Of a DNA stretch of 64,000 nucleotides, positions 1 to 64,000 are shown piece by piece. The first letter of the stretch is position 1; each line of letters begins with the position of its first letter. The stretch is from Psychromonas sp. CNPT3 (GTDB lineage: Bacteria > Pseudomonadota > Gammaproteobacteria > Enterobacterales > Psychromonadaceae): positions 1,135,883 through 1,199,882 of the forward strand of contig NC_020802.1 in the NCBI RefSeq assembly GCF_000153405.2. Direction: 5' to 3'. Position numbers and translations under genes: made by a program. The notes beneath the pieces were generated by a model. The model was not told where the DNA came from. It searched no databases and saw nothing but the letters and a program-made list of their open reading frames with translations.

Positions 1-1838
1 ATCGACAAATTAAAGTCTGGCATATCAAGGCCCGTACCGGTTTCACTGATATTATCATTACAAGCGGGGTCGTTATCGACAATATGGCCAATATTTGTGG
101 TGCTGACGGTAGCGGTCAATTTATATTTGATCTCTTTACCGGGGGCGATATCTACAGAAATTTGTAGGTCGCCCGTTTGAGGTACATTATAAGAAAATTG
201 ACCGGGATCACTTCCCTGCGCGCCATTACCCTTGATCACTTCTAATTTCCAACTTGAAAAAGCAGGGCCATCGGGCGCGTTATTTGATTGCTCGCTTTTT
301 ATACAGGTTAAGTTGTCCGTCAACTGTAAATTATTCGCAAAATATCTATCAGAGGTGTTTTTGACGCTAATGTTATAAACAATATCCCCCCCTGGAACAT
401 ACTCGCCTTGCAACGTCGATTTTGTTATTTGTATTTCAGGATCAGTTTCATCAAGAACGGTGGCAGCGATAAGATCTTCTGATATTTTATTCTCATCTTT
501 TTTTATTTCATTACTATCAAATATTCTTGCTGTTACGCCCTTAATATCGCCGATACTCACCGGACTTATGTTGGCACTTATCTCGTATTCTATTTTTTCG
601 CCCGGGTAGATAGAAACCAGATCATCAAATATTTTGTCTGTTTGGGCTCCTGATATTTGTAACTCAGAGGTGGAGTGGCTGCCAATATTGACGACTGAAA
701 AGGCCCAAGTACTATTAACGGGGCCGAGTTGATCGCTGGAGTTATTGTTATTAAGATCTAAATCATTGGCATTATTAGTGATTAAATCAGCAATGTTATG
801 GCGCACATGATATTGGCTGACAATGTTATTACTGGTATTGCTAATGGTCAGTGTCATGCTCATTGCTGAGTCAACATAATATGGGCTACTACTGTTATAT
901 TTATGCTGCGTTATTTCCAAGTAGCCAATGGCGGGTGGAATGCTTGATTTTATTGATTTTTTTATGCTTCGATCGGTCTCACTGCTCAGTGAAAGATTAA
1001 TATCCCCCACTAAATTATCAGTGATGGTCGTTTGTATGGTGTAGGTTAATGTATCGCCAGTGGCAATGATTGCTTTTTCAATCTGCAGATCATCACTACT
1101 TAAACTATTACCTACATTACTGTCGGCGTTATTTTTTTTTGCGCTAATACTGACCTGACTAAAAGCGGGGATCGCGGTGCCATCGATACTTTCAACAAGT
1201 AAAGACATAAAGTCTTGTTGCAAGGATAAATGCTGAATTTTATCTGAGCCGGTATTTTTAACTTTTAATGTGTAAGTGAGGCTGTTATTAATTTGATATT
1301 CACTTTTATCTGCGATTAAGCTAAGCGAATACTTATAAACAGGGGCTTTAACAATGGGAGCATTATTTTGGATATCATCGCTATCTGATGTCACCTTGAC
1401 GCTGAGAGTATCGATGGGGACTAATAGTTCATCGCTTACCACTGCTGTTACTGTGTAGGTTAACGTGCCATTTGCACGTAACTGCGCGTTACTGACTAAT
1501 AAGTCGCCACTGCCTACAAAGTCTCCTTTATTTGATAATAAAGAGGCTTGTCCTAAAATTTTACTGCTTACAAAAACGTTTTGATTGTTAGATTGAAGAG
1601 ATGTGAAGTCTGCATTAACAGAGATATTGCGGATCCGACGACTACTGTTATTTTTAATTTTTATCTGATAAACCAAGGGCGCATTATTTTCATAGGTGCT
1701 TTGATCAACTTGAATATCGATAGACAGGTCGCTTGCAAGTGCTTGTAATGAAAATAAACTTAGTATGCAACTTATGAATGTTACAAAGAGAATTCGATAT
1801 GAATATGAAAATAATTTGATCACAATACGTTTATCCAT
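1..1838 (-). CDS. Large exported DUF11-repeat protein (5' part only)
   Basis: The reverse strand is open from an ATG at 1836-1838 to the window edge, about 612 residues, with no stop. The N-terminus has basic residues, a hydrophobic stretch and an Ala-Leu-Ala site followed by Ser-Asp, a classic Sec signal peptide. The mature part repeats a theme of about 130-150 residues: segments like LVYQIKIKNNS, LTYTLKVKNTGSD, MTLTISNTSNN and IVYNISVKNTSD recur, each followed by a phrase such as GDTLTYTIQ or GEKIEYEIS. That is the pattern of DUF11/CARDB-type beta-sandwich repeats found in secreted or surface proteins. No catalytic motif is visible in the part present. The C-terminus, and so any anchoring domain, lies outside the window. 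Surface or adhesin-like roles are inference only. Confidence 0.75.
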   Translation of the reverse strand, partial: MDKRIVIKLFSYSYRILFVTFISCILSLFSLQALASDLSIDIQVDQSTYENNAPLVYQIKIKNNSSRRIRNISVNADFTSLQSNNQNVFVSSKILGQASLLSNKGDFVGSGDLLVSNAQLRANGTLTYTVTAVVSDELLVPIDTLSVKVTSDSDDIQNNAPIVKAPVYKYSLSLIADKSEYQINNSLTYTLKVKNTGSDKIQHLSLQQDFMSLLVESIDGTAIPAFSQVSISAKKNNADSNVGNSLSSDDLQIEKAIIATGDTLTYTIQTTITDNLVGDINLSLSSETDRSIKKSIKSSIPPAIGYLEITQHKYNSSSPYYVDSAMSMTLTISNTSNNIVSQYHVRHNIADLITNNANDLDLNNNNSSDQLGPVNSTWAFSVVNIGSHSTSELQISGAQTDKIFDDLVSIYPGEKIEYEISANISPVSIGDIKGVTARIFDSNEIKKDENKISEDLIAATVLDETDPEIQITKSTLQGEYVPGGDIVYNISVKNTSDRYFANNLQLTDNLTCIKSEQSNNAPDGPAFSSWKLEVIKGNGAQGSDPGQFSYNVPQTGDLQISVDIAPGKEIKYKLTATVSTTNIGHIVDNDPACNDNISETGTGLDMPDFNLS

Positions 1839-2770
1839 TTAAGCTGAAAATTTGTTATAAAGGTTTACATACGATTTTTAAAATATTCAAGTTAAAACAC
1901 CTGTGCTGATATTATCATCGCGTGTTGTAAATTCCATGCTCAACCCGACAGGTGTAGGTAAAGAAATAATAAGAATGAACTTCAATGTTGAATTTATATT
2001 TACGAATATAATGGTCTATATTTTTATAGTGTAAACTTTGATAGTCAATATTTTATAAAATAAAAGCACATGGTTCAAGAGGGAATGCCCTGTCCTGATT
2101 GTTGTTGTCTTTTTTGTGATCTATATTAGATATTTTTAACGTTAGAGAAAAATAGGCGTTTTTGCACAACAGTGATCTTGGCTACAAAGTTAATCTTTTA
2201 GATCTGTGATATTAATTATTTTGAGTGCTTTTATATGCAGAAAAAGGGGGAAGGGGTCAGATTTAAAACTTACTTTTCTTGTTTTTTTAGTGGATTATCG
2301 TTATTTAGAACTATTGTTAAGAATCTGCTTGTACAAAAAAGGGATCCGTATTTTTTAGGATCTTTAATCGGTTTTTAGTATCGGACTTTTAGCGGTCGCA
2401 TTGATTTACTATGCTTGGGTTAAGGGGGAAAAAGAAAAAGAGAGTTGCTAGGAATTGACTTAAATTATTCTTCAGAATACATTTAGAAGGGTATTATTGT
2501 GACCTTTTTTTAGACATTTAAACGCCAAAAGTAACAAAGTAATAGTAGCGTATGGTATCTTTATATTAGATGATAAAGTACACTGAATCTTAAGCTTGGT
2601 GGCTTATGGTCGGCCATAAATCAGTCAATCGAAATGAGTCGAGCTACATTGCGTATTTTTTTATATTCTCCGTTATATATTTTATATAATATTCACTTTT
2701 TAAGTGCAGTTACTTTTGTAAAATATTTTCATCATATCTAAGTGATCTTATCTAATCTTATCTTGGTGTC
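1839..2770. other. AT-rich non-coding stretch with decayed fragments
   Basis: About 930 bases without a convincing gene. A short plus-strand reading around 2365-2450 (a hydrophobic segment then a KGEKEKESC tail and stop) looks like the end of a small membrane protein, but its upstream part sits in another frame, so it is probably a relic. The phrase GGGGTCAGATTT at about 2253-2266 resembles sequence often seen at edges of decayed mobile elements; nothing here proves that. The promoter of the divergent-looking DUF11 gene should lie just above 1838. Confidence 0.4.
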
Positions 2771-2943
2771 TTAGCGAGGATTGGGGTTAGATGCATTGAT
2801 AGCATTCATTACTTGCGGTGTTTCTGTTATTTTTAGCAACGCATATTGACTGCGCCACGCGTGGTCAAATAACGTCTCTAAAACGCTGACGACTCGGCGT
2901 TCCATAATAAGGATGTCTTTGAGCTGCTGTTTATCCCCTTTTC
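2771..2943 (-). pseudogene. Unidentified gene 3' remnant
   Basis: Reverse-strand reading of about 56 codons directly after a TGA and ending in TAA at 2771-2773. It contains the protein-like stretch ILIMERRVVSVLETLFDHAW followed by RSQYALLKITETPQVMNAIN. Composition and amphipathic helices look like real coding sequence, but no start codon or SD is present. I do not recognise the family. It could belong with the FUSC remnant that follows or be the tail of a separate lost gene. Confidence 0.35.
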
Positions 2944-3203
2944 ATTATTTTATGATATATGGCATTAGTGCACTTTATTCTTTGATGTTTTTATTGAGTA
3001 ATTTAAATGATAAACTCGTTTAGAGCGGGATATTTGTAAGCTACGTGCGTGGATCAAATAATGGTCAATAAACAGCCCCAAACAACATTAATGGCGTGTC
3101 ACTTCGCCATGTAAAAATCTTCAGATCCAGATCCAGCGACTAAAATGGTTGCATATGAATATTTCCCCTTCACCCAGTAAATGCTGATAACAAGGCGCAC
3201 TAA

Positions 3204-3500
3204 TCATAAAACATCATGTAAAAACAGGCTATTGGTAGGTAATAAAAATAAAGAAAAGCCTAAAAAGGTCCCAATTAGCGTTTCCCATAAACGTTGACTC
3301 GCTTTAGTTAATACATATCCCATGTAAGACTCGGGGCCCATTACCACAATAATGGTTATCTCTGCGCATCTGGAATACAGAAAATTAAAAATAGGGACAA
3401 TAAGCAAAGCTATCGCACAAGCAATCACGAGCGTAAAATATGTAATACGCGTTGATGACGAATAACAAAATGAGCGGATAAGCGTATCGGTATCTCTTTA
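3204..3500 (-). pseudogene. FUSC-type (YccS/AaeB-like) transporter remnant
   Basis: Reverse strand. An upstream frame reads IPIRLSAHFVIRH, the entry motif of a FUSC membrane domain, and then shifts frame near 3440 into TLVIACAIALLIVPIF with a downstream SQRLWETLIGTFLGFSLFLLP, the Arg-x-x-x-x-x-Gly-Thr-x-x-Gly motif of FUSC/aromatic-acid efflux proteins. The N-terminal half and the cytoplasmic C-terminal domain are missing, and the surviving piece is about 95 codons against more than 600 in intact members. This is a degraded efflux pump gene; no function is expected. Confidence 0.6.
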
Positions 3501-3506
3501 GGAATG

Positions 3507-3533
3507 GATAAAAGAGCAAGTTGCTCTTTTATC
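3507..3533. terminator. Hairpin terminator below the 241-residue hypothetical gene
   Basis: GATAAAAGAGCAA and its complement sit almost back to back, giving an 11-13 bp stem with T/A runs on either side, so it can act in both directions. It lies 64 bases past the stop of the reverse-strand gene at 3597. Confidence 0.6.
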
Positions 3534-3596
3534 GTATTTTATAAAAAGTAAAAATAAATTTGTATGTTGACTCGCCGTTATTTATAAGCAGGGGAG

Positions 3597-4322
3597 TTAT
3601 TCATGGGCATAGAGCGCATCGATTGCACCCTGTTGAATTTGTTTTTCAATCTTTTTCAAACAAACTTGAATTGTCTTAAAGACAAGCGCTAAATTATCGT
3701 AACATTGTGCTTCGTTGTGGCCATATGCAAAAAAAGTTAATTGTATTTGTTGGCCTATACCACCACTGTCAATCCCATTACCAAGGGCAAGGTAACAAGT
3801 GGGTGATGGAGACACACAAATTGCGCCTGCGGGAAAATCGGTTTGTTCGCGGCTGATGTGCTCTAACAAAGATTGTATTAACCAATCACAACTTTTTTGT
3901 TGACAGTTTTCTGCAATATCTCGAAATAAAATCATTAATCGTGCACTACAACGCTTTTGATAAGGGTAGTTTTTATCGGTGTTTTTTTCACAAGCATTAA
4001 AAGTGCAATCATTACTTTCGAGTGATGATGTGGCGCCATTGATCCATTCTAATAATTGATAAAATGTTTCTGTAAAAGCCACGCCATTAAAAGGTTGAAA
4101 ATCTTCTAAATGACTGCGAATTAAATCGGGCTGCGTTTTAAAATCGATATAAATATTGTTAGAGTCATTTTCCATGCTCGTCCATGGGTGAGAGCGTAAT
4201 GTACTGACATCGAGTTGTTCTGAAAAGAAAGCGTGCACGAGAATACCTTTAACAGAGAAGTGGCTCATTGAGCGTGATAATAAGGTGATCATGGTAACAG
4301 TAATCAAGTAAATTAAACACAC
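3597..4322 (-). CDS. Conserved-looking hypothetical protein, 241 residues
   Basis: Complete reverse-strand frame ending in TAA. The listed start is a GTG at 4322; in-frame ATGs at 4292 and 4268 are alternatives, and none has a strong SD, so the first 10-20 residues are uncertain. The protein is soluble and Cys-rich in the middle (CTFNACEKN, CQQKSCDW), with the segment FPAGAICVSPSPTCYLALGN near residue 165-185 and a helical C-terminus (VFKTIQVCLKKIEKQIQQGA). No transmembrane region is evident beyond a weak hydrophobic N-terminus. I do not recognise the family. It has its own terminator and is separated by 211 bases from the yhjX-like gene upstream, so it is probably a single-gene unit. Confidence 0.6.
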   Translation of the reverse strand: MCLIYLITVTMITLLSRSMSHFSVKGILVHAFFSEQLDVSTLRSHPWTSMENDSNNIYIDFKTQPDLIRSHLEDFQPFNGVAFTETFYQLLEWINGATSSLESNDCTFNACEKNTDKNYPYQKRCSARLMILFRDIAENCQQKSCDWLIQSLLEHISREQTDFPAGAICVSPSPTCYLALGNGIDSGGIGQQIQLTFFAYGHNEAQCYDNLALVFKTIQVCLKKIEKQIQQGAIDALYAHE

Positions 4323-4490
4323 AGAGCAATATAATTTAATAAAGCCATGTACCTAAACATGATTTATTAGGTCCAGCTTGGAGAAGTGTTCATGCGTCGT
4401 AATTGTTAAGGGTGAACCCAATTTTCAAGGGGTGTAACGCAAATCGGGGCTCCAAAGAACACGGTGAACTTATCTTTGTTGTTATTATAT

Positions 4491-4526
4491 CAACATAAAA
4501 AGACGACATCTCGTCTTTTTATGTTG
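4491..4526. terminator. Strong bidirectional terminator after yhjX
   Basis: A perfect 16-bp stem (CAACATAAAAAGACGA with its complement) and a 4-base loop; the inner GACGA/TCGTC is flanked by A5 and T5. It sits 8 bases past the stop of the yhjX-like gene. Confidence 0.85.
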
Positions 4527-4533
4527 ATGGTTT

Positions 4534-5754
4534 TTAATTTAGTACTGGAGTCAGCTGTTCGTTGCTTTGTTTTTTACTTTGGTTGTTACTGTGAGAGGGC
4601 AAACGTATGCTTAATGACATCACAAGCGATATTATCAAAAGTACGAGCATGACGTTAAACGTTGCTGCGTAGCCACCAAAAGCTGAAGCGATAATCGAGC
4701 CTATTAAGCTGCCAATTCCAAAACCTAAATAAATTAGCCCATAGTTTTGCGTTAAGTTATTAATTCCAAAAAAGTCACTGACTAATGAGGGAAATACAGT
4801 GATAGTGCCTCCAAAACTTAAGGCAATACAGGCGATAGCAAAGTAAAAATAAGTACTATTAGTGGGATGTGCAATAAGCGTGGAAACGCCTATCAAACAA
4901 ATAATGAGCGCGATGGAAACCACGTGAATACTGGCTATTTTATCGGATAAAACGCCTAAAATTAAACGTCCACTTAAATTGGCGACCGCGATGATAGCAA
5001 CCGATGATGCAGCTGCCACCATAGAGAGATGTACATAATTTTCACCGACATCTTTAGCGACACCTATGACGTATAAACCACTCATACAAACGCTTAAGAA
5101 AATAAGGGCTAACATCCAAAATTGAGGAAACTTAACGGCCTCTGCTAAGCTATAATCTTTTACTATATTAGTATTATTTTTAATTTCAACTTTTGGTGCA
5201 TCGTGCATCATAAGTCCACCAATGACCACCATGATCATCGCGATCATTCCCCAATAAATGAAAGTGCTCTCTAAAGTGCCAGTGCGCAGTAAATACATAT
5301 TAATAAATTTAAAACCAAGGCTTCCTAATCCATAAGCGCCAATGGCACAGGCAGAAACAAGTCCTTTCCTATTAGGGAAAAATTTAACGGTATTAGAAAG
5401 GCACATAAGATAAGCACACCCCCCTGTAAAGCCTACGGATGCACCTGCAAAAATATAAAGTAAGGTTAAATTGGAAGCATAAGCACTTAAAAAGAGACTA
5501 AGACCAAATAATAGACCGGCGACGACAGTCACTTTACGAACCCCAAAGCGTGCTTGTAGTTTACCGGCAAGCGATGAGCCTATGGCCAGTGAAATACTCA
5601 AAATACCAAAAGAAAAGGCAACATTGCTGACAGATTCCGATAATTTAGTGGCAATGGCAGCATTAAATAAGCTCCAGGTATAAACGGATCCTAGTGCAAA
5701 TTCAGTCAATATGGTCCCTAAAAGGGTTAAGTAGCGAATTCTATTTGCAGGCAT
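4534..5754 (-). CDS. yhjX: OFA-family MFS transporter, YhjX type (pyruvate-inducible)
   Basis: About 406 residues, 12 predicted membrane segments. It follows E. coli YhjX along its length: RIRYLTLLGTI, FALGSVYTWSLFN, GKLQARFGVRKVT, LSGRLILGVLSDKI and GGTITVFPSLVSDFFG are all recognisable. OFA transporters move small organic anions across the inner membrane; YhjX is linked to pyruvate excess, though its exact substrate is uncertain. I chose the ATG at 5754 (MPANRIRY) over the upstream TTG at 5769 because it matches the E. coli N-terminus and has GGAG nine bases before it. The gene directly follows ypdB/ypdA-like genes on the same strand, with a terminator-like hairpin in the gap. In E. coli YpdB activates yhjX from a distant locus, so this physical linkage supports the same circuit here. 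Confidence 0.88.
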   Translation of the reverse strand: MPANRIRYLTLLGTILTEFALGSVYTWSLFNAAIATKLSESVSNVAFSFGILSISLAIGSSLAGKLQARFGVRKVTVVAGLLFGLSLFLSAYASNLTLLYIFAGASVGFTGGCAYLMCLSNTVKFFPNRKGLVSACAIGAYGLGSLGFKFINMYLLRTGTLESTFIYWGMIAMIMVVIGGLMMHDAPKVEIKNNTNIVKDYSLAEAVKFPQFWMLALIFLSVCMSGLYVIGVAKDVGENYVHLSMVAAASSVAIIAVANLSGRLILGVLSDKIASIHVVSIALIICLIGVSTLIAHPTNSTYFYFAIACIALSFGGTITVFPSLVSDFFGINNLTQNYGLIYLGFGIGSLIGSIIASAFGGYAATFNVMLVLLIISLVMSLSIRLPSHSNNQSKKQSNEQLTPVLN

Positions 5755-5786
5755 AACATGGATCTCCAATAATGATTAAATACGAT

Positions 5787-5809
5787 AAAAAAACCTATTT
5801 TGGATAGGT
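5787..5809 (-). terminator. Terminator or attenuator in the yhjX leader
   Basis: On the reverse strand ACCTAT-5 base loop-ATAGGT is followed by a run of seven T. It lies about 100 bases past ypdB but only about 33 bases ahead of the yhjX ATG, so it either ends the ypdAB transcript or acts as an attenuator inside the yhjX leader. Confidence 0.5.
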
Positions 5810-5910
5810 ATATAATCAACATACAGGGAGATTAAAAGAACACAATAGTGTTATAAAACAATAAAATGAAGTGCAAAATGCTGGCGCGAATTGCACTGTA
5901 GGGCGATGAA

Positions 5911-6639
5911 TTACAAATTCATTAAGGCTTTAAATGTTTTTAAGTTGCCTCGGCTAACGGGAATTTTTGTTGAGATAGTAGAGAGTTTAAGCATATAAGT
6001 GCTATTTACCCAAGGGATGATCTCTTGAATTTTCTGCAGATTGACACAATAGGATCTGTGGACGCGAAAAAAATCGTCATTAGGCAGTCGATTCATTAAT
6101 TCATTGAGCGTAAAGGGTACTGTAAATTCCCCTTTTTCAGTAAATACATGGGTGATCTTGTCATTAGCAAGGGCATAACAGATATCATTAAAAGGCGTAA
6201 TAAAAATACGATTATTATGATACAAGTTAAGTGTTTTTGCTGAAAAGGGTAGGGAAACCTCAGCGGAGGGAGAGGACTGCTGCTGACGCTCTAACTTTTG
6301 CAGTACGCCCATTACGCGTTGTTCACTTAATGGTTTTAAAAGGTAATCAAATGCCTCTAAAGCAAAAGCATCCACCGCAAAATCCTTACAGGCCGTTGTA
6401 AATACAATCTGTGGTTTTTGTGAAAACTGATGAATATTTTTAGCTAATAACATGCCATCGATAGAGGGAATATTAATGTCTAAAAAAACAATATCAACAC
6501 GCTGAGTTTGTAAAAATTTAAACGCTTCAAGGCCATCTTCAAAACAGGCTTTTATTTTAATTTGGCTGTGTTTTTCGATCAAATAGATGAGTTCTTCTTG
6601 AGCAAGGTATTCATCTTCAACTATTAATGCGCTTAACAT
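5911..6639 (-). CDS. ypdB: LytTR-family response regulator, YpdB type
   Basis: 242 residues. An N-terminal receiver domain (residues 1-120) has the acidic pocket VEDE (8-10), the phospho-acceptor Asp54 in FLDINIP, and the conserved Lys in LLKPLSEQR. A C-terminal LytTR DNA-binding domain (about 140-240) ends with PVSRGNLKTFKALMNL and contains FFRVHRSYCVNL. It aligns well with E. coli YpdB (VEDEYLAQEEL, HSQIKI, FEDGL) and less well with BtsR. Its start overlaps the end of the kinase gene by 7 bases, implying translational coupling. The likely target is the adjacent yhjX. Confidence 0.9.
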   Translation of the reverse strand: MLSALIVEDEYLAQEELIYLIEKHSQIKIKACFEDGLEAFKFLQTQRVDIVFLDINIPSIDGMLLAKNIHQFSQKPQIVFTTACKDFAVDAFALEAFDYLLKPLSEQRVMGVLQKLERQQQSSPSAEVSLPFSAKTLNLYHNNRIFITPFNDICYALANDKITHVFTEKGEFTVPFTLNELMNRLPNDDFFRVHRSYCVNLQKIQEIIPWVNSTYMLKLSTISTKIPVSRGNLKTFKALMNL

Positions 6640-8291
6640 AGCACCTCTTTATTTAAGTAAAACATCATTTCTGTTCCTGGGTTTAAACGCTTCACATGTA
6701 AGCCTTCACCATATAATAAAAGCAAGCGTTGATGTACATTGGTCAAACCAATATGATTTGTTTCGATACTGCCATTGTACAATTTATCGATAACGGATTG
6801 TTCAATACCGACGCCAGTATCGGTGATTGTTACCTTGATTTTCGCGCCATGTTTTTTAATTAAAATACAAAGCTTAGCGGGTTTTGTGGAGGGTTGGATC
6901 CCATGTAGAATCGCATTTTCGACTAAAGGTTGTAGTAGCAGGCAAGGCACCATGAAATGCACATCATCGATATCAAAGCTGACATTGAGCTTTTTACCAA
7001 AACGGGCTTTTTCAATGGCAATATAACTGCGTACTTGCTGTAATGCTTTTTGAATATCAATGAGGTCGGTATCTTGCTCTAAATTATAACGGAGAAAATC
7101 AGCAAGTTCGGTAATTAACAGGCGCGCCTGTTCGGGACGAATACGAATTAAGGTTGAAATCGCACTCAGTGCGTTGAATAAAAAATGTGGGTTTATTTTA
7201 CTTTGTAACGCCGAAAACTCCGCTTGTGAGGCCATCATTTTTAGTTCTTCGACACGAGATATCTCCATCTGCGTTGAAATGAGTTGTGATAAACCAGTCG
7301 CCATCTCGCGCAAAGCGGGCTTGATACAATAAGCCTTGCGATAAAATATTTTTAATGTACCACTGACTTTTCCATTTTCCCAAAGCGGGATGATGAGTAG
7401 CGAATGAAACGCTTGTGTTTTTAAATTATTACTAATAATTTGTTTGCCGCTGTCAACGGCTTGTTGCGTCATTTTCCCAATTTTACGCTCGCTATTAAAA
7501 TAATGCTCTGCGCCGACGCCTGTATAAGCAAGTACTCCGAGAGTATCGGTGATGGCGACGACATCAGCTTGTGTTTCTTGGCGAATAATATTGCAGACAC
7601 TGGTTAATGCTTCTCGGGTGTTTTTTCGAAAATAGGGCAGGGTTTTATTGGCGATATCTAAGGCCAACTTGGCTTGTTTGGCCGCCACTAAATTGGTTTC
7701 TTCATCCAAATATTGCACTAACAGTATGAGTATGCCAATGCTCAGAGAGCCTACTATCATCGGGAAACTAATATGTGAAATGATGTTATAAGCAAGGGCT
7801 TTATCTGCTGCCAGAAACACAATTAATATCATGGTGGCTATTTCACAAAAGACGGCGCTTAAACACCCCCATAGCGCATAATTTTTTTTAGGAATTTTAA
7901 AATAGATAGCTGTCGCTAATAAACCTGCACTCATACTGGTTATCAAACAAGGAAGGGATGTTGGGCCATTAATATCAATTAAATAGCGATGTATACCCGA
8001 AATGATACCTGCTGGGATCCCCACCCAAGGACCAAATAATATACCACCACTGATAATGGCAACAATGCGTACATTAACTAAGGATCCGTCTACATCAATA
8101 CCCGTGTATGTACTAAAGACGGCAAATAAAGTAAATAATAATGACAATAAGGCGGTTTCGATAGGTCGGCGCTGCTGTTTTTGGATGATGTGCTGAAAGG
8201 GGCGCGCACGCGTCAGTAAAAAAAGCGCCATTAACATTAAGGATGCTCGTTCAAAAACGCCTAAAAGCATTATAAATTCTTGATGATACAC
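6633..8291 (-). CDS. ypdA: LytS-family sensor histidine kinase, YpdA type
   Basis: 552 residues. Order of domains: 5TMR-LYT membrane sensor (about 1-200; GSLVNVRIVAIISGGILFGPWVGIPAG, with the GIHRYLIDI loop), GAF domain (about 220-350; LLIIPLWENGKVSGTLKIFY), His_kinase dimerisation motif SKINPHFLFNALSAIS with the phospho-His near residue 368, then an HATPase with LLLQPLVENAILHGIQP and DTGVGIE. This is the YpdA/BtsS architecture; residue identity favours YpdA (MLLGVFERASLML, LALDIANKTLPYFR). In E. coli YpdAB is a pyruvate-responsive system. The start was chosen because it matches the E. coli N-terminus. With ypdB it forms a two-gene operon. Confidence 0.9.
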   Translation of the reverse strand: MYHQEFIMLLGVFERASLMLMALFLLTRARPFQHIIQKQQRRPIETALLSLLFTLFAVFSTYTGIDVDGSLVNVRIVAIISGGILFGPWVGIPAGIISGIHRYLIDINGPTSLPCLITSMSAGLLATAIYFKIPKKNYALWGCLSAVFCEIATMILIVFLAADKALAYNIISHISFPMIVGSLSIGILILLVQYLDEETNLVAAKQAKLALDIANKTLPYFRKNTREALTSVCNIIRQETQADVVAITDTLGVLAYTGVGAEHYFNSERKIGKMTQQAVDSGKQIISNNLKTQAFHSLLIIPLWENGKVSGTLKIFYRKAYCIKPALREMATGLSQLISTQMEISRVEELKMMASQAEFSALQSKINPHFLFNALSAISTLIRIRPEQARLLITELADFLRYNLEQDTDLIDIQKALQQVRSYIAIEKARFGKKLNVSFDIDDVHFMVPCLLLQPLVENAILHGIQPSTKPAKLCILIKKHGAKIKVTITDTGVGIEQSVIDKLYNGSIETNHIGLTNVHQRLLLLYGEGLHVKRLNPGTEMMFYLNKEVLC

Positions 8292-8651
8292 GCGTTATCT
8301 CTGCATTTAAAAAAGTGTGTATATTGTATGTGTTGAGTCACTTGAAAGCTAGCTAAGGATTGGCTGTACTTTAATGATTAAAGTAATATTTTTATTAAAA
8401 ACCAATCGTTTTCCGTCTACTAAAGGTATAAAAGGTGAAATATGTTTTGTCATTTAAGCATGTAATGAATAATGAGACTCACTGCGTTTATTTTTAAATT
8501 AAACATAAAATGAAGATCTGTAAAACGTGAACTTAATCGTCTTAAAATATGAAATAGAGCGTGTTATGTCTATTTTTTATACATAAAAATACGTTACTGT
8601 CAGCCTGTCTTTTGGTAAAGATAAAATTCTTATAATGTTAAGGAAATAACG
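8292..8651. other. Divergent intergenic region ypdA / DUF885 gene
   Basis: 360 bases, strongly AT-rich, containing promoters for both directions by position. AAGGAAATAACG just before 8652 gives an SD for the lipoprotein gene. I see no clear operator, hairpin or small ORF. Confidence 0.4.
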
Positions 8652-10676
8652 ATGTTAAAAAACAAGGTAAGTTTAGTCGCTTTAGCAGTCATTGCTGCGA
8701 GCGTTATGACAGGATGTTCTAGTAGTTCGTTGAGTACGAAAACAGAAGCGCCCGCGCAGCAAATGCGCAGTATTTTTGATGCTTATAGCACCTCAAAAAG
8801 TAATGTAGACACCTCTACATTCGGAATATTAACGGATCAAATGGCGTCAGTGGCACAAAATCTAGATGCGCAATACTTAAATGAGATTAATGCATTAGAT
8901 AGAAGTTCATTATCGACAGCCGATAAAATTTATTATGATATTTTTGTTTTTGAAAGGAAAATCGCATTACAAGGTGCAGCCTTCCCGAATGCAAGATTTG
9001 GTGCCTTTACGATGCCTCTTTCACATTTTAACAATGTATTAGCGGATAATGCCCAAGAAATTGGTGCAACCAAAGGATCCTTAGATGAATATAAGAAAAA
9101 TCTGAATGAGATCAAAGAATATAGCTCTTGGGTACGTGGTGTTAGCGCTCAATTTGCATTAGGTGAAGTACAAGGCATTGAATTGCCTAAAATTTTAGTG
9201 GCACGTTTTATTGAAAGCTTAGATTCTAATTTCACTAAAGATGATTTCCAAATTTTAAAAGCAGGGTTAAAAGATCTTCAAAGCAAACCATTACTTTACC
9301 CTAAAGAATTTGTGACAAGCTATGCGGATGCTATTGCGCAATCAGAGCAAGCGTTAGATACCTTTATGACATTCTTACAAACCAAAGCGTTAAAAAGTGC
9401 GCGCGGTGAAGGTACAGAAAGTGATAATAATATCGGTTGGGGTGCATTGCCAAATGGTCAAGCTTGGTATAAATGGCACATGGATAGAAACAGTACGACG
9501 GGTAAATCTGCTGATGAATTACACAGTATCGGATTGGATTTAGTCGCGAATGCAAAATCAGAAATGATCCGTGTGGCAAAATTTGTGGCTGAGCAAAGAA
9601 CGTTACCTGTCAAAGCGATGTATAAAGGGGCAAATGACAGTAAAGCAAAACTAAGATCGTTTAACTGGATAGATAAAAATAATGCCGATAAAGTAGATTT
9701 GGTTGAATTTTTTGCTTACTTAAATACAGAACAATTCTTTTATGGTCGTGATGGTCAAAACAACCCAGGCGATTTATACAAAGAAAATTGTAAGCAAGCA
9801 TCACACGTTGCGGCCTGTCAATTTGCATTAAAAGATTATAATAAATTTAAAGTGGATGCGAATAAAGTCGTAAAAGGTTACTTCAATCCGATTAAATCAG
9901 AGTATCAAATCGTTCCAACGCCAAAAGCCGATGAAGCTTACGCGGGTGTTGCCTCTAATGAGGGTGAGCTATTTATATTAAATACGCATCCTGGTTTAAG
10001 CTTACAAAAATGGAATATCTCTACTTTATTATTACATGAAGCAACACCGGGTCATCACTTCCAATATGCTTATGCATTAGAGTACCCACCGGTTGATAAA
10101 CCACAGTATCTAAAAGATATTAATTATACGGCTTATGAAGAAGGCTGGGCGCTATATACTGAATGGTTAGGCATTCCTATGGGCATTTACGGTGAGCTAA
10201 ATAATGACGGCAAACCGACCTTTAAAAATGCAAACGGTATGTGTACTGACGTACAAGATTTTGCCGATTTCCAAGGTGGTATCTACAGTAATACGGCAGA
10301 ATGTAATGCGTTACAATATTTTGGTAGCTTGAATGAAGCACAACTACGTAATATGCGTTTAGTGGTTGATACTGGTATTCATGCCAAAGGTTGGAGCATT
10401 AAAGAAGTTAAACAATATCTACATGCAAACTCTGCATTAGGTACGGGTGATATTAATTCAGAAAGTTATCGTTATGCGGCTTATGTGGGCCAAGCGGTTT
10501 CTTATAAATCTGGGTTTATTGTTATTCATGCGCTTGTATTAAAAGCACAAGCAGAATTAGGTGATGCATTTAAATGGGCTGATTTCCATGATCAGATCTT
10601 AAAATATGGTGCGCAACCTATGGAAGTATTAGAAGCGTCTATTAATAGCTGGATTGCAGCACAAAGTGAAAAATAA
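8652..10676 (+). CDS. DUF885-family lipoprotein, predicted metallopeptidase
   Basis: 674 residues. N-terminal signal peptide with lipobox VMTG-Cys (Cys22), then a Ser-rich linker, so the mature protein should be membrane-anchored, most likely in the outer membrane facing the periplasm. The DUF885 hallmark HEATPGHHFQYA begins at about residue 462, a zinc-peptidase-like HExxxGHH signature, followed by the glutamate-bearing YTAYEEGWALYTEWLG. C-terminal YVGQAVSYKSGFIVIHAL matches the family end. DUF885 proteins are thought to be peptidases, but no substrate is established. SD AAGGAA lies 7 bases before ATG. The gene is flanked by its own terminator and appears monocistronic. Confidence 0.85.
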   Translation: MLKNKVSLVALAVIAASVMTGCSSSSLSTKTEAPAQQMRSIFDAYSTSKSNVDTSTFGILTDQMASVAQNLDAQYLNEINALDRSSLSTADKIYYDIFVFERKIALQGAAFPNARFGAFTMPLSHFNNVLADNAQEIGATKGSLDEYKKNLNEIKEYSSWVRGVSAQFALGEVQGIELPKILVARFIESLDSNFTKDDFQILKAGLKDLQSKPLLYPKEFVTSYADAIAQSEQALDTFMTFLQTKALKSARGEGTESDNNIGWGALPNGQAWYKWHMDRNSTTGKSADELHSIGLDLVANAKSEMIRVAKFVAEQRTLPVKAMYKGANDSKAKLRSFNWIDKNNADKVDLVEFFAYLNTEQFFYGRDGQNNPGDLYKENCKQASHVAACQFALKDYNKFKVDANKVVKGYFNPIKSEYQIVPTPKADEAYAGVASNEGELFILNTHPGLSLQKWNISTLLLHEATPGHHFQYAYALEYPPVDKPQYLKDINYTAYEEGWALYTEWLGIPMGIYGELNNDGKPTFKNANGMCTDVQDFADFQGGIYSNTAECNALQYFGSLNEAQLRNMRLVVDTGIHAKGWSIKEVKQYLHANSALGTGDINSESYRYAAYVGQAVSYKSGFIVIHALVLKAQAELGDAFKWADFHDQILKYGAQPMEVLEASINSWIAAQSEK

Positions 10677-10694
10677 ATAGACACTTTTTATCAG

Positions 10695-10729
10695 CCCGCT
10701 AATGGCATTAGGTGTTAGCGGGTTTTTTT
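10695..10729 (+). terminator. Intrinsic terminator of the DUF885 gene
   Basis: CCCGCTAA and TTAGCGGG form an 8-bp stem with a 12-base loop followed by seven T. Confidence 0.85.
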
Positions 10730-11032
10730 ATGTGTCCAGAAAAACGTTTTTGAGCTTCCCTTCTATTTAAGTACTTGATTAAATTTTACTTAATATCAAA
10801 TATTTGTTGAACTCTGTCACAAAAAGTATTATAAAAATTATATCTTATACATTATTCCAATGGAATTAATAAAGCTTCCATGTATTACGCAGGAAAAATT
10901 AGCCCGACTAAGGCGTGCGACAGTTGTTCTCTCTTTACAACTCACAACGCAGCGAGGGATAATTTTAATAAGCAAGATGGATCCCTTTTTTTAGTTCTTT
11001 TGGTATTAGACGTCACCTTGGAGTTCTTTTAC

Positions 11033-12025
11033 ATGAAAATCGCCATGTTCAGTACACGTAGTTATGATATTAACCATTTTGATCCTTTACTTAAGGATCA
11101 AACTGAAATGCAGTTTGAATACTTTGATACACAGCTTAATATGCACACCGTACAATTAGCCCAAGGTGCCGATGCCGTGTGTGTGTTTGTAAATGATGAT
11201 TTATCAGCGCCGGTGTTAAACAAGCTTTGTGAATTAGGTATTAAAATTATTGCACTGCGTTGCGCGGGCTTTAATAATGTTGACCTTTATGTTGCCAAAG
11301 AAAACAATATGACAGTGGTGCGTGTGCCTGCCTATTCTCCAGAGGCGGTTGCGGAGCACAGTGTGGCATTAATAATGACGCTTAATCGCCGTATACATAA
11401 AGCGTATCAGCGTACTCGTGATGCTAACTTTTCACTTGACGGCTTAGTGGGTTTTAATCTTTTTGGCAAAAGCGTCGGCGTGATTGGTACGGGAAAAATT
11501 GGCGTGGCGTTCATTAAAATTCTAAAAGGATTTGGTTGTCATGTTTTAGCTTATGATCCGTACCCCTCTGATTTTGCAAAACAGGCTGGCGCGGACTATG
11601 TTGAACTCGATGAACTTTTCAAACGCAGTGATATTATCAGTTTGCATTGCCCGTTAACCGACTCTAACCATCACTTAATGGATCGTAACTCTTTTGCTAA
11701 AATGAAAGATGGCGTGATGCTTATCAATACCAGTCGCGGTGGCTTATTAAATGCAGATGACGCGATTCAAGCGCTTAAAAGTGGGCGTATCGGATCATTA
11801 GGCTTAGATGTTTATGAGGAAGAAGAGTTACTGTTTTTTGGCGACCACTCTAATGAAACGATCACAGATGATACTTTCCGCCGTTTATCTGCCTGCCATA
11901 ATGTTATTTTCACTGGCCATCAAGCGTTCCTTACGACAGAAGCATTAAGTAACATCGCCGAGGTAACTTTGCTGAATTTATCACAGGCGGATCAAGGCCT
12001 ACAAACAGAAAATGATGTTTTATAA
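11033..12025 (+). CDS. ldhA: D-lactate dehydrogenase (fermentative)
   Basis: 330 residues, the normal length for LdhA. It reduces pyruvate to D-lactate with NADH during fermentation, in the cytoplasm. The sequence follows E. coli LdhA closely: MKIAMFSTRSYDI, IALRCAGFNNVDL, RVPAYSPEAVAEH, NRRIHKAYQRTRDANFSL, the nucleotide-binding GTGKIG, NTSRGG, and FTGHQAFLTTEAL with the catalytic His. The frame is open for 51 codons upstream (to 10880), but the ATG at 11033 has TTGGAG eight bases ahead and matches the family N-terminus, so the extension is rejected. It converges on a PfkB-family gene through a shared terminator. Metabolically it pairs with the nearby YpdAB-YhjX pyruvate circuit. Confidence 0.93.
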   Translation: MKIAMFSTRSYDINHFDPLLKDQTEMQFEYFDTQLNMHTVQLAQGADAVCVFVNDDLSAPVLNKLCELGIKIIALRCAGFNNVDLYVAKENNMTVVRVPAYSPEAVAEHSVALIMTLNRRIHKAYQRTRDANFSLDGLVGFNLFGKSVGVIGTGKIGVAFIKILKGFGCHVLAYDPYPSDFAKQAGADYVELDELFKRSDIISLHCPLTDSNHHLMDRNSFAKMKDGVMLINTSRGGLLNADDAIQALKSGRIGSLGLDVYEEEELLFFGDHSNETITDDTFRRLSACHNVIFTGHQAFLTTEALSNIAEVTLLNLSQADQGLQTENDVL

Positions 12026-12030
12026 GTGAT

Positions 12031-12056
12031 AAATAAAGCGTGTAAACGCTTTATTT
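12031..12056. terminator. Bidirectional terminator between ldhA and the PfkB gene
   Basis: A perfect 10-bp inverted repeat, AAATAAAGCG with its complement, 6-base loop, T/A-rich flanks on both sides; it serves two convergent genes. Confidence 0.75.
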
Positions 12057-12066
12057 AAGGAGGGCA

Positions 12067-12918
12067 TCAACGCATGCATTGAATATAATGCTGCAGACGC
12101 TCTCCGGGTACTGAGCTTTGCGTAGAGACGGCAATTGCTGACCACTGCGCGCCTTGGCTCATTGCCTGTAATATATCATCACCTTGCAATAATGCGTCAA
12201 TCACACCGGCAGCAAAAGCATCTCCCGCACCGGTTGTATCAATCACTTCTGCTTTTATGGCCGCAATATGTTGAATGTGTGTTGCGTTATAAACATGTGC
12301 GCCTTTTTCGCCATCGGTGACAATAAAATAACGTAACTCAGGGCCTGCTATTTTCTGTGCAAATTGCCAAAATGCGGAGGTATCCTCTTGCTGTTTATTG
12401 AGATCCGATAAGGATGCAATCAAAATATGGCAAGGTCTTACACTGGCATCTTTTGGGAGTTGTGCAACCACTAAACAGGTGTTTAATGCTTCAGCGCTCC
12501 ATGATGCAGCGCCGAGCGCAGATGAATTAATATAGAGCGCTTGCCACTGCGTAAAATCAGGTGCATGCCCTAGTGTAAATGTGGGGCGTTGCGGGCGAAT
12601 AATCGTTCGCTCTGCATCAGGGGTCATCAGTAATAATAGCTCTGGGGTGGCCAAATCATTACGCTGTAATAAATGACAATCTAGGCCCCGTAAACTTGCT
12701 TCTGCCAATAGCCAATCTGCTGTTTCATCATTACCAATTTGACTGACCAAGGTGACCCTGTGATCTGCAAAAAGCAGCCCCATACCCGTATTCGCACCAC
12801 CTCCACCTAAACGTCTTCCCATATCTTGGTAGTGATGGCGTCCGCCTGTTGTTAGGGGGCTGTCGAGTTGTAAAATACGATCGCAGTTAAGATTTGCGAT
12901 AAGTAAAATATTGGCCAT
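12067..12918 (-). CDS. PfkB/ribokinase-family sugar kinase
   Basis: 283 residues. N-terminal PfkB signature region (NLNCDRILQLD, GGGGANTGMGLLFADHRV) and the C-terminal signature DTTGAGDAFAAGVIDALLQGD with the catalytic Asp and anion-hole GAGD are intact. Such enzymes phosphorylate sugars or nucleosides with ATP in the cytoplasm. It is shorter than typical ribokinase (about 305), mostly because the lid region is compact. The specific substrate cannot be told from the sequence, and there is no sugar transporter or regulator alongside. It lies downstream of metG on the same strand, but a metG terminator intervenes, so it is probably transcribed separately. Confidence 0.8.
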   Translation of the reverse strand: MANILLIANLNCDRILQLDSPLTTGGRHHYQDMGRRLGGGGANTGMGLLFADHRVTLVSQIGNDETADWLLAEASLRGLDCHLLQRNDLATPELLLLMTPDAERTIIRPQRPTFTLGHAPDFTQWQALYINSSALGAASWSAEALNTCLVVAQLPKDASVRPCHILIASLSDLNKQQEDTSAFWQFAQKIAGPELRYFIVTDGEKGAHVYNATHIQHIAAIKAEVIDTTGAGDAFAAGVIDALLQGDDILQAMSQGAQWSAIAVSTQSSVPGERLQHYIQCMR

Positions 12919-12968
12919 TGCACCGTTCCTATTTTATAAAATGTGAACATTAAAATATTAATACAATA

Positions 12969-13005
12969 AAAAAGTCAGTGTATGCATAACATAACACTGA
13001 CTTTT
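12969..13005 (-). terminator. Terminator of metG
   Basis: AAAGTCAGTGT and its complement form an 11-bp stem around a loop of about 12 bases, with a T run on the reverse strand; 34 bases past the metG stop. Confidence 0.7.
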
Positions 13006-13038
13006 AAATTTAAAGTAAACCTTGTTTACTAAATATTA

Positions 13039-15081
13039 TTAGATAATACGTTGTCCGGGTTGCGCGCCATCATCAGGTGTTAATAAATAGATGTCTTTAC
13101 CGCCGGGACCTGCTGCGAGTACCATGCCTTCAGATAAACCAAATTTCATTTGGCGTGGTTTTAGGTTGGCAACCATGACTGTCAGTTTTCCTTCTAAATC
13201 TTCAGGGTTACATGCTGATTTGATACCTGAAAAAACAGTACGCGTTTCAGTGCCTAAATCTAAAGTAAGTTTCAGTAATTTATTCGCCTTCGGTACGTGC
13301 TCCGCTTTAATGATGCGGGCAACGCGTAAATCGACTTTAGCAAAGGTATCAAAATCAATCTCAGCACATAAAGGCTCTTTTTCTAACTCAGATTGTGCGC
13401 TCTCATCTACTTTAGCAACGGCCGCTATTTCAATGTTTTCTTTAGAGGCGTCTACCATCGCGTCTACTTTTTTGATGTCGATGCGCTGGAAAAGGGCTTT
13501 GAATTTATTGATTTTATGGCCAGAAAGTGGTGTTTTAATCACTTCCCAATCTAGCGTTTCTGCCAAAAACTCTTCACTACGAGCGGTCAATTTTGGCATG
13601 ACAGGTTTTAAATAAGTCATTAGAACGCGGAACAAGTTAATACCCATAGAGCATATTTCTTGCACTTCAATGTCTTTATCTGCCTCTTTTGCCAATGCCC
13701 AAGGTGCTTTCTCATCAATATATTTATTCGCTTTGTCAGCTAATGCCATGATCTCACGAATAGCGCGTGCAAACTCTCGTTTTTCAAAGAGAGAGGCAAT
13801 AGACTCGCCAGCATCAATAAACTCTTGATACAATGCGGGCTCTGCAATTTTGACAGATAGCTCACCGTTGTATTTTTTAGCGATGAAGCCTGCTGTACGT
13901 GAGGCTAAGTTTACTAATTTATTGACCACATCAGAATTTACGCGTTGCATAAAGTCATCTAAATTTAAGTCTAAATCATCAATTTTACTGGTTAATTTAG
14001 CTGCATAATAATAACGTAGGCATTCAGGATCTAAATGCTCAAGATAGGTGCTAGCTTTAATAAAGGTGCCTTTAGATTTTGACATTTTTGCACCGTTGAC
14101 CGTGACATAACCATGTACGTGAACGGCGGTAGGTTTTCTAAAGCCACTGCCTTCAAGCACTGCAGGCCAAAATAGGCTGTGGAAATTGACGATATCTTTA
14201 CCGATAAAGTGGTACAACTCAGTGCTACTGTTTTTGTTCCAGTATTCATCAAAGTCCAGATCATCACGGCGATCACAAAGATTTTTAAAGCTTCCCATGT
14301 AACCAATCGGCGCATCTAGCCAAACATAAAAATATTTACCCGGTGCATTTGGGATCTCAAAACCAAAGTATGGGGCATCGCGAGTGATATCCCATTGTTT
14401 TAAACCAAATTCAAACCATTCTGCGACTTTATTCGCCATTTCAATTTGGAGAGCTCCAGAGCGTGTCCATGTTTTTAGCATGTCTTCAAATTGTGGTAAG
14501 TCGAAGAAAAAATGCTCTGTTTCTTTCATTATCGGTGTTGCACCTGAAACAGCCGATTTAGGGTTGATCATTTCAGTGGGGCTATATGTTGCGCCACAAC
14601 TGTCACAGTTATCACCGTATTGATCTTCAGATTTACATTTAGGGCAGGTGCCTTTTACAAAGCGATCCGGTAAAAACATCTCTTTTTCAGGATCGAAAAG
14701 TTGCTCAATCGTTTTTGTTTTAATAAAACCATTTTTATGCAATGTATTATAAATATGAGTGGAAAGCGTTTTATTTTCTTCAGAGTGTGTGGAATGATAA
14801 TTATCAAAACTAATATCAAAATCATTAAAATCTTTAATGTGTAATGCTTTGATCTCACTGATCATTTGCTCTGGTGTAATGCCCATTGCATTGGCTTTAA
14901 GCATGATCGGTGTGCCATGTGCATCATCAGCACAGATAAAACTTACGTTATTGCCACGTAAACGCTGAAAACGAACCCAGATATCTGCTTGGACATGCTC
15001 TAACATATGCCCTAAATGAATGGGACCATTCGCGTAGGGGAGGGCGCAGGTCACAAGGATTTTACGATCTTGATTTTGCAT
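13039..15081 (-). CDS. metG: Methionine-tRNA ligase
   Basis: 680 residues, full length. It charges tRNA-Met with methionine using ATP. Class I signatures are intact: [15 protein letters not shown] (HLGH) near the N-terminus and KMSKSKGTF at about residue 333. A CxxC...CxxC zinc knuckle ([18 protein letters not shown]) sits around residue 145. The anticodon-binding helical domain follows, and the C-terminal 100 residues are an EMAP/Trbp111-type tRNA-binding domain ([31 protein letters not shown]) that allows dimerisation. It is divergent from mrp with about 150 bases between the starts, the usual metG-mrp arrangement in gammaproteobacteria. Confidence 0.96.
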
Positions 15082-15231
15082 TTTATATATAATTCCTTTG
15101 CAGTTATCTAAAAATTTTTAAAGTGTAATTCTACCCAATTACGGCCACAAATCCCACTCTTAAATTAAGGATGAAATGATAAGAGGGTTTGTTACACTCT
15201 CTGCATCTGTTTTTTATTGTTTGGAGCGATC

Positions 15232-16320
15232 ATGTTTTTTAAAAAGAAGAGTCAATTTGATAAAATTATTAAAATTTTAACAGAAGTCTCAACCTATCCG
15301 GTGTTGCAAAAATTAGTGGCTGAAAAACGTATTTCATTTTCAGAAGAAAGCCATACTCTCACGCTTAACTTACCTTTTTATGCGCCACAATGGTTAGAAA
15401 AGTTACAACATGACTCGCTAGTACCTCTTGCCTCGTTATTTTCACAACCTCTGCAATGGCAAGTGAGTGAAAATGTGCTCGCATTGCAAAAAAACACGCA
15501 AAAAACGTGTATGACAAAAATCAAAAATATTATTGTAGTGGCCTCAGGAAAAGGCGGCGTCGGTAAATCGACTGTCAGTGTTAACTTGGCTTTAGCGCTG
15601 TCAAAAAATGGCGCAAAAGTGGGCATGCTAGATGCTGATATTTATGGCCCCTCTTTACCGACGTTACTCGGCGTTAAAGATGCACAGCCAAGCAGTAGCA
15701 ATGGAAAATTAATGAACCCGATACATGCACACGGTTTAGTGTGTAATAGCATTGGTTTTTTAGTCAAAGATGCAGAAGCGATGATTTGGCGTGGCCCAAT
15801 GGCAAGTAAGGCATTGCAACAGGTACTTAATGAAACGGACTGGCCAGAGCTTGATTACTTAATTGTCGATATGCCACCGGGCACCGGCGATATCCAATTA
15901 ACCATGTCGCAAAATGTGCCCGTAAGTAGCGCTGTGATTGTGACAACGGCGCAAGATGTTGCACTCATTGATGCACAAAAAGGGGTGGCGATGTTTAATA
16001 AAGTCGATACTCATATATCTGGTGTTATTGAGAACATGAGTGTGCATACCTGCTCTAAATGTGGACATAATGAGGCTATTTTTGGCAGTGGCGGCGGTGC
16101 GAAACTGGCGGCTCAATTTTCATTACCGTTCTTAGGCGTTTTACCCTTACATATTAATTACCGCATCGACAGTGATGAAGGGATCCCAACATTAGTTAAA
16201 AATGAGCATGCGCATTTAGTACAGCCCTATTTTGAGTTGGCCGAGACATTAGTGATGCGTTTGTATTGCGACTTGCAAGCTGCCAGTCAAAGTATCTCGA
16301 TCATGCAGGTAAAACCTTAA
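15232..16320 (+). CDS. mrp: Iron-sulfur cluster carrier ATPase Mrp/ApbC
   Basis: 362 residues. A short N-terminal MIP18/DUF59-like region is followed by a P-loop ATPase with a deviant Walker A ASGKGGVGKST (about residues 104-114), the switch DADIYGPSLPTLLG, Walker-B-like VDMPPGTGD, and the metal-binding CSKCGH near residue 270. These are the marks of the Mrp/NBP35 family that binds and hands over Fe-S clusters. I chose ATG 15232 because GGAG lies six bases ahead; an upstream in-frame codon at 15217 has none. It is divergent from metG as in E. coli. Confidence 0.93.
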   Translation: MFFKKKSQFDKIIKILTEVSTYPVLQKLVAEKRISFSEESHTLTLNLPFYAPQWLEKLQHDSLVPLASLFSQPLQWQVSENVLALQKNTQKTCMTKIKNIIVVASGKGGVGKSTVSVNLALALSKNGAKVGMLDADIYGPSLPTLLGVKDAQPSSSNGKLMNPIHAHGLVCNSIGFLVKDAEAMIWRGPMASKALQQVLNETDWPELDYLIVDMPPGTGDIQLTMSQNVPVSSAVIVTTAQDVALIDAQKGVAMFNKVDTHISGVIENMSVHTCSKCGHNEAIFGSGGGAKLAAQFSLPFLGVLPLHINYRIDSDEGIPTLVKNEHAHLVQPYFELAETLVMRLYCDLQAASQSISIMQVKP

Positions 16321-16592
16321 TAGGTGAGTAAATACCCAAGGCGCTAAAAAGTGTGTGCTAATAAAAACAGGCCCTCAGCGACGCTATCACCGACGTTATC
16401 TACGCTGGGATAGCGCCATTTTTAATGACAAATTTCACCTCTGTGTATTCTGGTTAGTAGGGGAGTCTAAGCACATTCGCTTGGGCTCTTCTACGTTATT
16501 TTTACGGCTTTTCATAAATAATCTGACTTCATTTTTACTTTTTGTAACATGACTTTATTGATCGTAGATAAAGCGTTTCGATGAGCGATATG

Positions 16593-16715
16593 TCATCGAT
16601 GAGCGTTTAAGTCAAAGCCTGTTTTTTGCTCAATCAATGCAATGGCATTGAGAATATAATGCTGCATTTTACTGAGTAAGGGGGGAGTTAAAAGGGTTTG
16701 TTTTACAAGGTGGCG
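16593..16715 (-). pseudogene. Unidentified gene 3' remnant
   Basis: Reverse-strand reading of about 40 codons with a regular amphipathic composition (LLTPPLLSKMQHYILNAIAL then IEQKTGFDLNAHR and stop). An in-frame stop closes it upstream and there is no start. Family unknown; the coding-like character suggests the tail of a lost gene. Confidence 0.25.
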
Positions 16716-17053
16716 CTATACATTGTTGATTTATACCCAAATAGTTTAGCAATGTATTATTGTAAAATTAACTCATTGAATATTTATTGGCAGGCCCTCG
16801 CGTGCATTTTCGACTGGCTTTCTGCTTCTATTTTGCTAAGAAGTGTTATTTCAAATTTTATGCCAATTATTTAATAAGCACTATATACCGGCACGATAAT
16901 GCTAAAATATAAGACCTGATCCTGTTATTTTTCTTTTTTTATGGGGTTGATCACAAAAAAACAACCTTTCCCATGTGAATTTTTGATTAGTCATATGCGC
17001 ATTTATTTGTATAATCCATTTCCGGCTGAAACCTATGGTTCTTCGCTATCATT

Positions 17054-17108
17054 AATGCTAGCTGTTACACGGATAAAGACCCCCCACGGAGTTGGACTCG
17101 CTAGCATT
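17054..17108 (+). promoter_or_regulatory. Candidate structured leader element upstream of nupC
   Basis: AATGCTAGC at 17054-17062 pairs perfectly with GCTAGCATT at 17100-17108, enclosing 37 bases. The enclosed part has ACGGAT and ACGGAG repeats and a small GAGT-TGG-ACTC hairpin. It is about 175 bases before the nupC start. It could be an RNA aptamer or an operator; I cannot assign it to a known riboswitch. Confidence 0.3.
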
Positions 17109-17283
17109 TTGTAAGTTTTAAGGTAAATCTATTACTTGCTTTTATGGCCGGACAGTATGACATTTTACCAAAGTGTCTGCACTTAACGAGTTTGACATTA
17201 AGTCCTCTTGTTACCTTTGAGCGCCATAACTCAAGTGATCCTCACCTTAAACTTATCCTATGTAATACTAAATTGGATATATA

Positions 17284-18492
17284 ATGCAGTTGTTAATAAG
17301 TTTTGTTGGGATATTGTTTCTTGTCTTTTGTGGGTGGATTTGTTCTGAAAACCGCCAAGCCATTAAATGGCGAACTGTCATCGGCGCATTTTTTCTACAA
17401 GCGGGTTTTGCCGCGTTGGTACTGTACGTACCAATGGGACAACAAGTACTTGGTGCAGTTAGCCAAGGCGTCGCATCAATGCTGGGCTTTGCAAATGAAG
17501 GTATCAGCTTCCTCTTTGGTGATCTGGCGAATACGGGTTTCATATTTGCTATTCGCGTACTTCCTTTAATTATCTTTATCAGTGCCTTAATTTCAATGCT
17601 CTATTATTTGGGGATCATGCAGGTTGTTATCAAGATAATTGGTGGTGGCTTGCAGAAACTCCTTGGCATCAGTCGCGCTGAATCACTTGTTGCAACGGGT
17701 AATATCTTTTTAAGTCAGGGTGAATCTCCGTTACTCGTAAAACCCTTCTTATCTAAAATGACGCGATCTGAACTTTTCGCTGTGATGACAGGTGGCATGG
17801 CCTCTGTTGCAGGTAGTGTATTAGGTGGGTATGCAGGCTTAGGTGTAGAGCTGAAGTACCTGATCGCCGCCAGCTTTATGGCTGCGCCCGGCAGTTTAAT
17901 GATGGCAAAATTATTGGTGCCAGAGATAGGCACTCCACACTTCCAGACCGATGTTGAGATGGATAAAAGTGAACATAGCAACTTAATTGATGCGTTAGCC
18001 TCTGGTGCGATGAATGGTATGCGCGTAGCGGTTGCCATCGGCACCATGTTAATTGCCTTTATCAGTGTGATAGCGATGTTTAATGCAGGTATTGGTGTGG
18101 TCGGCTTATGGTTTAATTTTGAAGGGGTTACTTTTCAAAGCCTACTCGGTTACCTTTTTGCTCCTATCGCCTTTATTATTGGCGTACCTGCTAATGAAAT
18201 GCTGCAAGCAGGTGGTTTTATCGGTCAAAAAGTTATCCTCAACGAATTCGTTGCGTTTATGGATTTTGCGTCAGTAAAAGAGCAACTTTCCAATCATTCG
18301 CAAGTAATTATTACGTTCGCCTTATGTGGCTTTGCCAATATTGGCTCAATCGCTATCCAACTAGGCAGCATTGGTGTTATGGCGCCAGAGCGTCGTAAAG
18401 AGGTTGCAAACCTCGGCTTTAAAGCGGTACTTGCAGCAACACTTGCTAATTTAATGAGTGCTACGCTCGCCGGAATATTTATCAGCTTCTGA
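17284..18492 (+). CDS. nupC: Concentrative nucleoside transporter, CNT/NupC family
   Basis: 402 residues, typical of bacterial CNT proteins. Multiple hydrophobic segments surround the family motifs: GFANEGISFLFGD, FIFAIRVLPLIIFISAL, the first re-entrant hairpin region GNIFLSQGESPLLVKPFL, MTGGMASVAGSVLGGYAG, and the second GVPANEMLQAGGFIGQKVILNEF followed by ALCGFANIGSIAIQLG. CNT carriers bring nucleosides into the cell with a proton or sodium gradient. The start ATG directly follows an AT-rich leader and has only a weak SD. It is a single-gene unit ended by the terminator at 18566-18602. A paralogue-level symbol is tentative. Confidence 0.88.
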   Translation: MQLLISFVGILFLVFCGWICSENRQAIKWRTVIGAFFLQAGFAALVLYVPMGQQVLGAVSQGVASMLGFANEGISFLFGDLANTGFIFAIRVLPLIIFISALISMLYYLGIMQVVIKIIGGGLQKLLGISRAESLVATGNIFLSQGESPLLVKPFLSKMTRSELFAVMTGGMASVAGSVLGGYAGLGVELKYLIAASFMAAPGSLMMAKLLVPEIGTPHFQTDVEMDKSEHSNLIDALASGAMNGMRVAVAIGTMLIAFISVIAMFNAGIGVVGLWFNFEGVTFQSLLGYLFAPIAFIIGVPANEMLQAGGFIGQKVILNEFVAFMDFASVKEQLSNHSQVIITFALCGFANIGSIAIQLGSIGVMAPERRKEVANLGFKAVLAATLANLMSATLAGIFISF

Positions 18493-18565
18493 TGGATATG
18501 ACAGGTTAAAAGCGTTTTAGGTCATACAACTGCATTGGCTTAAAATAAATTAGTAATAAAGTAGA

Positions 18566-18602
18566 AAAGGTAGCGCATCTCAGGATGCTCTGCCTTTTTT
18601 TT
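18566..18602 (+). terminator. Terminator of nupC
   Basis: An imperfect stem of about 14 bp (AAAAGG...GCATC / GATGC...GCCTTTT) with loop TCAG and a T8 run, 75 bases past the stop. Confidence 0.75.
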
Positions 18603-18981
18603 ATCGTATTTTTTAAGGTTACATGTTCTCGGTTTTGCCCGTTCACCAGAGCAGATCACTGCGTTTATTTAAGAGGTGAAAGGGTACTTTTTAGTGGTAA
18701 TAAGAGGAGTGGTAAAGCTGAGTTATCATTAGCAGTAATACTGTGTCAGATTTGCTTCAAGAAGGTAGTGAAGCAATGGATTGATTAAAATTAAGATTGC
18801 TGAATTAGTTAATGCTGATGCAGTAATTTCTATCTTATCTTTATTAACGTCGACGGCGGCGCTATCAGGTCCTCTAATTTATATGGTAAGTTTGATGTCT
18901 CAGTTGTTGAATATTGTCTAATAAGTGAAATATATGGAAATTACTCTGACTTATTATAAGTAAAATTTAAAGGAGTTGGTT
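18603..18981. other. Upstream region of the reverse transcriptase gene with two inverted repeats
   Basis: No convincing gene. Two inverted repeats stand out: TTGCTTCA/TGAAGCAA (18752-18776, 9-base loop) and TAATAAGT/ACTTATTA (18919-18956, 22-base loop). A plus-strand reading near 18680-18740 contains LFSGNKRSGKAELSL, which resembles a P-loop ATPase fragment, probably a relic. This is where a canonical retron msr-msd would be expected, but I see no long msd-type hairpin or 10-12 bp a1/a2 pair flanking one. Confidence 0.4.
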
Positions 18982-19854
18982 GTGTGGATGAATGAAAATA
19001 ATAGATATATTAATATCCTAGAGGATAACGTTCTTTTTTTGGTTAAGAAGAAAATACCAAAAGGAAATGGAAAATTTAGGGATATATTTGTTGGTAATGA
19101 AGAAACTAAAATTTTTTTTAAAAAAGTAATGAATTTTTTAGAAAAAAAATACAGCGATATTTTGTCTAAAAACCAGTGTTCGCATGGTTTTAGAAAGAAA
19201 AGATCTGCTATATCAAATGCAATGTGTCATATGAAGCTAGAAAGAGGATATATTCTGTCTATTGATATAAAAGATTTTTTTTCATCAATTAAAAAGGATA
19301 TGCTAAGAGATATAATAAGTAAAAAAATTTTAGATGTCTGTTTTATAGATGATGTTCTTCCACAAGGTTTGTCGACGAGTCCTGTTATCTCAAATATTGT
19401 AATGTGTAACATAGATCATGTTATTGAAAAGCAACTGAATAGTCTTGGTATTAAATTGGATGTAAATTTTTGCTATTCTAGATATGTAGATGATTTAACA
19501 ATAAGCATATATAGCGATAATGTAGATGATTGTTTTTTAAAAATTCAAAAAAAAGTGCATGAAATGATTAAAAACATACTAATATTTTATGGTTTCTATT
19601 TGAATGAAAGTAAAACAAAATATGGTAATTTAAATGATAACTTTCATGTTACAGGCATATCATTAGTTAATCATGGAGAGCCTACAAGAAAAACAAAAAG
19701 AAAATTAAGAGCCGCACTATATCAAAAAAATTATAAATCTATTATAGGTTTAATAAATTGGATGGAAAGTGTTGGAGAGTCCCCTGCTAATAAAATATTA
19801 GCAGGGGTAGCAACTACGGAACCCATTACTCCCCCGTTAGGGGGTATGGCGTGA
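18982..19854 (+). CDS. Retron-type reverse transcriptase
   Basis: About 290 residues. Fingers: VKKKIPKGNGKFRDIFV; then HGFRKKRSAISNAMCH, which carries the retron NAxxH motif; palm: LSIDIKDFFSS with the first catalytic Asp; LPQGLSTSPVISN; and the active site YSRYVDD with YVDD at residues 168-171. The retron VTG motif follows (FHVTGISLVNHG), then a short thumb (KRKLRAALYQ...IIGLINWMESVG). NAxxH plus VTG place it with retron RTs; QG rather than SQ argues against a diversity-generating element. AAAGGAG (18969-18975) fits the GTG at 18982 (6 bases) better than the ATG at 18988 (12 bases). The last 25 codons run through two hairpins of the structured region downstream. The gene is far richer in A/T than its neighbours, suggesting transfer. 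Confidence 0.85.
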   Translation: MWMNENNRYINILEDNVLFLVKKKIPKGNGKFRDIFVGNEETKIFFKKVMNFLEKKYSDILSKNQCSHGFRKKRSAISNAMCHMKLERGYILSIDIKDFFSSIKKDMLRDIISKKILDVCFIDDVLPQGLSTSPVISNIVMCNIDHVIEKQLNSLGIKLDVNFCYSRYVDDLTISIYSDNVDDCFLKIQKKVHEMIKNILIFYGFYLNESKTKYGNLNDNFHVTGISLVNHGEPTRKTKRKLRAALYQKNYKSIIGLINWMESVGESPANKILAGVATTEPITPPLGGMA

Positions 19855-19958
19855 TTACACTAATTTTAAAGCGGACGATACATCTCGCTTCTACCTCTAA
19901 AAGGTAGCATAACAAAGCTAGTCGCGTATTTATCCTACGTGACAAAATTTTTTTGTCA
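19781..19958 (+). ncRNA. Multi-hairpin RNA candidate overlapping and following the RT 3' end
   Basis: Successive hairpins in 178 bases: a perfect 12-bp stem with AAA loop (19781-19807); CCCCC-GTTA-GGGGG (about 19831-19844, extendable by CCAT/ATGG); AAGCG/CGCTT with a 12-base loop (19869-19890); CTACCT/AGGTAG (19891-19907); GTCGCGTA/TACGTGAC with one G-U pair (19921-19943); and TGACAAAA/TTTTGTCA (19940-19958), the last two sharing bases so they may be alternatives. The run ends 16 bases before the next ORF. The string of small hairpins recalls an msr region, but location after the RT is not the usual retron order and no long msd is obvious. Alternatives are a processed 3' UTR or attenuator. 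Structure was judged by eye only. Confidence 0.4.
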
Positions 19959-19974
19959 AATTATATGGTGATTT

Positions 19975-20448
19975 ATGGGTGACTGGGAAGATTATTTTGG
20001 CTCTTCTGGAATGGAACCAGATTTTATATGTCCTTGGGATGAGTCGGGTTGGAATGACGATGATTCCGATTATGTTCAAGAGAGAAATAATCGTATATTT
20101 CGATACCAAAAGTTTTGTAGAGATAGATTTTCATTTACTAAAACACTGATATCCTCTTTAAGGTTGAATGATGTTGTAACATGCAGTTTTTGTTTGAAAT
20201 ATTTTTCTATTTGTTTATCTACAAATAATACAGATTCGGTTACAGAATTTAGATTTACTGGTGAAAAAGATATGAAAGAGAATATTTTAATCTTATTGCT
20301 CTTAATAAAATCAAAAGAGGATATTCACAGTTTTGGTTTTGAAGAGATAGATGGTGAATATGTTAATCCAAACTTAAAATCAAAAGTAACTATTAATGAA
20401 GCTGGTGATAGGTACATGAAAAAGTGCTTTGGTAAAGAGACCCTGTAA
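19975..20448 (+). CDS. Unknown 157-residue protein next to the RT, candidate retron accessory
   Basis: ATG to TAA, with weak SD (TGGTGA). The N-terminal 35 residues are strikingly acidic and aromatic (MGDWEDYFGSSGMEPDF, DESGWNDDDSDY). The middle has CSFCLKYFSICLS, a hydrophobic Cys-rich strand. Around residues 100-115 is ILILLLLIKSKEDI. The C-terminus is mixed alpha/beta with KSKVTINEAGDRYMKKCFG, which resembles an HTH-like or small regulatory tail. I recognise no family. AT-rich base use matches the RT gene rather than the core genes, and the gap to the RT is only the hairpin region, so joint transcription is likely. A role as effector or accessory of the RT is inference from position. Confidence 0.6.
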   Translation: MGDWEDYFGSSGMEPDFICPWDESGWNDDDSDYVQERNNRIFRYQKFCRDRFSFTKTLISSLRLNDVVTCSFCLKYFSICLSTNNTDSVTEFRFTGEKDMKENILILLLLIKSKEDIHSFGFEEIDGEYVNPNLKSKVTINEAGDRYMKKCFGKETL

Positions 20449-20470
20449 ATAATTCTGTGTAATTACCATT

Positions 20471-20760
20471 TTACAGGTGGCGCTTTAAACGGTCTTCAAA
20501 CTCAATTATAAACCGATTCATAGCAGCTCTCCAGTTGTGAATCGGTTTTGACCATTTTTTTGATGCAGATCTAACCGCTAAGTAAATGACTTTCTTATGT
20601 CCTTAGGATAATGGTAGAACATATTTAAGTTATGCCAATTATTATACCAGGATTTCCATATCTGAGGGTACTGTTCATCCCATTTCCCTTTAATCATGAG
20701 CAGATCACTCCCTAACATTCCCTTGTCATTTATGCGTTGTATTTAGTCGTGAAATTAAGG
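20471..20760 (-). pseudogene. IS256-family transposase C-terminal remnant
   Basis: Reverse-strand fragments: WDEQYPQIWKSWYNNWHNLN, FYHYPKDIRKSF, then in another phase YLAVRSASKKWSKPIHNWRAAM and NRFIIEFEDRLKRHL with a stop at 20471-20473. The W-x-x-PI-x-NW-x-x-A-x-N-x-F-x-I-x-FE-x-R pattern is the C-terminus of IS256-type (Mutator-like) transposases. The IYTTNAIES segment expected between the two pieces is deleted and the N-terminal two thirds are absent. No terminal repeats were found. It is a dead mobile element lying in the accessory segment. Confidence 0.75.
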
Positions 20761-21031
20761 TTTGTGATCACTATGATTATTTAAGTAGTGAATATGTGTG
20801 CTGATACTCTGACCTCATTAACGATGTAAATCTAGTGTGGCGCTACAGAACGTTTTATGCAGAGAGACAACGGCTCTTTCTGTGATCATCGATGTTACTT
20901 ATTAGTTTAGTTGGGATGGCTAAGGAAGGACTCTCTGATTTATAGTTAAATATGTTTAAATTCAATTGGTTGGTGTTTCTTCATTCTTTACTAAGACCTT
21001 GTTGCAATAAATTACATAAAGTTACAACAAT
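20761..21031. other. Non-coding region upstream of the HTH gene
   Basis: About 270 bases between the IS256 remnant and the operator region; no coding potential or clear structure seen. It may contain the missing edge of the IS256 element. Confidence 0.3.
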
Positions 21032-21064
21032 ATTGTAATTACAATAGTGCTGTAATCGGTTACA
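21032..21064 (+). promoter_or_regulatory. Two palindromic operator candidates upstream of the HTH gene
   Basis: ATTGTAATTACAAT (21032-21045) is a perfect 14-base palindrome, and TGTAATCGGTTACA (21051-21064) is a TGTAA-N4-TTACA palindrome. Their shared half site TGTAA is echoed at 21012-21026 (ATTACAT, GTTACAA). They sit 30-60 bases before the ATG at 21094, a position suited to autoregulation. Confidence 0.55.
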
Positions 21065-21093
21065 TTGCTTGTGTTCTAAAAAGGAGAAGAGCT

Positions 21094-22272
21094 ATGAATA
21101 AATTAACTAAACACGATACTATTTTATGGATTAACCATGCGATTGCTTACTTCAAGTCTATAGAGAAAAACCAAAAAGATCTTGCTAAAGAACTTGGAAT
21201 TGAAGAAGCTCGGATCAGTGAAATGAAGATAGGTAAAGGGACTATTTTACCTAGTTTGATGACAAATATTGTCGATCTATGCGGCGCTCCCCGGAGGAAC
21301 CCTGGAAGGTATGAAGAGGTTGAACTTTATGATGATTTAGATTCTTTCTTTGATAGTTATATTGATGTCACGGAGGATAGGTTCTATAGGAAAATATTAA
21401 AGATCTTCAAGAATAAAGAGTATATAAAAATTATTATTCATAATATATTTTCTGAAGAATTTCGCAATGAGAATAATAAGTTAGAGGAGACCGATTATTT
21501 AGCTTTAAAACAGATAAATGAGATAATTAAGAATACAGAATTTATAGATATATGCTCAAAATGTCAAAAGAACTTATTTGAGCTAACTGGATTTTACAAT
21601 TTTGCGTGGGCTAATAGAAAAGGTACATATAGAGATAAAGAACATCTGGAGATAGATGGTTTTTGTGTAAGAAGTCGAGGTGATTTTCATTTTTTGTACC
21701 TGCTCTGGCTGGTCGTTGAAAAGTATCCAGACTTTAAATTGGGTGGAAAAAACAATGTAAATACCCCTCCTTATAAGGAGTTAACTCCTATTGTATTAAC
21801 TGGGAATAGGCTTTTGATTGGCACTCGTGATACGAATAATTTTAGGACTAGGATTAATAAAGAAATTGAAGGGAAATTCGGGTGTTCATATCGATACCCT
21901 AAACTTTTTGACTATGATTCTCCTTTTGAAAAATTCAAATTGAATAACAAAATAGAGCCTGCTCCTGATGCCTGGTTTGAGGTTATATATGAAGTTTATC
22001 TTAGTGAAAACATGAATTACCATCTGTTAATTCATCTATCCTTTGACAGTGTTGAGCAATCTATTATTGATGCTGAATTTAACGATAATGAATTCATCGT
22101 AAAACCTGCTGACAGAGTTGTTGTTATCCACAACATTAACTCATTAGATTTATTTAGGAAAATAGAAGAAATAAGAAAATGGATTGGACTTCCAAAAGAT
22201 AATAATTACATATTAAAACAGCAGATAGCTAAGGCAGGTGGTTACGTTCCCGGAGCTAGAGTTCTAATTTAA
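21094..22272 (+). CDS. HTH (XRE-like) protein with large uncharacterised C-terminal region
   Basis: 392 residues, start set by AAAAGGAGAAG nine bases before ATG. Residues 10-60 look like a Cro/C1-type helix-turn-helix (YFKSIEKNQKDLAKELGIEEARISEMKIG). The remainder, about 330 residues, is unlike any repressor domain I know: a charged middle part with CSKCQKN, then IDGFCVRSRGDFHFLYLLWLV, TPIVLTGNRLLIGTRDTNNF and a C-terminal half with beta-rich segments (PDAWFEVIYEVYLSEN, YHLLIHLSFDSVEQS). No peptidase, nuclease or ATPase motif is evident. Palindromic operators directly upstream suggest it controls itself. AT-rich base use and position between an IS remnant and a tRNA gene point to horizontal origin. 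A stress- or phage-sensing role is speculation. Confidence 0.7.
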   Translation: MNKLTKHDTILWINHAIAYFKSIEKNQKDLAKELGIEEARISEMKIGKGTILPSLMTNIVDLCGAPRRNPGRYEEVELYDDLDSFFDSYIDVTEDRFYRKILKIFKNKEYIKIIIHNIFSEEFRNENNKLEETDYLALKQINEIIKNTEFIDICSKCQKNLFELTGFYNFAWANRKGTYRDKEHLEIDGFCVRSRGDFHFLYLLWLVVEKYPDFKLGGKNNVNTPPYKELTPIVLTGNRLLIGTRDTNNFRTRINKEIEGKFGCSYRYPKLFDYDSPFEKFKLNNKIEPAPDAWFEVIYEVYLSENMNYHLLIHLSFDSVEQSIIDAEFNDNEFIVKPADRVVVIHNINSLDLFRKIEEIRKWIGLPKDNNYILKQQIAKAGGYVPGARVLI

Positions 22273-22303
22273 CGCATCCCTAACCTAACCATAAATCATA
22301 GAT

Positions 22304-22335
22304 AGCTAGGTCGATATCATCATATTGATCTAGCT
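22304..22335 (+). terminator. Hairpin after the HTH gene
   Basis: AGCTAGGTCGATAT and ATATTGATCTAGCT form a 14-bp stem with two G-U pairs and loop CATC, 31 bases past the stop; the following T run is weak (GATTTT). Confidence 0.55.
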
Positions 22336-22713
22336 GATTTTCATCAACGATCACTACGCATACTCCTCCTGTTTACATTTGTTGTTGTAGGGCCTGTCCT
22401 CTGCTTGTATTAGACTTAAAATTTAAGCTTATACGACGTCGACGCTAGATATTTAAGACGTGACTCTAAATACGGATGCTCAGTGCCTAACTAAGGTTGA
22501 AAATGTAGTGTGGCGGTAACTTTATTAGAAAGTTTGATTGCATTGGTGGCAAGGATTTTTTAGTGATGATAGTGGGTGCGGTAAAGTTAATTTGCTCATA
22601 GCAGGAAGATATTCAGAATGCAAATACAAGGAGTGTTAATACCTGTTTATGGGTGTTTGGATAGAGTGTCTGATTACGTAGGAAACTGTGCTTAATAACG
22701 AAAGGTATAAAAG
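22336..22713. other. Decayed DNA between the HTH gene and tRNA-Ala
   Basis: No intact gene. A plus-strand reading near 22550-22610 (FFSDDSGCGKVNLLIAG) resembles the P-loop-like fragment seen at 18680-18740, hinting at two copies of the same lost gene, but frames are broken. The tRNA 3' end faces this segment. Confidence 0.3.
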
Positions 22714-22789
22714 TGGTGGAGCTATGCGGGATCGAACCGCAGACCTCTTCGCTGCCAGCGAAGCGCTCTCCCAGCTGAGCTATAGCCCC
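22714..22789 (-). tRNA. tRNA-Ala(GGC)
   Basis: 76 bases including encoded CCA. On the reverse strand GGGGCTA pairs with TAGCTCC, the D arm is TAGCTCAGCTGGGAGAGC, the anticodon arm CTTCG-CTGGCAG-CGAAG gives anticodon GGC, and the T arm has GGTTCGATCC. The 3' end points toward the RT-containing accessory segment, a common integration side for islands. Confidence 0.97.
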
Positions 22790-23142
22790 ATATCAAAGAT
22801 ATAGATGTTCCCGAAGGACAAGCGCAGTCTAAGGGGTTTGGGTTTTATTGTCAATTCAATATGTTAGTATTTTTTGAAAATATAAAAGCGCTTGATCAAG
22901 ATGCTTTTACATTATCTATCTTGAGTAAGTATTTATGTTTTTTTCATTTTTTATTGCATGAAACGTAATTACTGTTACATTATTGGCATGCAAATTATTT
23001 ATATATCATTATTCAATGTTTTTTCTTGGTGGCGCTCTTCGTTATAGAGCGGCGCTGAATTACATCTATTCAAAACCGTCGGCAGACTGGCTATGAATAT
23101 ATGTGTATGTCTCCGATGGATCATTTTTTAAGGAGTCATATT
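22790..23142. other. Leader region of trpS
   Basis: About 350 bases. TAAAAGC/GCTTTTA forms a 7-bp stem near 22882-22910. The gene frame is open for 14 codons before the chosen TTG start. No Trp-rich leader peptide or T-box was recognised. Confidence 0.35.
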
Positions 23143-24195
23143 TTGAAAAACCAAACACCCCGTCATACTTCAGCAATCCATACTTCAGTTAGGCACTCTT
23201 CTGATAAAATTCTTACCGGCGACAGAGCGACAGGGCCGTTACACATCGGCCATTTTGTCGGCTCACTGCAACAACGCGTCATACTACAAGAGCAATATCA
23301 ACAAACGATATTAGTCGCAGATATGCAAGGTTTAACCGATAACGGTTATCACCCTGAAAAAGTATCCTCAAATATTTTAAATGTGGTTGCAGATTACCTG
23401 TGTGTCGGTATTGATCCCTTAAAAACAACGATCTGTTTACAATCTGCTATCCCTGCGCTTGCAGAATTAACCATGTACTATGCAAATTTGGTGAGTGTGG
23501 CAAGGTTACAGAGAAACCCCACGGTAAAAAGCGAAATTGCCAATAAATCATTTGGGCAGTCTATCCCCGCTGGGTTTTTGACTTACCCTATTAGTCAAGC
23601 TGCGGATATTACCGCGTTTAATGGCACGCTTATTCCGGTCGGTGAAGATCAATTACCCCTTCTTGAGCAAACCAATGAGATCGTGCGTAAAATCAATGCT
23701 ATTGCGGGTGAAAACATTTTAAGTGAGTGCCGCGCATTACTGAGTAAAGTGCCTCGTTTACCGGGGGCTGATGGTAAAAATAAAATGTCCAAATCAATGC
23801 ATAATAGCCTGTTACTCAGTGCCAGTGAGAAGGACATCTCGCGCGTTGTTAAAGCGATGTATACCGATCCTAAGCATATTAATATAAATGATGCCGGCCA
23901 AGTAGAAGGCAATGTGGTCTTTACGTATTTAGATGCGTTTCATACGGATTGTGAATATGTTGAAAATTTAAAAAGGCAGTATCGTGCTGGTGGACTTGGA
24001 GACGGGAAAACGAAAAAAATACTTGAAGAATGTTTGCAAGATTTATTGCGTCCAATGCGTGAACGTCGCCTTGTGTTGATGAATGATAAGGCGCAATTGT
24101 TAGAGATATTAAAGCAAGGTACTGCGCGCTCCCAAGAGGAGGCAAATCAAGTACTGCACCGCGTTAAAGGCGCATTTGGGTTAAATTTGTTTTAA
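23143..24195 (+). CDS. trpS: Tryptophan-tRNA ligase, type II
   Basis: About 350 residues. It charges tRNA-Trp. Class I signatures: GDRATGPLHIGHFVGSL (HIGH) and KNKMSKSMHNSLLLS (KMSKS); also LVADMQGLTD and PVGEDQLPLLEQTNEIVRK typical of TrpRS. The sequence is closer to the TrpRS II group, with a short N-terminal extension, than to E. coli TrpS (334 residues), so the genome may carry a second trpS. The frame extends to an ATG at 23101, but AAGGAG at 23130-23135 sits seven bases before the TTG at 23143, and the upstream residues are not conserved-looking, so TTG is preferred. It stands alone between the tRNA gene and a convergent operon. Confidence 0.88.
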   Translation: MKNQTPRHTSAIHTSVRHSSDKILTGDRATGPLHIGHFVGSLQQRVILQEQYQQTILVADMQGLTDNGYHPEKVSSNILNVVADYLCVGIDPLKTTICLQSAIPALAELTMYYANLVSVARLQRNPTVKSEIANKSFGQSIPAGFLTYPISQAADITAFNGTLIPVGEDQLPLLEQTNEIVRKINAIAGENILSECRALLSKVPRLPGADGKNKMSKSMHNSLLLSASEKDISRVVKAMYTDPKHININDAGQVEGNVVFTYLDAFHTDCEYVENLKRQYRAGGLGDGKTKKILEECLQDLLRPMRERRLVLMNDKAQLLEILKQGTARSQEEANQVLHRVKGAFGLNLF

Positions 24196-24209
24196 TATTT
24201 TACCCATAA

Positions 24210-24238
24210 AAAAAGGTCTCTATAAAAGAGACCTTTTT
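24210..24238. terminator. Terminator of trpS
   Basis: AAAAGGTCTCT and its complement, 5-base loop, A and T runs on either side; 15 bases past the stop. Confidence 0.85.
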
Positions 24239-24328
24239 ATTGTTTTTTAATGCGTTATTTAGCGTTTCGTCCGCGTGATATTTTAGCCATCACCCAAAAA
24301 AGGCGGCTCAATTAACGCCTGTTTTCAC

Positions 24329-25477
24329 TTATAAAACATACTCAAGAATAGCGCGTGATTGTTTTAAATCAATGCTACCATGCTCACCTAAAGCGACCAT
24401 CTTATGTGCTTCAAGACTGCTTAATATGGTCTCAACTGATGCGGCATCTAACGATACATCTGCAAGTGATGTCGGTACATCCATACTCTTAAAGAAGTCG
24501 ATAGTTTTACTGATAGCCAAATCAATACGATCTTGTGTGCTACCACTTTTGATATCAAAAATACGCTCAGCATATTGTAATAATTTTGCTTCTTTAAGGT
24601 GGCGTTGATTATGCATTACTGACGGTAAAATAATACTTAAACTACGCGCATGATCAATGCCAAAGTTACCGGTTAACTCATGGCCAATCATATGTGATGC
24701 CCAATCTTGTGGTACACCGACACCTAAAATGCCACTAAGTGCTTGTGTTGCTGTCCACATGATATTTGAGCGAACCTCTAAATCATCTGGCGTCGCAAGC
24801 ACTTTAGGACCTTCTTCGATTAAATTAAGTAACAAACCTTCAGAAAATCTGTCTTGTACTTTAGCATTAACCGGGTAAGTCATGTATTGCTCCATCACGT
24901 GAACAAAGGCATCAACAACACCATTTGCACTTTGACGTGGCGATAAACTAAGCGTGGTCTTTGGATCTAATACAGCAAAAATAGGGCGTACAAACGGGCT
25001 CATAAACGCTAACTTATTATGCTCACGTGTCACCACCGCGCCACAGTTACTTTCCGTGCCTGTCGCAGGAAGCGTTAACACACAAGAAAGTGGCAGTGCG
25101 CTTAACACAGGAGACTGCTTAGATAAAATATCCCAAGGATCGTCACCTTCAAAACAAGCCGCTGCAGCCATAAATTTAGTGCCATCAACAACAGAGCCAC
25201 CACCGACAGCCAATAAGTAATCAAATTTTTGCTCTTTGATTTTAGCAACACCTAACATTAAGGTTGCATATTTAGGGTTGGCTTCAATGCCTGAAAACTC
25301 ATCCCAATTGTGATCTTTTAGTGCGCTTTTAACTTGATCGTAAACGCCATTCTTTTTGATTGAGCCACCACCATAGGTGACTAATATTTTTTTATCTTTA
25401 GGAATATTGGCAATGGCACTGATTTGGTCGTTACCAAAATAAATACAGGTACTATTATGATATGTAAAATTGTTCAT
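24329..25477 (-). CDS. yqhD: NADPH-dependent aldehyde reductase, YqhD family
   Basis: 382 residues, an iron-containing alcohol dehydrogenase. It follows E. coli YqhD throughout: MNNFTYHNSTCIYFG, ILVTYGGGSIKKNGVYDQV, LLAVGGGSVVDGTKF, TLPATGTESNCGAV, DAFVHVMEQY and the metal ligands in HMIGHELTGNFGIDHA. YqhD reduces short-chain and lipid-derived aldehydes to alcohols with NADPH in the cytoplasm. It is the last gene of a three-gene operon behind an MDR oxidoreductase and a glutathione transferase, with a TetR gene and matching operators upstream, which fits reactive-aldehyde detoxification. Confidence 0.93.
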   Translation of the reverse strand: MNNFTYHNSTCIYFGNDQISAIANIPKDKKILVTYGGGSIKKNGVYDQVKSALKDHNWDEFSGIEANPKYATLMLGVAKIKEQKFDYLLAVGGGSVVDGTKFMAAAACFEGDDPWDILSKQSPVLSALPLSCVLTLPATGTESNCGAVVTREHNKLAFMSPFVRPIFAVLDPKTTLSLSPRQSANGVVDAFVHVMEQYMTYPVNAKVQDRFSEGLLLNLIEEGPKVLATPDDLEVRSNIMWTATQALSGILGVGVPQDWASHMIGHELTGNFGIDHARSLSIILPSVMHNQRHLKEAKLLQYAERIFDIKSGSTQDRIDLAISKTIDFFKSMDVPTSLADVSLDAASVETILSSLEAHKMVALGEHGSIDLKQSRAILEYVL

Positions 25478-25508
25478 TAGGATCCTCGTTGTTTGATCAT
25501 AAAAAGAG

Positions 25509-26132
25509 TTAAAGGGTGCTATTTTGTGCTTCTAATAAATCGGCTTTATTAAAAGAGGCATGTGTTTTTAACAATGCGTCATAGCGTTTAATGTGTTCAA
25601 AATTATCTAAAGTGAGGCTGTTACTTAATATTTCAACAATAAATGACATCATAATATCTGCGCCGCTTAAGCGTTCACCAACAAGGTAAGTTTTACCTTC
25701 AAGTGATGCATTAAAATAAGAGATAACTTTTTCAGTTTCAATATCTACATAAGTATTTAGAAAACGTGTTTCACAGCCATCTTTTTGTAAAAACATTTTC
25801 ATTAAGAGAGGTAAAATGGCTGAACTTTCTGCAAAATGTAACCACTGTATGTATTCAATATACTCTTTTGAATCGCGTTGTGGGGCTAATTTTCCGTTGC
25901 CATAACGTGTAATTAAGTATTCTGTGATAGCGCCCGATTCTGCGATCATTTGTCCGTTATCTTCAAGCACTGGTGATTTACCAAGCGCATGGATCTTTTT
26001 TAAACTTGCCGGTGCTAAGAAAGAGTCTTTATCTCTTTGATAAGAAACAATTTCATATTCAACGCCGAGTTCTTCTAATAACCAAATAATACGTTTTGAG
26101 CGTGATTTGTTTAGGTGGTGTAAAGTGATCAT
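25509..26132 (-). CDS. Glutathione S-transferase family protein
   Basis: 207 residues. Thioredoxin-fold N-terminal domain (MITLHHLNKSRSKRIIWLLEELGVEYEI; cis-Pro in GKSPVLEDNGQMIAESGAITEYL, the glutathione-binding ES motif) and an all-helical C-terminal domain (GKTYLVGERLSGADIMMSFIVEILSN, the capping-box region). Cytoplasmic enzymes of this type conjugate or reduce electrophiles with glutathione. It lies 31 bases upstream of yqhD and 16 bases downstream of the MDR oxidoreductase gene, on the same strand, clearly one operon; the context suggests handling of reactive carbonyls or quinones. Confidence 0.9.
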   Translation of the reverse strand: MITLHHLNKSRSKRIIWLLEELGVEYEIVSYQRDKDSFLAPASLKKIHALGKSPVLEDNGQMIAESGAITEYLITRYGNGKLAPQRDSKEYIEYIQWLHFAESSAILPLLMKMFLQKDGCETRFLNTYVDIETEKVISYFNASLEGKTYLVGERLSGADIMMSFIVEILSNSLTLDNFEHIKRYDALLKTHASFNKADLLEAQNSTL

Positions 26133-26148
26133 TTTTTATCCTCAATGC

Positions 26149-27183
26149 TTATAAGTTAGGTGTATTTACTTGAATGACTAATTTTCCAAAGTTTTTACCT
26201 TCTAACAAACCAATAAAGGCTTGCGGTGCATTTTCAAGTCCATCGATAAGATGTTCACGATAATGTATTTTTCCTTCGCTTAGCCATTGCGTCATTTCTG
26301 CTGCAAATTCATCATAACGATGTGCGTAATCATCAAAAATAATAAAGCCTTGCATTTTGATGCGTTTGACTAAAATAGTACCCATTAATAATGAAAGGCG
26401 ATCGGGACCTTGATCTAATGCCGTTGCATTATATTGTGAAATAAGGCCACAAACGGGGATGCGTGCGCCCGTATTGAGTAAAGGCAGTACGGCATCAAAG
26501 ACTTTACCGCCGACATTTTCATAATAGATATCAATGCCGTTATGGCAAGCTAGTGCTAATTTTTGAGCAAATTCTGGATCGTGATGATCTAAGCAATCAT
26601 CAAATCCTAAAACATTTTTAACATAGTCACATTTTTCACTGCCACCGGCGACGCCGATAACGCGGCAACCTTTTAGTTTGCCGATTTGACCAACGGTTGC
26701 ACCGACTGGGCCACTCGCAGCCGCGACAACTAAGGTATCCCCTGATTTAGGCTGACCAATATCGAGAAGCCCCATATAAGCGGTAAAGCCTGGCATACCC
26801 ATGATGCCCAGTGCATGAGATGGGTTTTGTGGTGATTGGCCTAAAGGCACTAATCCGTCACCATTAGAAACGCTAAAGTCTTGCCATCCAGAGTAGGCTA
26901 GCACCCAGTCACCGGTTTTAAATTGGCTATTTTTAGAGGCGTCTACTTGGCATACCGTCGCACCGACCATGACATCATTAATGGCAACGGGATCAGCATA
27001 AGAGGCTGCATCACTCATTCTGCCTCGCATATACGGGTCGAGAGATAAATAGATACTGCGTAACAAAACCTCTCCGTCTTTGATGCTTGGTTTTGCGCTT
27101 GATTTTAAATTAAAATCAGTTAATTTAGGCGCGCCAATAGGGCGTGCGTTTAAAAGAACTTGCCTGTTTTGATGATTGCTCAT
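26149..27183 (-). CDS. curA: NADP-dependent MDR oxidoreductase, CurA/LTB4-dehydrogenase type
   Basis: 344 residues. The N-terminus (NRQVLLNARPIGAPKLTDF, LSLDPYMRGRMSD) and the Rossmann region (GDTLVVAAASGPVGATVGQIGKLKGCRVIGVAGGSEKCDYV) match the zinc-independent medium-chain dehydrogenase/reductase group that includes E. coli CurA and prostaglandin reductases. Members reduce the C=C bond of alpha,beta-unsaturated carbonyls with NADPH. It is the first gene of the operon with the GST and yqhD genes. A TetR-type operator (27215-27229) sits 32 bases before its ATG and overlaps the expected promoter. The symbol reflects family membership; curcumin is unlikely to be the natural substrate. Confidence 0.88.
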   Translation of the reverse strand: MSNHQNRQVLLNARPIGAPKLTDFNLKSSAKPSIKDGEVLLRSIYLSLDPYMRGRMSDAASYADPVAINDVMVGATVCQVDASKNSQFKTGDWVLAYSGWQDFSVSNGDGLVPLGQSPQNPSHALGIMGMPGFTAYMGLLDIGQPKSGDTLVVAAASGPVGATVGQIGKLKGCRVIGVAGGSEKCDYVKNVLGFDDCLDHHDPEFAQKLALACHNGIDIYYENVGGKVFDAVLPLLNTGARIPVCGLISQYNATALDQGPDRLSLLMGTILVKRIKMQGFIIFDDYAHRYDEFAAEMTQWLSEGKIHYREHLIDGLENAPQAFIGLLEGKNFGKLVIQVNTPNL

Positions 27184-27214
27184 GGTTAACCCTTATCTTC
27201 TATTAATATACAAT

Positions 27215-27229
27215 TAGACTGGTCGTCTA
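27215..27229. promoter_or_regulatory. TetR-type operator in front of the curA-GST-yqhD operon
   Basis: TAGAC-N5-GTCTA with the context TAGACTGGTCGTCTAGT; the same palindrome (TAGACYRGTCGTCTAG) recurs before the TetR gene. It resembles the NemR box TAGACC-N4-GGTCTA. Confidence 0.7.
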
Positions 27230-27275
27230 GTCTGCTGTTGTAAAAAATCACGCCATGTAGGCATGATTTTGGTGT

Positions 27276-27872
27276 TTAAAAATGTGCTTTATTATTTAAA
27301 ATATCTTTAGTGAAGCGCATTGTTTGTTCTAAACCATGGCTGTCTTTACTGAGTTTGCACAGTAAACTTGCGCCTATCCATAGGTTATAGAGTAGCTCTG
27401 CACATTGACTTGCTTCTTTTACCGCAATGGATTTATCTTTTATGCCCGCTTCAATGCATAAACTTAAACTTGCAATGATCTTTTTTGCACCTGCCAATAA
27501 GGCGATGCGCATGGACTCGGAAAGATCAGATACTTCAGCGCTTAATTTAACGACAAGACAGGTATGTACTACCCCTTGTGTATTTTGAGCATCAATCCAG
27601 CGTTGCCAATAAGCAATAAGTTTATCAAAGGCGCTGCCATTAGGCGTATCAAAAAAGGCCGTTAGTTCAATGTCGTATTGTGCAAAATAATCCTGAATAA
27701 GGGCTTCGCCAAAAAGTTCTTTCGATTTAAAGTAATGATAAAAAGATCCTTTGGGTACTTCTGCGTGCTTGAGTATTTGCGCGAGACCTACATTAGAAAA
27801 ACCCTGCCTTGCTATCAATTGATAACCACAGTCTAAAATATGTTGTCGTGTTGTATTGCTTTCTATTTTCAT
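27276..27872 (-). CDS. TetR/AcrR-family repressor of the detoxification operon
   Basis: 198 residues from the ATG at 27872 (MKIESNTTRQHILDCG). The N-terminal HTH is standard: ILDCGYQLIARQGFSNVGLAQILKHAEVPKGSFYHYFKSKELFGEALI. The C-terminal ligand domain (FDTPNGSAFDKLIAYWQRWID, GVVHTCLVVKLSAEVSDLSESMRIAL) matches the NemR/AcuR-like subfamily, with a Cys in the HTCL segment that is a plausible redox or electrophile sensor. A longer frame to 27914 runs through the operator and is rejected. It is the gene immediately upstream of curA, same strand, with a 92-base gap holding one operator; the second operator lies just before its own start. Repression relieved by electrophiles is the likely logic, by analogy to NemR. 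Confidence 0.85.
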   Translation of the reverse strand: MKIESNTTRQHILDCGYQLIARQGFSNVGLAQILKHAEVPKGSFYHYFKSKELFGEALIQDYFAQYDIELTAFFDTPNGSAFDKLIAYWQRWIDAQNTQGVVHTCLVVKLSAEVSDLSESMRIALLAGAKKIIASLSLCIEAGIKDKSIAVKEASQCAELLYNLWIGASLLCKLSKDSHGLEQTMRFTKDILNNKAHF

Positions 27873-27892
27873 GAGCCCATCATAAAACAAAA

Positions 27893-27907
27893 TAGACCAG
27901 TCGTCTA
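27893..27907. promoter_or_regulatory. TetR-type operator in front of the tetR gene
   Basis: TAGAC-N5-GTCTA (context TAGACCAGTCGTCTAG), 20 bases upstream of the ATG; matches the copy at 27215-27229 at 13 of 15 positions and implies autoregulation. Confidence 0.7.
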
Positions 27908-28097
27908 GTGGCAATGAGTGGAAAATTATAAATAAGAAAATAAAGTAAAAACGTTAAAGAGGTTACGCGTAATAAAGAGCCCGTAACGTCAAGTGCCACT
28001 TGATGTCAGTGCTACTTTTTATATCACGTTACCTGTGTCTCTTTTATTCGTCGTAGCCTCACAAGATGCGCGTATTCGACTTTTATTGTTTGTAAAT

Positions 28098-29417
28098 TTA
28101 AGTTTTTATAGGGGCCTGCGCCTGTAAAAAAGGTAATAAAAGTAAGCCAATGATCACCGCTGCACAAGAGATCACCGTGAAAAATCCTGCCCAGTGATAT
28201 TGTTGCAGTATTAAGGCTAAAGGATACCCTGCAAGCGCTGCGCCCATATAGGCGAATAAGCCCACAAATCCGGTGGCCGCACCCGCTGAATTTTTGTGTG
28301 AGCATTCGGCTGCAGCCATACCGATGAGCATTTGCGGCCCAAATACAAAAAATCCAATCGTAAAAAAACAGGCAGCTTGTAAAATAAAAGTACTTGATGG
28401 GATAAGCCAAAGTGCACCGACGGCTAAAAAGATGCCAATAGAAAAGATTAAATTCATTGGGCCTCGGTTACCTTTAAAAATAAGATCTGATCCCCATCCT
28501 GCCACGAGAGAGCCAATAAAACCACCGACCTCAAACAACGATAATGCGGTATTCGCGGTGATCAAGTCATAATTAAAGACTTCAGTCAGGTATAAATTCC
28601 CCCAGTCATTAATGGCAATACGTACGATATAAACCAACAGATAGCTAAACGCAAGTAACCAAATATACTTATTTGTTAATACGTATTTTTTTAAGATCTG
28701 TTGCGAAGTCAGGTTTAATCCTTCATTCTCATGACGTAGTTCAAGTTTGTCGTTACGCCACTTCCCAATACTTGGGAGACCGAGTGAAGCGGGTTTATCG
28801 CGTAAACGCCAACATAAAAAAACACCACCAAAAATAGCGCAGATACCGGGGAAGATAAGGGCATAACGCCAGCTATAATGCAGCGTGATAAAGCCAACCA
28901 ATAAAGGGATCAAAGCGCCCCCCACATTATGCGCGGTATTCCATATCGCCCACCAAAACCCGCGTTCAGATCGAGAGTACCAAGTGCTGAGTAACTTAGC
29001 GCAAGGAGGCCATCCCCAGCCTTGAAAGAGCGCATTTAAGATCCATAGTGAAGTAAACGCTAAAACACTACTCGAAAAACCAAATAAAATGTTGGTGATA
29101 CCGGTGAGGATCAAGCCGACGCCCATAAAATAACGCGAGTTGCTTTGATCGCATAAAATCCCCGAAAAGAATTTAGAGGCGCCATAAGTGAGATAGAAAA
29201 GGGTCCCCATCATACCGATATCTGTTTTATCAAGGCCTAAATCGGCAATCATTGCAGGCATCGCATAATTAAAACTTTTACGCGTTAAATAAAACATCGC
29301 ATAACCCACATACATGGTTAGCATTAAATGTAAGCGCCAGTAACGATAAGTCTCATCTATTTTTTGTTTATCTTGTAACGGTGCGCTTGTCTTCTCTTTA
29401 CTTAAAAAATCAATCAT
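28098..29417 (-). CDS. uhpC: Hexose-phosphate sensor/transporter-like protein UhpC
   Basis: 439 residues, 12 membrane segments of the organophosphate:phosphate antiporter family. It follows E. coli UhpC rather than UhpT: RYWRLHLMLTMYVGYAMFYLTRKSFN, WNTAHNVGGALIPLLVG, RAINDWGN-type RIAINDWGNLYLTE, and FFTIGFFVFGPQMLIGMAAAECSHK. UhpC detects external glucose-6-phosphate and passes the signal to UhpB in the inner membrane. It lies 37 bases after uhpB in a uhpA-uhpB-uhpC operon. The transporter gene uhpT that usually follows is not here; the next gene downstream is an unrelated tetR. Confidence 0.93.
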   Translation of the reverse strand: MIDFLSKEKTSAPLQDKQKIDETYRYWRLHLMLTMYVGYAMFYLTRKSFNYAMPAMIADLGLDKTDIGMMGTLFYLTYGASKFFSGILCDQSNSRYFMGVGLILTGITNILFGFSSSVLAFTSLWILNALFQGWGWPPCAKLLSTWYSRSERGFWWAIWNTAHNVGGALIPLLVGFITLHYSWRYALIFPGICAIFGGVFLCWRLRDKPASLGLPSIGKWRNDKLELRHENEGLNLTSQQILKKYVLTNKYIWLLAFSYLLVYIVRIAINDWGNLYLTEVFNYDLITANTALSLFEVGGFIGSLVAGWGSDLIFKGNRGPMNLIFSIGIFLAVGALWLIPSSTFILQAACFFTIGFFVFGPQMLIGMAAAECSHKNSAGAATGFVGLFAYMGAALAGYPLALILQQYHWAGFFTVISCAAVIIGLLLLPFLQAQAPIKT

Positions 29418-29454
29418 AAATTATGTCTTATTCTGTTAATTAAAGTGCCAACTT

Positions 29455-30957
29455 TTATAGTAAGGGCAATGTTATGTTTAGTTGGGTACCTTTGTTAGCG
29501 CTTGATATCAATTCAAATTTACCCCCAAGCACCTGTACGCGCTCTTTTATCCCTTGTAATCCCAAACCCTTTTCGAGGTTGTCGGGATCAAAGCCAATGC
29601 CGTTATCTCGAATATTCAGATGAGCTTCAAGGTCAAACCTAAAGTCAATATTCACCTCACTGGCATGTGCATACTTAATAATGTTGTTAAGTGCTTCTTG
29701 GCATATTCGATATAGGGTGACCTGCGTGGTATCGCATTTTTGGGGATCTTTTAGGTTTTTTTCCTGCCATGAAATATGGGTTTTAATACCATGCTCATTG
29801 CATTGCATTTCTCTGAGCAATTGATAAATTGCATCTTTTAGTCCTAAATCGTCTAATGTTTTAGGACGTAAACGCACCAGTAAGTCTTTCGTTGTGTCAT
29901 AAATATTAAGGGAAAGTTGCTCTATCATGCGAGCGCATTGTGCGCTAATCGGCGTTTTTTCTACGCGATCAATAATGCTTGCTTGGGTGCGAATAGCGGT
30001 AATGTTTTGGCCGATTTCATCGTGTAACTCGCGCGCTATTTCACGGCGAATACTCTCTTCTGTTTTTACTAACTGACGTGATAACGTGTGATTTCGGGTG
30101 AGTTCATGACGCAGTTTATTATTGAGCTCATGTTGCCTTTCAATGCCCATCCCTAGGAGTATCCCCGTTAAACTTTGCGCTGAAAGAGACAATAATAAAT
30201 CGGTTATTTGCAAGTCGCTGACACCATTTCTAGCTGCAATCAGTGCAATACTGTTTAACAGCGTGGCCAATAACGCACCTTTCCAACCATAACGAAAAGC
30301 AAAGATAATGATCGGGATCGCTAAACAAAAGGGGGCAAATTGACGCAATTCAATGGGTAGTTTTACTTGTATGATGATGTTGAGTATAAAAATACTGGCA
30401 TAAAAAATAATGCGACGACTGTGCAAGGTGATGGGGGTGTTAAGTAAATCAACATTTAAAGGCTCCCACTTGTTTTGAAATAGGTAACTCCAAATCAAAT
30501 AACAACTCGGCACTATCATCAAAGAGCCGGTGATAGTTAACAAAAAAGTCATCCCCGGATCATGATCAAACGCCAGCATGATCAAGGTATTTAAAGTCGC
30601 AATAAGAACCACTAAGACGCCCATAATACTAAGACGTTGCCATTGTTCTCCGACATAATGTTTTTTGGCGATATAGATAATGGGTAAACTTAATAAACTC
30701 AGTAGAAACATCATTTGCCATTGAGGCAGGTTCAATACCGTTGCTAACGCGATCATTAATAGCCATTCACTTAAATAGATAGCAGGCCAAAAACGCATCG
30801 GCGAGTGTAAAGTTAAACCTAAGCGCAGCGCAAAGGGGAAAAGTAAAATCGCTTGTTCGGGCGCTAAGATAAAAGCATATGAAAGCACCCAAAGGCAAAA
30901 CCAAGTACAACTAAAAAAGAGGCTGGCGCCAATGCTGGCAATCAGGTATGAGCGCAT
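29455..30957 (-). CDS. uhpB: Sensor histidine kinase UhpB
   Basis: 500 residues. N-terminal MASE1-like membrane domain (about 1-280, eight hydrophobic segments), a coiled linker (RQHELNNKLRHELTRNHTLSRQLV), HisKA_3 motif IRREIARELHDEIGQNITAIRTQ with the phospho-His, and an HATPase with LYRICQEALNNIIKYAHAS, IRDNGIGFD and GLGLQGIKERVQVLGG. This is the NarX/UhpB class. It works with UhpC and UhpA in glucose-6-phosphate signalling. Its ATG shares one base with the uhpA stop (TAATG), indicating translational coupling. Confidence 0.92.
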   Translation of the reverse strand: MRSYLIASIGASLFFSCTWFCLWVLSYAFILAPEQAILLFPFALRLGLTLHSPMRFWPAIYLSEWLLMIALATVLNLPQWQMMFLLSLLSLPIIYIAKKHYVGEQWQRLSIMGVLVVLIATLNTLIMLAFDHDPGMTFLLTITGSLMIVPSCYLIWSYLFQNKWEPLNVDLLNTPITLHSRRIIFYASIFILNIIIQVKLPIELRQFAPFCLAIPIIIFAFRYGWKGALLATLLNSIALIAARNGVSDLQITDLLLSLSAQSLTGILLGMGIERQHELNNKLRHELTRNHTLSRQLVKTEESIRREIARELHDEIGQNITAIRTQASIIDRVEKTPISAQCARMIEQLSLNIYDTTKDLLVRLRPKTLDDLGLKDAIYQLLREMQCNEHGIKTHISWQEKNLKDPQKCDTTQVTLYRICQEALNNIIKYAHASEVNIDFRFDLEAHLNIRDNGIGFDPDNLEKGLGLQGIKERVQVLGGKFELISSANKGTQLNITLPLL

Positions 30958-31565
30958 TACAACGGCTCATTATTAAAATACTTGGCTAAAGCAACATTAT
31001 TTTTAACGTGTAATTTTTGCATGGCATTGGCGCGGTGCACGTGTATTGTTTTTGGGCTTAGATTAAGCATATCTGCAATGGTCTTTATTTCTAAGCCATT
31101 GGCAAGAAGGCGACTAATTTGATCTTCGCGCTTGGTTAATTGATTAATAGCAAGTGGCGCAGCAACGGCTGATTTTAATTTAGCTGCTAATTCAGGCGTT
31201 AAGTAAACCTTTCCTGTAGCGACTTCGCGCACCGCCTGTATTAACTCATCAGGGCTACAACGTTTACTGAGATAGCCAAGCGCACCGAGTTGCAAGGACT
31301 TTTCAATAATCGCCACTGAATCGTGCACACTTAACATGATACAAGCAAGTCCCGAGGGTAAGTCTTCAAGAAGAGATAAGCCACTTTCATCGGGCATCGA
31401 GATATCAATAATACAGACATGTGCTTGAATGCCGGGTAGACCCTGGCGTGCTTGGGCTGCACTTGAGAACTCCGCCACAATTTTAATATCTGTTTCTAGG
31501 GATAATAATTGTGCAAATCCCGAGCGAACAATGACGTGATCGTCAATTAATGCAACATTGATCAT
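30957..31565 (-). CDS. uhpA: Response regulator UhpA
   Basis: 202 residues from the ATG at 31565 ([16 protein letters not shown]). Receiver domain with DD at 8-9, phospho-acceptor Asp54 in [12 protein letters not shown], Lys in [11 protein letters not shown], then a NarL/LuxR-type HTH ([43 protein letters not shown]). It activates uhpT in E. coli. An upstream 25-codon extension lacks an SD and is rejected. It is the first gene of the uhpABC operon, and its target uhpT must lie elsewhere if present. Confidence 0.93.
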
Positions 31566-31737
31566 ATAGAAAGTGCTCTTTACAATAATAAAGAGGCGAT
31601 TGTAACCTGTGCAAGCAGGATCACAATTAAAATAGAACAAGAAAAGGTCTGATTGTTAGATATAAGATATTGAATTTTATTGTTTTTTGAAGGATAAGAA
31701 AGTAGATATGGGGTGCTGCAGTGTTTTTGAAGAAAAA

Positions 31738-31768
31738 AGAGCGGGAGATCCTCCCGCTCTTTTTTTTA
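31738..31768. terminator. Terminator of the feo operon
   Basis: AGAGCGGGAG-ATC-CTCCCGCTCT, a perfect 10-bp stem with A6 before and T8 after, active in both directions; it abuts the stop of the small feo-linked gene. Confidence 0.85.
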
Positions 31769-31954
31769 TATGATTTGTTTTATTTTTATTGTTTGCGTTT
31801 TATCCGCCATTTTGTGCTTTACAGGGGGACTATCACATTGGCTACTCAACGAGCAGCCGATGCATTTAACGCCTCTGCGTTTATCGGCAACAATTTTACT
31901 AATGGAAAGCGCTAAAATTAAACCAATAACAAATAAAACAATAATATTGAGCAT
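31766..31954 (-). CDS. FeoB-associated Cys-rich membrane protein
   Basis: 62 residues. One N-terminal membrane helix (MLNIIVLFVIGLILALSI) and a cytoplasmic Cys motif CIGCSLSSQC followed by a basic tail. Small proteins of this type often follow feoB and are proposed to assist or regulate ferrous iron uptake, in place of the HTH protein FeoC. It starts 8 bases after feoB and ends at the operon terminator, so it is the third cistron of feoAB. Confidence 0.82.
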   Translation of the reverse strand: MLNIIVLFVIGLILALSISKIVADKRRGVKCIGCSLSSQCDSPPVKHKMADKTQTIKIKQII

Positions 31955-31962
31955 GAAAAATC

Positions 31963-33966
31963 CTAAGCGTTAGCCATTTTTAAAGTGATCTCAGCCTGTT
32001 TGTCGCCTTTTCTTACCAAGTGGAAAAGACAACCCACAAGTAATGAACAACCAATAAAGCCATAAACAAAGCCATCACCGACTAAGCCTGTGGTTATTAA
32101 CGTTCCGACTTGATAAGTGATAAATGCTGCAAAATAGCCCATTCCGAATTGGAATGCGACGCCACCCCATAACCATTTTTTATCTTCCATTTCCGCATTC
32201 ATTGCGCCAATGGCCGCAAAGCAAGGGGGAGTGAAAAGGTTAAAAATTAAGTAGGATAAAGCGGCCACAGAGGACAGTCCCATAATACTGGCAACATCTG
32301 AACTACCACCTACAAGCGCTAACTCATCAGTATCAATAAAGTTGGTGATGCTGTAAACCACTGCCAATGTGCCGACAACGTTTTCTTTGGCGATAAAACC
32401 TGTGATAGCAGCTGCTGCTAATTGCCATACCCCAAATCCAAGAGGGATAAGCACAAAAGCAAAAGGTGAAGAAATACTGGCTAAAATACTGGTGCTTTGC
32501 GCGCCCTGTGCAACGACTTCAAACTGCCAAGTGAACGTTTGCATTATTTGCACGGCAGCATTACATAATAAAATGATAGTACCAGCTTTTATAATGAACG
32601 CTTTTGCACGAGACAACGTTGAGGTTACGGCTCTTTGAATACTTGGGAAACGATATTCAGGTAATTCCATAACGAAAAATGAACGCGCATGTTTTTCACC
32701 GGTAATACGTACCACCAATAAAGCGCCTAAAATAATAATGCCAATACCCATAAAGTACATTAAGGTGCCGACCCATGCGGCGTCATTAAAAAACACACCC
32801 GCAAATAAAGCGATAACCGGTAGTTTTGCACCACAAGGCATAAAGGGCGCTAACATGGCAGTTGTTCTACGTTGTCTTTCGTTTTTGATGGTACGCGTTG
32901 CCATAATACCGGGAATTGAGCAACCTGTACCAATGACCATCGGGATAATAGACTTGCCTGATAAACCGACGCGTTTGAAATAACGATCCATAACGACGGC
33001 AACACGTGCCATATAACCACAATCTTCTAGCATAGCAAGCAAGAAAAAGAGCACCATAATAAGCGGTAAGAAGCCGACCACCGCGCCGACACCACCAATA
33101 ATACCATCTAATAATAATGCGCTTAAAACGGGTGAAACATCACTGCCGAGTAAGCCCTCGACCAAACCATAAAAAGCATCAATCCAGCCCCCAAGAATTT
33201 CGGCTAAAATAGGACCTAAATGCGTTTGCGAAATAGAAAATACAGCCCACATGATCACGGCAAAGATAGGTAGCCCCAGCCATTTATGCGCCACAATGCG
33301 ATCAACTGCATCTTGTGTGGTTTGCTGGTTGCTTTTGTTTTTTCTGTTTTCGATTTTATTAACAAGTTGTTTTACAAAGTCAAAGCGTTTGATATCAGAT
33401 GCTTTAATGGCATCAGCATCATTTAAGTTGATATCTCCCATTTTAAATGGCGCGTCTTGTGTTCCATTCTTAATGATCACTACTTTTTCAAGAAGCGCTT
33501 CAAGACCATGACCACTATTTTTTGTTGCGGTCACTTCAATCACCGGGCAACCAAGCGTTTTGCTTAATACTTCAATATCAATGATTGTTTTTTTCTTTTT
33601 GGTTAAATCGCTTTTATTAAGGGCAACAACCACCGGAATACCAAGCTCTAGTAATTGCGTGGTGAAAAACAAACTACGACTTAAGTTAGTGGCATCGACA
33701 ATATTAATGATCACTGCGGGTTGTTCATTCTTAACGAAGTCGCGAGTGATCACTTCTTCTGATGAAAAAGGAGACATAGAATATGCTCCTGGTAAATCAA
33801 CGGCGGTAATAGCGACATTTGATTTATTAAGCGTTTTTTTGACTAAACCTTCTTTTTTATTGACGGTAACGCCTGCCCAATTCCCGACGTGTGCCGTTTT
33901 GCCTGTCAACGCGTTAAATAAAGTTGTCTTCCCACTATTGGGATTACCAGCTAATGCGATTTTCAA
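31963..33966 (-). CDS. feoB: Ferrous iron transporter FeoB
   Basis: 667 residues, a little shorter than E. coli FeoB (773). N-terminal G domain with GNPNSGKTTLFNALTG (G1), GVTVNKKEG (G2), DLPGAYS (G3) and ALNKSD (G4); a helical GDI region; then paired gate domains with FLPLIMVLFFLLAMLEDCGYMARVA, GTGCSIPGIMATRTI, PCGAKLPVIALFAG and AKENVVGTLAVVYS. FeoB carries ferrous iron across the inner membrane, GTP-dependent. The shorter length reflects a compact C-terminus. It is preceded by feoA (105-base gap) and followed by the Cys-rich gene. Confidence 0.95.
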   Translation of the reverse strand: MKIALAGNPNSGKTTLFNALTGKTAHVGNWAGVTVNKKEGLVKKTLNKSNVAITAVDLPGAYSMSPFSSEEVITRDFVKNEQPAVIINIVDATNLSRSLFFTTQLLELGIPVVVALNKSDLTKKKKTIIDIEVLSKTLGCPVIEVTATKNSGHGLEALLEKVVIIKNGTQDAPFKMGDINLNDADAIKASDIKRFDFVKQLVNKIENRKNKSNQQTTQDAVDRIVAHKWLGLPIFAVIMWAVFSISQTHLGPILAEILGGWIDAFYGLVEGLLGSDVSPVLSALLLDGIIGGVGAVVGFLPLIMVLFFLLAMLEDCGYMARVAVVMDRYFKRVGLSGKSIIPMVIGTGCSIPGIMATRTIKNERQRRTTAMLAPFMPCGAKLPVIALFAGVFFNDAAWVGTLMYFMGIGIIILGALLVVRITGEKHARSFFVMELPEYRFPSIQRAVTSTLSRAKAFIIKAGTIILLCNAAVQIMQTFTWQFEVVAQGAQSTSILASISSPFAFVLIPLGFGVWQLAAAAITGFIAKENVVGTLAVVYSITNFIDTDELALVGGSSDVASIMGLSSVAALSYLIFNLFTPPCFAAIGAMNAEMEDKKWLWGGVAFQFGMGYFAAFITYQVGTLITTGLVGDGFVYGFIGCSLLVGCLFHLVRKGDKQAEITLKMANA

Positions 33967-34071
33967 AAAATTCTCCTAATTAAAATGATAAGTTTTCTCC
34001 GTAAAGGAAATAACTTCGGTCCTGTTTTTATAATTTTAAGGGTGTTACGGTAAAAAAAGTCTGCTACGTGC

Positions 34072-34356
34072 TTACAAAAGCACTGCAGCTGCGAGTTCAC
34101 TGTCGATACTGTAGCGAGCATCTTTAAGTGTGATCACAAAGTTTTCGGCAAGGATAGAAATAATAGTGATGGTTTCGCCTTTGAAACAGCCCAATGTAAA
34201 TAGAAAGTCAACAATATCTTTGTCGTCTGCGATGACATCTTTGATCATGTATTCTTTATTGATTTCTGCTTGAGATAAATTTTTTGGCACTATTAAATAC
34301 TCTTCTTTAAGCGATACGGAGGATGTCATTAGATTATTAAACGTTGCACAATTCAT
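34072..34356 (-). CDS. feoA: FeoA-family SH3-like protein
   Basis: 94 residues. The FeoA fold is recognisable in EYMIKDVIADDKDIVDFLFTLGCFKGETITIISILAENFVITLKDARYSIDSELAAAVLL, the L-x-x-G-x-x-x-G-x-x-I and R-x-x-I-x-x-x-x-A pattern. About 30 residues precede the domain, longer than in E. coli FeoA (75 residues); an internal ATG at 34329 would give the usual length. It is the first gene of the feo operon and is thought to support FeoB function. Confidence 0.85.
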   Translation of the reverse strand: MNCATFNNLMTSSVSLKEEYLIVPKNLSQAEINKEYMIKDVIADDKDIVDFLFTLGCFKGETITIISILAENFVITLKDARYSIDSELAAAVLL

Positions 34357-35302
34357 GGCTTTTTTTCCTCGAGATAAAATAAATTCTTATCAATAAATTT
34401 AGTCGGTTTTAATAATGAGTCTGTATTAAAAAAACGATCACATCTTGGTAACATGACATTTTTTTTAAAGGTTTATTTTTAGATTTAATTCGACTAATGC
34501 ATAAAACGTAAAATAATCAGGTCGATTTATGACGCTTAAGTAATGGTTGTTTATTTTCATCAGTGTATGCATAGGCATACGCTCTAATAAGAATGAAACG
34601 TTAAAATCGTTTAATAACCACAACTAAATTATTGATATAAAGCTAAATCTAAATGAAAATGATTCGTGTTGCAAGTTCTATTTTTATCTTTAAGTGTCTA
34701 TTTGTTAACAACTTATTTACATTTAACATTAATAAATAGGGTTATAGGTTACCCGTGGAGGAGGGTGTGTTTATTTTTCTTAAAAAAGGCAAATAAAACA
34801 CCTTTAATTTTTAAGGTTTTAAGGGGGGGATATTTTTTAGTCTGATCAAAAAAGGTGTTTAATAGGTAATTTCAAAAAATAAACAAGATTTTACAATTCT
34901 AATTTTTAGCTGTTATTTCTAAAAATAAAGACAATATTAAGGCCGAGAATAAAGAAGGGGATATTAAGTAAATAGAAATAAATGAGATCAAGGTGAGAAC
35001 GGTGAACATGTGTTAGTTGCATTTTTAATTGGTTAATTTCCCTGTTTTTAGTGCGGAGAGAGTACTGATTAAAGATATATTCGCTTTTAAAAAACAAGTA
35101 ATGACATCTCACTTTAACTTGGATGTCATTGATAATATTTGTTTTTATTGTTAATTTTAAGTGTTTTTAATGAGACGCAATGGAAATTTACTATTTAGTA
35201 ATGCGTCTTTTTAGTTTAAGGAATTACCTTGGTTTTTGTTGGTAGGCGCAGATAATTGATGCAACAATCACTACTATTTTATTGATGAAAAGGATTTTAA
35301 TA
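34357..35302. other. Divergent intergenic region feoA / mcp
   Basis: About 945 bases, very AT-rich. Near 34652-34670 AAATGAAAATGATTCGT partly resembles a Fur box. AAACACCTTT (34796-34805) and AAAGGTGTTT (34851-34860) form a perfect 10-bp inverted repeat 45 bases apart. A 68-codon reverse-strand frame at 34906-35112 with one hydrophobic segment has no SD or recognisable content and is not called as a gene. AAGGA precedes the mcp start. Confidence 0.4.
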
Positions 35303-36682
35303 ATGAAAGAGATAGCATTTCGTTGGATAGACAAGTATTTAATTAATTTAAGCATTCAAGAAAAATTTTACTTATTATTTTTATTACCCTTACTGGCCAT
35401 CGTACTGGTGATTGCCTTATTAACCTATACTGCTAATGCACACATGCAAGGCTTGTTAACATCAAATATGCACAGCTTAGAGTTGCTTATTAACAACAGT
35501 GAGTTAAGCGCTGACAAAGTAAATAATATTTTAGCCAAAGAGGGCATTTTTTCTGTTTATCAAACAGGGAATTCTACTCTTTCTGCCCAATATACGCCGA
35601 CGTTCATCTCGATCTTATCGTTACAAACCCTTCTTATTATCAGCGCACTACTCTGCACATTGTCTGTGTTGATGTATTACATGATGAGTTTTATTGGTGG
35701 TGCTATGTTTTCAATTAATAAAGCCTTACATCTTTTAGCTAAGGGTGATCTAGTGGCGCGCCTTAATTATTTTAAAGTGCGCGATGAATTTAGCTCTATT
35801 GCGATAAATATAGATGCCGTTGCTGATCGTGAACAAAAACTGGTCTTGGCAATCAGGGGATCGGTCAGTTTGATGCAATCGATAAGCTTAGAGTTAAATA
35901 CATCCTCTCAAAAGAGCTATGACTTGTCGAAACAGCAACAAGTCAATTTAGATGCATTAGCAACTGCGAGTGAGCAGATGTTGGCGCGTATTGGAAATGT
36001 GACGGATTTAGCGCTCGAATCGAGTTTAAAAAGTGATGAAGTACATAAAGTGGCACAACTTGGACAAGTTAAAGTAGAAGAAACGTTACATTATATATCT
36101 AGCTTAAATACTGATATTCATTTAGCTGCCTCCGCGGTAAATGAACTTGAGAGCAATGCACTTGAAATCGATACGGTGCTGAGCACCATTCGCTCTATCT
36201 CAGAGCAAACAAATTTACTCGCTTTAAATGCCGCTATTGAGGCAGCTCGAGCGGGAGAGCAAGGCCGAGGGTTTGCAATAGTGGCCAATGAGGTGCGTGC
36301 ACTTGCTGGGCGTACACAAGAGGCGACGATTAAAATTCAGAGTATGATTGAAGCCTTACAGAAAAACACTAAATCGTTAACATCATTAATGAACAATACG
36401 GTGACTAACACCCAAAAAGGCTTAGATTTAATGCAGGATGTGAATGTTAAAATTGATGATTTATCAGATAAAAATAAAGTGCTTTCTACAAGTAGTGGGC
36501 AAATAGCCGAATACGCACAAGAGCAGAGTAACGTGGCTGAAAATATAGCATTGAGTGTTGAGTCTATTCGCGAACAAGCAAGTGATGTTAATGAACTACT
36601 GCAATCAGGCAATCATAATATTGACGCGTTAAGTACGCAGCGCGAAAGATTAGAGGCGCTATTAATGGGACTCAAAGCCTAA
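35303..36682 (+). CDS. Methyl-accepting chemotaxis protein, small periplasmic sensor
   Basis: 459 residues from the ATG at 35303, which has AAGGA eight bases ahead; an in-frame ATG at 35285 and TTG at 35282 are alternatives. Two membrane helices ([19 protein letters not shown] and [19 protein letters not shown]) enclose only about 60 periplasmic residues, so the sensor is minimal. HAMP follows ([23 protein letters not shown]), then the coiled-coil signalling domain with the hairpin tip [39 protein letters not shown]. It relays stimuli to CheA/CheW. The ligand is unknown. It stands alone. Confidence 0.9.
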
Positions 36683-37375
36683 TATCACTTTTACCTTTGT
36701 ATATGCCTCTGAGTGTATATAGCGGTGAGATATAAAGATGCAAAATTAGCAAGCCAGATTGAGCTTATCTTTTAGGCATAAAATTTTAAAACAGTTATTT
36801 TACTTGATGTTTTATAGCAATATGTCAAAAACAAAATGCGTTTAATTTGGTTTGCTTTTTGGAGTGCAATTGAAAATATTTTTTGTATGTTGCAATGCCT
36901 AAAAGGGTTGCGCCTTGCACTGCGATCTTAACCCAGCCTGATAAAGCCTTTTATAAACACCGACTTTAAAACCTATTTTATTAAAATAAGCCTGCACTTT
37001 AGCTAAGATAAAGAGGTTGGAAATTTTTGTGTTCATCGCGCTAAAAAATGCGATCAATTACGCTACTGACTCTTTTTATCCTCTCTCTTTTTTATTCCCT
37101 TTAATCTCTCAGACAAGCTCTACCTAGACAACTTATCACTTGAACAATTTATCAACTCAAACAAGGTATAAATCATATAAGGGTGATATTTATGTTGATC
37201 ATTTTCTTCGAATTTATAGAGACGACAAGTCACTGAAAATGTTTTTTTTATATATTTGTGTTTTATATTTTCTTTATTTTGTTTCCTTTCTTTTGTTGTG
37301 ATGTTTATCTTAAAAGTTTCACTTTCTTTCATGTATGGTTGTTTTCCTTTTTAAGTTCACACTGTGGAGAGCCCT
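36683..37375. other. Intergenic region upstream of the sulfatase maturase
   Basis: About 690 bases. A 45-codon reverse-strand frame at 36899-37036 (AKVQAYFNKIGFKVGVYKRL) looks faintly coding but has no SD; a 70-codon reverse frame at 37120-37332 is AT-noise with Lys/Thr repeats. Neither is called. No hairpin with a T run is evident after the mcp gene. Confidence 0.35.
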
Positions 37376-38644
37376 ATGGCTGATAATGTGCAACCTGTCG
37401 CTTTTCATATGATGGCAAAACCAAGTAGTTTTCATTGCAATTTAAAGTGCGATTATTGTTTTTACTTAGAAAAAGATGGGGTCGTTAACGAGACTAGCGA
37501 GACGAAAAACAGTAGCAGTGACAATATGTCTAATGGCATGTTAGAGCGTTATATTGAGGATTACATTCACTCCCATCAAGGCGATGACGTTGATTTTTCT
37601 TGGCAAGGTGGGGAGCCAACGTTAGCAGGATTAGATTTCTATCGACGCGCGGTAAAATATCAACAAAAACATGCACAGGGTAAAACGATCACCAATAGTT
37701 TTCAGACCAATGCCGTGGCGATTAATCGGCAATGGGCGCGTTTTTTTGCGCAGAATAAATTTTTAATTGGCGTTTCCATTGAAGGTATCGCTGAAGTCCA
37801 TGATAAATACCGTATCTCGGTTAACGGAAAGCCAACCTTTGAGCGCGTTAAACGCGCCATTGAACTTTTAAAAGAATATAAGGTTGAGTTTAATACGCTT
37901 ACCGTGATCAACGATCAAAACTGGCAACGTGGCAAAGAAACGTACATTGCGTTAAAGGCGCTCGGAGCAACACATATGCAATTTATCCCGATTGTTGAAG
38001 TGCAAGCGAGTTGTCAGGATTTAAAAGCGGCGCATTACTCCCCACATAAAGACGTAAAATTCGCCCCATTTTCTGTGCCTGCAGAGGGCTATGGTTTATT
38101 TATGATGGACGTTTTTAATGAATGGGTACAAAAAGATGTCGGTAATGTTTTTGTGCGTATGTTTGATAGTATTCTTGCGGGTTGGATGGGCTACCCCGCA
38201 TCGACCTGTGTGCAGTCGTATGAGTGTGGTCAAGCGATGGTGATTGAAGCTAACGGGGATGTCTATTCTTGTGATCATTATGTGTATCCTGCGAATAAGT
38301 TAGGCAATATCAAGCAAATAAACTTGGCTAAAATGGCAAGCTCTGAGCAGCAGAAAACGTTTGGGGTCGCAAAATCAAAAGAGCTAACACAAAATTGTGA
38401 GCAGTGTGATGTATACCGACTTTGTTATGGGGGGTGTCCTAAACACCGCCTTATCACTTTGCCTGGTGAGCAGTATAAGCACAATTATTTATGCGCCTCT
38501 TATAAAAAAATATTTAATCAAACCGCGCCTGCGATGCATATGATGTCGCAAGCGATTGAGCAAGGTGGCATGGCAATGGACGCGATGCCGATGATAAATA
38601 AACACCTGTATCAAGATGCTTCAGGTACGAAATCAGTAAGCTAA
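37376..38644 (+). CDS. Anaerobic sulfatase-maturating enzyme (radical SAM)
   Basis: 422 residues. The radical-SAM cluster motif CNLKCDYC (Cys21, 25, 28) sits in FHCNLKCDYCFYLEK; the SPASM region has CVQSYECGQAMVIEANGDVYSCDHYV and the C-terminal CEQCDVYRLCYGGCPKH cluster ligands. This matches AtsB/anSME enzymes that oxidise the active-site Cys or Ser of a sulfatase to formylglycine without oxygen. GGAG is seven bases before ATG 37376; an in-frame GTG at 37364 is weaker. A Cys-type sulfatase follows 236 bases downstream on the same strand, its likely substrate. Confidence 0.92.
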   Translation: MADNVQPVAFHMMAKPSSFHCNLKCDYCFYLEKDGVVNETSETKNSSSDNMSNGMLERYIEDYIHSHQGDDVDFSWQGGEPTLAGLDFYRRAVKYQQKHAQGKTITNSFQTNAVAINRQWARFFAQNKFLIGVSIEGIAEVHDKYRISVNGKPTFERVKRAIELLKEYKVEFNTLTVINDQNWQRGKETYIALKALGATHMQFIPIVEVQASCQDLKAAHYSPHKDVKFAPFSVPAEGYGLFMMDVFNEWVQKDVGNVFVRMFDSILAGWMGYPASTCVQSYECGQAMVIEANGDVYSCDHYVYPANKLGNIKQINLAKMASSEQQKTFGVAKSKELTQNCEQCDVYRLCYGGCPKHRLITLPGEQYKHNYLCASYKKIFNQTAPAMHMMSQAIEQGGMAMDAMPMINKHLYQDASGTKSVS

Positions 38645-38880
38645 ATTGAGCCTTACGTCTTAGCCCAAAAGGGATCCTACATTGACGTTGCATTACAAGA
38701 TGCTAACGAGGCGTTTAGTGCTGGTCTGATAAGGGGCTTGAGGTTACATGGAGAGATACAATAGAGTGCTTTAGGCGTTCATAACATATATGAGAGTGTT
38801 TGATGTTATGTCTTCGCATATTTTAATGATCTAAGGCGCTCCATAAAAGGTAAAGGAATATTCAATCAAAGGAGTAAAAA

Positions 38881-40491
38881 ATGATCTTATCTTCAACGAA
38901 GAAGACGCTACTGGCGAGCTTAGTAGCAGCTGCCTGCTTGGGCGCGCCGGCAACTTATGCCGCCAATCATGATACGAGTCAGCCTAATGTGCTACTTGTT
39001 ATTATGGATGATTTAGGGACAGGGCAACTTAATTTTACATTAGATAGTTTGAATAAATCAGAACTGGCTAAACGTGATGTGCCAGTGCGCTATCAAGGTA
39101 ACTTAGACAAAATGATTGATGCAGCGCGGCGCGCTATGCCCAATGTTGAAAAGTTAGCTGCGACAGGGGTTAAAATGACCAATGCTTTTGTGGCGCATCC
39201 TGTTTGTGGGCCATCACGTGCAGGTATTTTTACCGGGCGTCATCCCACCAGTTTTGGGACCTATAGTAATGATGATGCAAAACTGGGTATTCCTTTAGAC
39301 ATTAAATTATTACCGGAACTTTTCCAAAGTAATGGTTACCGCACCGCAACTATTGGTAAATGGCATAATTCGAAAATCCAAGGTAAAAATCGCGTCGCTA
39401 AAGATTCACAAACACGTGATTATCACGATAATCAAATTACACTGATCCCAAAAGGTTATGCACCTAATGAGCGTGGCTTTGATTACTCATATAGTTATTA
39501 TGCCTCAGGGGCTGCATTGTGGGATTCTCCTGCTATCTGGCAGAATTCTAAAAACATATCTGCACCGGGTTATTTAACTCACCATTTAACCAATGAAACA
39601 TTAAAATTTATTGAGCAGAGTGGTGATAAACCCTTCTTTATTAACTTATCTTATAGCGTGCCACATATCCCTCTTGAAGAGGCGTCACCGGCTAAATATA
39701 TGGATAAATTTAATACCGGAAACGTTGAAGCCGATAAATATTTTGCTGCGATTAATGCTGCCGATGAAGGTTTAGGCATTATCATGGCGGATTTAGAGAA
39801 GAAAGGGGAGTTAGATAACACCATTATATTTTTCTTATCGGATAATGGTGCTGTGCATGAATCTCCTATGCCAATGAATGGTATGGACAGAGGTTTTAAA
39901 GGACAAATGTATAATGGAGGCGTGCGAGTTCCCTTTATTGTCTCTTGGCCTAAACATATCCCTGCGGGTACGCAAAGCAGTACACTTATTTCGGCTTTAG
40001 ATATTTTACCTACGGCTCTGGCCTCTGCTGGGATTAAAATTCCAACTGCCATGCAAGTTGATGGTAAAGATATTATGCCAATCCTTGAAGGTAAAACGAA
40101 TGTGTCTGCGCACCAATACTTATATTGGGCAGGTCCTGGCGCGAGGCATTATAGTGAAGAAAACAATGAATTTTGGTATGGATACTGGAAATGGATCACT
40201 TATGAAGCCGATACTATCCCTAAAAACCCTAATTTAGAAAAACTATCAAAAGGCTCTTGGGCTATTCGCGATCAAGATTGGGCATTGTATTTTTATGATG
40301 ATGGATCAAATAAAGTAAAACTATTCAATGATAAAAAAGATCCTGCTGAATCTATTGATTTAGCGAAAAAATACCCGGCTAAAGTGAAAGAGATGAAAGA
40401 TGCCTTTTACAATTGGATCAAAGATAAACCAAAACCAGTTGCGTGGGGTCAAGATCGTTACCAAATATTAACCGAGTCAGCAAAAGATTAA
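38881..40491 (+). CDS. Secreted Cys-type sulfatase
   Basis: 536 residues. Signal peptide (MILSSTKKTLLASLVAAACLGAPATYA), then NVLLVIMDDLGTGQ with the metal-binding DD pair. The sulfatase signature CGPSRAGIFTGRH begins at Cys109, the residue converted to formylglycine; Cys rather than Ser, compatible with the neighbouring maturase. Downstream GKWHNSK, FFLSDNGAVHESP and the C-terminal sub-domain are intact. It should hydrolyse sulfate esters in the periplasm or outside, possibly from algal polysaccharides, though the substrate cannot be deduced. SD AAAGGAG lies before ATG. A terminator follows. Confidence 0.93.
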   Translation: MILSSTKKTLLASLVAAACLGAPATYAANHDTSQPNVLLVIMDDLGTGQLNFTLDSLNKSELAKRDVPVRYQGNLDKMIDAARRAMPNVEKLAATGVKMTNAFVAHPVCGPSRAGIFTGRHPTSFGTYSNDDAKLGIPLDIKLLPELFQSNGYRTATIGKWHNSKIQGKNRVAKDSQTRDYHDNQITLIPKGYAPNERGFDYSYSYYASGAALWDSPAIWQNSKNISAPGYLTHHLTNETLKFIEQSGDKPFFINLSYSVPHIPLEEASPAKYMDKFNTGNVEADKYFAAINAADEGLGIIMADLEKKGELDNTIIFFLSDNGAVHESPMPMNGMDRGFKGQMYNGGVRVPFIVSWPKHIPAGTQSSTLISALDILPTALASAGIKIPTAMQVDGKDIMPILEGKTNVSAHQYLYWAGPGARHYSEENNEFWYGYWKWITYEADTIPKNPNLEKLSKGSWAIRDQDWALYFYDDGSNKVKLFNDKKDPAESIDLAKKYPAKVKEMKDAFYNWIKDKPKPVAWGQDRYQILTESAKD

Positions 40492-40511
40492 TAACACATA
40501 ATATTAGCTTT

Positions 40512-40545
40512 AAAAGCCACCTGTATTTGGACTCGTGGCTTTTTT
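40512..40545 (+). terminator. Terminator of the sulfatase gene
   Basis: AAAAGCCAC / GTGGCTTTT, 9-bp stem with a 14-base loop and T run. Confidence 0.75.
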
Positions 40546-40999
40546 ATTTTCAAAATAGACGTATTGAAGCAAAGAGATCATAAGCTGACGATCACTCATT
40601 TTTGTATCGTTTTCGGGCCAAAACTTGCTTCGGTGTCGCAGATTTTAGGCTCGCACATCGGCTACGTGTTAAAGCCTGATAATAAAGCTTTAAAGGTGAA
40701 GGTAATAGAAATTTCTCTGTTATTCACGCGCATTTTTGCTCAAATGTGCGCGAAGGGCCTTAGATAAAAAAAGCCTTATCAAGAAGAATCGTGATGTTTA
40801 TTTGATTGCTTATAAAATATGTTATTTCTAGCATTGTTATCTGTGCTCTTCCCCTGTAGTCTAGCCTTTTTTTTAGGCTAAGCATTTAGCGAGCCTAGTT
40901 ATACCTATGCTACTTCAAGATGTGATTCGATGGACTCTCGTTCGAAAGCATATTGGCATTTCATGGGTATAGATCTTCTATATAAAGGATATTCTGGAT
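40546..40999. other. Leader region of ackA
   Basis: About 450 bases. AGCC-T7-A-GGCT near 40862-40882 is a weak hairpin. A stretch around 40898-40980 (ATACCTATGCTACTTCAAGA onward to GGGTATAGA) has near-inverted ends and looks like an intergenic repeat of marine gammaproteobacteria, but only one copy is present here. A 67-codon frame at 40564 is not supported. Confidence 0.35.
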
Positions 41000-42196
41000 A
41001 TGAGCAATAAGCTGATCCTCGTACTGAACTGTGGTAGTTCATCTTTAAAATTTGCAATTATTGACACAATAAGTGGCGATGAAAAACTAACGGGTCTTGC
41101 TGAGTGCCTGCATTTAGAGAATGCTTCGATTAAATGGAAATTAAACGGCGCTAAAGGCAGTGCAGATTTAGGTAATGGAAGTGCACATCAAGAAGCATTA
41201 GATTTTATTGTTAATGATATTCTGGGCACAGAAACTGAGCTTAAAGCAAGCTTACATGGTATTGGTCACCGTATCGTACATGGAGGTGAAAAATTCACTT
41301 CGTCTGTATTGATCTGTGATGAAGTTTTACGTGGCATTGATGAATGTAAAGCGCTTGCGCCATTGCATAATCCTGCACATATCGTGGGTATTAAAGCTGC
41401 GCAACATGCATTCCCATCTTTACCAAATGTAGCTGTTTTTGATACTGCATTCCACCAAAGTATGCCTGAAGTCGCTTATTTATATGCTTTACCTTATAAA
41501 CTATATAAAGAAAATGGTATTCGTCGTTACGGTATGCATGGAACAAGTCATTACTTCATCAGTGTTGAAGTGGCTAAAAAACTAGGCAAACCATTAAATG
41601 AGTTAAATATTATTAACTGTCATTTAGGTAACGGTGGCTCTGTTTGTGCAATAAAAAATGGTAAATCAGTAGATACATCAATGGGTATGACACCACTTGA
41701 AGGTTTAGTGATGGGTACACGTTGTGGTGATATTGATCCTGCTATCATTTTCCATCTTCATGATGAGTTAGGTTACAGCCTAAATGAAATCAATACGATG
41801 TTAACTAAAGAATCTGGTTTATTGGGCTTAACAGAAAAAAGCAGTGATTGCCGTTTTGTTGAAGATAATTACGCAACAGATACTGCCGCTAAACGTGCAA
41901 TGGACTTGTATTGTTACCGTCTTGCTAAATACATCGCAAGCTACACAGCTGCACTTGATGGTCGTCTGGATGCGCTTATCTTTACCGGTGGCATTGGTGA
42001 AAACTCAGCGCCAATTCGTGCGATGACATTAGATCGTTTAAGTTTACTTGGCTTTAAAGTTGATAATGACGCTAACCTGAAATACCGCTTCGGTAAAGAA
42101 GGCGTGATCAGTGCAAAAGACAGCACACTTGCAATGGTAGTATCAACAAATGAAGAATGGGTTATCGCAGAAGATACACTTGCTTTAACAAGCTAA
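41000..42196 (+). CDS. ackA: Acetate kinase
   Basis: 398 residues, standard length. It interconverts acetyl phosphate/ADP and acetate/ATP. Signatures are intact: [14 protein letters not shown] (N-terminal phosphate site), [22 protein letters not shown] (catalytic region with His), [30 protein letters not shown] and [17 protein letters not shown] precedes the ATG at the usual distance. The phosphotransacetylase gene pta, normally the next gene, is absent; a terminator follows directly and then an opposite-strand gene. Confidence 0.96.
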
Positions 42197-42212
42197 GTTA
42201 ACTCCCTCTTTA

Positions 42213-42244
42213 ATAAAAAAAACCAGCGTAATGCTGGTTTTTTT
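42213..42244. terminator. Terminator of ackA
   Basis: AAAACCAGC-GTAAT-GCTGGTTTT with A8 and T7 flanks; can serve both directions. Confidence 0.85.
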
Positions 42245-42293
42245 GTTTTAAGCAAAAGGTCGGGCATTTCTTTTTACATAAAGGATATCGATT

Positions 42294-42836
42294 TTACCAA
42301 ATCAGATCATCGGGTACGGCAAATTCTGCATACGGATCATCTTCATCAAGTTGTGACGCTTCTATTTTTTCATGTAAAGAGACCAGTACCGAACTATCAA
42401 TTTCACGTAGTGTTTCAGCCGCCTCTTTATGGATCAGATAAAATGCATCGTTGAGGACACAAATTGCCAAAGCACCATTTATTAATGCTTGTTGTGTACT
42501 ATTATTAATCGCAATGCGTTTTACTTTATTTTGGTAAGTAAAATGGTAATCAAGCTCACCTTGGTAATTCTTTTCACAGTGCTGAGCTATCATCTGTATT
42601 AATTTTCCATGCGCAGCCCTTGCATCTAAATCAGCTTGTTGTTGGCGATTTTTTTCTAAATCTTGGTTTTTTTGTTGCTCTTTTTGTTGTTCGAGTGACA
42701 CTTGTAATTCAGAGACTTGTACGGTGCCTTTTTTCTTTTTTTGTTTGGCTTTTCGGCGTTTCTCTGTTTGTGCTTGTTTTGCTTTTTGTTTATTAATTAA
42801 ACCAGATTTCATCAATTGTTCTTGTAAAGATGCCAT
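42294..42836 (-). CDS. DUF2058 family protein (YaiL-like)
   Basis: 180 residues. N-terminal SLQEQLMKSGLINKQKAKQA followed by a Lys-rich segment (EKRRKAKQKKKKG) and a Gln-rich coiled-coil stretch (QKEQQKNQDLEKNRQQQADLDARA), then a compact C-terminal domain (YHFTYQNKVKRIAINNSTQQALINGALAI). This matches DUF2058, basic nucleoprotein-like proteins of unknown function in gammaproteobacteria. The strongly basic N-terminal third suggests nucleic-acid binding. It is a single gene converging on ackA. Confidence 0.85.
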   Translation of the reverse strand: MASLQEQLMKSGLINKQKAKQAQTEKRRKAKQKKKKGTVQVSELQVSLEQQKEQQKNQDLEKNRQQQADLDARAAHGKLIQMIAQHCEKNYQGELDYHFTYQNKVKRIAINNSTQQALINGALAICVLNDAFYLIHKEAAETLREIDSSVLVSLHEKIEASQLDEDDPYAEFAVPDDLIW

Positions 42837-42987
42837 ATATAACCTTTGCGCAATATAAAAAATCTATTTTACAGGTAAAGATAATTTAAGGGTAGAGCCT
42901 TTGCGCTAAGACGACTTATTTACGCCTAAAAATCGACAAATGCCAAAAATTGATTAAGCTATACAGAGATAAAAAGAGGGGATGTCT

Positions 42988-43392
42988 ATGAATAACTTAC
43001 ACATTGCACAATATATGATTGGTAAAAGTTTATTTTTTAAAAAAGAGATGACTATCGCGTCTGCGGTTGAGATTTTATTAGCGAATCCTCAAATCGGAGG
43101 CCCTGTTTTAGATGATGTCGGTCATGTGATCGGCTGGTTATCGGAACAAGACTGTTTAGCTAAAATGCTCGAAGCCAGTTATCACTGTGAACTCGTTGCG
43201 TTGGTAGAAGATGTGATGTTTAAAGAGGTGTTGATTGTAAAATCGGATATGAATGTGTTCGATTTAGGACAAGTCATGTTAAAAAATAAACCTAAAATTT
43301 ATCCAATAGTCGATGAAAATAATCTGTTTATTGGCTTAATATCACGTAAACATGTCTTAAAAGCTATTAGTCAACAATTAGAAGATTGTTGA
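42988..43392 (+). CDS. Two-CBS-domain protein
   Basis: 134 residues from ATG 42988, which has AGAGGGG six bases ahead; the ATG at 42982 is too close to that SD. Two CBS motifs: residues about 20-70 (MTIASAVEILLANPQIGGPVLDDVGHVIGWLSEQDC) and 80-130 (LIVKSDMNVFDLGQVMLKN...YPIVDENNLFIGLISRKHVLKAI). Such pairs bind adenosyl ligands such as AMP or ATP and act as sensors, but no partner domain is present. Its 3' end lies inside the left copy of the direct duplication discussed at 43355-43500; the original convergent neighbour was aat, with which it would have overlapped by about 14 bases. Confidence 0.85.
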   Translation: MNNLHIAQYMIGKSLFFKKEMTIASAVEILLANPQIGGPVLDDVGHVIGWLSEQDCLAKMLEASYHCELVALVEDVMFKEVLIVKSDMNVFDLGQVMLKNKPKIYPIVDENNLFIGLISRKHVLKAISQQLEDC

Positions 43393-43500
43393 GAGCGTTA
43401 ACGTTTGTGCTTGCCAGCAACCTAATTTAAGCGCACTTTTTTGATATAGCTTGAGCTGTTTTATAAAATCAGCTCGGCTACTCGCTTGTACGCCTAAGCT
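43355..43500. repeat. Left copy of a ~146-bp direct duplication
   Basis: Matches 43924-44070 at an offset of 570 with about four mismatches over the core 130 bases (43371-43500). The left copy carries the CBS gene 3' end and an antisense relic of the aat 3' end. Confidence 0.9.
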
Positions 43501-43602
43501 GCGATCAGACAAAAGTGTTTAAATAGTACAAAAAATGTTCAAGTATTATATTCCCTACCGCGTTCGATATTTTTAACGAAAGACGATAAAAAGGACTTTA
43601 TT

Positions 43603-43851
43603 ATGATAAATATTATAAAATTAATGTCAGTAGGCTTTTTGTTTTTAACGCTATCTGCATGTTTTAATGACACAACTTATAGTGTTCGATATTACGTAGA
43701 GCACGAAGAGGAAACGTTCGAAACCATTTATAAAGGTTGTGAGGGCTTATCTCGTAAGAATTGCGATAATGCAAAAAAAGCAGCCTCTGAAATACAAAAC
43801 TTAAAAACGTTCGGTCGTTATTCTAAAAACTACTTGAAATATGAACAATAA
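43603..43851 (+). CDS. EexN-like small lipoprotein
   Basis: 82 residues. Signal peptide with lipobox TLSA-Cys (Cys20). The mature part is VRYYVEHEEETFETIYKGC followed by SRKNCDNAKKAASEIQNL, the V-x-YY-x-x-H-x-x-E...C...NC-x-NA-x-x-A pattern of EexN-type entry-exclusion lipoproteins of conjugative plasmids. Those block redundant DNA transfer into a cell already holding the plasmid. AAAGGAC precedes the ATG. It is the only gene in the 423 bases between two copies of a direct duplication, so it entered as an inserted cassette. No other transfer gene is nearby. Family assignment is by pattern recognition and is moderate. Confidence 0.7.
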   Translation: MINIIKLMSVGFLFLTLSACFNDTTYSVRYYVEHEEETFETIYKGCEGLSRKNCDNAKKAASEIQNLKTFGRYSKNYLKYEQ

Positions 43852-43923
43852 AAAGCCCTTAATAATTTAAGGATAAATTATGTTACTGCTATTTTTTAAA
43901 TGACACTAGCAACATAAAAAACG

Positions 43924-44070
43924 TCTCTTAAAGCTCTCAGTCAACAATTAGAAGATGGTTGAGAGCGTTAACGTTTGTGCTTGCCAGCAACCCAATTTAA
44001 GCGCATTTTTTTGATATAGCTTGAGCTGTTTTATAAAATCAGCTCGGCTACTTGCTTGTACGCCTAAGCT
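43924..44070. repeat. Right copy of the ~146-bp direct duplication
   Basis: Partner of 43355-43500. This copy encodes the true C-terminus of aat on the reverse strand and an incomplete relic of the CBS gene end on the forward strand. Confidence 0.9.
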
Positions 44071-44667
44071 TGCTAAATGTGGTGTTAGCATTTGGCAATC
44101 AATCAGTTTGCCGTTGGCTGCATGAAAATGCTGATGTAACGCAATAAAGGCCATTTTTGAGGCATTTTCGCTACGACTGAACATCGATTCCCCGCAAAAA
44201 ATTTGGCCTAGGCCAATACCATAGAGTCCGCCGACTAATTCATTACCCCTAAAAACTTCTACAGAGTGTGCCCAACCTTGTTGATGCAATTGCAGATAGG
44301 CATCGATCATCTCTGCCGTTATCCAAGTGCCCGGTTGGCCTTTACGTGGCGCTGCGCAGGCATGGATCACCTCTGAAAAGTGTTTATTGATACTCAGCGT
44401 ATAATTTTCTTTGCGTATCAGGCGGCGCATACTTTTACTAATATGTACTTTACCGGCAAGGATCGTTGCGCGTTCATTCGGGCTCCACCAAAGTAGTGGC
44501 TCTCCCTCATTATACCAAGGGAAAATACCGCGTTGATAAGCATTTATAATACGTAATGGGTGCAAATCACCACCGATGGCTAATAAGCCCTCAGGATCTT
44601 CTAATGCATGGCTGACGTTGGGGAAAAGAGTGGGGTCATTGGTTAGGGTTGTTAAATGATTTTTCAT
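43948..44667 (-). CDS. aat: Leucyl/phenylalanyl-tRNA--protein transferase
   Basis: 239 residues from MKNHLTTL at 44667; a longer frame to 44703 would overlap the gltA terminator and is rejected. Motifs of the family: FPNVSHALEDPEGLLAIGGDL, INAYQRGIFPWYNEGEPLLWWSPNERA, HSVEVFRGNELVGGLYGIGLGQIFCGESMFSR and KLIDCQMLTPHLASLG. The enzyme adds Leu or Phe to N-terminal basic residues, marking proteins for ClpS/ClpAP. The last 40 codons fall in the right copy of the duplication and remain intact. It is downstream of gltA on the same strand, beyond its terminator. Confidence 0.93.
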   Translation of the reverse strand: MKNHLTTLTNDPTLFPNVSHALEDPEGLLAIGGDLHPLRIINAYQRGIFPWYNEGEPLLWWSPNERATILAGKVHISKSMRRLIRKENYTLSINKHFSEVIHACAAPRKGQPGTWITAEMIDAYLQLHQQGWAHSVEVFRGNELVGGLYGIGLGQIFCGESMFSRSENASKMAFIALHQHFHAANGKLIDCQMLTPHLASLGVQASSRADFIKQLKLYQKNALKLGCWQAQTLTLSTIF

Positions 44668-44683
44668 TTTCTTTCTTTTAAAT

Positions 44684-44708
44684 AAAAAAGCCAGTGTAAA
44701 CACTGGCT
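44684..44708 (-). terminator. Terminator of gltA
   Basis: AGCCAGTG-4-base loop-CACTGGCT with a T6 run on the reverse strand; 40 bases past the gltA stop. Confidence 0.8.
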
Positions 44709-44747
44709 CAATAGGATCAAGTTTTAATTAATATTAATTAAGGTTAA

Positions 44748-46040
44748 TTAATTGCAACGATCCGTCACATTATCAAATTTTTGATCGATAAGTCCGGTAT
44801 AAAGTTGGCGAGGACGACCTATTTTTTGTCCGGGTTGATCGAGCATTTCTTTCCAATGAGATATCCAGCCGATGGTCCGAGAGATAGCAAAAATCACGGT
44901 AAACATAGAGCTTGGGATACCAATAGCACGTAAAACAATACCGGAATAAAAATCAACATTAGGATAAAGTTTTTTCTCGATGAAATAGGGATCTTCAAGC
45001 GCAATGCGCTCAAGTTCCATCGCCACATCAAGGAGTGGATCTTTTATTTTAAGATCGCTTAATACCGCGTGGCAGGTCTTACGCATAACCGTTGCTCTAG
45101 GATCGTGACTTTTATAAACGCGATGACCAAAACCCATTAAGCGGAATGGGTCGTCTTTGTCTTTAGCACGAGCCACGAACTCAGGAATACGATCAACGGT
45201 GCCAATTTCTTCGAGCATTTCTAGACACGCTTCATTGGCGCCACCATGTGCAGGGCCCCAAAGAGAGGCAATCCCAGCTGCAATACATGCAAAAGGATTT
45301 GCGCCTGACGATCCGGCTAAGCGCACGGTTGAGGTTGAGGCATTTTGCTCATGATCTGCATGTAAAATAAATATTTTATCCATTGCGCGCTCAAGAACAG
45401 GATTGACGACATACTCTTCACACGGCACGGCAAACATCATTTTCAAAAAGTTACCCGCATAAGAAAGAGAGTTATCTGGGTAAATAAAAGGTTGTCCTTG
45501 CGAGTATTTATAGCTCATCGCAGCCAAAGTTGGCATTTTTGATATCAAGCGATAGGCTGCGATTTCACGATGTGATTCATTATTTATATCTAAAGAGTCA
45601 TGGTAAAAGGCGGAAAGGGCGCCAACAACACCCACCATTAATGCCATCGGGTGTGAATCACGGCGAAAACCGGAATAAAGCTTAACAAGTTGCTCATGCA
45701 ACATCGTATGTCGTAGTACAGTGCGATGAAAATCATCAAACTGTTTTTTATCGGGTAAAGTACCATTTAAAAGAAGATAACAGACTTCTAAATAATCTGA
45801 TTTTTCGGCAAGTTGCTCAATCGGGTAACCTCGATATTGCAAAATTCCGGCGTCTCCATCGATATAAGTGATGCTTGATTGGCATGATGCAGTGGCAAGA
45901 AACCCTGGATCATAAGTAAAATAACCTGTTTTTCCTAATGCGCGAATATCAATAACATCATTACCCGCAGTGCCCTTGAGTATAGGAAGCTCAATAGGCT
46001 CTTGGCCTGGTAAATGTAATATTGCTTTTTGATCTGACAT
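44748..46040 (-). CDS. gltA: Citrate synthase
   Basis: 430 residues from MSDQKAIL at 46040; four extra codons to 46052 are possible. It condenses acetyl-CoA and oxaloacetate. It follows E. coli Glt[37 protein letters not shown], the active-site [37 protein letters not shown] and [17 protein letters not shown], typical of the large NADH-sensitive hexameric type. It is divergent from sdhC, the conserved gammaproteobacterial layout; the shared 377-base gap holds hairpins. Confidence 0.96.
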
Positions 46041-46071
46041 TGTATGCTCCATTGCAGTTTCAAATATAAAA

Positions 46072-46109
46072 TTATAAATGCAATGTGTTTAACAACATTG
46101 CATTTATAA
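46072..46109. repeat. 15-bp perfect inverted repeat in the gltA-sdhC gap
   Basis: TTATAAATGCAATGT and its complement with loop GTTTAACA. On the reverse strand it would lie in the gltA leader; it has no T run in either direction. Could be a regulator site or RNA hairpin. Confidence 0.6.
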
Positions 46110-46429
46110 CTCTGCTAAATTCTACTATATATATTTACAGCCTTAAAAGTGGCTTGTCAATTTTAACATCACAACAATTGGCTGTGATGTTTTTTTGTCT
46201 TTTTTTGTTTTGTCTTGTGGCTAACGTTAATTCGTTAAATGTACTTATAAACAGTAGCTTTACTGTGATTAATTGCATGGTGAAATATGTAAACTACATC
46301 ACAAATTTGACTTTATCTTCTATCTACATCACAAATATCATCTTGTCCGATCACATATTGTTAACATTGCACTTACAATAAGAGCGTTATCTAACCCTTC
46401 CTTATTCGCTATTTATAAAGAGAGAAATT
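46110..46429. other. Rest of the gltA / sdhC divergent promoter region
   Basis: Very AT-rich. Contains the terminator at 46165-46196, repeated ATCACA/CATCACA motifs near 46299, 46328 and 46351, and GTTAATTCGTTAA at about 46225 resembling ArcA-type GTTAA repeats. Regulator sites are suggestive only. No coding sequence is supported; the sdhC GTG start is at 46430. Confidence 0.4.
46165..46196 (+). terminator. Forward-facing intrinsic terminator upstream of sdhC
   Basis: AACATCACA-9-base loop-TGTGATGTT then more T. It lies about 235 bases before sdhC and no gene precedes it on the plus strand, so it either ends an unannotated small RNA or attenuates sdh. Confidence 0.6.
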
Positions 46430-46804
46430 GTGCATAAAAACCGACCTAAAAATTTAGATCTCGCCACGGTCAAATTTCCTATCACGGCAACAGCTTCAAT
46501 ATTGCACCGTGTCTCGGGCATTATTGTTTTTATTAGTTTAGCGATATTTATGTTCTTGTTAAATCTTTCACTCAGTAGTGCACTTGGATTCCATCAGGTA
46601 CTTGGCTATTTTGATAACCTATTTATTGAATTTATAATGTGGGGCGCTTTAACCGGGCTCGCTTACCACATGGTGTTTGGTGTGCGTCATATGATCCAAG
46701 ATCTTGGATTTTGGGAAGAGATGGAAAGTGCATCAACAAGCGCACGTTATGGTTTTGTATTAACGTTTATCCTATCAGTGTTGGCGGGAGTTTTAGTATG
46801 GTAA
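46430..46804 (+). CDS. sdhC: Succinate dehydrogenase cytochrome b556 subunit
   Basis: 124 residues from a GTG start (MHKNRPKNLDLATVKFPITATASILHRVSG). Three membrane helices; SxxHRxSG quinone-site motif (ILHRVSG) and the haem-ligand His in GLAYHMVFGVRHMIQD. It anchors the Sdh complex and binds haem b and ubiquinone. It overlaps sdhD by 7 bases (ATGGTAA). Confidence 0.92.
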   Translation: MHKNRPKNLDLATVKFPITATASILHRVSGIIVFISLAIFMFLLNLSLSSALGFHQVLGYFDNLFIEFIMWGALTGLAYHMVFGVRHMIQDLGFWEEMESASTSARYGFVLTFILSVLAGVLVW

Positions 46805-47142
46805 AGGTAGCGGGAACGTTTGGACGCAGTGGCGTTCATGATTATATTTTATTACGTGCAAGCGCAGTTATTTTACTCGCTTACATACTTTATATTGTTG
46901 GCTTTATTGCCTTTAATGATGTGAACTATTTAGTGTGGAGAAGCTTCTTCTCTTCACTCTGTACACAGGTTTTTTCATTATTTGCACTGCTTAGTATGTT
47001 GGTCCATGCCTGGATTGGTCTCTGGCAGATATTAACCGATTATATAAAATGTACGCGTTTACGTGGCACATTACAGTTTCTTTTAACATCCGTAGCATTT
47101 ATTTATGTTTTTTCTGGCTTTGTAATTTTGTGGGGTATTTAA
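46798..47142 (+). CDS. sdhD: Succinate dehydrogenase membrane anchor subunit
   Basis: 114 residues from the ATG at 46798 inside the sdhC stop region. Three membrane helices with the conserved [14 protein letters not shown], the haem-ligand His in [15 protein letters not shown] and the C-terminal helix. It pairs with SdhC in the inner membrane. A longer alternative frame starting at 46639 overlaps sdhC and has no SdhD-like N-terminus. One base separates it from sdhA. Confidence 0.92.
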
Positions 47143-47143
47143 G

Positions 47144-48910
47144 GTGACATTACCTATCCGAGAGTTTGATGCAATTGTAATTGGTGCAGGTGGTGCTGGT
47201 ATGCGCACTGCACTTTCTATTTCTGAACAAGGTAAAACCTGTGCTCTAATTACCAAGGTTTTTCCAACGCGATCACATACTGTGTCTGCCCAAGGTGGCA
47301 TCACTGTTGCGCTAGGCAATGCGCATGAAGATGATTGGCAGTGGCATATGTACGATACGGTCAAGGGCTCTGATTATATTGGAGATCAAGATGCGATTGA
47401 GTTCATGTGTAAAAGTGGCCCAGAGGTGGTACGTGAGCTCGAAAATATGGGACTGCCTTTTTCACGTTTTGAGGATGGCAGTGTTTATCAGCGTCCTTTT
47501 GGTGGTCAGTCTAAAGCGTTTGGTGGGGAGCAAGCTGCACGTACGGCGGCCGCCGCCGATAGAACCGGTCATGCATTACTGCATACGCTTTATCAGCAAA
47601 ATATTAAAAATAAAACCACAATATTTTCAGAGTGGTATGCACTTGATATTGTCAAAAATGATGATGGCGTAGTCGTCGGTTGTACTGCGATAGATATTGA
47701 ATCGGGTGAAATTGTTTTCTTTAAAGCACAAGCGACTGTTTTTGCAACGGGTGGTGCGGGGCGTATTTATGCCTCAACAACGAATGCACACATTAATACT
47801 GGCGATGGTATTGGTATGGCGATACGCGCTGGCGTACCGGTGCAAGATATGGAAATGTGGCAGTTTCATCCAACCGGGATTGCGGGCGCAGGCGTGCTTG
47901 TTACCGAAGGTTGTCGTGGTGAGGGGGGTTATCTTTTAAATAAAGATGGCGAGCGTTTTATGGAACGTTATGCACCGAATGCCAAAGATTTAGCCGGACG
48001 TGATGTGGTTGCACGATCTATTATGATTGAAATTCGTGAAGGACGAGGTTGTGAAGGACCTTGGGGTCTACACGTTAAATTAAAATTAGATCATCTCGGT
48101 GAAGAACTATTAGAGTCAAAATTACCGGGGATTTGTGAGTTATCACGCACCTTTGCACATGTTGATCCCGTTAAAGAGCCTATTCCCGTTATTCCAACAT
48201 GTCATTACATGATGGGTGGTTTACCCACCACGATAAATGGTCAGGTACTTAAAGTTGACGAAAATGGTAAAGACATCGATATGCCGGGACTCTTTGCCGT
48301 TGGCGAAATTGCCTGTGTATCCGTGCATGGAGCGAATCGTTTAGGGGGTAACTCGTTATTAGATTTAGTGGTATTTGGACGCGCGACAGGGCAACACTTA
48401 GGAAAAGTTCTAAGCCAAGAAAATACGGCTAAAGAGGCAACACAAGAAAATATTGATGCATCATTGGCGCGATTAAATCGTTGGGAACATGGCGATGGCA
48501 CGGAATGCCCTGAGCAGATACGTAAAGATTTACAGCAATGTATGCAAAATAATTTTTCAGTGTTTCGAGAAGGTGATGCGATGGCAACCGGTCTTGAAGA
48601 ACTTAAAGTATTACGTAAACGCTTACAAAATGCCGTATTAAATGATCACAGTAAAGAATTTAATACCGCGCGTATTGAATGTTTGGAGTTGGATAATTTG
48701 ATGGAAACGGCTTACGCTACGGCGGTAGCTGCTAACTTTAGAACCGAGAGTCGAGGCGCACATAGTCGTTTTGATTTTCCGGATAGAGATGATAAGACGT
48801 GGTTATGTCATAGCTTATATGATCCCGTGCAGGACAAAATGAGTAAACGAGCGGTGAATATGTCGCCCGTATTACGTGAAGCATTTCCACCTAAAGCACG
48901 TGTTTACTAA
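47144..48910 (+). CDS. sdhA: Succinate dehydrogenase flavoprotein subunit
   Basis: 588 residues, GTG start. FAD-binding [11 protein letters not shown]; the covalent FAD-His in [14 protein letters not shown]; active-site segments [21 protein letters not shown] and [13 protein letters not shown]-terminal [18 protein letters not shown]. It oxidises succinate to fumarate. Second-to-last reading of the sdhCDAB operon, 11 bases before sdhB. Confidence 0.96.
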
Positions 48911-48921
48911 AAGGCTCTTTT

Positions 48922-49638
48922 ATGATGAATGTCAAATTTTCAATTTATCGTTATAACCCAGATATTGATAATGCGCCGTATATGCAAGATCTTTCTTTAG
49001 AGGTTGAGCCTGGAAACGATATGATGGTGCTCGATGCACTTATCTTACTCAAAGAAGCAGATGCATCATTAAGTTTTCGACGCTCTTGTCGAGAAGGTGT
49101 GTGTGGCTCGGATGGTTTAAATATTAATGGTAAAAATGCGCTAGCATGTATTACGCCTCTTTCGGATTTACTTAATGCGGGGAAAATAGTGATCCGCCCG
49201 TTACCGGGATTACCGGTTATCCGCGACTTGGTCATTGATATGACGCAATTTTATACACAGTATGAAAAAGTAAAACCGTATCTGATCAGCGATGGGGCCT
49301 TGCCGCCAGCGGGTGAATTTAAGCAATCACCAGAGCAACGTAAAGAGCTAGATGGTTTATACGAATGCATTTTATGTGCTTGTTGCTCAACCTCTTGCCC
49401 TTCATTTTGGTGGAATCCAGATAAATTTATTGGTCCAGCAGGATTACTTGCCGCCTATCGCTTTTTAATTGATAGTCGAGATACAGCAACAGAGTCTCGT
49501 TTAGCAGATTTAGACGATGCATTTAGTGTATTTCGTTGTCATGGGATCATGAATTGTGTCAGTGTTTGTCCTAAAGGTTTGAACCCAACAAAAGCCATTG
49601 GTAAAATTAAATCAATGTTATTACAACGCGCTATATAA
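48922..49638 (+). CDS. sdhB: Succinate dehydrogenase iron-sulfur subunit
   Basis: 238 residues (or 237 from the second ATG). [2Fe-2S] motif CREGVCGSDGLNINGKNALAC, [4Fe-4S] motif CILCACCSTSCP, and the [3Fe-4S]/[4Fe-4S] motif CHGIMNCVSVCPKGLNP. It passes electrons from SdhA to the quinone site. It ends 84 bases before sucA, consistent with readthrough into sucABCD. Confidence 0.95.
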   Translation: MMNVKFSIYRYNPDIDNAPYMQDLSLEVEPGNDMMVLDALILLKEADASLSFRRSCREGVCGSDGLNINGKNALACITPLSDLLNAGKIVIRPLPGLPVIRDLVIDMTQFYTQYEKVKPYLISDGALPPAGEFKQSPEQRKELDGLYECILCACCSTSCPSFWWNPDKFIGPAGLLAAYRFLIDSRDTATESRLADLDDAFSVFRCHGIMNCVSVCPKGLNPTKAIGKIKSMLLQRAI

Positions 49639-49722
49639 AAAATCAGTCGCTTAGTGTATTTATGTACTAAGCTACTATTTCATTTATTCAAGAAGACATG
49701 ACGGCTATATTAAGGAACGTTA

Positions 49723-52530
49723 ATGGCAAACAATGTGATGCAAGATTGGTTAGCCTCCTCGCATCTTTATGGGGCAAATTCGACCTATATTGAAGCACTT
49801 TATGAATCTTATTTAGAAAACCCGAACGACGTTGATGAACATTGGCGCGCGGTGTTTACTGCCTTACCGAAAGTGAATGATTTACCCGAAGAAGCACATT
49901 CAAAAATTCGTCAGCAAATGCTTATGGCGGCAAGACAACCAAAATATCTGCAGCAAACGTCACAAGTTGAGCATAACGATACGAAGCAAGTGCGAGTGTT
50001 ACAATTAATTGGTGCTTATCGAAATAGGGGCCATGAAGTTGCTAAGCTTGATCCGCTCGGCTTAGTTGAAAATGCAAAGGTTAAAGATTTAGACCCTTTT
50101 TATCATGAGCTAGAAGGCGAAGATTTCGACGCGAGCTTTAATGTTGGCTCTTATGTTGCTGGCAATGAGAGAATGATACTAAAAGATCTTTTAACCTCAT
50201 TAAAATCTACATATTGTGGCACGTTGGGCGTGGAATACATGCATATTACCGACAGTGCAGAGAAGCGTTGGATACAAAAAAGAATAGAATCTTGTGAGAG
50301 TAAACCGTCTTTTAGCGATGTAGCCAAATTACGGTTCTTAGAAGAGTTAACGGCAGCCGAAGGATTAGAGCGTTACATTGGATCTAAGTTTCCGGGTGCA
50401 AAACGCTTTTCACTTGAAGGCGGAGACGCTTTTATTCTCATGCTAAAAGAGCTCATCCGTCGTGGTGGCGAGCAAGGCGTGCAAGAAGTGGTACTGGGCA
50501 TGGCGCATCGTGGCCGCTTAAATGTACTGGTCAATGTTTTAGGTAAAAAACCCAGTGATTTATTCGATGAATTTTCGGGTAAAAAAAGTAAATATGATGG
50601 TTCGAGTGATGTAAAATATCACCAAGGTTTTAGCAGTGACTTTAAAACCCCTAAAGGCAATGTACATTTGTCGCTTGCCTTTAACCCTTCCCATCTAGAA
50701 ATAGTCAACCCTGTGGTATTGGGATCGGTACGTGCGCGCCAAGAACGCTTAAAGAGCATCGGTGAAAGTGTATTGCCTATTACGGTGCATGGTGATTCTG
50801 CTATCTCTGGGCAGGGCGTGGTACAAGAAACCTTTAATATGTCACAAACCCGCGCTTTTAAAGTCAATGGCACTATCCGTATTGTGATTAATAATCAGAT
50901 AGGATTTACAACGTCAAATCCAGAAGATATGCGCTCTACACGTTATTGCACAGATATTGCAAAAATGGTGCAAGCGCCCATTTTCCATGTCAATTCAGAT
51001 GATCCCGAAGCGGTTATTTTAGCCACTCAAATTGCTTTAGATTTTCGTAATACCTTCAAACGAGATGTGGTTATTGATCTTGTTTGTTATCGTCGTCATG
51101 GTCACAATGAAGCCGACGAGCCAAATGCAACACAACCCTTAATGTATCAAAAAATCAAAAAACATATTACGCCAAGAGAGCTCTATGCACGTCAGCTTGA
51201 AAGCGAAGGGGTAATAAAAAGTGGTTATGCGAAGCAATTAGTCACCGATTATAGAGATGCATTAGATAACGGCGAATGTGTTGTTAAAGAATGGCAAAAA
51301 ATCAAAAGAGACAGTGTCAACTGGGCGCCTTATTTAAAGCATGATTGGGATTCTCCTTATGATGCAACATTCCCTAAAGCAAGGTTAATGGAGCTAGCAC
51401 AATCTATTAGTGTTTATCCTGAGACACATGTGCCACACGGGCGTGTTAAAAAGATATACGAAGGTCGCCAATTAATGGCAAAAGGTGAAAAACTCTGTGA
51501 TTGGGGGTTTGCTGAAAATCTGGCTTATGCCACTTTGCTTGATACTCAATTTAATATTCGCTTAGTCGGACAAGACTCTGGACGGGGAACTTTCTTCCAT
51601 CGCCATGCTGTGATCCATGAACAAAAGCACGGTGATACTTATCTTCCGTTACAAAATATTTCTGAAGATCAGGGCCATTTTGATGTTTATGACTCCGTGT
51701 TATCAGAAGTTGCGGTGCTTGCTTTTGAATATGGTTATTCAACAGGGGCGCCTAAAGGTCTTTGTATTTGGGAAGCACAATTTGGCGATTTTGCCAATGG
51801 TGCGCAAGTGGTCTTTGACCAATTCTTATCCTCTGGAGAGCAAAAATGGGGGCGCATGTGTGGCCTGACGGTTATGCTGCCACATGGTTATGAGGGGCAA
51901 GGTCCAGAGCATTCTTCTGCGCGCTTAGAGCGTTATTTACAACTGTGTGCAGAGCATAATATGCAAGTGTGTATTCCATCGACGCCTGCGCAGGTTTATC
52001 ATATGCTGCGTAGACAAGTGGTGCGTTCAATGCGCCGTCCGTTGATAGTCATGTCACCTAAATCACTGTTACGTCATCCTTTAGCGGTTTCAAGCTTAGA
52101 TGAATTAGCTCACGGCACCTTCCAAAATGCCATTGCTGAGGTTGATCCTCTCAATGGACAGAGTGTGACGCGTGTGGTGCTGTGTAGTGGTAAAGTTTAT
52201 TATGAATTATTGGAAAAACGTCGGAGCCAAAAGCTTAACCATATTGCAATTATTCGTATCGAGCAGTTGTATCCTTTCCCAGCACAGGAGGTCTCCGCGA
52301 TATTAGAAGAATATCAACATGTGAAAACCTTTATCTGGTGTCAAGAAGAGCCACAAAATCAAGGCGCTTGGTATTGTAGTCAGCATCATATCCGCAGCGT
52401 TTTACCTTCGGGTGCAACACTGACGTATGCGGGGCGAGATGCATCAGCTTCCACTGCGGTGGGGTATATGTCTCTGCATATTAAGCAACAAACAAAACTA
52501 GTAGATAATGCACTGGGGTTAACTCAATAA
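49723..52530 (+). CDS. sucA: 2-oxoglutarate dehydrogenase E1 component
   Basis: 935 residues, full length. ThDP-dependent decarboxylase. N-terminal 2-oxogluOGDH segment (WLASSHLYGANSTYIEALYESYLENPNDVDEHWR), FSLEGGDAFILMLKEL, VLGMAHRGRLNVLVNVLGK, GDSAISGQGVVQE, the GDG-like ThDP site region VINNQIGFTTSNPEDMRST and YRRHGHNEADEP; C-terminal GQDSGRGTFFHRHAV and LPHGYEGQGPEHSSARLERY. It acts in the cytoplasmic OGDH complex with SucB and Lpd. lpd is not in this operon, as in E. coli. Confidence 0.96.
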   Translation: MANNVMQDWLASSHLYGANSTYIEALYESYLENPNDVDEHWRAVFTALPKVNDLPEEAHSKIRQQMLMAARQPKYLQQTSQVEHNDTKQVRVLQLIGAYRNRGHEVAKLDPLGLVENAKVKDLDPFYHELEGEDFDASFNVGSYVAGNERMILKDLLTSLKSTYCGTLGVEYMHITDSAEKRWIQKRIESCESKPSFSDVAKLRFLEELTAAEGLERYIGSKFPGAKRFSLEGGDAFILMLKELIRRGGEQGVQEVVLGMAHRGRLNVLVNVLGKKPSDLFDEFSGKKSKYDGSSDVKYHQGFSSDFKTPKGNVHLSLAFNPSHLEIVNPVVLGSVRARQERLKSIGESVLPITVHGDSAISGQGVVQETFNMSQTRAFKVNGTIRIVINNQIGFTTSNPEDMRSTRYCTDIAKMVQAPIFHVNSDDPEAVILATQIALDFRNTFKRDVVIDLVCYRRHGHNEADEPNATQPLMYQKIKKHITPRELYARQLESEGVIKSGYAKQLVTDYRDALDNGECVVKEWQKIKRDSVNWAPYLKHDWDSPYDATFPKARLMELAQSISVYPETHVPHGRVKKIYEGRQLMAKGEKLCDWGFAENLAYATLLDTQFNIRLVGQDSGRGTFFHRHAVIHEQKHGDTYLPLQNISEDQGHFDVYDSVLSEVAVLAFEYGYSTGAPKGLCIWEAQFGDFANGAQVVFDQFLSSGEQKWGRMCGLTVMLPHGYEGQGPEHSSARLERYLQLCAEHNMQVCIPSTPAQVYHMLRRQVVRSMRRPLIVMSPKSLLRHPLAVSSLDELAHGTFQNAIAEVDPLNGQSVTRVVLCSGKVYYELLEKRRSQKLNHIAIIRIEQLYPFPAQEVSAILEEYQHVKTFIWCQEEPQNQGAWYCSQHHIRSVLPSGATLTYAGRDASASTAVGYMSLHIKQQTKLVDNALGLTQ

Positions 52531-52570
52531 CCTCTTTATACGTATAAATTATGACTGTAGGGCGTGAATT

Positions 52571-53752
52571 ATGATTGATATTTTAGTACCAGAACTACCA
52601 GAATCAGTTGCAGATGCCGGTGTGGCAACATGGCTAAAAGCGGCCGGTGATTTTGTTGAACGTGATGAAGTGTTAGTGGAAATAGAAACTGATAAAGTGG
52701 TATTAGAAGTACCTGCAACGGCGTCAGGTATTTTAAAAGAGATATTAGAAGAAGAGGGCGCGACGGTGCTTTCTAAACAAGTGTTAGGGAGACTTGAAGA
52801 GGGAGATGCTTCTTCTGCGTCAACGCCTGCGAGCGCTGAGTCTGCATCCGTTGCACAAAAAAATGATGCTGTTATTGATGCAAGCCCTTCTGTACGACGT
52901 TTATTACAAGATAAAGGCATTGATGCGAGCCTTATCAAAGGCACCGGTAAAGGTGGCATGATCTTACGTGAAGATGTGGAAAAATACAGCAGTACGGATA
53001 AGACCGTTGTAGATACTCCTAAAACGGCAGATATTGTGACGGCAGTGGCTGCGCGTAGCGATAAAAGAGTGGCGATGACGCGTTTACGTAAACGCGTTGC
53101 AGAGCGTTTGCTCGAAGCTAAAAATAGCACTGCAATGTTAACCACTTTTAATGAAGTTAACATGCAACCTATTATGGCGTTGCGTAAGCAGTATCAAGAA
53201 ATTTTTGAAAAGAAACATGGTGTGCGTTTAGGCTTTATGTCTTTTTATATCAAAGCGGTAACAGAAGCATTAAAACGCTACCCTGAAGTCAATGCTGCCA
53301 TTGATGGCGAAGATATTGTGTACCATAACTTTTTTGACATTAGTATTGCGGTATCGACACCTCGTGGATTAGTGACGCCGGTTTTACGTGACACCGATAC
53401 ACTTGGGCTTGCTGATATTGAAAAAGGCATTAAAGCGTTGGCTATTAAAGGTCGAGATGGAAAATTAACCGTGGATGAAATGACCGGAGGTAACTTTACC
53501 ATTACTAATGGCGGTGTCTTTGGATCGTTACTCTCTACACCGATTATTAATCCCCCACAAGCTGCGATTTTAGGTATGCATAAAATCGAAGAGCGCCCGA
53601 TGGCAATTAATGGCGAAGTGGTTATATTACCGATGATGTATTTGGCTTTGTCATATGATCATCGTTTAATTGACGGTAAAGAGTCCGTTGGATTTTTAGT
53701 GACAATCAAAGAGTTACTCGAAGATCCTACGCGCTTATTATTGGATATATAA
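52571..53752 (+). CDS. sucB: 2-oxoglutarate dehydrogenase E2 (dihydrolipoyl succinyltransferase)
   Basis: 393 residues. Lipoyl domain with [11 protein letters not shown] (lipoyl-Lys about residue 43), a short Ala/Ser-rich linker, the peripheral-subunit-binding domain ([33 protein letters not shown]), and the catalytic core with [37 protein letters not shown] and the active-site [12 protein letters not shown]. SucB forms the core of the OGDH complex. It follows sucA by 40 bases. Confidence 0.96.
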
Positions 53753-53869
53753 GCCGATTTTTCGCGTCGAGCTGAGGCGTTTGCTCTACGCGAAAAACGT
53801 GATGCAGTACCGTTTTACCTAGCAGCCTGTTAATGGCTATTAATTTAACTCAATAAGTGGAAATGAATC

Positions 53870-55033
53870 ATGAATTTGCATGAATATCAGGCAAAGAAAC
53901 TGTTTACAGAATATGGTCTTCCTGTTCCCAAAGGGATTGCATGTGACAGTGCGGAACAAGCCGTAGACGCGGCTACAACATTAGGTGGGGATAAATGGGT
54001 TATCAAATGCCAAGTGCATGCCGGTGGCCGTGGTAAAGCCGGAGGCGTTAAGCTGGTTAAAAATAAAAATGAATTACGTGAGTTTGCACATCAATGGTTA
54101 GGTAAAAACCTGATCACTTATCAAACGGATGAAAAAGGTCAGCCGGTCAATAAACTATTGGTTGAAAGGTGTAGTGATATTGCGAATGAACTGTATCTCG
54201 GTGCAGTGATCGACAGAGCATCTCGACGCGTGACATTTATGGCATCGACCGAAGGTGGTGTTGAAATTGAGAGTGTTGCAGAGCAAACGCCAGAACTTAT
54301 TCATACTGTTATGATTGACCCTTTAGTGGGGGCTCAAGCTTATCAAGGCCGAGAACTTGCTTTTAAACTCGGTCTGTCAGGTAAACAAATAGGCCAATTT
54401 ACAAAGATTTTTTTAGGTCTATCTAAAATGTTCCATGAAAAAGATCTCGCTTTATTGGAAATTAATCCGTTGGTGGTTACCGCTACTGATGATTTAATTT
54501 GTTTAGATGGCAAAGTGACGATTGACTCAAATGCGATGTACCGTCAAAAAGCATTATTTGATATGAACGATACTTCGCAAGAAGATGCGCGTGAAATTCA
54601 CGCTGCGCAATGGGAATTAAACTATGTTGCGCTAGATGGCAATATTGGTTGTATGGTAAATGGTGCTGGGCTTGCAATGGGCACGATGGATATCGTGCAA
54701 CTGCATGGCGGAAAACCGGCAAACTTCTTGGACGTGGGCGGCGGTGCAACGAAAGAACGTGTGACGGAAGCCTTTAAAATCATTTTAAGTGATACAAAAG
54801 TAGAAGCCGTATTAGTGAATATCTTTGGTGGTATTGTGCGTTGTGACTTGATTGCTGATGGTGTTATTGGTGCGGTGCAAGAAGTGGGTGTTTCTGTGCC
54901 TGTTATTGTTCGCCTCGAAGGTAATAACGCTGAGCTTGGTCGTAAGATCTTAGCAGAATCAGATCTGAATATTATTGCAGCAACATCATTAACAGATGCA
55001 GCCGAGCAAGCTGTCAAAGCCGTAGGTGGGTAA
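53870..55033 (+). CDS. sucC: Succinyl-CoA synthetase beta subunit
   Basis: 387 residues. ATP-grasp enzyme: [78 protein letters not shown]. It makes ATP or GTP from succinyl-CoA with SucD. The gap to sucD is 2 bases (stop then ATG), implying coupling; 117 bases separate it from sucB. Confidence 0.96.
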
Positions 55034-55035
55034 TT

Positions 55036-55941
55036 ATGAGCATTTTAATTAACAAAGATACAAAAGTCATTTGTCAGGGCTTCACTGGCGGACAAGGCAC
55101 TTTTCATTCAGAACAAGCTATTGATTATGGAACACAAATGGTAGGGGGCGTGTCCCCCGGTAAAGGCGGACAAACGCACCTTGGATTACCTGTTTTTAAT
55201 ACCGTACGTGAAGCTATTGATGCGACAGGGGCAACGGCGACCGTTATATATGTTCCAGCACCTTTTTGTAAAGATGCGATATTAGAAGCGATTGATGCCG
55301 GTATTTCTCTGATTGTGACCATCACTGAAGGCATGCCAACGTTGGATATGTTAGAAGTCAAAGTGAAGTTAGATCAAGCTGGCGTGGTAATGATTGGTCC
55401 AAACTGCCCAGGTGTTATTACGCCTGATGAATGTAAGATTGGTATTATGCCAGGACATATTCATAAAAAAGGTAAAGTGGGAATTGTCTCGCGCTCGGGC
55501 ACCCTAACCTATGAAGCGGTGAAGCAAACCACGGATGAAGGTTTTGGTCAGTCTACCTGTGTGGGTATTGGTGGCGATCCGATTCCAGGTGCAAGCTTTA
55601 TTGATATATTGGCGCTATTTGAAGCAGATCCTGAAACAGAAGCGATTGTGATGATTGGTGAAATTGGGGGAACCGCAGAAGAGGAAGCTGCCGCTTTTAT
55701 TAAACAACATGTCACTAAACCCGTTGTCTCTTATATTGCAGGCGTGACAGCGCCAGAAGGTAAGCGTATGGGCCATGCCGGCGCCATTATTGCAGGTGGT
55801 AAAGGTACGGCTGAAGATAAGTTTCGTGCATTAGAAGATGCGGGCGTTAAAACAACCAAATCATTGGCGGAAATTGGTAAAGCCTTGCGTGAAGTGACAG
55901 GCTGGAAAACGCTTTCATCAGAGTCAGAATTGGTGTTGTAA
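55036..55941 (+). CDS. sucD: Succinyl-CoA synthetase alpha subunit
   Basis: 301 residues, about 12 longer than E. coli SucD at the C-terminus ([14 protein letters not shown]). CoA-binding N-terminal domain ([32 protein letters not shown]), ligase domain with [32 protein letters not shown] and the phospho-His in [21 protein letters not shown]. Last gene of the sdhCDAB-sucABCD run; a terminator follows. Confidence 0.96.
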
Positions 55942-55985
55942 AACAAGTTAAATAGGCAAAGCCAATTTAGATTTGTATCCATATA

Positions 55986-56020
55986 AAAGCCTTGTGACGC
56001 AACTGTTGCAAGGCTTTTTT
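55986..56020 (+). terminator. Terminator of the sdh-suc operon
   Basis: AAAGCCTTG/CAAGGCTTT with a loop of about 14 bases and a T6 run, 45 bases past sucD. Confidence 0.8.
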
Positions 56021-56054
56021 ATTGTCTATTAAATAAGGATCTTAAATAAGCGTA

Positions 56055-56969
56055 TTAAAGATTAGTGAATAAAACTTCCAAACGTAGCGTAAAAGTCGCT
56101 TCTTTAGTGGGCCTCGTTATATCCTCGTGTTGCCATTTTAAAGATGGCGTTAAGGTATAAAAAAACCATTTTCTAAAAACATTATGACGATAACTGACAC
56201 TGAGATAATGCTCTGTTATCTGCTGCTGGGGCCTTGTTTTCATGTGCAAGTGAGCATGATAATTTATCGCCTTCGTACTCGATATATACTGATATAAAGT
56301 GGCTTCACTGCTCAGTTTTATGCCGACTTCATTCTTTTTTATCTGCACTTCATGCGACCAACGTAATAAAAAAAGAGGATCAATTGAAAAATCAATATCA
56401 AATTGGCTACTGGCGGCGTTGATGCGTCGTCTTTGTTGCAGTTTTTGGGTAAAACTGAGTACGACGCGTGCATGCACTGGATAGCTATATCGATAGCGAA
56501 AGCCAATGCTTGGGTGCGCTGTGACTTTAACATTGAAACTGGTGCGCTCTTGGGCTATCCAATCATAACGTAAAGCCAGCTGGCTATTGTCTTGATCTGC
56601 GTTTGTGGTGGGGCTATCCAAAGGTGAGATATAAGAGCCAATCAGCAGTTTTAATTTATGGTTTAACTTCGGCAAATGTAAGTGTGCGTTTAACTTCATT
56701 TGTTGTTTAATTTCACCTTGCTCTGTCAGGGATAAATCATCATACCAGCGAAGGATCGTACCGGCACGCGCATCTTCAAGGCTACGTTTATCGGCAAAAA
56801 AATTATCAAACCAAGCTGCGGGTTGGCAAAATTTTTTATTAAAATAGTGATAAGTGTTATCGATTAGCGAGGTATTTACTTTATGCTCGACACAGGGCTC
56901 ACTGTGCTTCGCAAATAGAGTCGGAGCGGAGAATAATAGGATGATTATAAATAACAAAGAGTGGCGCAT
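56055..56969 (-). CDS. Exported beta-rich hypothetical protein, outer-membrane-like
   Basis: 304 residues. Signal peptide MRHSLLFIIILLFSAPTLFA. The mature protein begins with a short Cys/His part, then WFDNFFADKRSLEDARAG, and continues as alternating short amphipathic strands (LKLLIGSYISP, LALRYDWIAQERTSFNVKV, IGFRYRYSYPVHARVVLSF, HYLSVSYRHNVF, EATFTLRLEVLFTNL) ending in an aromatic-poor beta strand. This pattern suggests a small outer-membrane barrel or periplasmic beta protein. I do not recognise the family. It converges on sucD and has no partner genes. Confidence 0.7.
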   Translation of the reverse strand: MRHSLLFIIILLFSAPTLFAKHSEPCVEHKVNTSLIDNTYHYFNKKFCQPAAWFDNFFADKRSLEDARAGTILRWYDDLSLTEQGEIKQQMKLNAHLHLPKLNHKLKLLIGSYISPLDSPTTNADQDNSQLALRYDWIAQERTSFNVKVTAHPSIGFRYRYSYPVHARVVLSFTQKLQQRRRINAASSQFDIDFSIDPLFLLRWSHEVQIKKNEVGIKLSSEATLYQYISSTKAINYHAHLHMKTRPQQQITEHYLSVSYRHNVFRKWFFYTLTPSLKWQHEDITRPTKEATFTLRLEVLFTNL

Positions 56970-57222
56970 AAGGGCCTCGCTTACGTTACCGCGTCTCTTT
57001 AGAGTTTAGTTGAGTGTTGGAACATTTGATACGGTGCATCATAAAAGGAAAAGGTGCTGATTAAAAAGCAGAGGTGCTTCCTATCATTACGGCATCTTTT
57101 TATTGTTTCGTCTCGGAGGATTTTAGCGCTTTGTGAAACAGACTTAATTTAAGGGGAGGTGCGATCAATACAAGTCTCATCATCAGTGATGAGGCTTGTA
57201 TTGTGCGACAGAATAAAAGAAT

Positions 57223-57582
57223 TTATTCTTCGTCTTCTGCGTATTCTGCGTCTGCTACTTCTTCCGCATCTAAAGCTGCGAAGTGTGCATCTTGTTTTGC
57301 TTTATAAGCAACAGCAGCTGCTTCTTTTTCTGTTTTCGCTTTTTCAGCTAAGTCATTACGTACAATGCGTTTGTCTGCTTTACGTTTATTACCTACTTGC
57401 AAATTTTCTAAAAATTGTGCGAGTGTTTCTTTTGCCCATTCAGTGGCAAGCGCTTCACTGCTAAAACCTTTCTTTTGTTTTGATACGCTGGTTCTACGAG
57501 CGCTAACACGACGCGTGATCGTTGCATTCCAAACATCACCATCTTGCATTACTTGGAATTCGAATTTATTAGTTTGTGCCAT
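57223..57582 (-). CDS. DUF3622 family protein
   Basis: 119 residues. N-terminal KFEFQVMQDGDVWNATITRRVSARRTSVSKQKKGFSSEALATEWAKETLAQFLENLQVGN matches DUF3622, small proteins of unknown role common in Vibrionales and relatives. The tail is Ala/Lys-rich helix followed by an acidic end (AEEVADAEYAEDEE). SD-like AGGATAC precedes the ATG. Probably cytoplasmic and monocistronic. Confidence 0.85.
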   Translation of the reverse strand: MAQTNKFEFQVMQDGDVWNATITRRVSARRTSVSKQKKGFSSEALATEWAKETLAQFLENLQVGNKRKADKRIVRNDLAEKAKTEKEAAAVAYKAKQDAHFAALDAEEVADAEYAEDEE

Positions 57583-57636
57583 TATTGTTGTATCCTAGTG
57601 ATTCATTCTTGTACATTTTAGCATGAAAGATGCTAA

Positions 57637-57960
57637 TTATTTGTTTTTTAAATTTGGCCAGTTAAACGTATCTGCTTCTGGCGCTTTCTGGGGTGTATTG
57701 TTTTTTTTCTGTTCAATTAAATTGCGGACCAGCTTTTTTGTGGCTGGGTGGTGCGCATGAAATGTTTTCAGATATAAAATTTCAACTTTAGTGCGCGCCC
57801 ACGGCGTCTTACGCAAAAAAGTTAAACTTGATTTTAAACGTGGATGATTAATAAAACAATTAATATTTAACGTCTCTCCCATTGTTTTCCAACCTAATGT
57901 CTTTTCTAATAAGGTTAAAATTTCAGCGAGTTTGACACCATGTAAGGGATCGTGATGCAT
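57637..57960 (-). CDS. VF530 family DNA-binding-like protein (DUF2132)
   Basis: 107 residues from MHHDPLHGVKLAEILTLLEK; ten more codons to 57990 are possible. The DPLHGVxLxxILxxLxxxxGW, INCFxNHPxLKSSLxFLRKTPWARxKVExLYL pattern is the VF530/DUF2132 signature, a small helical fold. A basic C-terminal tail (KLVRNLIEQKKNNTPQK) extends it. Function unknown; DNA binding is only suggested for the family. Confidence 0.85.
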   Translation of the reverse strand: MHHDPLHGVKLAEILTLLEKTLGWKTMGETLNINCFINHPRLKSSLTFLRKTPWARTKVEILYLKTFHAHHPATKKLVRNLIEQKKNNTPQKAPEADTFNWPNLKNK

Positions 57961-58253
57961 TTTACGGCCTTTATATTGATAATAACCCATTGTAGCAAAA
58001 TTTAGAGGCTTGTAAGACTTTTATTAAAACAACAGATATTGTCAGAATAAATTAAAGGTCATGTACATGAGATCTAGATCACACTATGATTTCCGGTTTA
58101 TATAGTAAAAAGTGAGCAATTATAGTTACTATGGCAGGGTCTATATTTTAGGTATGTACTTGGTTTATTTGAAATATAATTGTTTATTCAAGGATGAATA
58201 ACGTGCATGTTATTTGCTTTGAATGTTATTGATAGTTTGAACAGGAACTTTTT

Positions 58254-60164
58254 ATGCATTTTCTCAACCGGATCTCTATGCGCAATACATTAGTCATTGC
58301 AATGTTAAGCGCAGTTCTCATCTCGACATGTATTGTTGGCTTTGTAGGGCATACAAAAGCCAAAGAGTTATTAGTCTCTCGATTACAACAATCGGATCTT
58401 CCTAATCTGTTACAACGTGTTCGTAATGCGGTAGATGGCGACATCTTACAGATGAAAGTGTTAACAACAAGTATTGCACAAAATCCTTTTTTATTACGTT
58501 GGCTAGATAAAGGCGCGCCGAGCGAAGATGCAGCAACTGTGGTTTCGATGTTAAAAAATATTGCACAAGATAATGGTTTAAGTAATGTTTCTTTTGCCGA
58601 TAGAAGCACTGCAAAATATTGGAATCAAGATGGATTCTTACGTGCTCTTAAAAGAGATGCCGCCGATGGATGGTTTTTCAAGTTTAAAGACAGTGGCAAT
58701 ACTGAATTAGTGAGCACTTATATTTATCCCGATGGTAATGTAGATGTCTTTGTTAATTATCAAGATCTTAATGGTAATGGATTATCGGGTGTCTCTAAAT
58801 CTTTCAATGAGATGGTTGATTATCTCAATAGTTTCCAGATTGAGAAAAGTGGCTTTGTTTATTTAGTTGATCCAAGCGGTATGGTAAAAATTCATCATGA
58901 TAAAGCACTAACCGAAAAATCAAATTTATCGATGTTATACCCAAAAATTAACGCCCAACAATTATTAAATGCAAAAAACTTTGCTTTTCAAGAAACCGAT
59001 ACACTTATCATTGCCAGTAGTTATATTCCGAGCTTAGATTGGTATGTAATAGCAGAAGTACCTAAATCTGAATTATATGCCGGCTTAAATGAGTCGCGTA
59101 ATTTTATGATCATGTGGGTTATTATTGTTTTGATACTGTTTTCATTACTGAGTTTTGTGATGGCAAACCGTTTAACTAAACCAATTAATAATTTAGGAAC
59201 ATTGTTTGAAACATTGGGCCAAGGTGATGCTGATTTAAGTTATCGTTTAGAAGAAACAGGTAATGTTGAACTGGTAAGACTCGCACGAGGTTTTAATGAT
59301 TTTATTAATAATATTAATGAAGTTGTTAAAGATGTTTCATTAACCTCAACAGAAGTTCATAAAGGCGCTATAGAAGTGTCAGATGGTGCGGATAAGTCTA
59401 AATTAGATGCGCAAGAGCAACGCGATTTAACCACACAAGTGGCAACTGCCATCAGCGAACTAGGCTCAACCATCACAGAAATCGCCAGCAATGCAACCCA
59501 TGCGGCTGATGCGACCAATGAAGCAAGTGCACAGGCAAAAAATGCACAATTAGTGGTTCAAGAATCAACGCTTAGCATTGATAAAATGGCTACTAAAATG
59601 GAAGATGTCTCGACCATTATTTCTTCATTAGCAGAGAAAAGTAATGCGATAGGCAGTGTGTTAGAAGTTATCCGTGGTATTTCAGAGCAGACAAACTTAT
59701 TGGCATTAAATGCGGCCATAGAGGCTGCTCGCGCTGGAGAGCAAGGACGAGGTTTTGCGGTCGTAGCAGATGAAGTGCGTAATTTAGCACAACGTACCAA
59801 TCAGTCGACGGATGAAATAAACCAAATGATCCAATCATTACAGGCCGATTCAATGTTGGCAGTTGATGGCGTAAGTGAGAGTAAAGAGATATCTGCCATT
59901 GGTGTTGATGCGGCTAAACGTACTAGCGAGGCGCTGGGCGAAATCGTTGAAAACATTCAAGCATTATCTGATTTGAATACGCAAGTCGCCACGGCGACCG
60001 AAGAGCAATCCGTGGTTATTTCAGAGATAAATGTACATGTACATGCTATCAATGATAATACAGAAAATGGCGCGCTAACGGCAGATAATATGGCTGATTC
60101 AAGTACGCAGTTAAGCCGACTCGCTGAAAAATTAGATAAGTTGGTTGCTCGCTTTAAAATTTAA
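58254..60164 (+). CDS. Methyl-accepting chemotaxis protein with Cache-type sensor
   Basis: 636 residues. TM1 at about residues 12-32, a large periplasmic domain (33-282) with dCache-like segments ([59 protein letters not shown]), TM2 (283-305), HAMP ([30 protein letters not shown]), and the signalling domain with [45 protein letters not shown]. The sensor probably binds a small organic ligand. It is followed by a terminator that is duplicated 3.6 kb downstream. Confidence 0.92.
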
Positions 60165-60168
60165 TACG

Positions 60169-60237
60169 CTAACAACAGGTTAAAATAGGCCGTTACACTC
60201 TGTGTAACGGCCTATTTTTTTATGTGTCATACCGGCT
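60169..60237. repeat. Left copy of a 69-bp duplication at the IS6 island border
   Basis: Matches 63812-63880 at an offset of 3643, with one mismatch over the last 59 bases and about 8 of 10 matches in the first ten. It contains the chemoreceptor terminator and ends in the GGCT shared with the left IS end. Confidence 0.9.
60184..60221 (+). terminator. Terminator of the Cache chemoreceptor gene
   Basis: A 15-bp stem (AATAGGCCGTTACAC with its complement) and loop TCT followed by T-run. Confidence 0.9.
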
Positions 60238-61056
60238 CTGTCGCAAAGTTGACTAAATAAACCAATATTTTGATAATGTTTTGATATTTCAAGAGGCATC
60301 ATGATACGATAATTTTTCAGGACGACATTATCCATCAGGTATTACCATGATGGCACTGCGTTATTATCTTGCCTACAAACTCAGTTATCGTGAAATAGAA
60401 GGGATATTTACTGAGCGAAATATTCATTTTGACCACTCAACGTTAAACCGTTGGGTTATCAAATATGCGCCTCAACTTGAAGCCCGCTTTAGAAAAAGAA
60501 AGCGTCGAGTGGCTAGGTCATGGCAAATGGATGAAACGTATATCAAAATAAAAGGTAAGTGGGTCTATTACTATTGTGCGGTCGATAAGCATGGCGCCAT
60601 CATTGATTTTTATTTGAGTGAACATCGTGATGAGCCCGCAGCACGGGCATTCTTTGAAAAAGCGATAGGCAGCAGTGGATTGCCAGATAAAGTTGTTATT
60701 GACCAAAGTGGCTCTAATATCGCTGTGCTAGATACCATCAATGTACGTCTTTGGTTGTCTGGATATATGCTTTCAATGATTGAAGTGCTCACGGTTAAAT
60801 ACCTCAATAATATAGTTGAGCAAAGCCATCGAAAAGTGAAAGGTAAAATGCATCAATGCTTAGGATGGAAGTCTTGGATTGGTGCAGAATCAACATTAGC
60901 TGGTATTGAGCTTTGCTCCATGATGAAGCAAGGACAGCGTCATCACTCATAAGGGATGACGCCATGGGAGCAATTTTATTCTTTAGCTGCATAATTGTAT
61001 ATGAGGAAAAGAGCCTCTTTAATTTAGAACGCACAATCTGTGTTTGCGACAGAACC
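60234..61056 (+). mobile_element. IS6-family insertion sequence, copy 1 (823 bp)
   Basis: Ends GGCTCTGTCGCAAA (60234-60247) and, inverted, GGTTCTGTCGCAAA (61043-61056), a 14-bp imperfect terminal repeat resembling the IS26 end GGCACTGTTGCAAA. Length equals the IS26 norm (820). No 8-bp target duplication: flanks are GTCATACC and CACATAAT, so the element has recombined since insertion. Confidence 0.88.
60347..60952 (+). CDS. IS6-family transposase, probably shortened at both ends
   Basis: 201 residues. DDE transposase: first Asp in SWQMDETYIKIKGKWVYYY, second in VVIDQSGSN, Glu in LNNIVEQSHRKVK; N-terminal HTH-like YREIEGIFTERNIHFDHSTLNRW. The frame continues upstream for 14 codons (DNFSGRHYPSGIT), matching the family N-terminus, but meets a TGA at 60302-60304 where a start is expected. 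At the 3' end the TAA at 60950-60952 replaces a sense codon seen in the second copy, cutting off 14 residues (GMTPW...FYSLAA). The catalytic core is intact, but activity is doubtful. Confidence 0.8.
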   Translation: MMALRYYLAYKLSYREIEGIFTERNIHFDHSTLNRWVIKYAPQLEARFRKRKRRVARSWQMDETYIKIKGKWVYYYCAVDKHGAIIDFYLSEHRDEPAARAFFEKAIGSSGLPDKVVIDQSGSNIAVLDTINVRLWLSGYMLSMIEVLTVKYLNNIVEQSHRKVKGKMHQCLGWKSWIGAESTLAGIELCSMMKQGQRHHS

Positions 61057-61173
61057 CACATAATCCGCTACGGCATCAGTTTATCACGTATTATTGTTGA
61101 AGCTGAAGGCGAATCCTCCCCTGTCGCGAGCAATAAAACGGCGATAGATCGTGCAGGAAATAGACGAGTATAA
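61057..61173 (+). pseudogene. OmpA-like C-terminal stub truncated by the IS6 element
   Basis: Starting exactly at the IS right end, an open frame reads IIVEAEGESSPVASNKTAID then RAGNRRV and stop. G-x-GE-x-x-PVA-x-N-x-T-x-x-x-RA-x-NRRV is the end of the OmpA/MotB peptidoglycan-binding domain. The rest of the gene is gone. It shows that the inter-IS segment was brought in or rearranged from another locus. Confidence 0.7.
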
Positions 61174-61229
61174 ATCAAGTTTGAAAAAATAATCACTGAA
61201 GAAGTGATAAATAATGGAGGTAATGGACA

Positions 61230-62813
61230 ATGATTCGCGACTTAAAGTACGTGTTATTTTTTTTAGCCTTATTAATGCTTTCTGCATGTAATAATGGAGA
61301 TAAAGGTCTTATTGGAGGGCCTGAATTAGAGGTGGATGTTATTGCATTGCAAGTAACTCCGGCCAAAGTTTATATTGCGGCAGGGTTGTCTCAGCAGTAT
61401 AAAGCCATTGCTATTAAGTCAAATGGCTCAACCAAAGATGTCACCACTCACCACTCACTATCGTGGAGCAGTAGTGATACTACTATCGCGACGATAGATA
61501 TTGAAACCGGGCTTGTTACTAGTGTAATGTCGGGTAAAGTGACTATTACAGCATCGGGTATGGTTAATGGGGTTGAGCTTAATCAAACAGCAATATTAAC
61601 TGTTACTGATGCTACAGTGGTACCTGGTGGAGTAGTAGTAACCTCGGATGCAGAGTATATGGCGTCTGGTTTTTCAATGGAGTTTACTGCCACCGCTACC
61701 TTATCAGATGGTACAACCTACACTGGCTTAGGGGATGGCAGTGAGGGGCACTGGACTATTGTCTCTCAACCTGGCACGAAGGCCTCTATTGATACCAATA
61801 CGGGAATACTCCGCACCAATGAAGTGGATTCAGTGGGCGAGATTACTGTGCAGTTTAAGGGCACATCTGCTGCGTGGGGCGGAACTGCAGAGAAAACCAT
61901 AACTGTTACTGATGCTACAGTGCTTGGAGTAGTAGTAACCTCGGATACAGAGCATATAGCGTCTGGTTTTTCAATTGCTTTTACTGCCACAGCTACCTTA
62001 TCAGATGGTACAACCTATACTGACTTAGGGGATGGCAGTGAGGGGAACTGGACTATTGTCTCTCAAACTGGCACGAAGGCCTCTATTGATACCAATACGG
62101 GAATACTCCGCACCACTGAAGTGGATTCAGTGGGCGAGATTACTGTACAGTTTAAGGGCACATCTGCTGCGTGGGGCGGAACCGCAGAGAAAACCATAAC
62201 TGTTACTGATGCTACAGTGCTTGGAGTAGTAGTAACCTCGGATGTAGGCAACGTTACCATTGCAGGATTTTCTGTTGGTCTTACTGCCACTGTAACATTT
62301 TCTGATGATTCCACACATATTGTTACGCAGGATGGTAGCGAAGCGAGGTGGCTTATTCCTCCTTTTCCTAATGCTGCTTTTTATCACATTGATACCAACA
62401 CTGGTGTGCTGACTACTACAGCTAACTCAGCAGGGATCTTATTGCAGGTTCAGGTTGTAGTCGTCTCTGGTAATAATAATTACTATGGCAGTTTCGGCAT
62501 GACGGTTATGGATGCTGTTGTGACGTCAGTTACAGTTACATCCGATGAGGATAATGTGGTTGCTGGCTTATCACTAGACTTTTCGGCAATAGCCAACTTG
62601 TCTAATGATACTGATGTGGGTGTAGGGGATGGCCTCAATGGGGACTGGAGCATTGTTTCTCAACCTGGTAAAAATGCAACCATAGACACTAAAACTGGAG
62701 TATTAACCACTGGGTTGGATTCAGTGGGCGATATTACGGTGCAGCTTAAAGGAACATCAGAAGCTTGGCGTGGTACTGCTAATAAAACCATTACGGTAAA
62801 TGATGCATTATAG
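61230..62813 (+). CDS. Big (Ig-like) repeat lipoprotein
   Basis: 527 residues. Lipobox LMLSA-Cys (Cys20). SD GGAGG precedes ATG. The first repeat (about 35-125; VIALQVTPAKVYIAAGLSQQYKAIAIKSNGSTKDVT, WSSSDTTIATIDIETGLVTSVMSGKVTITASG) is a standard BIG_2 domain. Three to four further Ig-like units follow, two nearly identical (VVVTSD...SGFS...FTATATLSDGTTYT, GNWTIVSQ.GTKASIDTNTGIL). A surface-exposed adhesin- or matrix-type lipoprotein is likely by analogy; no anchor other than the lipid and no catalytic residues. It is the only intact cargo between two IS6 copies. Confidence 0.85.
   Translation: MIRDLKYVLFFLALLMLSACNNGDKGLIGGPELEVDVIALQVTPAKVYIAAGLSQQYKAIAIKSNGSTKDVTTHHSLSWSSSDTTIATIDIETGLVTSVMSGKVTITASGMVNGVELNQTAILTVTDATVVPGGVVVTSDAEYMASGFSMEFTATATLSDGTTYTGLGDGSEGHWTIVSQPGTKASIDTNTGILRTNEVDSVGEITVQFKGTSAAWGGTAEKTITVTDATVLGVVVTSDTEHIASGFSIAFTATATLSDGTTYTDLGDGSEGNWTIVSQTGTKASIDTNTGILRTTEVDSVGEITVQFKGTSAAWGGTAEKTITVTDATVLGVVVTSDVGNVTIAGFSVGLTATVTFSDDSTHIVTQDGSEARWLIPPFPNAAFYHIDTNTGVLTTTANSAGILLQVQVVVVSGNNNYYGSFGMTVMDAVVTSVTVTSDEDNVVAGLSLDFSAIANLSNDTDVGVGDGLNGDWSIVSQPGKNATIDTKTGVLTTGLDSVGDITVQLKGTSEAWRGTANKTITVNDAL
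61599..62198 (+). repeat. Two near-identical ~300-bp tandem repeats inside the Big lipoprotein gene
   Basis: Units begin with ACTGTTACTGATGCTACAGT at 61599 and 61902 and again at 62199 (303 and 297 bp, 101 and 99 codons). The first two differ at only a modest number of positions, including a 6-base deletion; the unit after 62199 diverges quickly. In-frame copy-number change by recombination is expected. Confidence 0.9.
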
Positions 62814-62839
62814 TCGCATTAGATAGAAGTGGCATCTAT

Positions 62840-63021
62840 TGAACAATACCCGTGAGCGCAATCTCGCTCGTTCACGGGCGGGTTAGCGATTAAAGCTAAT
62901 TTTTCTTTAATGCTTTAGAGGTTTTAATTGCTCTTTCTGACGGTGGAACTTGTTGGTTTTCGATGTATTTTTTCACTACATCTAAACTCGCGCCACCACA
63001 AGATACCACACAGTACGATGG
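62840..63021 (-). mobile_element. IS200/IS605-type element remnant
   Basis: Reverse-strand frame ending at 62896-62898 reads SYCVVSCGGASLDVVKKYIE then NQQVPPSERAIKTSKALKKN, the C-terminus of an HUH TnpA (GG-x-x-L-x-x-VK-x-YIE-x-Q). Downstream of its stop, CCCGT-GAGCG / CGCTC...ACGGG (62849-62878) is the kind of subterminal hairpin found at IS200 ends. The catalytic HUH part was removed where the second IS6 copy begins. Confidence 0.7.
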
Positions 63022-63811
63022 GGCTTTGTTGCAATACTAAATCCACTTTGTCTTTTTGATACAGTTAAGCAACTCGGTAGCTATTAGGCATCCCGAGGTG
63101 TGTAAACTTATTTAATATCGATGCCCCTAGCAAATTAAGTTACCGTGAAATAGAAGAGATATTCGCAGAGCGTAACATTCACTTTGACCACTCAACGTTA
63201 AACCGTTGGGTTATCAAATATGCACCTCAACTTGAAGCCCGCTTTAGAAAAAGAAAGCGTCGAGTGGCTAGGTCATGGCGAATGGATGAAACGTATATCA
63301 AAATAAAAGGTAAGTGGGTCTATTACTATTGTGCGGTCGATAAGCATGGCGCCATCATTGATTTTTATTTGAGTGAACATCGTGATGAGCCCGCAGCACG
63401 GGCATTCTTTGAAAAAGCGATAGGCAGCAGTGGATTGCCAGATAAAGTTGTTATTGACCAAAGTGGCTCTAATATCGCTGTGCTAGATACCATCAATGTA
63501 CGTCTTTGGTTGTCTGGATATATGCTTTCAATGATTGAAGTGCTCACGGTTAAATACCTCAATAATATAGTTGAGCAAAGCCATCGAAAAGTGAAAGGTA
63601 AAATGCATCAATGCTTAGGATGGAAGTCTTGAATTGGTGCAGAATCAACATTAGCTGGTATTGAGCTTTGCTCCATGATGAAGCAAGGACAGATGATTCA
63701 CTCAGAAGGGATGACACCATGGGATAAATTTTATTCTTTAGCTGCATAATTGTATATGAGGAAAAGAGTCTCTTTAATTTAGAACGCACAATCTGTGTTT
63801 GCGATAGAACC
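63022..63811 (+). mobile_element. IS6-family insertion sequence, copy 2 (790 bp, degenerate)
   Basis: Left end GGCTTTGTTGCAA (63022), right end inverted GGTTCTATCGCAAA (63798-63811). From about 63131 on it is nearly identical to copy 1, but the first 110 bases differ, so the left end may derive from a different IS6-type element. No target duplication. Confidence 0.8.
63131..63749 (+). pseudogene. IS6-family transposase pseudogene
   Basis: Lacks the first 25 or so residues; begins in KLSYREIEEIFAERNIHFDHST. The DDE core matches copy 1 (SWRMDETYIK, VVIDQSGSN, NNIVEQSHRKVKGKMHQCLGWKS), then a TGG-to-TGA change at 63630-63632 stops translation; the frame continues to the natural end FYSLAA at 63749. 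Comparing the copies shows the ancestral protein ended in HSEGMTPWDKFYSLAA. Confidence 0.85.
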
Positions 63812-63880
63812 CTAATAACACGTTAAAATAGGCCGTTACACTCTGTGTAACGGCCTGTTTTTTTATGTGTCATACCGGCT
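63812..63880. repeat. Right copy of the 69-bp duplication
   Basis: Begins exactly at the right IS6 end and repeats 60169-60237, including a second copy of the chemoreceptor terminator (63827-63864). Confidence 0.9.
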
Positions 63881-63892
63881 ATTTATTGAACC

Positions 63893-63906
63893 TCACAACA
63901 TTGTGA
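63893..63906. promoter_or_regulatory. Palindrome upstream of the last gene
   Basis: TCACAA-CA-TTGTGA, a perfect 6-bp inverted repeat about 35 bases before the predicted start; operator-like. Confidence 0.35.
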
Positions 63907-63940
63907 TGTACGGGTGTAATAATAAAAGGAGTTTATATAT

Positions 63941-64000
63941 GTGTCACCTCAAAATGCCTTATCGGAGAAATCTAAAGGGCTATTCACTGTTTATAAGGCA
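63941..64000 (+). CDS. Start of an unidentified gene running off the window
   Basis: AAAGGAG at about 63926-63932, then GTG at 63941 opening a frame MSPQNALSEKSKGLFTVYKA to the edge. An overlapping ATG at 63939 is in another frame with a less protein-like reading. Only 20 codons are visible; no family call is possible. Confidence 0.45.
   Translation, partial: MSPQNALSEKSKGLFTVYKA

What the first reader, a model, noticed from the sequence alone, without database searches (positions are those of the whole stretch)
43355..44070. EexN-like lipoprotein cassette between ~146-bp direct repeats
The CBS gene and aat were originally convergent and overlapping by about 14 bases. A 570-bp unit has duplicated their junction and now holds a gene resembling plasmid entry-exclusion lipoproteins. 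The repeats are about 97% identical, so the event is fairly recent. How a single exclusion-type gene arrived with a target duplication this long is unexplained; circularisation and recombination through the junction is one route.
Basis: partly seen in the sequence, partly recalled or inferred. Interest (0 to 1): 0.6.

Follow-up and report, generated by a model that had tools for sequence, protein, structure and literature searches.

The report
Orphan plasmid-exclusion gene between host repeats
A bacterium carries on its chromosome, with no plasmid-transfer machinery found beside it, a single small gene of the kind plasmids use to keep rival plasmids out, wedged between two copies of a stretch of its own DNA; comparing it with plasmid relatives suggests that such proteins end in a copy of the tail of a protein at the tip of the DNA-transfer machine, which may be how they recognise what to block.

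Summary
A 141-bp direct repeat (96%; 94% over 153 aligned positions) at 570-bp spacing flanks an intact 82-aa lipoprotein gene. The repeat is the convergent CBS/aat 3' junction, uninterrupted in the nearest relative. The protein passes the curated EexN cut-off and resembles conjugation-operon Eex more than other solitary ones. Searches found no VirB4 or VirB5 in this genome, so it is an orphan. 'Recent' is not secure.

How the unit arose is not settled. I favour a local duplication that took in foreign DNA, or integration of a small circle.

New here, as far as I could see: Eex proteins tend to end in a copy of the C-terminal tail of the VirB5 (pilus-tip protein) of their own system. In 31 VirB5/Eex pairs matched tails score 1336 against 524 for shuffled pairs (0 of 20,000 reach it); two control segments show nothing significant. 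In 9 of 31 the true partner is not the best match. Five IncI2 plasmids keep VirB5 about 94% identical except for a switching tail, and Eex tails switch with it. Three of four later pairs agree; one does not.

So the orphan most likely acts as immunity against a conjugative element whose VirB5 ends roughly like ...FGRYSKNYLKYEQ. That element was not found.

The parts
42982..43392 (+). CBS-domain protein gene, intact, host
   Evidence: PF00571 60.5 bits; matches in 22 of 23 other genus genomes
43348..43500 (.). DR1, first copy of the CBS/aat 3' junction (core 43360-43500)
43378..43500 (-). non-functional copy of the aat 3' end inside DR1 (40 codons, 97.5% identical to Aat residues 212-251)
   Evidence: tblastn (locus L021)
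43501..43918 (.). insert between the repeats, about 418-429 bp, GC about 28-32%
   Evidence: no plasmid DNA match
43603..43851 (+). EexN-family lipoprotein gene, 82 aa
   Evidence: NF033894 43.3 bits, cut-off 33; conjugation-type profile 46.9 bits, solitary-type profile 31.5
43651..43662 (+). lipobox LSAC, lipidated Cys at residue 20
   Evidence: read from the translation; lipobox rule recalled
43798..43848 (+). C-terminal tail NLKTFGRYSKNYLKYEQ, by analogy a copy of the VirB5 tail of the excluded element
   Evidence: inference
43880..43903 (+). short reading frame behind AAGGA (MLLLFFK stop), possibly the start of what followed eex in the donor
   Evidence: sequence; no clear likeness to ten VirB6 N-termini (by eye); weak
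43919..44070 (.). DR2, second copy of the junction (core 43930-44070), holds the working aat 3' end
43948..44703 (-). aat, leucyl/phenylalanyl-tRNA-protein transferase, intact, host
   Evidence: PF03588 246.3 bits; TIGR00667 220.4 bits, cut-off 143.55

Best explanation
This is a solitary chromosomal copy of a plasmid entry-exclusion gene. The 82-aa lipoprotein sits in the recipient's envelope. Like many of its relatives it probably ends in a short tail that copies the C-terminal tail of the VirB5 protein (pilus tip and stalk tip) of one particular conjugative system. When a donor carrying that system makes contact, the lipoprotein competes with, or pairs with, VirB5 or its partner VirB6 and stops DNA entry. 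The gene came from a conjugative element and was inserted at the CBS/aat junction with duplication of about 145 bp of that junction. Shown: the anatomy, the uninterrupted site in a relative, the EexN membership, no VirB4 or VirB5 found in the genome, and the tail correspondence between Eex and VirB5 in plasmids. Inferred: that the window protein is expressed and excludes, that its tail is the address, the binding partner, and the insertion route.
For: EexN profile above cut-off. Closer to a profile of 9 conjugation-locus Eex (46.9 bits) than to one of 13 members I had read as solitary (31.5); left-one-out scores put 8 of 9 and 11 of 13 on their own side, and one of the two misplaced ones (L083) proved to have a partner VirB5. 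tblastn in plasmids: 217 records at E <= 0.01, all below 60% identity, best 36.6%, 215 typed conjugative; two examples opened are IncI2 with eex beside T4SS genes. Tail rule, last 25 residues: 31 VirB5/Eex pairs, matched 1336, permuted mean 524, sd 44, 0 of 20,000; 26 pairs dereplicated below 50% Eex identity 1155 against 441, 0 of 20,000; controls: VirB5 residues -55 to -30 against Eex tails 1923 of 20,000 reach the matched sum, VirB5 tails against Eex bodies 6921 of 20,000. It holds without adjacency: AFEDYMLGKSKTRPTYQ / AFEDYMLGKTKKRPSAN about 5.7 kb apart and two IncX4 plasmids. Identical 60-bp DNA ends in a Campylobacter plasmid. Five IncI2 plasmids: VirB5 body 89-98% identical, last 20 columns 12-53%, Eex tails switching along. 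Published passages: recipient-expressed TrbJ (the VirB5 homologue) or TrbK protect against the RP4 machine (PMC11045733, passages); [quoted passage not shown]
Against: No expression or exclusion data for this gene. No VirB5 with its tail was found: PF07996 matched 8 of 158 relatives searched, none in the genus; no plasmid tblastn match to the last 27 residues; no exact pattern match in viral contigs. EexN-family genes without a nearby conjugation system are frequent and may have other jobs. The tail rule is not universal: in 9 of 31 pairs, in either direction, the true partner is not the top match; R46 and R388 rank 4th and 6th of 33 and L195 15th; a Klebsiella plasmid pair fails with 15. The single-sequence model of the protein is poor (mean pLDDT 57.9), so nothing structural is claimed.
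Confidence: 0.55

Rival explanations
1. Route only, compatible with the best explanation: the insertion was a local accident, a tandem duplication of the junction during repair that took in foreign DNA, or one crossover with a small circle carrying the junction plus eex. No mobile element was involved; eex was kept by chance or because it helps.
For: The same genome has a three-copy tandem duplication of a 125-bp gene junction with no mobile gene seen (L106 9452-9827). In another species (L030) the CBS 3' end at this very junction is partly duplicated (by eye). No recombinase gene in the unit.
Against: It needs foreign DNA with a whole eex gene and its ribosome-binding site to be captured. Nothing shows the donor.
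Confidence: 0.55
2. Remnant of an integrated conjugative or mobilisable element: a site-specific recombinase used the aat 3' end as attachment site and the element brought its own copy of that end. Almost everything was later deleted, leaving the repeats as attL/attR and eex as the last gene.
For: Long imperfect repeats at a gene's 3' end are known for such sites (phage 21/e14 in icd, recalled). Eex genes belong to conjugative elements. Both host genes are left intact.
Against: No integrase in the unit; no VirB4 or VirB5 match in the genome; no large insertion at this junction in the 22 other genus genomes with the gene pair; the repeat reaches into both genes, whereas restoring aat needs only one.
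Confidence: 0.2
3. The protein is an ordinary envelope lipoprotein that shares the EexN profile but excludes nothing, or the gene is a decaying leftover.
For: Many EexN-family genes lie beside unrelated chromosomal genes; 18 of 18 genomes searched of one family with EexN matches (not all above the cut-off) have no VirB5 match. Only one genome of the genus has the gene.
Against: Intact frame, lipobox, conserved cysteines and NC.NA motif; closer to conjugation-type Eex.
Confidence: 0.3
4. The Eex/VirB5 tail likeness is not mimicry but a by-product of DNA duplication: each new eex lands behind virB5 and carries away its 3' end, and the tails then drift without function.
For: DNA-level repeats of the virB5 3' end at the eex 3' end in 6 of 17 plasmid loci and in L061.
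Against: The likeness persists at protein level where DNA likeness is not detected (11 of 17 loci, though some of these pairs are weak), where the genes are kilobases apart, and through concerted switching in IncI2. A second Eex on one IncI2 plasmid matches the VirB5 tail of another IncI2 plasmid: 46, next best 24.
Confidence: 0.15

Closest known systems
EexN entry-exclusion lipoproteins (NF033894) of IncN, IncW, IncX and IncI2 plasmids, e.g. R46 and R388 Eex
   Same: Small lipoprotein, conserved region with two cysteines and NC.NA, profile above cut-off
   Different: In the chromosome, alone, no T4SS genes found, between duplicated host junctions; its tail matches none of the 33 upstream proteins compared (best score 24; 31 of them counted as VirB5)
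TrbK of IncP plasmids (R751)
   Same: Lies between VirB5-like TrbJ and TrbL; tail copies TrbJ's tail (score 44, next best 27)
   Different: Annotated as a different lipoprotein, TrbK; body little alike by eye
TraS/TraG exclusion of F-type plasmids
   Same: A recipient inner-membrane protein interacts with a donor T4SS component (review PMC12624023, passages)
   Different: There the donor partner is TraG (VirB6-like); tail likeness to VirB5 was not examined here

Membership tests
EexN family (NF033894) | profile score above the curated cut-off | tested here: met
   43.3 bits, cut-off 33
EexN family (NF033894) | lipobox and conserved Cys / NC.NA region | tested here: met
   LSAC at residues 17-20, C46, C54, NCDNA at 53-57
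EexN family (NF033894) | lies in a conjugation gene cluster, usually next to virB5 | tested here: not met
   no PF03135 and no PF07996 match in the genome. Context is not a formal requirement of the profile, and many members lack it
EexN family (NF033894) | blocks entry of a related conjugative element | not testable with these tools
   needs a mating experiment
Eex with VirB5-like tail (rule found here) | tail matches the VirB5 tail of the same or the excluded element | tested here: inconclusive
   no VirB5 found in the genome or genus; tail not found in plasmids or viral contigs
integrative conjugative or mobilisable element | integrase and transfer genes between attachment repeats | tested here: not met
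   one complete gene in the unit; no VirB4 in the genome
integron gene cassette | attC site and integron integrase | not tested
   no attC model was run; Rfam gave nothing above a gathering score at 42900-44800

The most novel reading that the evidence does not exclude
Entry-exclusion lipoproteins of VirB-type conjugation systems are decoys of VirB5: their exchangeable C-terminal tail copies the tail of the pilus-tip protein and is the specificity address. Solitary genes such as this one are portable immunity against one particular conjugative system, whose identity can be read from the last 15-20 residues. Because the tail copies virB5 DNA, eex genes tend to end up between direct repeats and can be swapped by ordinary recombination.
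Probability: 0.5. Interest if true: 0.88.

Novelty: new variant of a known kind. Interest (0 to 1): 0.66.

Why it matters
What EexN/TrbK-type exclusion proteins recognise in the donor was not stated in the passages I read (the review PMC12624023 names only TraS/TraG). A tail shared with VirB5 gives a simple, testable answer. It could explain why recipient-expressed TrbJ, the VirB5 homologue, also protects (PMC11045733), and would let one predict from sequence which plasmids a cell resists, including cells with orphan genes such as this one. Conjugation is a main route of antibiotic-resistance spread, so a readable exclusion code would be of practical use. The long host-junction duplication around a single foreign gene is a smaller, unresolved puzzle.

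Tried and rejected
Homology left of DR2 to the rest of the CBS gene: not above shuffles. A second copy of the unit, VirB4, VirB5 or another EexN gene in the genome: none. Plasmid DNA match: none. Phage relatives: none at E 0.1. Relatives in viral contigs: none. Genome contigs: one partial hit (44% over residues 27-65) in Anaerosporobacter, not pursued. Same-protein search: in 60 relatives the next best is E 0.0044; in 369 class genomes only itself at E 0.001. VirB5 remnant in the eex frame upstream: none seen. Rfam: nothing. Structure from a single sequence: pLDDT 57.9, not used. VirB5 in 18 genomes of the family rich in solitary EexN genes: none, so their tails could not be matched. A VirB5 with the window's tail: none.

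Flanking-repeat survey of 83 EexN loci, 1 kb either side: repeats at the eex borders in L061 and L118, weaker in L122 and L160; tandem eex copies (L068, L073) and CRISPR-like repeats (L072) set aside; weak matches (E 0.003-0.009) in L134, L141, L144, L165 and L167 not pursued. I saw no second solitary gene between repeats of a host junction.

Tail test: the first version had 33 pairs (0 of 100,000 permutations). Two upstream genes (L151, L152) were not VirB5 by Pfam and were dropped, giving 31. Of the 31, 27 have PF07996 above its cut-off (L071 in two pieces, of which only the C-terminal piece was used). The other four: L194 misses by 0.1 bit but is TrbJ by NCBIfam; L117 has only a VirB5 match below cut-off (no Pfam scan); L155 matches DUF4141; L061 has no match and is called virB5 by position. 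The loci used for pairs were chosen by me from the EexN hits as those with an upstream or neighbouring candidate, so the set is not a random sample, and pairs from related plasmids are not fully independent. For the first Eex of L182 the own VirB5 is best only narrowly (33 against 31).

Literature on a VirB5-like Eex tail: searches. I read passages only, of PMC12624023, PMC8923210, PMC13381706, PMC9259494, PMC11045733 and PMC11294453; none of those passages mentions it. The library is partial (most subscription papers absent), so this is no proof of novelty.

Full report
What is there. The window holds a convergent gene pair, a CBS-domain gene (42982-43392, +) and aat (43948-44703, -), whose 3' junction is present twice, 570 bp apart. 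The repeat is 141 nt at 96% without gaps or 153 columns with 9 differences. DR1 carries the working CBS end and a dead copy of the aat end; DR2 carries the working aat end and a dead copy of the CBS end. Between them lies a 418-429-bp, AT-rich insert with one gene of 82 codons. The unit occurs once in the 3.05-Mb genome.

The uninterrupted site. In G004, the nearest relative, the two genes overlap tail to tail by 15 bases. In all 22 other genus genomes in which the CBS gene was found, aat is the convergent neighbour; distances measured in 12 are -15 to 287 bp. None of them passes the EexN cut-off anywhere; 9 have weaker matches below it. So the unit was most simply added in this lineage.

What the gene is. 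NF033894 (EexN) matches at 43.3 bits, cut-off 33; Pfam has no match. Family members pass the cut-off in 35 of 394 genomes of the order, and many of the loci read show no T4SS gene nearby. The window protein is nearer to Eex from conjugation loci (46.9 bits) than to those I had read as solitary (31.5). Its nearest plasmid relatives by tblastn are 36.6% identical, on conjugative plasmids of enterobacteria; two opened examples are IncI2. In the laboratory plasmids R46 and R388 eex lies between two T4SS genes, the upstream one VirB5 by Pfam.

An unexpected regularity. While surveying 83 EexN loci for flanking repeats I found that in L061 the 3' end of the upstream gene is repeated at the 3' end of eex, so that both proteins end in EDRQYKAGKFVKSSGIGW. 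Similar endings recur across systems: Campylobacter TrbJ and Eex share LENAGSSWGKSNPNALKWK apart from its first residues' context, an Arsenophonus plasmid has QLNAPIPQFN / QLNAPIPQFD, and an IncX4 plasmid has TISAMFKH / TISSMFAH. Test: local BLOSUM62 scores of the last 25 residues in 31 pairs, 27 of them with PF07996 above cut-off. Matched sum 1336, permuted mean 524 (sd 44), 0 of 20,000 as high; 26 dereplicated pairs 1155 against 441, 0 of 20,000. Controls: VirB5 residues -55 to -30 against Eex tails, 1923 of 20,000; VirB5 tails against Eex bodies, 6921 of 20,000. The true partner is the best of 31 in 22 cases in either direction and not in 9. In the earlier 33-pair version R46 and R388 rank only 4th and 6th (scores 21 and 22) and L195 15th (19) among Eex. 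The tail lies beyond the stretch of this protein matched by the EexN profile (residues 7-63), so choosing loci by the profile should not create the effect.

Three facts argue for function over leftover. (a) The likeness does not need adjacency: in G040 eex and virB5 are about 5.7 kb apart and share AFEDYMLGK(S/T)K.RP. (b) In five IncI2 plasmids VirB5 is 89-98% identical up to its last 25 alignment columns, the last 20 columns are 12-53% identical, and Eex tails switch in step. One of these plasmids carries a second Eex whose tail matches the VirB5 of another IncI2 plasmid (46; next best 24), as if directed at a rival. (c) Pairs examined after the rule was formed: two IncX4 plasmids with distant genes (42 and 52) and IncP R751 TrbJ/TrbK (44) agree; a Klebsiella plasmid (15) does not. 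For one IncX4 VirB5 the Eex of another plasmid scores higher than its own (67 against 52), and for the other IncX4 Eex two VirB5 tie at 42.

Link to published work. In RP4, recipient-expressed TrbJ (VirB5 homologue) or TrbK protect the recipient (PMC11045733, passages), and the TrbK C-terminal region is essential in pKPC_UVA01 (PMC8923210, passages). VirB5 sits at the stalk tip, is placed at the pilus tip, and contacts VirB6 (PMC9259494 and PMC11294453, passages). A recipient protein bearing the VirB5 tail could therefore occupy a VirB5 site on the incoming machine or pair with VirB5 itself. This step is inference.

Back to the window. No VirB5 or VirB4 match was found in this genome, so its Eex has no resident partner. 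By the rule its tail, NLKTFGRYSKNYLKYEQ, should resemble the VirB5 tail of the element it excludes. The best of 33 tails compared scores only 24, and plasmid and viral-contig searches found none. The prediction stands untested.

How the unit arose. The repeat is host DNA on both sides and the insert brings one gene: an insertion with a long target duplication. I found no recombinase gene in the unit, no further copy and no comparable insertion at this junction in relatives. The genome contains another junction duplicated in tandem with no mobile gene seen (L106), and in another species this very junction shows a small duplication (L030, by eye). I therefore favour local duplication with capture of foreign DNA, or single-crossover integration of a small circle, over the remnant of a larger element, without being able to decide. 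The operon-type repeats (6 of 17 plasmid loci with DNA-level likeness, plus L061) differ in kind: there the repeated DNA is the virB5 end and forms the Eex tail; here it is unrelated host DNA outside the eex frame. Age: 94-96% identity may understate it, since nearby repeats convert each other and the CBS portion has diverged more (p = 0.015 or 0.06 depending on the edge).

Verdict. The cassette is an orphan member of a known family in an unusual setting. The larger result is the VirB5/Eex tail correspondence it led to, strong as a pattern and untested as a mechanism.

Noticed in passing
window 60166-60237 and 63809-63880: A 72-bp direct repeat (94%) just downstream of a chemotaxis-receptor-like gene, found in full length only at these two sites in the genome. 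It flanks two IS6-like transposase copies with a lipoprotein gene of repeated (Big-like, by eye) domains between them: a second lipoprotein insert between long duplicated host 3' sequence in the same window. IS6 normally duplicates 8 bp (recalled).
   Followed up: partly
L106 9452-9827 (own genome 1450001-1470000): Three tandem copies (98-99%) of a 125-bp stretch at the junction of a methyltransferase-like and a GFA-like gene (names by eye), with no mobile gene seen.
   Followed up: partly
L068 1498-1971, L073: Tandem solitary EexN genes; in L068 the bodies are nearly identical but the C-terminal tails differ (NRVGNASWN / SRPTNTGKWTD). No VirB5 match in 18 genomes of that family, which may mean a stock of exclusion specificities kept on the chromosome.
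   Followed up: partly
L072, L074, L077: EexN-family genes within about 1.5 kb of arrays of short repeats with a 60-bp period that look like CRISPR arrays: possible clustering of anti-plasmid functions.
   Followed up: no
L182 2719-3273 (IncI2 plasmid CP057707.1): Two eex genes in tandem behind virB5; the first fits the plasmid's own VirB5 narrowly (33, next 31), the second fits the VirB5 of another IncI2 plasmid, L181 (46, next 24).
   Followed up: yes
L110 14029-14487 (own genome 2050001-2070000): Two copies (93%) of a 165-bp intergenic element with inverted ends (TATACCAAAGGAATTAA ... TTCCTTTGGTAT), possibly a MITE.
   Followed up: no
L196 3001-3234 / L205 (Klebsiella quasipneumoniae plasmid NZ_CP058863.1): An Eex beside the replication gene, away from virB5, whose tail does not match the plasmid's VirB5 (score 15): an exception to the tail rule, or an Eex aimed at another plasmid.
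   Followed up: partly
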